From contig JADZDN010000160.1 of the NCBI GenBank assembly GCA_020851015.1, positions 1 through 9,173 on the forward strand: DNA of 9,173 bases, read 5' to 3'. Position numbers and translations under genes: made by a program. This DNA is from Alphaproteobacteria bacterium. Lineage in GTDB: Bacteria > Pseudomonadota > Alphaproteobacteria > JAEULC01. Numbering within the stretch: position 1 is the first letter of the stretch; the number at the start of each line of letters is the position of its first letter. Of the stretch, positions 1 to 9,173 are shown in pieces. The notes beneath the pieces were generated by a model, which was not told where the DNA came from, did no database searches, and saw nothing but the letters and a program-made list of their open reading frames with translations.

Positions 1-687
1 TACCTGCGCCGGCACACCGAGGTCCGCGACGTGCTGCTGTCGGGCGGCGACCCGCTGACCCTGGCCGACGAGAAGCTGGACTGGCTTCTGACGCGGCTGC
101 GCGCCATCCCGCATATCGAGTTCATCCGCATCGGCACCAAGGTGCCGATGGTCCTGCCGCAGCGGATCACCAGGGACCTGGTGAAGATGCTGCGCAAGCA
201 CCATCCGCTGTGGATGAGCATCCACGCGACCCATCCCGACGAGCTGACGCCCGAAACCAGGGAATCGACGGCGCGCCTGGCGGACGCCGGCATCCCGCTG
301 GGCAGCCAGACCGTGCTGCTGCGCGGCATCAACGATTCGGTGCCGACGATGAAGGCGCTGATGCACGGGCTGCTGCGCTGCCGGGTCAAGCCCTACTACC
401 TCTACCAGTCCGACCCGATCTCCGGCTCGTCGCATTTCCGCACCCCGGTGGCGAAGGGGCTGGAGATCATCCAGGGCCTGCGCGGCCACACCACGGGCTA
501 CGCCGTGCCGCATCTGGTGATCGACGCGCCGGGCGGCGGCGGCAAGATCCCGATCCTGCCGGACTACGTCGTCGGCCGCGAGGGCGAGGACCTGGTCCTG
601 CGCAACTTCGAGGGCGGCATCTATCGCTACGCCGATCCGGGCGGAACGCTGGGCGCGGAGAAGCGGCTGCCGCTGGCGGCCGAATAA
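1..687 (+). CDS. kamA: Lysine 2,3-aminomutase-type radical SAM/PLP enzyme (KamA family), 5'-truncated
   Basis: The frame is open from base 1 to TAA 685-687, giving the last 228 residues; the start and the radical SAM CxxxCxxC cluster lie before the window. The family moves the alpha-amino group of L-lysine to the beta carbon using SAM, a 4Fe-4S cluster and PLP. Visible family motifs are LLSGGDPL (residues 12-19), VLPQRIT, GSQTVLLRGIND, HFRTP and DAPGGGGK. Asp138 and Asp175 are 37 residues apart and Lys182 follows 7 later. This matches my memory of the lysine-binding Asp293/Asp330 and PLP Lys337 of the Clostridium subterminale enzyme. EpmB (the EF-P lysine mutase) lacks the DAPGGGGK segment, and glutamate 2,3-aminomutase is reported to have the Asp pair replaced, so lysine is the favoured substrate. 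The cysteine-rich C-terminal tail of the clostridial enzyme is absent. It is the first visible gene of the four-gene plus-strand group. Family is secure; exact substrate is inferred. Confidence 0.9.
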   Translation, partial: YLRRHTEVRDVLLSGGDPLTLADEKLDWLLTRLRAIPHIEFIRIGTKVPMVLPQRITRDLVKMLRKHHPLWMSIHATHPDELTPETRESTARLADAGIPLGSQTVLLRGINDSVPTMKALMHGLLRCRVKPYYLYQSDPISGSSHFRTPVAKGLEIIQGLRGHTTGYAVPHLVIDAPGGGGKIPILPDYVVGREGEDLVLRNFEGGIYRYADPGGTLGAEKRLPLAAE

Positions 688-710
688 GAACGACCAGCCT
701 GAACGGGGAC

Positions 711-716
711 AGGGAG
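711..716 (+). promoter_or_regulatory. Ribosome binding site AGGGAG for the first ATP-grasp gene
   Basis: AGGGAG lies 7 bases before ATG 724 but only 1 base before the alternative GTG 718. The spacing therefore decides for ATG 724. It sits in the 36-base gap after the aminomutase stop, where I see no promoter or terminator. Confidence 0.6.
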
Positions 717-723
717 CGTGCAC

Positions 724-1740
724 ATGCTGGTCGGGATCGCCTACGACCTGCGCGGCGACTATCTGGCGGAAGGCTATAGCGAGGAAGAGACCGCCGAGTT
801 CGACAGTCCGGCGACCATCCAGGCGCTGGACGACGCGATCGCGGCCCTCGGCCATCGCGCCCAGCGCATCGGCAATGTCCGGCGCATGGTCGAACGCCTG
901 GCCCGCGGCGAACGCTGGGACCTGGTGTTCAACATCACCGAGGGGCTGAACGGCATGGGCCGCGAGGCCCAGGTGCCGGCCATCCTGGACGCCTATGGCA
1001 TCGCCTACACCTTCTCGGACCCCGTGATCATGGGGCTGACCCTGCACAAGGGTCTGACCAAGCGGGTGGTACGGGATTGCGGCGTGCCGACGCCCGACTT
1101 CGCGGTGATCGAGGCCGAGGCCGACCTCGCGCGGGTCAGCCTGCCCTACCCGCTGTTCGCCAAGCCCGTCGCCGAGGGCACCGGCAAGGGCGTCACCCCG
1201 GCCTCGCGCATCGCCGACCGCCGGCAATTGCGCGCGGTATGCTGCGAGCTCCTGAAGCGCTTCGACCAGCCGGTGCTGGTCGAGACCTTCCTGCCGGGAC
1301 GCGAGTTCACGGTGGGCATCGTCGGCACCGGCGCGCGCGCCCAGGCCATCGGGGCGCTGGAAGTGATCCTGAAGGACAATGCCGAGCAGGGCGTCTACTC
1401 CTACGTCAACAAGGAGGAGTGCGAGGAGCGCGTCATCTACCGGCTGGTCGACGACGCGCTGGCGCGCGAGGCCAGCACGGTGGCGCTGGCGGCCTGGCGG
1501 GCGCTCGGCTGCCGCGACGCGGGGCGGATCGACCTGCGCGCCGACGCGGCCGGACGCGTCAACTTCATCGAGGTCAACCCGCTGGCCGGGCTGCACCCCT
1601 CGCATTCCGACCTGCCGATCCTCTGGCAGCAGGCCGGCGGCCAGTATGTCGACCTGATCCGCCGCATCGTCGAGTCGGCCAGCACGCGGATCGGCGCCGG
1701 CCGCATCCGCCACCCGGCGCCCCGCGCCGCCGCCGAATAG
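724..1740 (+). CDS. ATP-grasp ligase of the D-Ala-D-Ala ligase fold, first of a tandem pair
   Basis: The protein has 338 residues and is probably a cytosolic ATP-dependent carboxylate-amine ligase acting through an acyl-phosphate. The N-terminal domain carries FNITEGLNGMGRE (69-81) and SDPVIMGLTLHKGLTKR (98-114), then the VPTP turn typical of Ddl proteins. The ATP-grasp core has LFAKP (Lys147) and an unusual glycine loop EGTGKGV (151-157) where Ddl has GSS-type residues. VLVETFLPGREF (184-195) and GRID (Asp270) follow, with Glu283 and Asn285 as metal ligands. The Asp-to-Glu and Glu-to-Asn spacings (13 and 2) are those I recall for E. coli DdlB. The start is ATG 724, chosen for its ribosome binding site. 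The next gene starts 5 bases after the stop. Peptidoglycan D-Ala-D-Ala ligation is unlikely: there is no mur/fts context and it sits beside a homologue and an aminomutase. The true substrates cannot be read from sequence; a beta-amino acid is the contextual guess. Confidence 0.85.
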   Translation: MLVGIAYDLRGDYLAEGYSEEETAEFDSPATIQALDDAIAALGHRAQRIGNVRRMVERLARGERWDLVFNITEGLNGMGREAQVPAILDAYGIAYTFSDPVIMGLTLHKGLTKRVVRDCGVPTPDFAVIEAEADLARVSLPYPLFAKPVAEGTGKGVTPASRIADRRQLRAVCCELLKRFDQPVLVETFLPGREFTVGIVGTGARAQAIGALEVILKDNAEQGVYSYVNKEECEERVIYRLVDDALAREASTVALAAWRALGCRDAGRIDLRADAAGRVNFIEVNPLAGLHPSHSDLPILWQQAGGQYVDLIRRIVESASTRIGAGRIRHPAPRAAAE

Positions 1741-1745
1741 GGCCA

Positions 1746-2777
1746 ATGCCGCGCCGCAGGGCATCGCGGCCCGCGCCCGACACCGTCGCCGTGCTGCACG
1801 GCGCGGTGAGGCCCGGCGCGCCGACCGACGAGCAGGACACGCTGGTCCAGGTCGCCATCGTCGCCACGGCGCTGGAGCGGCTGGGCTGGCACGCCACGCC
1901 CGTGCCCGTGACGCTTGACCTTGCCGCCCTGGCCAGGCGGATCGAGGCGCTGAAGCCGGCCTTCGCCTTCAACCTGGTCGAGGCGCTGGGCGGCGTCGGC
2001 CGCTACATCCACCTGGCGCCCACGGTGCTGGACCAGATCGGCCTTGCCTATACCGGCTCGGACGCGACCGCGATCCTGCTGACTTCGCACAAGGTCCTGG
2101 CCAAGCGGATGCTGGCGGCGGCGGGGATGCCGACGCCCGCCTGGATCGACGAGCAGGGCGCGAGCGGCGCCGACCCCGCCGGGCGGTTCATCGTCAAGTC
2201 GGTCTGGGAGGACGCTTCGATCGGGCTGGAGCCCGGCTCGGTCGTCGAGGGGCGGGCGGCGGCGGAACGGCGCCTGGCCGAGATGGGCGCGCGGCACGGC
2301 GGCGCATGGTTTGCCGAGGCCTATGTCGAGGGCGGCGAATTCAACGTCGCGCTGCTGGACGGGCCCGGCGGGCCGGAGATTCTGCCGGTCGCGGAAATCC
2401 GCTTCGTCGACTTCCCGCCCGGCGCGCCGCGCATCCTCGACTACGCCTCGAAATGGGACCCGCACTCCTTCGCTTACACCCATACGCCGCGGAGCTTCGA
2501 TCTGGCACCGTCAGATGCCGGCCTGGTCGAAGAATTGCGCGGGCTTGCATTGCGCTGCTGGCGCCTGCTGGGCCTCGGCGGCTATGCGCGGGTCGATTTC
2601 CGCGTCGACCGGGCGGGCCGGCCCTACATTCTCGAGGTCAACGCCAATCCCTGCCTGTCGCCCGACGCCGGCTTCGCCGCCATGCTGGAGCAGGCAGGCA
2701 TCGGCTTCGACCAGGCGATCCAGCGGATCATCGCGCCTTGCGCGGCGCCGGCCGCGCTGAAGCGCCGTGCGGGCTAG
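1746..2777 (+). CDS. ATP-grasp ligase of the D-Ala-D-Ala ligase fold, second of a tandem pair
   Basis: The protein has 343 residues and is homologous to the preceding one. Shared blocks include FAFNLVEALGGVGR (73-86), AYTGSDATAILLTSHK (101-116) and GMPTP. The ATP-binding core shows FIVKSVWEDASIGLEPGS (148-165; Lys151 and an acidic Ser-Gly loop), WFAEAYVEGGEFN (188-200) and YARVDF (280-285). Asp284, Glu297 and Asn299 form the metal site with the same 13/2 spacing as its neighbour, so both copies look active. It differs in the phosphate loop and after the EVN motif (NANPCLSPDAGF here, against NPLAGLHPSHSDLP in the first), where Ddl enzymes bind the second substrate. The two ligases thus probably use different acceptors. 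ATG 1746 is the first start after the upstream stop, and its ribosome binding site is weak. The same frame runs open far upstream only because of high GC. The 3' end overlaps the acetyltransferase gene by 11 bases. Confidence 0.85.
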   Translation: MPRRRASRPAPDTVAVLHGAVRPGAPTDEQDTLVQVAIVATALERLGWHATPVPVTLDLAALARRIEALKPAFAFNLVEALGGVGRYIHLAPTVLDQIGLAYTGSDATAILLTSHKVLAKRMLAAAGMPTPAWIDEQGASGADPAGRFIVKSVWEDASIGLEPGSVVEGRAAAERRLAEMGARHGGAWFAEAYVEGGEFNVALLDGPGGPEILPVAEIRFVDFPPGAPRILDYASKWDPHSFAYTHTPRSFDLAPSDAGLVEELRGLALRCWRLLGLGGYARVDFRVDRAGRPYILEVNANPCLSPDAGFAAMLEQAGIGFDQAIQRIIAPCAAPAALKRRAG

Positions 2778-3276
2778 CGCCGTTCCGGCGCGCGCCTCGC
2801 CGCGCTTTCGCGACGCGCCCCGGGCGAGCGACGCCGGCGCGATCCGGCGGATCGTGGAATCCACCGGATTCTTCCGGCCGGACGAGGTCGCGGTCGCGGT
2901 CGAGCTGGTCGAGGAGCGCCTGGCGCGGGGAATCGCGGCGAGCGGCTATCATTTCGTGTTCGCCGACGATGGCGGCGACGCCATCGGCTATGCCTGCTTC
3001 GGCCCGATTCCCTGCAGCCTCGCGAGCTGGGACCTTTACTGGATCGCCGTCGAGAACGGCGCGCGCGGCCACGGCCTGGGCCGCGAATTGCTTCGCCGGG
3101 CCGAAGAAGCCGTGCGCGGCGCCGGCGGCACGGCGATCTACATCGAGACCTCGTCGAAGCCGCAATACGACGCGACCCGCGCCTTCTACCTGGCCTGCGG
3201 CTACGGGCTGGAGCATGTCTTCGCGGATTTCTACGCGCCGGGCGACGGCAAGGCGGTCTATTCGAAACGACTCTGA
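2767..3276 (+). CDS. GNAT family N-acetyltransferase
   Basis: The protein has 169 residues and transfers an acyl group, normally acetyl from CoA, to an amine. GNAT motif A is clear: strand LYWIAV (90-95), then the pyrophosphate-binding turn RGHGLG (100-105) and helix RELLRRAEEAV. Motif B follows with IYIETSSKPQYDATRAFYLACGY (124-146), where Tyr141 is the likely general acid. The N-terminal part FRDAPRASDAGAIRRIV (14-30) is the usual first strand and helix. The start is GTG 2767, overlapping the previous gene by 11 bases; the next possible start would remove the first helix. Lysine 2,3-aminomutase paired with a GNAT recalls AblA/AblB, which makes N-epsilon-acetyl-beta-lysine as a compatible solute. 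This protein is shorter than AblB as I remember it, and the two ligases in between are not part of that pathway. The acyl acceptor is unknown; it may be beta-lysine or a peptide containing it. Confidence 0.85.
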   Translation: MRASAVPARASPRFRDAPRASDAGAIRRIVESTGFFRPDEVAVAVELVEERLARGIAASGYHFVFADDGGDAIGYACFGPIPCSLASWDLYWIAVENGARGHGLGRELLRRAEEAVRGAGGTAIYIETSSKPQYDATRAFYLACGYGLEHVFADFYAPGDGKAVYSKRL

Positions 3277-3284
3277 GGCAGGCT

Positions 3285-3316
3285 TCCTTCGACGGGCTCA
3301 TCCTTCGACAGGCTCA
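3285..3316. repeat. 16-bp tandem direct repeat, one mismatch
   Basis: Two copies of TCCTTCGACRGGCTCA lie end to end (3285-3300 and 3301-3316) and differ only at the R position (G, then A). The second copy is most of the left arm of the inverted repeat that follows, so the first looks like a partial extra copy of the same element. The block starts 8 bases after the GNAT stop. Confidence 0.85.
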
Positions 3317-3365
3317 GGATGAGGATCGTTTGGTATTCGCCTCATCCTGAGCCTGTCGAAGGATG
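3299..3365. repeat. Perfect 26-bp inverted repeat with 15-base loop (REP-like palindrome)
   Basis: The left arm 3299-3324 is exactly the reverse complement of the right arm 3340-3365; the loop is 3325-3339. The core TTCGACAGGCTCAGGATGAG is a motif I recall as a dispersed palindrome in many alphaproteobacterial genomes; a genome search is needed to confirm copies here. It lies between convergent genes, where so stable a hairpin could stop transcription or block 3' exonucleases on both strands. There is no T-run on either side, so it is not a textbook intrinsic terminator. It also encodes the end of the lpxL-like protein. Confidence 0.9.
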
Positions 3366-4291
3366 GGGCTCGTGCTGCTGCCACCTTCATCCTTCGGCCA
3401 GCGGCGGTGCAGCCACAGCCAGTGTTCGGGTCTGGCGCGGATCCAATCTTCCATGCGCCGGTTGACCGCGGTCATCAAGGCCAGCACGTCGGCGTCGCGG
3501 TCGCCGGTTTTCGGCAGCGCCAGCGGCGGCTCGCAGATCACGCGGAACCGCGTGTCGCCCAGGCGCTCGACGTGCACCGGCACGACCGGGCATGCGAAGC
3601 GCAGGGCAAGCTGGGCGAGCGCGGGCGCGGTCATGGCGGGGCGGCCGAAGAACGGCACGGCGATGCCCTCGTTCATCTTCTGGTCGACCAGCATGATGAC
3701 GTGGCCGCCGGACTGCATGACCTGCAGCAGGCGCCGCGCGCCGCGCACGCCCTTGCGGATCAGTTCGGCGCCACTGACGCTCTGCAGCTTGCGGATGTAC
3801 TCGTCGAGCAGCAGGTTGTTGGCGTTGCGGTAGACGACGTTGACCGGCAGCCGGCGCATCCGCGCGGCGAGCGTCACCATCTCACAGCTCGCCAGATGGG
3901 CCGAGAAGATGATGCCGGGCTTACCGTCCTCGCGCAGGGCGTCGAGATGCTCGCCGCCGACGATCTCGACCCGGTTCGCGGCATCGTCGACGATGGTCTT
4001 CAGATGCGCGTATTCGCACACCGTGCGCGACAGGTCGTCCCACATCTCGGCGACGATGCGCTCGCGCTGGGCTTTGCCGAGGCCGGGAAAGGCGCGGTCG
4101 AGGTTGCGCCGGGCGATCGTGCTGGCGCCCATATGCGGCCCCAGGCGGCGCGCGATGGCGGCGATGCCGTTGGTCGCCGTGCGCATCGGCAGGGCGCGCA
4201 TCAGCTCCATCAGCCCGATCATGCCCCAGCCGCGGATCGGCCGCAGGACCGCGAGCCACCACCGCCCGATCGGCCCCCTAGGCGCGGCCAT
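3314..4291 (-). CDS. lpxL: LpxL/HtrB-type lipid A late acyltransferase
   Basis: The protein has 325 residues and belongs to the lysophospholipid acyltransferase superfamily; it adds a secondary acyl chain to Kdo-lipid A at the inner membrane. The catalytic HX4E motif is SAHLASCEM with His132 and Glu137. Other family marks are RRNLDRAFPG (61-70), DQKMNEGIAVPFFGRPA (203-219), and ARPEHWLWLHRRWP (286-299), the usual end of the family. From Pro309 the 17 last residues (PILRQAQDEANTKRSSS) come from the inverted repeat, and the TGA stop lies in its far arm, so this tail is an acquired extension. The start ATG 4291 overlaps the lpxK stop by 14 bases and has GGTGAG 8 bases upstream. The Met codons at residues 24 and 28 are possible shorter starts. 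Whether it is an LpxL, LpxM or LpxXL-type enzyme, and which chain it transfers, cannot be told from sequence. Confidence 0.88.
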   Translation of the reverse strand: MAAPRGPIGRWWLAVLRPIRGWGMIGLMELMRALPMRTATNGIAAIARRLGPHMGASTIARRNLDRAFPGLGKAQRERIVAEMWDDLSRTVCEYAHLKTIVDDAANRVEIVGGEHLDALREDGKPGIIFSAHLASCEMVTLAARMRRLPVNVVYRNANNLLLDEYIRKLQSVSGAELIRKGVRGARRLLQVMQSGGHVIMLVDQKMNEGIAVPFFGRPAMTAPALAQLALRFACPVVPVHVERLGDTRFRVICEPPLALPKTGDRDADVLALMTAVNRRMEDWIRARPEHWLWLHRRWPKDEGGSSTSPILRQAQDEANTKRSSS

Positions 4292-5270
4292 CGGCGGGTC
4301 TCACCAGCGCGCGGCCCAGGATGGCGCCGGCAGCCTGCTCGTCGTCCCATGCCAGCTCGACCGGCAGCACATGCACCATGTTGAGCGCGCCCGGCGGCAG
4401 GCGCACGGCGTCCTTGGCGGTTGTCACCAGCACCGCGTCGCGCGTGGCCGCGTGCTCGACCATGCCCATCACTTCCTCGGGCCGGTAGCGGTGATGGTCG
4501 GGAAAGTCGCGCGTCGCCACCACCAGCGCCCCCAGGTCGCGCAGCGTGCGGTAGAACTTCTCCGGCCGCCCGATGCCGGCGAAGGCGGCGACCCGCTCGC
4601 CGCGATAGCGCGCGCCGTCCGCGCCGGGCACCAGGCGCGCGCGCATCACCGGCACGCGACCGCCGAGCGCAGCCATCGCGCCGACGCTGTCCTCGCCCAC
4701 CAGCACCACCGCGTCGGCCCGCGCCAGCCCGTCGGCCACGCGCTCGCGCAGCGGGCCGGCGGGGATCACGCGCCCGTTGCCGAAACCCTGGCCGCCATCG
4801 ACCACCAGCAGCGACAGCGTCTTGACCAGGGACGGGTTCTGGAACCCGTCGTCCATCACGATGAGACCGGCGCCGGCCGCGACCGCCGCGCGCGCGCCGG
4901 CGGCACGGTCATGCGCGACCCAGGTCGGCCAGCGGGCGGCCAGCAGCAGGGGCTCGTCGCCGACCTCGGCCGCCGTGTCGCGTGCCGGCTCGACCCGGTG
5001 CGGCCCGGCGATCCTGCCGCCATAGCCGCGGCTGAGCAGGTGCACCGCCAGGCCCCGCGCCACGTACCAGCGCGCCGCGGCGAGCGCGACCGGCGTCTTG
5101 CCCGCCCCGCCCGCGACCAGGTTGCCGATGCAGACCACCGGTACGGGCGCCCGGTAGGGCCGCGCCAGGGCGCGCCGCAGCCGGGCGGCCGCCAGCCAAG
5201 CCATGCCCGCCGGCGCCAGCAGCCGCGCGACCGCGCTGTCCGACCGCTGCCAGAACTCAGGAGCGCGCAC
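4278..5270 (-). CDS. lpxK: Tetraacyldisaccharide 4'-kinase
   Basis: This enzyme phosphorylates the 4' position of the lipid A disaccharide with ATP at the cytosolic face of the inner membrane. Counted from GTG 5270 the protein has 330 residues, close to the usual ~330. Visible motifs are the Walker A/P-loop GNLVAGGAGKTP (49-60), LSRGYGG (79-85), DEPLLLA (105-111), VMDDGFQNPSL (138-148), NGRVIPAGPLRE (165-176), FAGIGRPEKFY (230-240), DFPDHHRY (255-262) and TTAKDAVRL (283-291). GTG 5270 is preferred because it gives the family-like N-terminus (V/M)RAPEFW and overlaps the waaA stop by 14 bases, the same overlap seen between lpxK and lpxL. ATG 5303 would add 11 residues; longer upstream starts add low-complexity sequence that shadows waaA. 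Function is secure, start less so. Confidence 0.93.
   Translation of the reverse strand: MRAPEFWQRSDSAVARLLAPAGMAWLAAARLRRALARPYRAPVPVVCIGNLVAGGAGKTPVALAAARWYVARGLAVHLLSRGYGGRIAGPHRVEPARDTAAEVGDEPLLLAARWPTWVAHDRAAGARAAVAAGAGLIVMDDGFQNPSLVKTLSLLVVDGGQGFGNGRVIPAGPLRERVADGLARADAVVLVGEDSVGAMAALGGRVPVMRARLVPGADGARYRGERVAAFAGIGRPEKFYRTLRDLGALVVATRDFPDHHRYRPEEVMGMVEHAATRDAVLVTTAKDAVRLPPGALNMVHVLPVELAWDDEQAAGAILGRALVRPADGRA
4300..4305 (-). promoter_or_regulatory. Probable ribosome binding site GGTGAG for the lpxL-like gene
   Basis: On the minus strand GGTGAG lies 8 bases before ATG 4291, inside the end of lpxK. It supports this start over the internal Met codons and fits coupled translation. Confidence 0.4.
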
Positions 5271-6603
5271 GAAACCCGGTGTCGTGGCCGATGTTGTGTC
5301 CATCGGCGCCGTTGGGCGCGGCGCCATTGGCGTGCCGGCGCTGGGCCGCGTCGAGCCAGGGCTTGATCTCGCGCAGCACGGCGTCGAGCACGCCCGCCTC
5401 GGCCTCGGCCACGGCCCGCCCGGCCCGCGCGAGCGCGCCGCGCCGCGCCCGGTCGGCCAGCAGGGCCGCAACGCCGGCGGCCAGCCCGGCCTCGTCAGCG
5501 ACCTCGGTCAACGCGCCGCCGGCCCGCAATCGGTCGACCATCTCGGCGAAATTGTGCATGCGCGGCCCCAGCACGACGGCACAGCCGAGCTGCGCGGGTT
5601 CGAGCGGGTTGTGCCCGCCCTCGTGCAGCAGCGATTTGCCGACAAAGACCACCTCGGCCAGGCGATAGAAGAGCCCCAGCTCGCCCATCGTGTCGGCCAG
5701 GTAGATGTCGGCCCCCTCGATCGCATCGCCGGCGCTGCGCCGCGCCACGCGATGCCCTTCGCGCGCCAGCTCGGCCGCGATCGCCTCGCCGCGATCGGCA
5801 TGACGCGGCACGATGATGGTCAGCAGTCCGGGCTGTGCCGGCGCCATCGCGCGATGCACCCGCGCGGCGAGCGCCTCCTCGCCGGGATGGGTGCTGGCGG
5901 CCAGCCAGCGCGGGCGGTTACCGATCGCGCGGCGCAGGCGCTCGAGCGCCTTCTCGTCGACCGGCAGCGGCGCGGCGGCGAATTTCAGGTTGCCGACCGA
6001 CAGCGCCTTCGGCGCGCCGAGGGCGGACAGGCGGACGGTCTGCTCCTCGTCCTGGCCGAGGCAGAGCGCGAAATGGCCGAGCAGCGGCCGGATCAGGAAG
6101 GGCACGCGCTTCCAGCGCAGGAACGATGCTTCGGACATCCGCCCGTTGAGCAGCACCAGCGGTATCCGCGCGTCCGCCACGCCCTGGATCATGTTCGGCC
6201 ACAGCTCGGACTCCAGCCACAGCGCCAGGTCGGGCCGCCAATGATCGAGGAACCGCTGGATCCACCCGGCGTGGTCCACCGGCACATACTGATGGAACGC
6301 CCGGGGCGGCAGCCGGCTCGCCAGCAGCCGCGCCGAGGTCACCGTGCCGGTCGTGACCAGCACGCTGAGATCGGGCCGCTCGGCCAGCACCCGCTCGATA
6401 AAGGCAAGGGCGGAAAGCGATTCCCCGACCGACGCGCCGTGCACCCAGGCAAGCGCCCCCGCGGGCCGCGGCCGCGACGGCTCGCCGAAGCGCTCCGCCA
6501 GCCGCTCGGCGTCCTCCTTGCCAGCGGCGCGGCGCCGCTCGAGGTAGAGGCGGATCAGCGGTTCGGCCGCGGCGGTCAGGCCGCGATAGAACGACAGGGT
6601 CAC
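5257..6603 (-). CDS. waaA: 3-deoxy-D-manno-octulosonic acid (Kdo) transferase
   Basis: WaaA (KdtA) is a GT-B glycosyltransferase that adds Kdo from CMP-Kdo to lipid IVA at the inner membrane. The 448 residues carry a membrane-proximal N-terminus and HGASVGES (55-62), with Glu61 as the probable catalytic base. Further blocks are TTGTVTSA (84-91), LESELWPN (130-137), NGRMSEAS (153-160), VGNLKF (203-208), AASTHPGEE (235-243), PRHADRGE (266-273), and DTMGELGLFYRLAEVVFVGKS (304-324) followed by GGHNPLEPA (329-337), which binds the nucleotide. The start is GTG 6603, whose GTGA overlaps the TGA of the upstream COG2121 gene by 4 bases, a classic coupling arrangement. After about residue 418 there is a Gly/Asn/His-rich tail of some 30 residues, so it runs longer than E. 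coli WaaA (425). Whether it adds one or two Kdo units cannot be seen. Confidence 0.93.
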   Translation of the reverse strand: MTLSFYRGLTAAAEPLIRLYLERRRAAGKEDAERLAERFGEPSRPRPAGALAWVHGASVGESLSALAFIERVLAERPDLSVLVTTGTVTSARLLASRLPPRAFHQYVPVDHAGWIQRFLDHWRPDLALWLESELWPNMIQGVADARIPLVLLNGRMSEASFLRWKRVPFLIRPLLGHFALCLGQDEEQTVRLSALGAPKALSVGNLKFAAAPLPVDEKALERLRRAIGNRPRWLAASTHPGEEALAARVHRAMAPAQPGLLTIIVPRHADRGEAIAAELAREGHRVARRSAGDAIEGADIYLADTMGELGLFYRLAEVVFVGKSLLHEGGHNPLEPAQLGCAVVLGPRMHNFAEMVDRLRAGGALTEVADEAGLAAGVAALLADRARRGALARAGRAVAEAEAGVLDAVLREIKPWLDAAQRRHANGAAPNGADGHNIGHDTGFRARS

Positions 6604-7379
6604 GCAGCTCCCCCCGCCGCCCTGGCCGCGTCGCGGCCTGCGAACTCGGCCAGCGGCGGCCCCGGCTCGATCGCGTCATGGCCGCAGCGGCGGTCGGCCG
6701 CGGCCGAAAGCTGGGTCAGCGCGTCTTCCACCTGCCGGCGCACCCGGTCGATCGCCTGGTCGTCCCCGTCGGGCGGCACCGCGATCGGCTCGCCCCACAG
6801 GAACACCCCGCGCGCGAACGGCTTTGGCACCAAGAGCCGGTCCCACGATCCCAGGACGCGGCGGCGCGACACCGAATAGCTGGCGGGAATGATCGGCACT
6901 CGGGCCAGGCGCGCGAGCATGGCCACGCCCGGCTTCGCGCGCATGCGCGGGCCGGGCGGCGAATCCGGCGTGATGCCGATCCAGCTGCCGTGGCGCACCG
7001 CGCGCACCAGGGCCCGCATGGCCGACATGGTGTTGCGGTTGTCGGAGCCCGCGATCGTGTCGATGCCGAAATGGCTGACCGCGCGCGCGATCAGCCTTCC
7101 ATCGTGATGCGCCGAGATCAGCATGTGGATCGGCGCGCCCCCGGCTTGGCGCCGCGCGCCCTTTGGCGGGTTCCAGGCGAACGGCATCATCAGCAGCCGC
7201 CCATGCCAGAAGCACAGGATGAAGGGCTTGCCTTCGCGCCACATCCGGCGGGCCGCGGCATCGCCTTCGATCGACCAGCGGCCGGTCCAGAATACCAGCC
7301 GCAGATACCAGGCGCCCAGCCAGCAGGCCAGGCGTTGCGCGGTCTCGCCCTTCGACCACCGCTTCAGCCGGTTGACCAT
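6600..7379 (-). CDS. COG2121/DUF374 acyltransferase-like protein of the lipid A operon
   Basis: The protein has 259 residues and resembles the lysophospholipid acyltransferase family, DUF374/COG2121 branch. Marks are FILCFWHGRLLMMPF (53-67, with the catalytic-type His59), LISAHHDGRLIARAVSHFGI (87-106), IAGSDNRNT (109-117), GITPDSPPGPRMRAKPGV (135-152) and PIIPASYSVS (162-171). The family usually shows a DGPRGP-like block where this has DSPPGP. A hydrophobic stretch near residues 15-32 may anchor it to the membrane. It starts at ATG 7379, 4 bases after the msbA stop, and ends inside the waaA start codon. The position between msbA and waaA implies a role in lipid A or phospholipid metabolism, but to my knowledge no reaction is firmly established for this branch. 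The last ~30 residues are Ala-rich and look unstructured. Confidence 0.85.
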   Translation of the reverse strand: MVNRLKRWSKGETAQRLACWLGAWYLRLVFWTGRWSIEGDAAARRMWREGKPFILCFWHGRLLMMPFAWNPPKGARRQAGGAPIHMLISAHHDGRLIARAVSHFGIDTIAGSDNRNTMSAMRALVRAVRHGSWIGITPDSPPGPRMRAKPGVAMLARLARVPIIPASYSVSRRRVLGSWDRLLVPKPFARGVFLWGEPIAVPPDGDDQAIDRVRRQVEDALTQLSAAADRRCGHDAIEPGPPLAEFAGRDAARAAGGAA

Positions 7380-7383
7380 CGGC

Positions 7384-9173
7384 CTAGCCCAGCACCACCG
7401 CCCGCAGCGCGGGCTGCGGTTCGTCGGCGGATTGCAGTGCATAGAGCCGGGCATAGGCCCCCCCGCGCGCCATCAGCTCGGCGTGGGTGCCGCTTTCCAG
7501 GATCCGGCCGTTGGCCAGGTAGTAGATCAGGTCGGCGCCGACCACGGTCGCCAGGCGATGCGCGACGACCAGCGTGGTGCGCCGATGCATCAGGGTCGCC
7601 ATCGCGTCGCGCACCTGGCGCTCGGATTCGCCGTCAAGCGCCGAGGTCGCCTCGTCGAGCAGCAGGATGGGCGCGTTCTTCAGCAGGGCGCGGGCGATCA
7701 TGATGCGCTGGCGCTGGCCGCCCGACAGCTTGACGCCGTGCTCGCCGACCAGCGTGGCGTATCCTTCCGGCAGGCCGGCGATGAAGTCGTGCACGCCCGC
7801 CAGCTTGGCCGCGCGCTCGATCTCGGCGTCGGTCGCGTCGGGCTTGCCGTACTTGATGTTGCGCGCGACCGTATCGTCGAACAGGCTGACTTCCTGGCTG
7901 ACCAGCGCGATGTTGGCGCGCAGCGTCGCCAGCTTGATCGCGCGCACGTCGTGGCCGCCGATGGTGATGCGGCCGGACTCCACGTCGTAGAACCGCGGGA
8001 TCAGGTTCAGAACCGTCGACTTGCCCGAGCCGGACGGGCCGACCAGCGCCACCGTCTTGCCGGCCGGCACTTCCAGGCTCACCCCGTCCAGCGCCGCGCG
8101 GTCGCCGCGATAGGAGAAATGCACGTTCTGGAACCTGATCGACGCGCCGTGCGCATCGAGGTCGATCGAATCCGGCCCGTCGACGATGCGCGGCGCGCTG
8201 TCCAGCACGGCGAACACGCGGGTCGCGGCGGCAAGCCCTTCCTGCAGGCTCGAGTTCAGCGCCGCCAGCTTCTTCATCGGCTCGTAGGCGAGCAGCAGCG
8301 CGGTGATGAACGAGAAGAAGGCGCCCGCCGTGCGGTTGCCCAGGATCACCTGGTTGCCGCCATAGGCGATCACCGCGACGATGGCGACGCCGCCCAGCGT
8401 CTCCATGATCGGATGCGCGATCGAGCGGGTGCGCGCCGCGCGCTGCACCAGGCCGAACAGGGATTCCACCGCCTCGCGCGCGCGGCCGGTCTCGTAGCCT
8501 TCCATCCCGTAGGCCTTGACGTGCCGCGCGCCCTGGAAGGTCTGGCCGAACAAGGTGGTCAGGTCGGCGAGCTGGACCTGGGTGCGGGTGGCGACCTTGC
8601 GCATCCGCCGGCCGATATTGGCGATCGGCAGCACCGCGATCGGGAACACGATGAAGGCGACCGTGGCGAGCTGCCAGTCCTGGCGGAACATGACGACGAC
8701 CAGCAGGATCAGCGTCAACGCGTCCTTGCCGATGCTGGTGAGCGTCATCGACACCGCGCCGCGCAGCATGCCCACGTCGTTGACGAGGCGGGAAACCAGC
8801 GTGCCCGTGGGCGTGTCGTTGAACGTCGCCATGTCGGCCCGGATCAGGCGCCCGTAGAGGTCGACCTGCAGGTCGGAGACGATGCGCTGGCCGACATAGT
8901 TCATCAGCACGGCCTGGCCATAGGTCGCCATGCCCTTCAGGAAGAACACCACCAGAACGGCAACCGCCACCCAGGCCAGCATCGCGCGGTCGCGGTCGAC
9001 GAACACGCCGTCGATGATCGGCTCCATCAGCTTGGCCAGCGCGGCGGTGGCCATGGCGGCGACGATCATGCACAGCCCGGCCAGCGCCAGCCGCAGCCAG
9101 TGCGGCCGCACATGGTCGACCAGCAGGCGGCGCATCAGCACGCGCGTGGACTGGTCGAGGCCGATCTTGCCGA
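7384..9173 (-). CDS. msbA: MsbA-type lipid A ABC exporter, N-terminus outside the window
   Basis: This is a half-transporter with fused membrane and ATPase domains, of the type that flips lipid A across the inner membrane as a homodimer. Numbered from GTG 9141, hydrophobic segments lie near 16-38, 55-75, 140-152, 158-175, 250-266 and 273-287. The ATPase domain shows Walker A GPSGSGKST (368-376), Q-loop Gln416, signature LSGGQ (472-476), Walker B ILLLDE (492-497) and switch His528, so it looks catalytically complete. The frame stays open from GTG 9141 to the window edge, reading GKIGLDQSTRV just before it, so the true start is probably outside. Placement ahead of waaA, lpxK and lpxL supports lipid A export over drug export, although sequence alone cannot separate MsbA from related multidrug exporters. 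It is the first visible gene of the operon; any promoter lies beyond the window. Confidence 0.9.
   Translation of the reverse strand, partial: GKIGLDQSTRVLMRRLLVDHVRPHWLRLALAGLCMIVAAMATAALAKLMEPIIDGVFVDRDRAMLAWVAVAVLVVFFLKGMATYGQAVLMNYVGQRIVSDLQVDLYGRLIRADMATFNDTPTGTLVSRLVNDVGMLRGAVSMTLTSIGKDALTLILLVVVMFRQDWQLATVAFIVFPIAVLPIANIGRRMRKVATRTQVQLADLTTLFGQTFQGARHVKAYGMEGYETGRAREAVESLFGLVQRAARTRSIAHPIMETLGGVAIVAVIAYGGNQVILGNRTAGAFFSFITALLLAYEPMKKLAALNSSLQEGLAAATRVFAVLDSAPRIVDGPDSIDLDAHGASIRFQNVHFSYRGDRAALDGVSLEVPAGKTVALVGPSGSGKSTVLNLIPRFYDVESGRITIGGHDVRAIKLATLRANIALVSQEVSLFDDTVARNIKYGKPDATDAEIERAAKLAGVHDFIAGLPEGYATLVGEHGVKLSGGQRQRIMIARALLKNAPILLLDEATSALDGESERQVRDAMATLMHRRTTLVVAHRLATVVGADLIYYLANGRILESGTHAELMARGGAYARLYALQSADEPQPALRAVVLG

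Follow-up and report, generated by a model that had tools for sequence, protein, structure and literature searches.

The window considered here is a 9,173-nucleotide stretch of alphaproteobacterial DNA. Four genes, encoding a KamA-family aminomutase, two ATP-grasp ligases that we refer to as AG1 and AG2, and a GNAT acetyltransferase, lie head-to-tail on its plus strand (Table 1). KamA and AG1 are separated by 36 nt (688–723), AG1 and AG2 by 5 nt (1741–1745), and AG2 and the GNAT overlap by 11 nt (2767–2777); order and spacing agree with the original prediction made for this DNA. The operon is followed by an inverted repeat that is probably either the end of transcription for both convergent operons or a repetitive palindromic element. 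The facing operon (3314–9141, minus strand) is a lipid A operon of the ordinary type and falls outside the finding. The closest relative (L001) likewise has an MsbA-like ABC transporter frame, recognized by eye, in the vicinity of its cluster. These lipid A-side neighbors are local synteny; the neighbors elsewhere differ.

Table 1. Features of the four-gene operon and the adjoining repeat (positions within the window)
Feature	Position	Strand	Details	Evidence
KamA, C-terminal part	1–687	+	Open at left edge of window; first half lies outside	PF12544 (LAM_C), 80.5 bits
AG1, predicted Ddl-fold ATP-grasp amide ligase	724–1740	+	ATG at 724; alternative GTG at 718	Dala_Dala_lig_C, 100 bits
AG2, second predicted Ddl-fold ATP-grasp amide ligase	1746–2777	+		Dala_Dala_lig_C, 65.2 bits
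GNAT N-acetyltransferase, cluster family	2767–3276	+		PF00583 (Acetyltransf_1), 50.1 bits; PDB relative 2r7h
Inverted repeat between convergent operons	3285–3365		26-nt perfect arms at 3299–3324 and 3340–3365, plus 16-nt arm at 3285–3300	Repeat search

The gene set is widely conserved. Genomes were scanned with AG1 alone, which gave at least 572 confirmed AG1 relatives, and the best 80 loci were kept. KamA is present at 79 of these 80 loci, AG2 at 70, the GNAT at 53, and all four genes at 52; the records carry names from about a dozen phyla. Moreover, of the 78 loci whose KamA scores >100 bits, 77 have it on the same strand as AG1 and no more than 800 nt upstream. Because KamA is so consistently present and so consistently placed, the four-gene arrangement is far beyond chance. 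Several members also occur as fusions: AG1-AG2 (L018), AG2-GNAT (L040, L063), and GNAT-HDAC-GNAT (L050, L077, L085). Across 99 Desulfobacterota genomes, KamA is found in 23/23 genomes with AG1 versus 39/76 without it (p = 4e-6), and AG2 in 23/23 versus 11/76 (p = 1e-14). Adjacency, fusions, and co-occurrence together bear out the proposal that the four genes form a conserved functional unit, and the possibility that they are rarely adjacent in relatives is contradicted by the locus counts given above.

The association is not absolute. AG2 is absent from 3 of 16 genomes, and the GNAT is present in 11 and absent from 5; therefore, the full line of genes is not universal. In whole genomes where a gene is not adjacent, AG2 is encoded elsewhere in three (G004, G010, and G016) and KamA in one (G012). 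One genome (G088) has kept KamA and an AG2-GNAT fusion, with AG1 reduced to a 74-aa piece, and in Planctomycetota the genes are adjacent in only four of six AG1 genomes. The AG1 of the window shares ~58–70% identity with AG1 proteins of other phyla. A mobile-element origin was considered and rejected: in AG1 searches at an E limit of 1e-30, the annotated plasmid collection gave a single distant record with 34% identity; at a limit of 1e-20, the phage collection gave one with 29%; and none of 54 AG1 pattern matches in viral contigs was confirmed.

The best model for the KamA fragment in the window is TIGR03820, the AblA model, at 325.7 bits, a score that is not comparable with the AblA cut-off because the gene is 5′-truncated at the window edge. 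Its sole PDB relative is 2a5h, a lysine 2,3-aminomutase. In 2a5h numbering, the fragment keeps D293, D330, and K337, and Cys268 is replaced by Ser; an extended, cysteine-carrying C-terminal segment is absent. The same three residues are found in 78/78 aligned cluster KamA proteins, variant clusters included, and the radical SAM CxxxCxxC motif with R134 (C125/C129/C132/R134) is intact in 74/74 rows that cover it, four rows lacking coverage. We take D293 and D330 to be the two Asp residues that hold the lysine ε-amine, and K337 is presumably the PLP lysine. On this comparison, cluster KamA appears to be of the lysine 2,3-aminomutase type, as originally proposed, with lysine as its likely substrate. 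At least three other KamA lineages also occur beside these ligases (L081–L083; L084/L085/L089/L090; L086), as expected if a β-amino product is what the ligases need.

Cluster KamA nevertheless differs from AblA, whose zinc site is presumably made up of Cys268 and cysteines in a long C-terminal segment. Cys268 is missing from 78/78 cluster rows, only 1/78 has a tail of ≥40 residues, and none has a tail with >2 Cys. Among 20 non-cluster KamA controls, six combine Cys268 with 51- to 62-residue tails carrying 2–4 Cys; the other 14 are without Cys268, so its absence is shared by KamA proteins outside the cluster. The zinc pattern CxCxxC occurs in 0/77 cluster rows and 0/20 controls and does not discriminate. 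Near the substrate site of canonical cluster KamA, R135 is replaced by Ser in 69/74 and L294 by Pro in 75/78, changes that make another diamino substrate possible. The pathway could thus be of the same kind but without β-lysine, with KamA acting either on a diamino acid other than lysine or on an intermediate further along the route, and the ligases building another β-amino-acid amide. The two substitutions and the missing Cys268 favor this alternative, as do the placement of canonical cluster KamA in a clade of its own (22 rows, support 100/100) and the AblA-model scores of five full-length proteins from five loci (464.1–493.7 bits, below the equivalog cut-off of 525.4). By contrast, both presumed ε-amine-binding Asp residues are retained throughout, and in all five full-length proteins the AblA model gives higher scores than the models for glutamate and arginine aminomutases. 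We judge the alternative unlikely, while granting it real weight.

Many AG1 and AG2 proteins are labeled “D-alanine-D-alanine ligase” in a public source. In the window, AG1 and AG2 reach 117.3 and 81.2 bits with the Ddl model TIGR01205, against a cut-off of 245.65. Similarly, sub-cut-off places in 21 cluster genomes, AG1 and AG2 included, reach at most 154.3 bits. A separate Ddl gene is present in 17 of these genomes; the four without one above the cut-off all come from records named planctomycetes. The Ddl fold was assigned to AG1 by Foldseek and VIA-align and to AG2 by VIA-align; the ligases among the 50 matches listed are all Ddl-type, a result that does not count against membership in another ligase family. 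The ATP/Mg residues K144, K215, R255, D257, E270, and N272 are kept in AG1 and AG2, except that one AG2 has gaps at two of these positions.

The substrate pocket is different. Residue numbers and roles follow E. coli DdlB, and the pocket arguments are drawn purely from alignment. In 12 Ddl controls, His63, Ser150, Tyr216, and Ser281 are kept in all 12, and position 282 is Leu in six, Met in four, Ile in one, and Asp in one. Relative to Ddl, the cluster ligases are changed at the His63, Ser150, Tyr216, and Leu282 positions, and AG2 also at Gly276. The His63 position is Glu in 85/85 AG1 and 71/71 AG2; the Tyr216 position is Trp in 71/71 AG2 and is Tyr in 0/85 AG1; at the Leu282 position, 85/85 AG1 have Asp and 70/71 AG2 have Gly. 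Asp at position 282 is not exclusive to AG1, occurring also in the one Ddl control noted above (genome G007). Ser281 is kept in 85/85 AG1. At the position of Ddl Glu15, 83/85 AG1 have Ala, and the next residue is an invariant Glu. In a tree, AG1, AG2, and the Ddl proteins of cluster genomes are all separate; AG1 is the most conserved member of the system, and AG2, judging by branch lengths, is more variable than AG1. Given the scores, the substrate residues, the tree, and the separate Ddl genes, we reject an ordinary Ddl function, the reading that would have told against the original prediction. AG1 and AG2 are predicted to be ATP-grasp amide ligases, and do not look like D-Ala-D-Ala ligases by score or by residues.

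These data bear on two further explanations. First, the genes could be chance neighbors or mis-scored, i.e., a plain Ddl beside an unrelated aminomutase and acetyltransferase. The public labels on the ligases would fit, but conserved adjacency, three fusion combinations, genome co-occurrence, and the separation of AG1 and AG2 from cluster-genome Ddl in the tree leave this hardly credible. Second, the ligases could build a cell-envelope component, or modify a protein or lipid. The closest folds are those of Ddl, 2 of 64 operon neighbors carry Mur-ligase domains, a separate Ddl above the cut-off is missing from four cluster genomes of planctomycetes, and lipid A genes face the operon in the window. 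However, the recurrence of the MsbA-like frame at L001 marks that arrangement as local synteny, other loci having different neighbors; several Ddl substrate residues are replaced, with a separate Ddl in most cluster genomes; and acetylating and deacetylating a small amine is a poor fit with a wall precursor. An envelope, protein, or lipid target therefore has only a slim chance of being correct.

The window GNAT matches 2r7h, a Desulfovibrio protein titled “Putative D-alanine N-acetyltransferase”, at 140.9 bits. The original prediction took the AblA/AblB scheme as its starting point. Neither the window GNAT nor the GNAT of L003 matches the AblB model TIGR03827 at E ≤ 1e-3. Across 21 cluster genomes, none exceeds the TIGR03827 cut-off of 205.1 bits and three have matches of 20–23 bits, one of them inside the AG2-GNAT fusion of G012; in controls, the model matches 5/14, three over the cut-off. 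We therefore reject an AblB identity, at least as defined by the NCBI model. The GNAT is a recurrent member of the unit but not a universal one (53/80 loci; 11/16 genomes).

A feature that the original prediction missed is a protein, found at 20/80 loci, in which a GNAT is fused to an acetylpolyamine-amidohydrolase/HDAC domain (PF00850, 249.2 bits; 6phr, 242.5 bits); its nearest solved relatives are acetylpolyamine amidohydrolases. All 10 aligned proteins have an N-terminal GNAT-like domain fused to the deacetylase, and H394, H395, D427, and Y557 are invariant in them. We take H394/H395 to be the catalytic His pair, the D427 region to hold metal ligands, and Y557 to be the catalytic Tyr. Thus, the C-terminal domain resembles the class II HDAC-like acetylpolyamine amidohydrolases, with catalytic motifs conserved, but the protein differs from them in its fused GNAT-like domain and its linkage to KamA and ligase genes. 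All six occurrences in the 99-genome sample are in genomes with AG1 or AG2; association with AG1 alone is weak (4/6 versus 19/93, p = 0.025). Since a subset of clusters carries this protein, acetylation may, besides capping, serve for protection or switching.

Of 117 candidate operon neighbors, 64 were searched with Pfam together and 10 (from L082, L084, and L089) separately. The commonest families in the 64 are PhoU_div (5), CxxCxxCC (4), PHO4 (3), and Response_reg (3), among the 25 of 106 families listed. Local synteny seems to account for PhoU_div/PHO4, mostly in Syntrophales, and for the CxxCxxCC protein. Among the families listed, the only transporter in more than one of the 64 neighbors is a Pit-type phosphate transporter (3/64). 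No osmotic regulator is conserved at the clusters, and a c-di-AMP cyclase is near the cluster in only 2/100 loci. Riboswitch control was dropped as a clue to the role: no Rfam family was matched at E ≤ 0.1 in the 29,270 nt lying upstream of 20 KamA genes, nor at gathering level in the window.

The neighbors also inform the question of whether the product is a secreted β-lysine-based peptide, such as a metallophore, signal, or antibiotic. ATP-grasp ligases and β-amino acids are common in natural products, CorA-type metal transporters occur near two clusters (L035 and L084), and the greater variability of AG2 relative to AG1 is what a diversifying product would show. On the other hand, no exporter or TonB receptor is among the families found in ≥2 of the 64 neighbors, which disfavors a secreted metallophore or signal; the identity of AG1 across phyla is unlike that of a diversifying secondary metabolite; and near-absence from plasmid, phage, and viral collections fits core chromosomal metabolism. 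Secretion is improbable, and the product is most likely in the cytoplasm.

Several known systems share parts of this architecture. Like the AblA/AblB pathway to N-ε-acetyl-β-lysine, the cluster has a KamA-family enzyme beside a GNAT and, likely, a β-lysine intermediate and an acetylated product. Unlike that pathway, it adds two ATP-grasp ligases, its GNAT is without an AblB match (E ≤ 1e-3) in the proteins scanned, its KamA lacks Cys268 and scores under the AblA cut-off, and AblB is over cut-off in 0/21 genomes. The NAGGN pathway uses GNAT and ATP-grasp domains, some fused, to make an acetyl-capped peptide solute. The cluster is similar in combining these domains, fused in some members, but has KamA and Ddl-type ligases; the NAGGN-type model TIGR03103 is absent from the 13 NCBIfam matches of the L040 AG2-GNAT fusion, all of which are Ddl or acetyltransferase models. 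In EF-P β-lysylation (EpmA/EpmB), a KamA-family enzyme also supplies β-lysine for an amide bond. However, five full-length cluster KamA proteins score 237.1–259.4 bits with the EpmB model TIGR03821 (cut-off 369.3), and the partner ligases are ATP-grasp enzymes, whereas EpmA is an aminoacyl-tRNA-synthetase paralogue. Published studies treat ablA as an osmolyte gene in connection with Na+ riboswitches (PMC9337991), propose a salt-tolerance role for Pelobacter ablA/ablB (PMC3543383), and describe blocking of lysine N6 by acetyl ahead of dipeptide ligation (PMC2922099). Searches of the open literature returned no description of the cluster itself. The neighborhood may already appear in a survey of amidoligases, ATP-grasp enzymes included, that Iyer and colleagues reportedly published in Mol BioSyst in 2009.

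Taken as a whole, sequence comparison points, with somewhat better than even confidence, to a dedicated β-lysine peptide or amide pathway with acetyl handling. KamA would move the α-amino group of L-lysine to the β carbon, yielding β-lysine. AG1 would use ATP to convert a carboxylate to an acyl phosphate and join it to a partner amine, one of the substrates being a cationic diamino acid, β-lysine or lysine. AG2 would form a further amide bond, this time with a larger acceptor that differs from that of AG1, and the GNAT would acetylate an amine on either substrate or product. Where the GNAT-amidohydrolase is present, acetyl could be put on and taken off, either as a protecting group in ligation or as a reversible switch.

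A compatible solute is the likeliest role for the product, an assignment we make tentatively; the negative Rfam searches, the lack of a conserved osmotic regulator, and the rarity of a nearby c-di-AMP cyclase speak against it. A more specific proposal, and a doubtful one, is a class of intracellular solutes consisting of β-lysine oligo-amides, built by KamA, AG1, and AG2, in which reversible acetylation through the GNAT and the GNAT-deacetylase fusion would set the charge. If so, this class would span about a dozen phyla, hidden by D-Ala-D-Ala ligase labels on both ligases. Free β-lysine is used in fermentation, EF-P modification, acetyl-β-lysine synthesis, and antibiotics; if the pathway is real, amide-linked small molecules would join these uses, and at least several hundred genome loci would hold a misannotated pathway to an overlooked small molecule. 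Many “Ddl” labels could then be corrected; left wrong, they could mislead analyses of cell walls and antibiotic targets.

The window holds two convergent operons: the KamA-ligase operon and an ordinary lipid A operon (see table). The four cluster genes receive consistent family assignments from Pfam and NCBIfam; they encode a lysine 2,3-aminomutase family protein (KamA), two ATP-grasp ligases of the D-alanine--D-alanine ligase (Ddl) fold (AG1 and AG2) and an N-acetyltransferase (GNAT). The coordinates reproduce the two gaps and one overlap described in the original prediction. Visual inspection also places an MsbA-like frame close to the cluster in L001, the window's closest relative, and the 21-base core of the window's inverted repeat has no exact occurrence in 155 loci.

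Features of the window and of two Desulfobacterota loci
Feature	Position	Strand	Basis or remark
KamA-family radical SAM aminomutase, C-terminal part	1-687	+	open at window's left edge
AG1	724-1740	+	Pfam, NCBIfam
AG2	1746-2777	+	Pfam, NCBIfam
GNAT	2767-3276	+	Pfam, NCBIfam
Inverted repeat, 26-nt perfect plus further arm	3285-3365		between the two operons; repeat search
Lipid A operon: LpxL-like acyltransferase, LpxK, KdtA/WaaA, DUF374 protein, MsbA	3314-9141	-	Pfam, NCBIfam
Amidohydrolase and C26 hydrolase genes downstream of GNAT	L089:8245-10559; L090:1598-3927

The KamA, AG1, AG2 and GNAT genes almost certainly form one unit. A scan with an AG1 alignment, using one genome per species, gave at least 586 pattern matches, at least 572 of which encode relatives; AG1 relatives beyond the window's nearest kin share about 58-70% identity with the window's AG1. 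Among the best 80 loci, selected by AG1 alone and including contigs that stop within the cluster, KamA is present in 79, AG2 (strictly counted) in 70 and GNAT in 53. All four genes, whose joint occurrence across genomes had been proposed as a check, are found in 52/80. Where KamA scores above 100 bits (78 loci), it shares AG1's strand and lies ≤800 nt upstream of it in 77; AG2 lies ≤800 nt from AG1 in 70/80, a count in which AG1 also hits the AG2 model, and GNAT ≤2.6 kb from AG2 in 53/53. Fusions join AG1 to AG2 (L018) and AG2 to GNAT (L040, L063), and 12 of 120 AG2 homologues among the matches listed carry a GNAT domain. Record titles for the best 80 loci name Alphaproteobacteria, deltaproteobacterial groups, planctomycetes, Bacteroidetes, Acidobacteria, WOR-3, Aminicenantes, Nitrospinota, Sumerlaeota, Fibrobacteres, Neomarinimicrobiota and others; because most records are MAGs, an isolated unexpected assignment may reflect misbinning. 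A CxxCxxCC (YkgJ-like) gene sits between KamA and AG1 in L006, L030, L050 and L073.

Co-occurrence extends to whole genomes. Cluster-type KamA is present in 16/16 genomes reached via loci (as two pieces in G011), and lies on a separate contig in the L063 genome. AG2 is found away from AG1 in G004, G010 and G016; canonical AG2 was not found in 3/16 genomes (G007, G011, G015), nor GNAT, at E≤1e-15, in 5/16. In a sample of 99 Desulfobacterota genomes, 23 carry AG1, 62 KamA (E≤1e-60) and 34 AG2-like genes. By Fisher tests uncorrected for genome kinship, KamA accompanies AG1 (23/23 genomes vs 39/76 without AG1, p=3.7e-6) and AG2 (31/34 vs 31/65, p=1.9e-5), and AG2 accompanies AG1 (23/23 vs 11/76, p=1.5e-14). 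The coordinates put KamA and AG1 on one strand and ~4 kb or less apart in 21 of these 23 genomes; the exceptions are G029 and G021, the latter with a KamA piece at the end of another contig. In G088, merely a 74-aa AG1 piece separates KamA from an AG2-GNAT fusion. Of 79 Planctomycetota genomes, six have AG1, with KamA adjoining in four; any KamA is present in 5/6 vs 18/73 others (p=0.007).

The WOR-3 genomes G007 and G011, in which canonical AG2 was not found, may have a shorter, two-enzyme version (KamA-AG1). KamA-AG1 pairs with no AG2 nearby also occur in L010, L022, L032, L056, L061 and others. L131, a Ddl above the model cut-off, shares with AG1 an Asp in place of Leu282; it comes from G007, where KamA-AG1 is present and canonical AG2 was not found. 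A Sinorhizobium medicae plasmid predicted to be mobilizable (NZ_CP140903.1, 271730-272506) encodes an ATP-grasp protein distantly related to AG1 (34% identity).

The KamA proteins retain the residues that we take, after lysine 2,3-aminomutase, to be functional (2a5h numbering): the radical SAM cysteines and R134 in 74/74, leaving out the window and three sequences without coverage of that part, and K337, D293 and D330 in 78/78, window included. Cys268 occurs in 0/78 cluster KamA, and a tail of ≥40 residues past position 365 in 1/78. Of 20 non-cluster KamA, six combine Cys268 with a long Cys-bearing tail and 14 do not, so this loss is not confined to the cluster. R135 is replaced by Ser in 69/74 and L294 by Pro in 75/78, and there are ~70 additional N-terminal residues (median 71, with starts from a simple ORF reader). 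Five full-length cluster KamA score 464-494 bits against the cut-off of 525.4 for AblA, the aminomutase of the known acetyl-beta-lysine route, and higher with that model than with those for glutamate and arginine aminomutases.

A tree built from 31/87 cluster KamA plus 20 others groups 22 canonical cluster KamA in a single clade (100/100 support) and places those of variant clusters in other lineages. The cluster label takes seven changes, at least six forced by supported branches, on labels that are impure: the L092 genome has a KamA not adjoining its ligases, and the "others" include KamA of genomes with AG1/AG2-like genes elsewhere (e.g., G029, G032, G035, G073, G109). By adjacency, three non-canonical KamA lineages pair with ligases (L081-L083; L084/L085/L089/L090; L086), all with both Asp kept. 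Such repeated pairing of different KamA is expected if the ligases require a beta-amino product. Between its AG1-like and KamA genes, L082 encodes a sensor kinase and a sigma-54 response regulator, whose nearest models are AtoS and AtoC (scores below cut-off), and L081 and L083 have similar-sized frames there; the L082 pair is possibly a dedicated regulator.

The closest solved relative of the cluster GNAT is 2r7h (140.9 bits), a "putative D-alanine N-acetyltransferase", presumably from Desulfovibrio. NCBI's model for AblB, the known acetyl-beta-lysine acetyltransferase (TIGR03827), does not recognize the GNAT as AblB, with no hit for two cluster GNATs. AblB exceeds the cut-off in 0/21 cluster genomes, in a scan whose controls include Methanosarcina; the known route to acetyl-beta-lysine therefore probably does not operate in these genomes. 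Three matches are weak (20-23 bits), one being the GNAT part of the G012 fusion. An accessory GNAT-deacetylase (~580 aa) occurs in 20/80 loci (in some, just fragments where a contig ends), between AG2 and GNAT or after GNAT, and is joined to the cluster GNAT in L050, L077 and L085. It carries a GNAT-like domain at the N terminus and an HDAC-type domain at the C terminus (PF00850, 249.2 bits). Among solved structures, acetylpolyamine amidohydrolases come closest to it (6phr, 242.5 bits); nine more members (60-66% identity to the first) keep the deacetylase motifs. Present in six of the 99 Desulfobacterota genomes, it accompanies AG1 or AG2 in 6/6 vs 28/93 others (p=0.0012) but AG1 alone in only 4/6 vs 19/93 (p=0.025), kinship again uncorrected.

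Of 117 candidate operon neighbors, 64 were run against Pfam. No conserved neighbor outside the core emerged among them (commonest family ≤5 of 64), and PHO4 (three) was the only transporter family to recur, beside PhoU_div (five); CorA occurs at two clusters. Since exporters do not recur among these 64, the product is more likely cytoplasmic. A c-di-AMP cyclase gene is near the cluster in 2/100 loci: L007 (725 nt after GNAT) and L084 (37 nt from AG2), which also has CorA and PsiE. This placement hints weakly at ion or osmotic homeostasis. The L084 gene (9442-11166, minus strand), beside CorA, has an odd domain combination: CdaA-type cyclase, YbbR and C-terminal OmpA. The Amidohydro_3 and C26 gamma-glutamyl-hydrolase-like proteins encoded after GNAT in L089 and L090 are possibly turnover or recycling enzymes for an amide product. 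No known riboswitch was found in 20 upstream regions.

The cluster proteins fall outside AblA, AblB, Ddl and EpmB (the KamA-family EF-P enzyme) by tests that define each, and AG1 and AG2 are very likely not ordinary Ddl. Searches of open PubMed Central papers yielded no description of a KamA-AG1-AG2-GNAT cluster. One paper presents the idea that lysine N6 is acetyl-blocked ahead of dipeptide ligation (PMC2922099); a protecting-group reading of acetylation fits this idea. On balance, we lean toward a pathway to a beta-lysine amide with acetyl handling, which would work like a longer version of AblA/AblB or similarly to NAGGN synthesis. More tentatively, its product may be a compatible solute.
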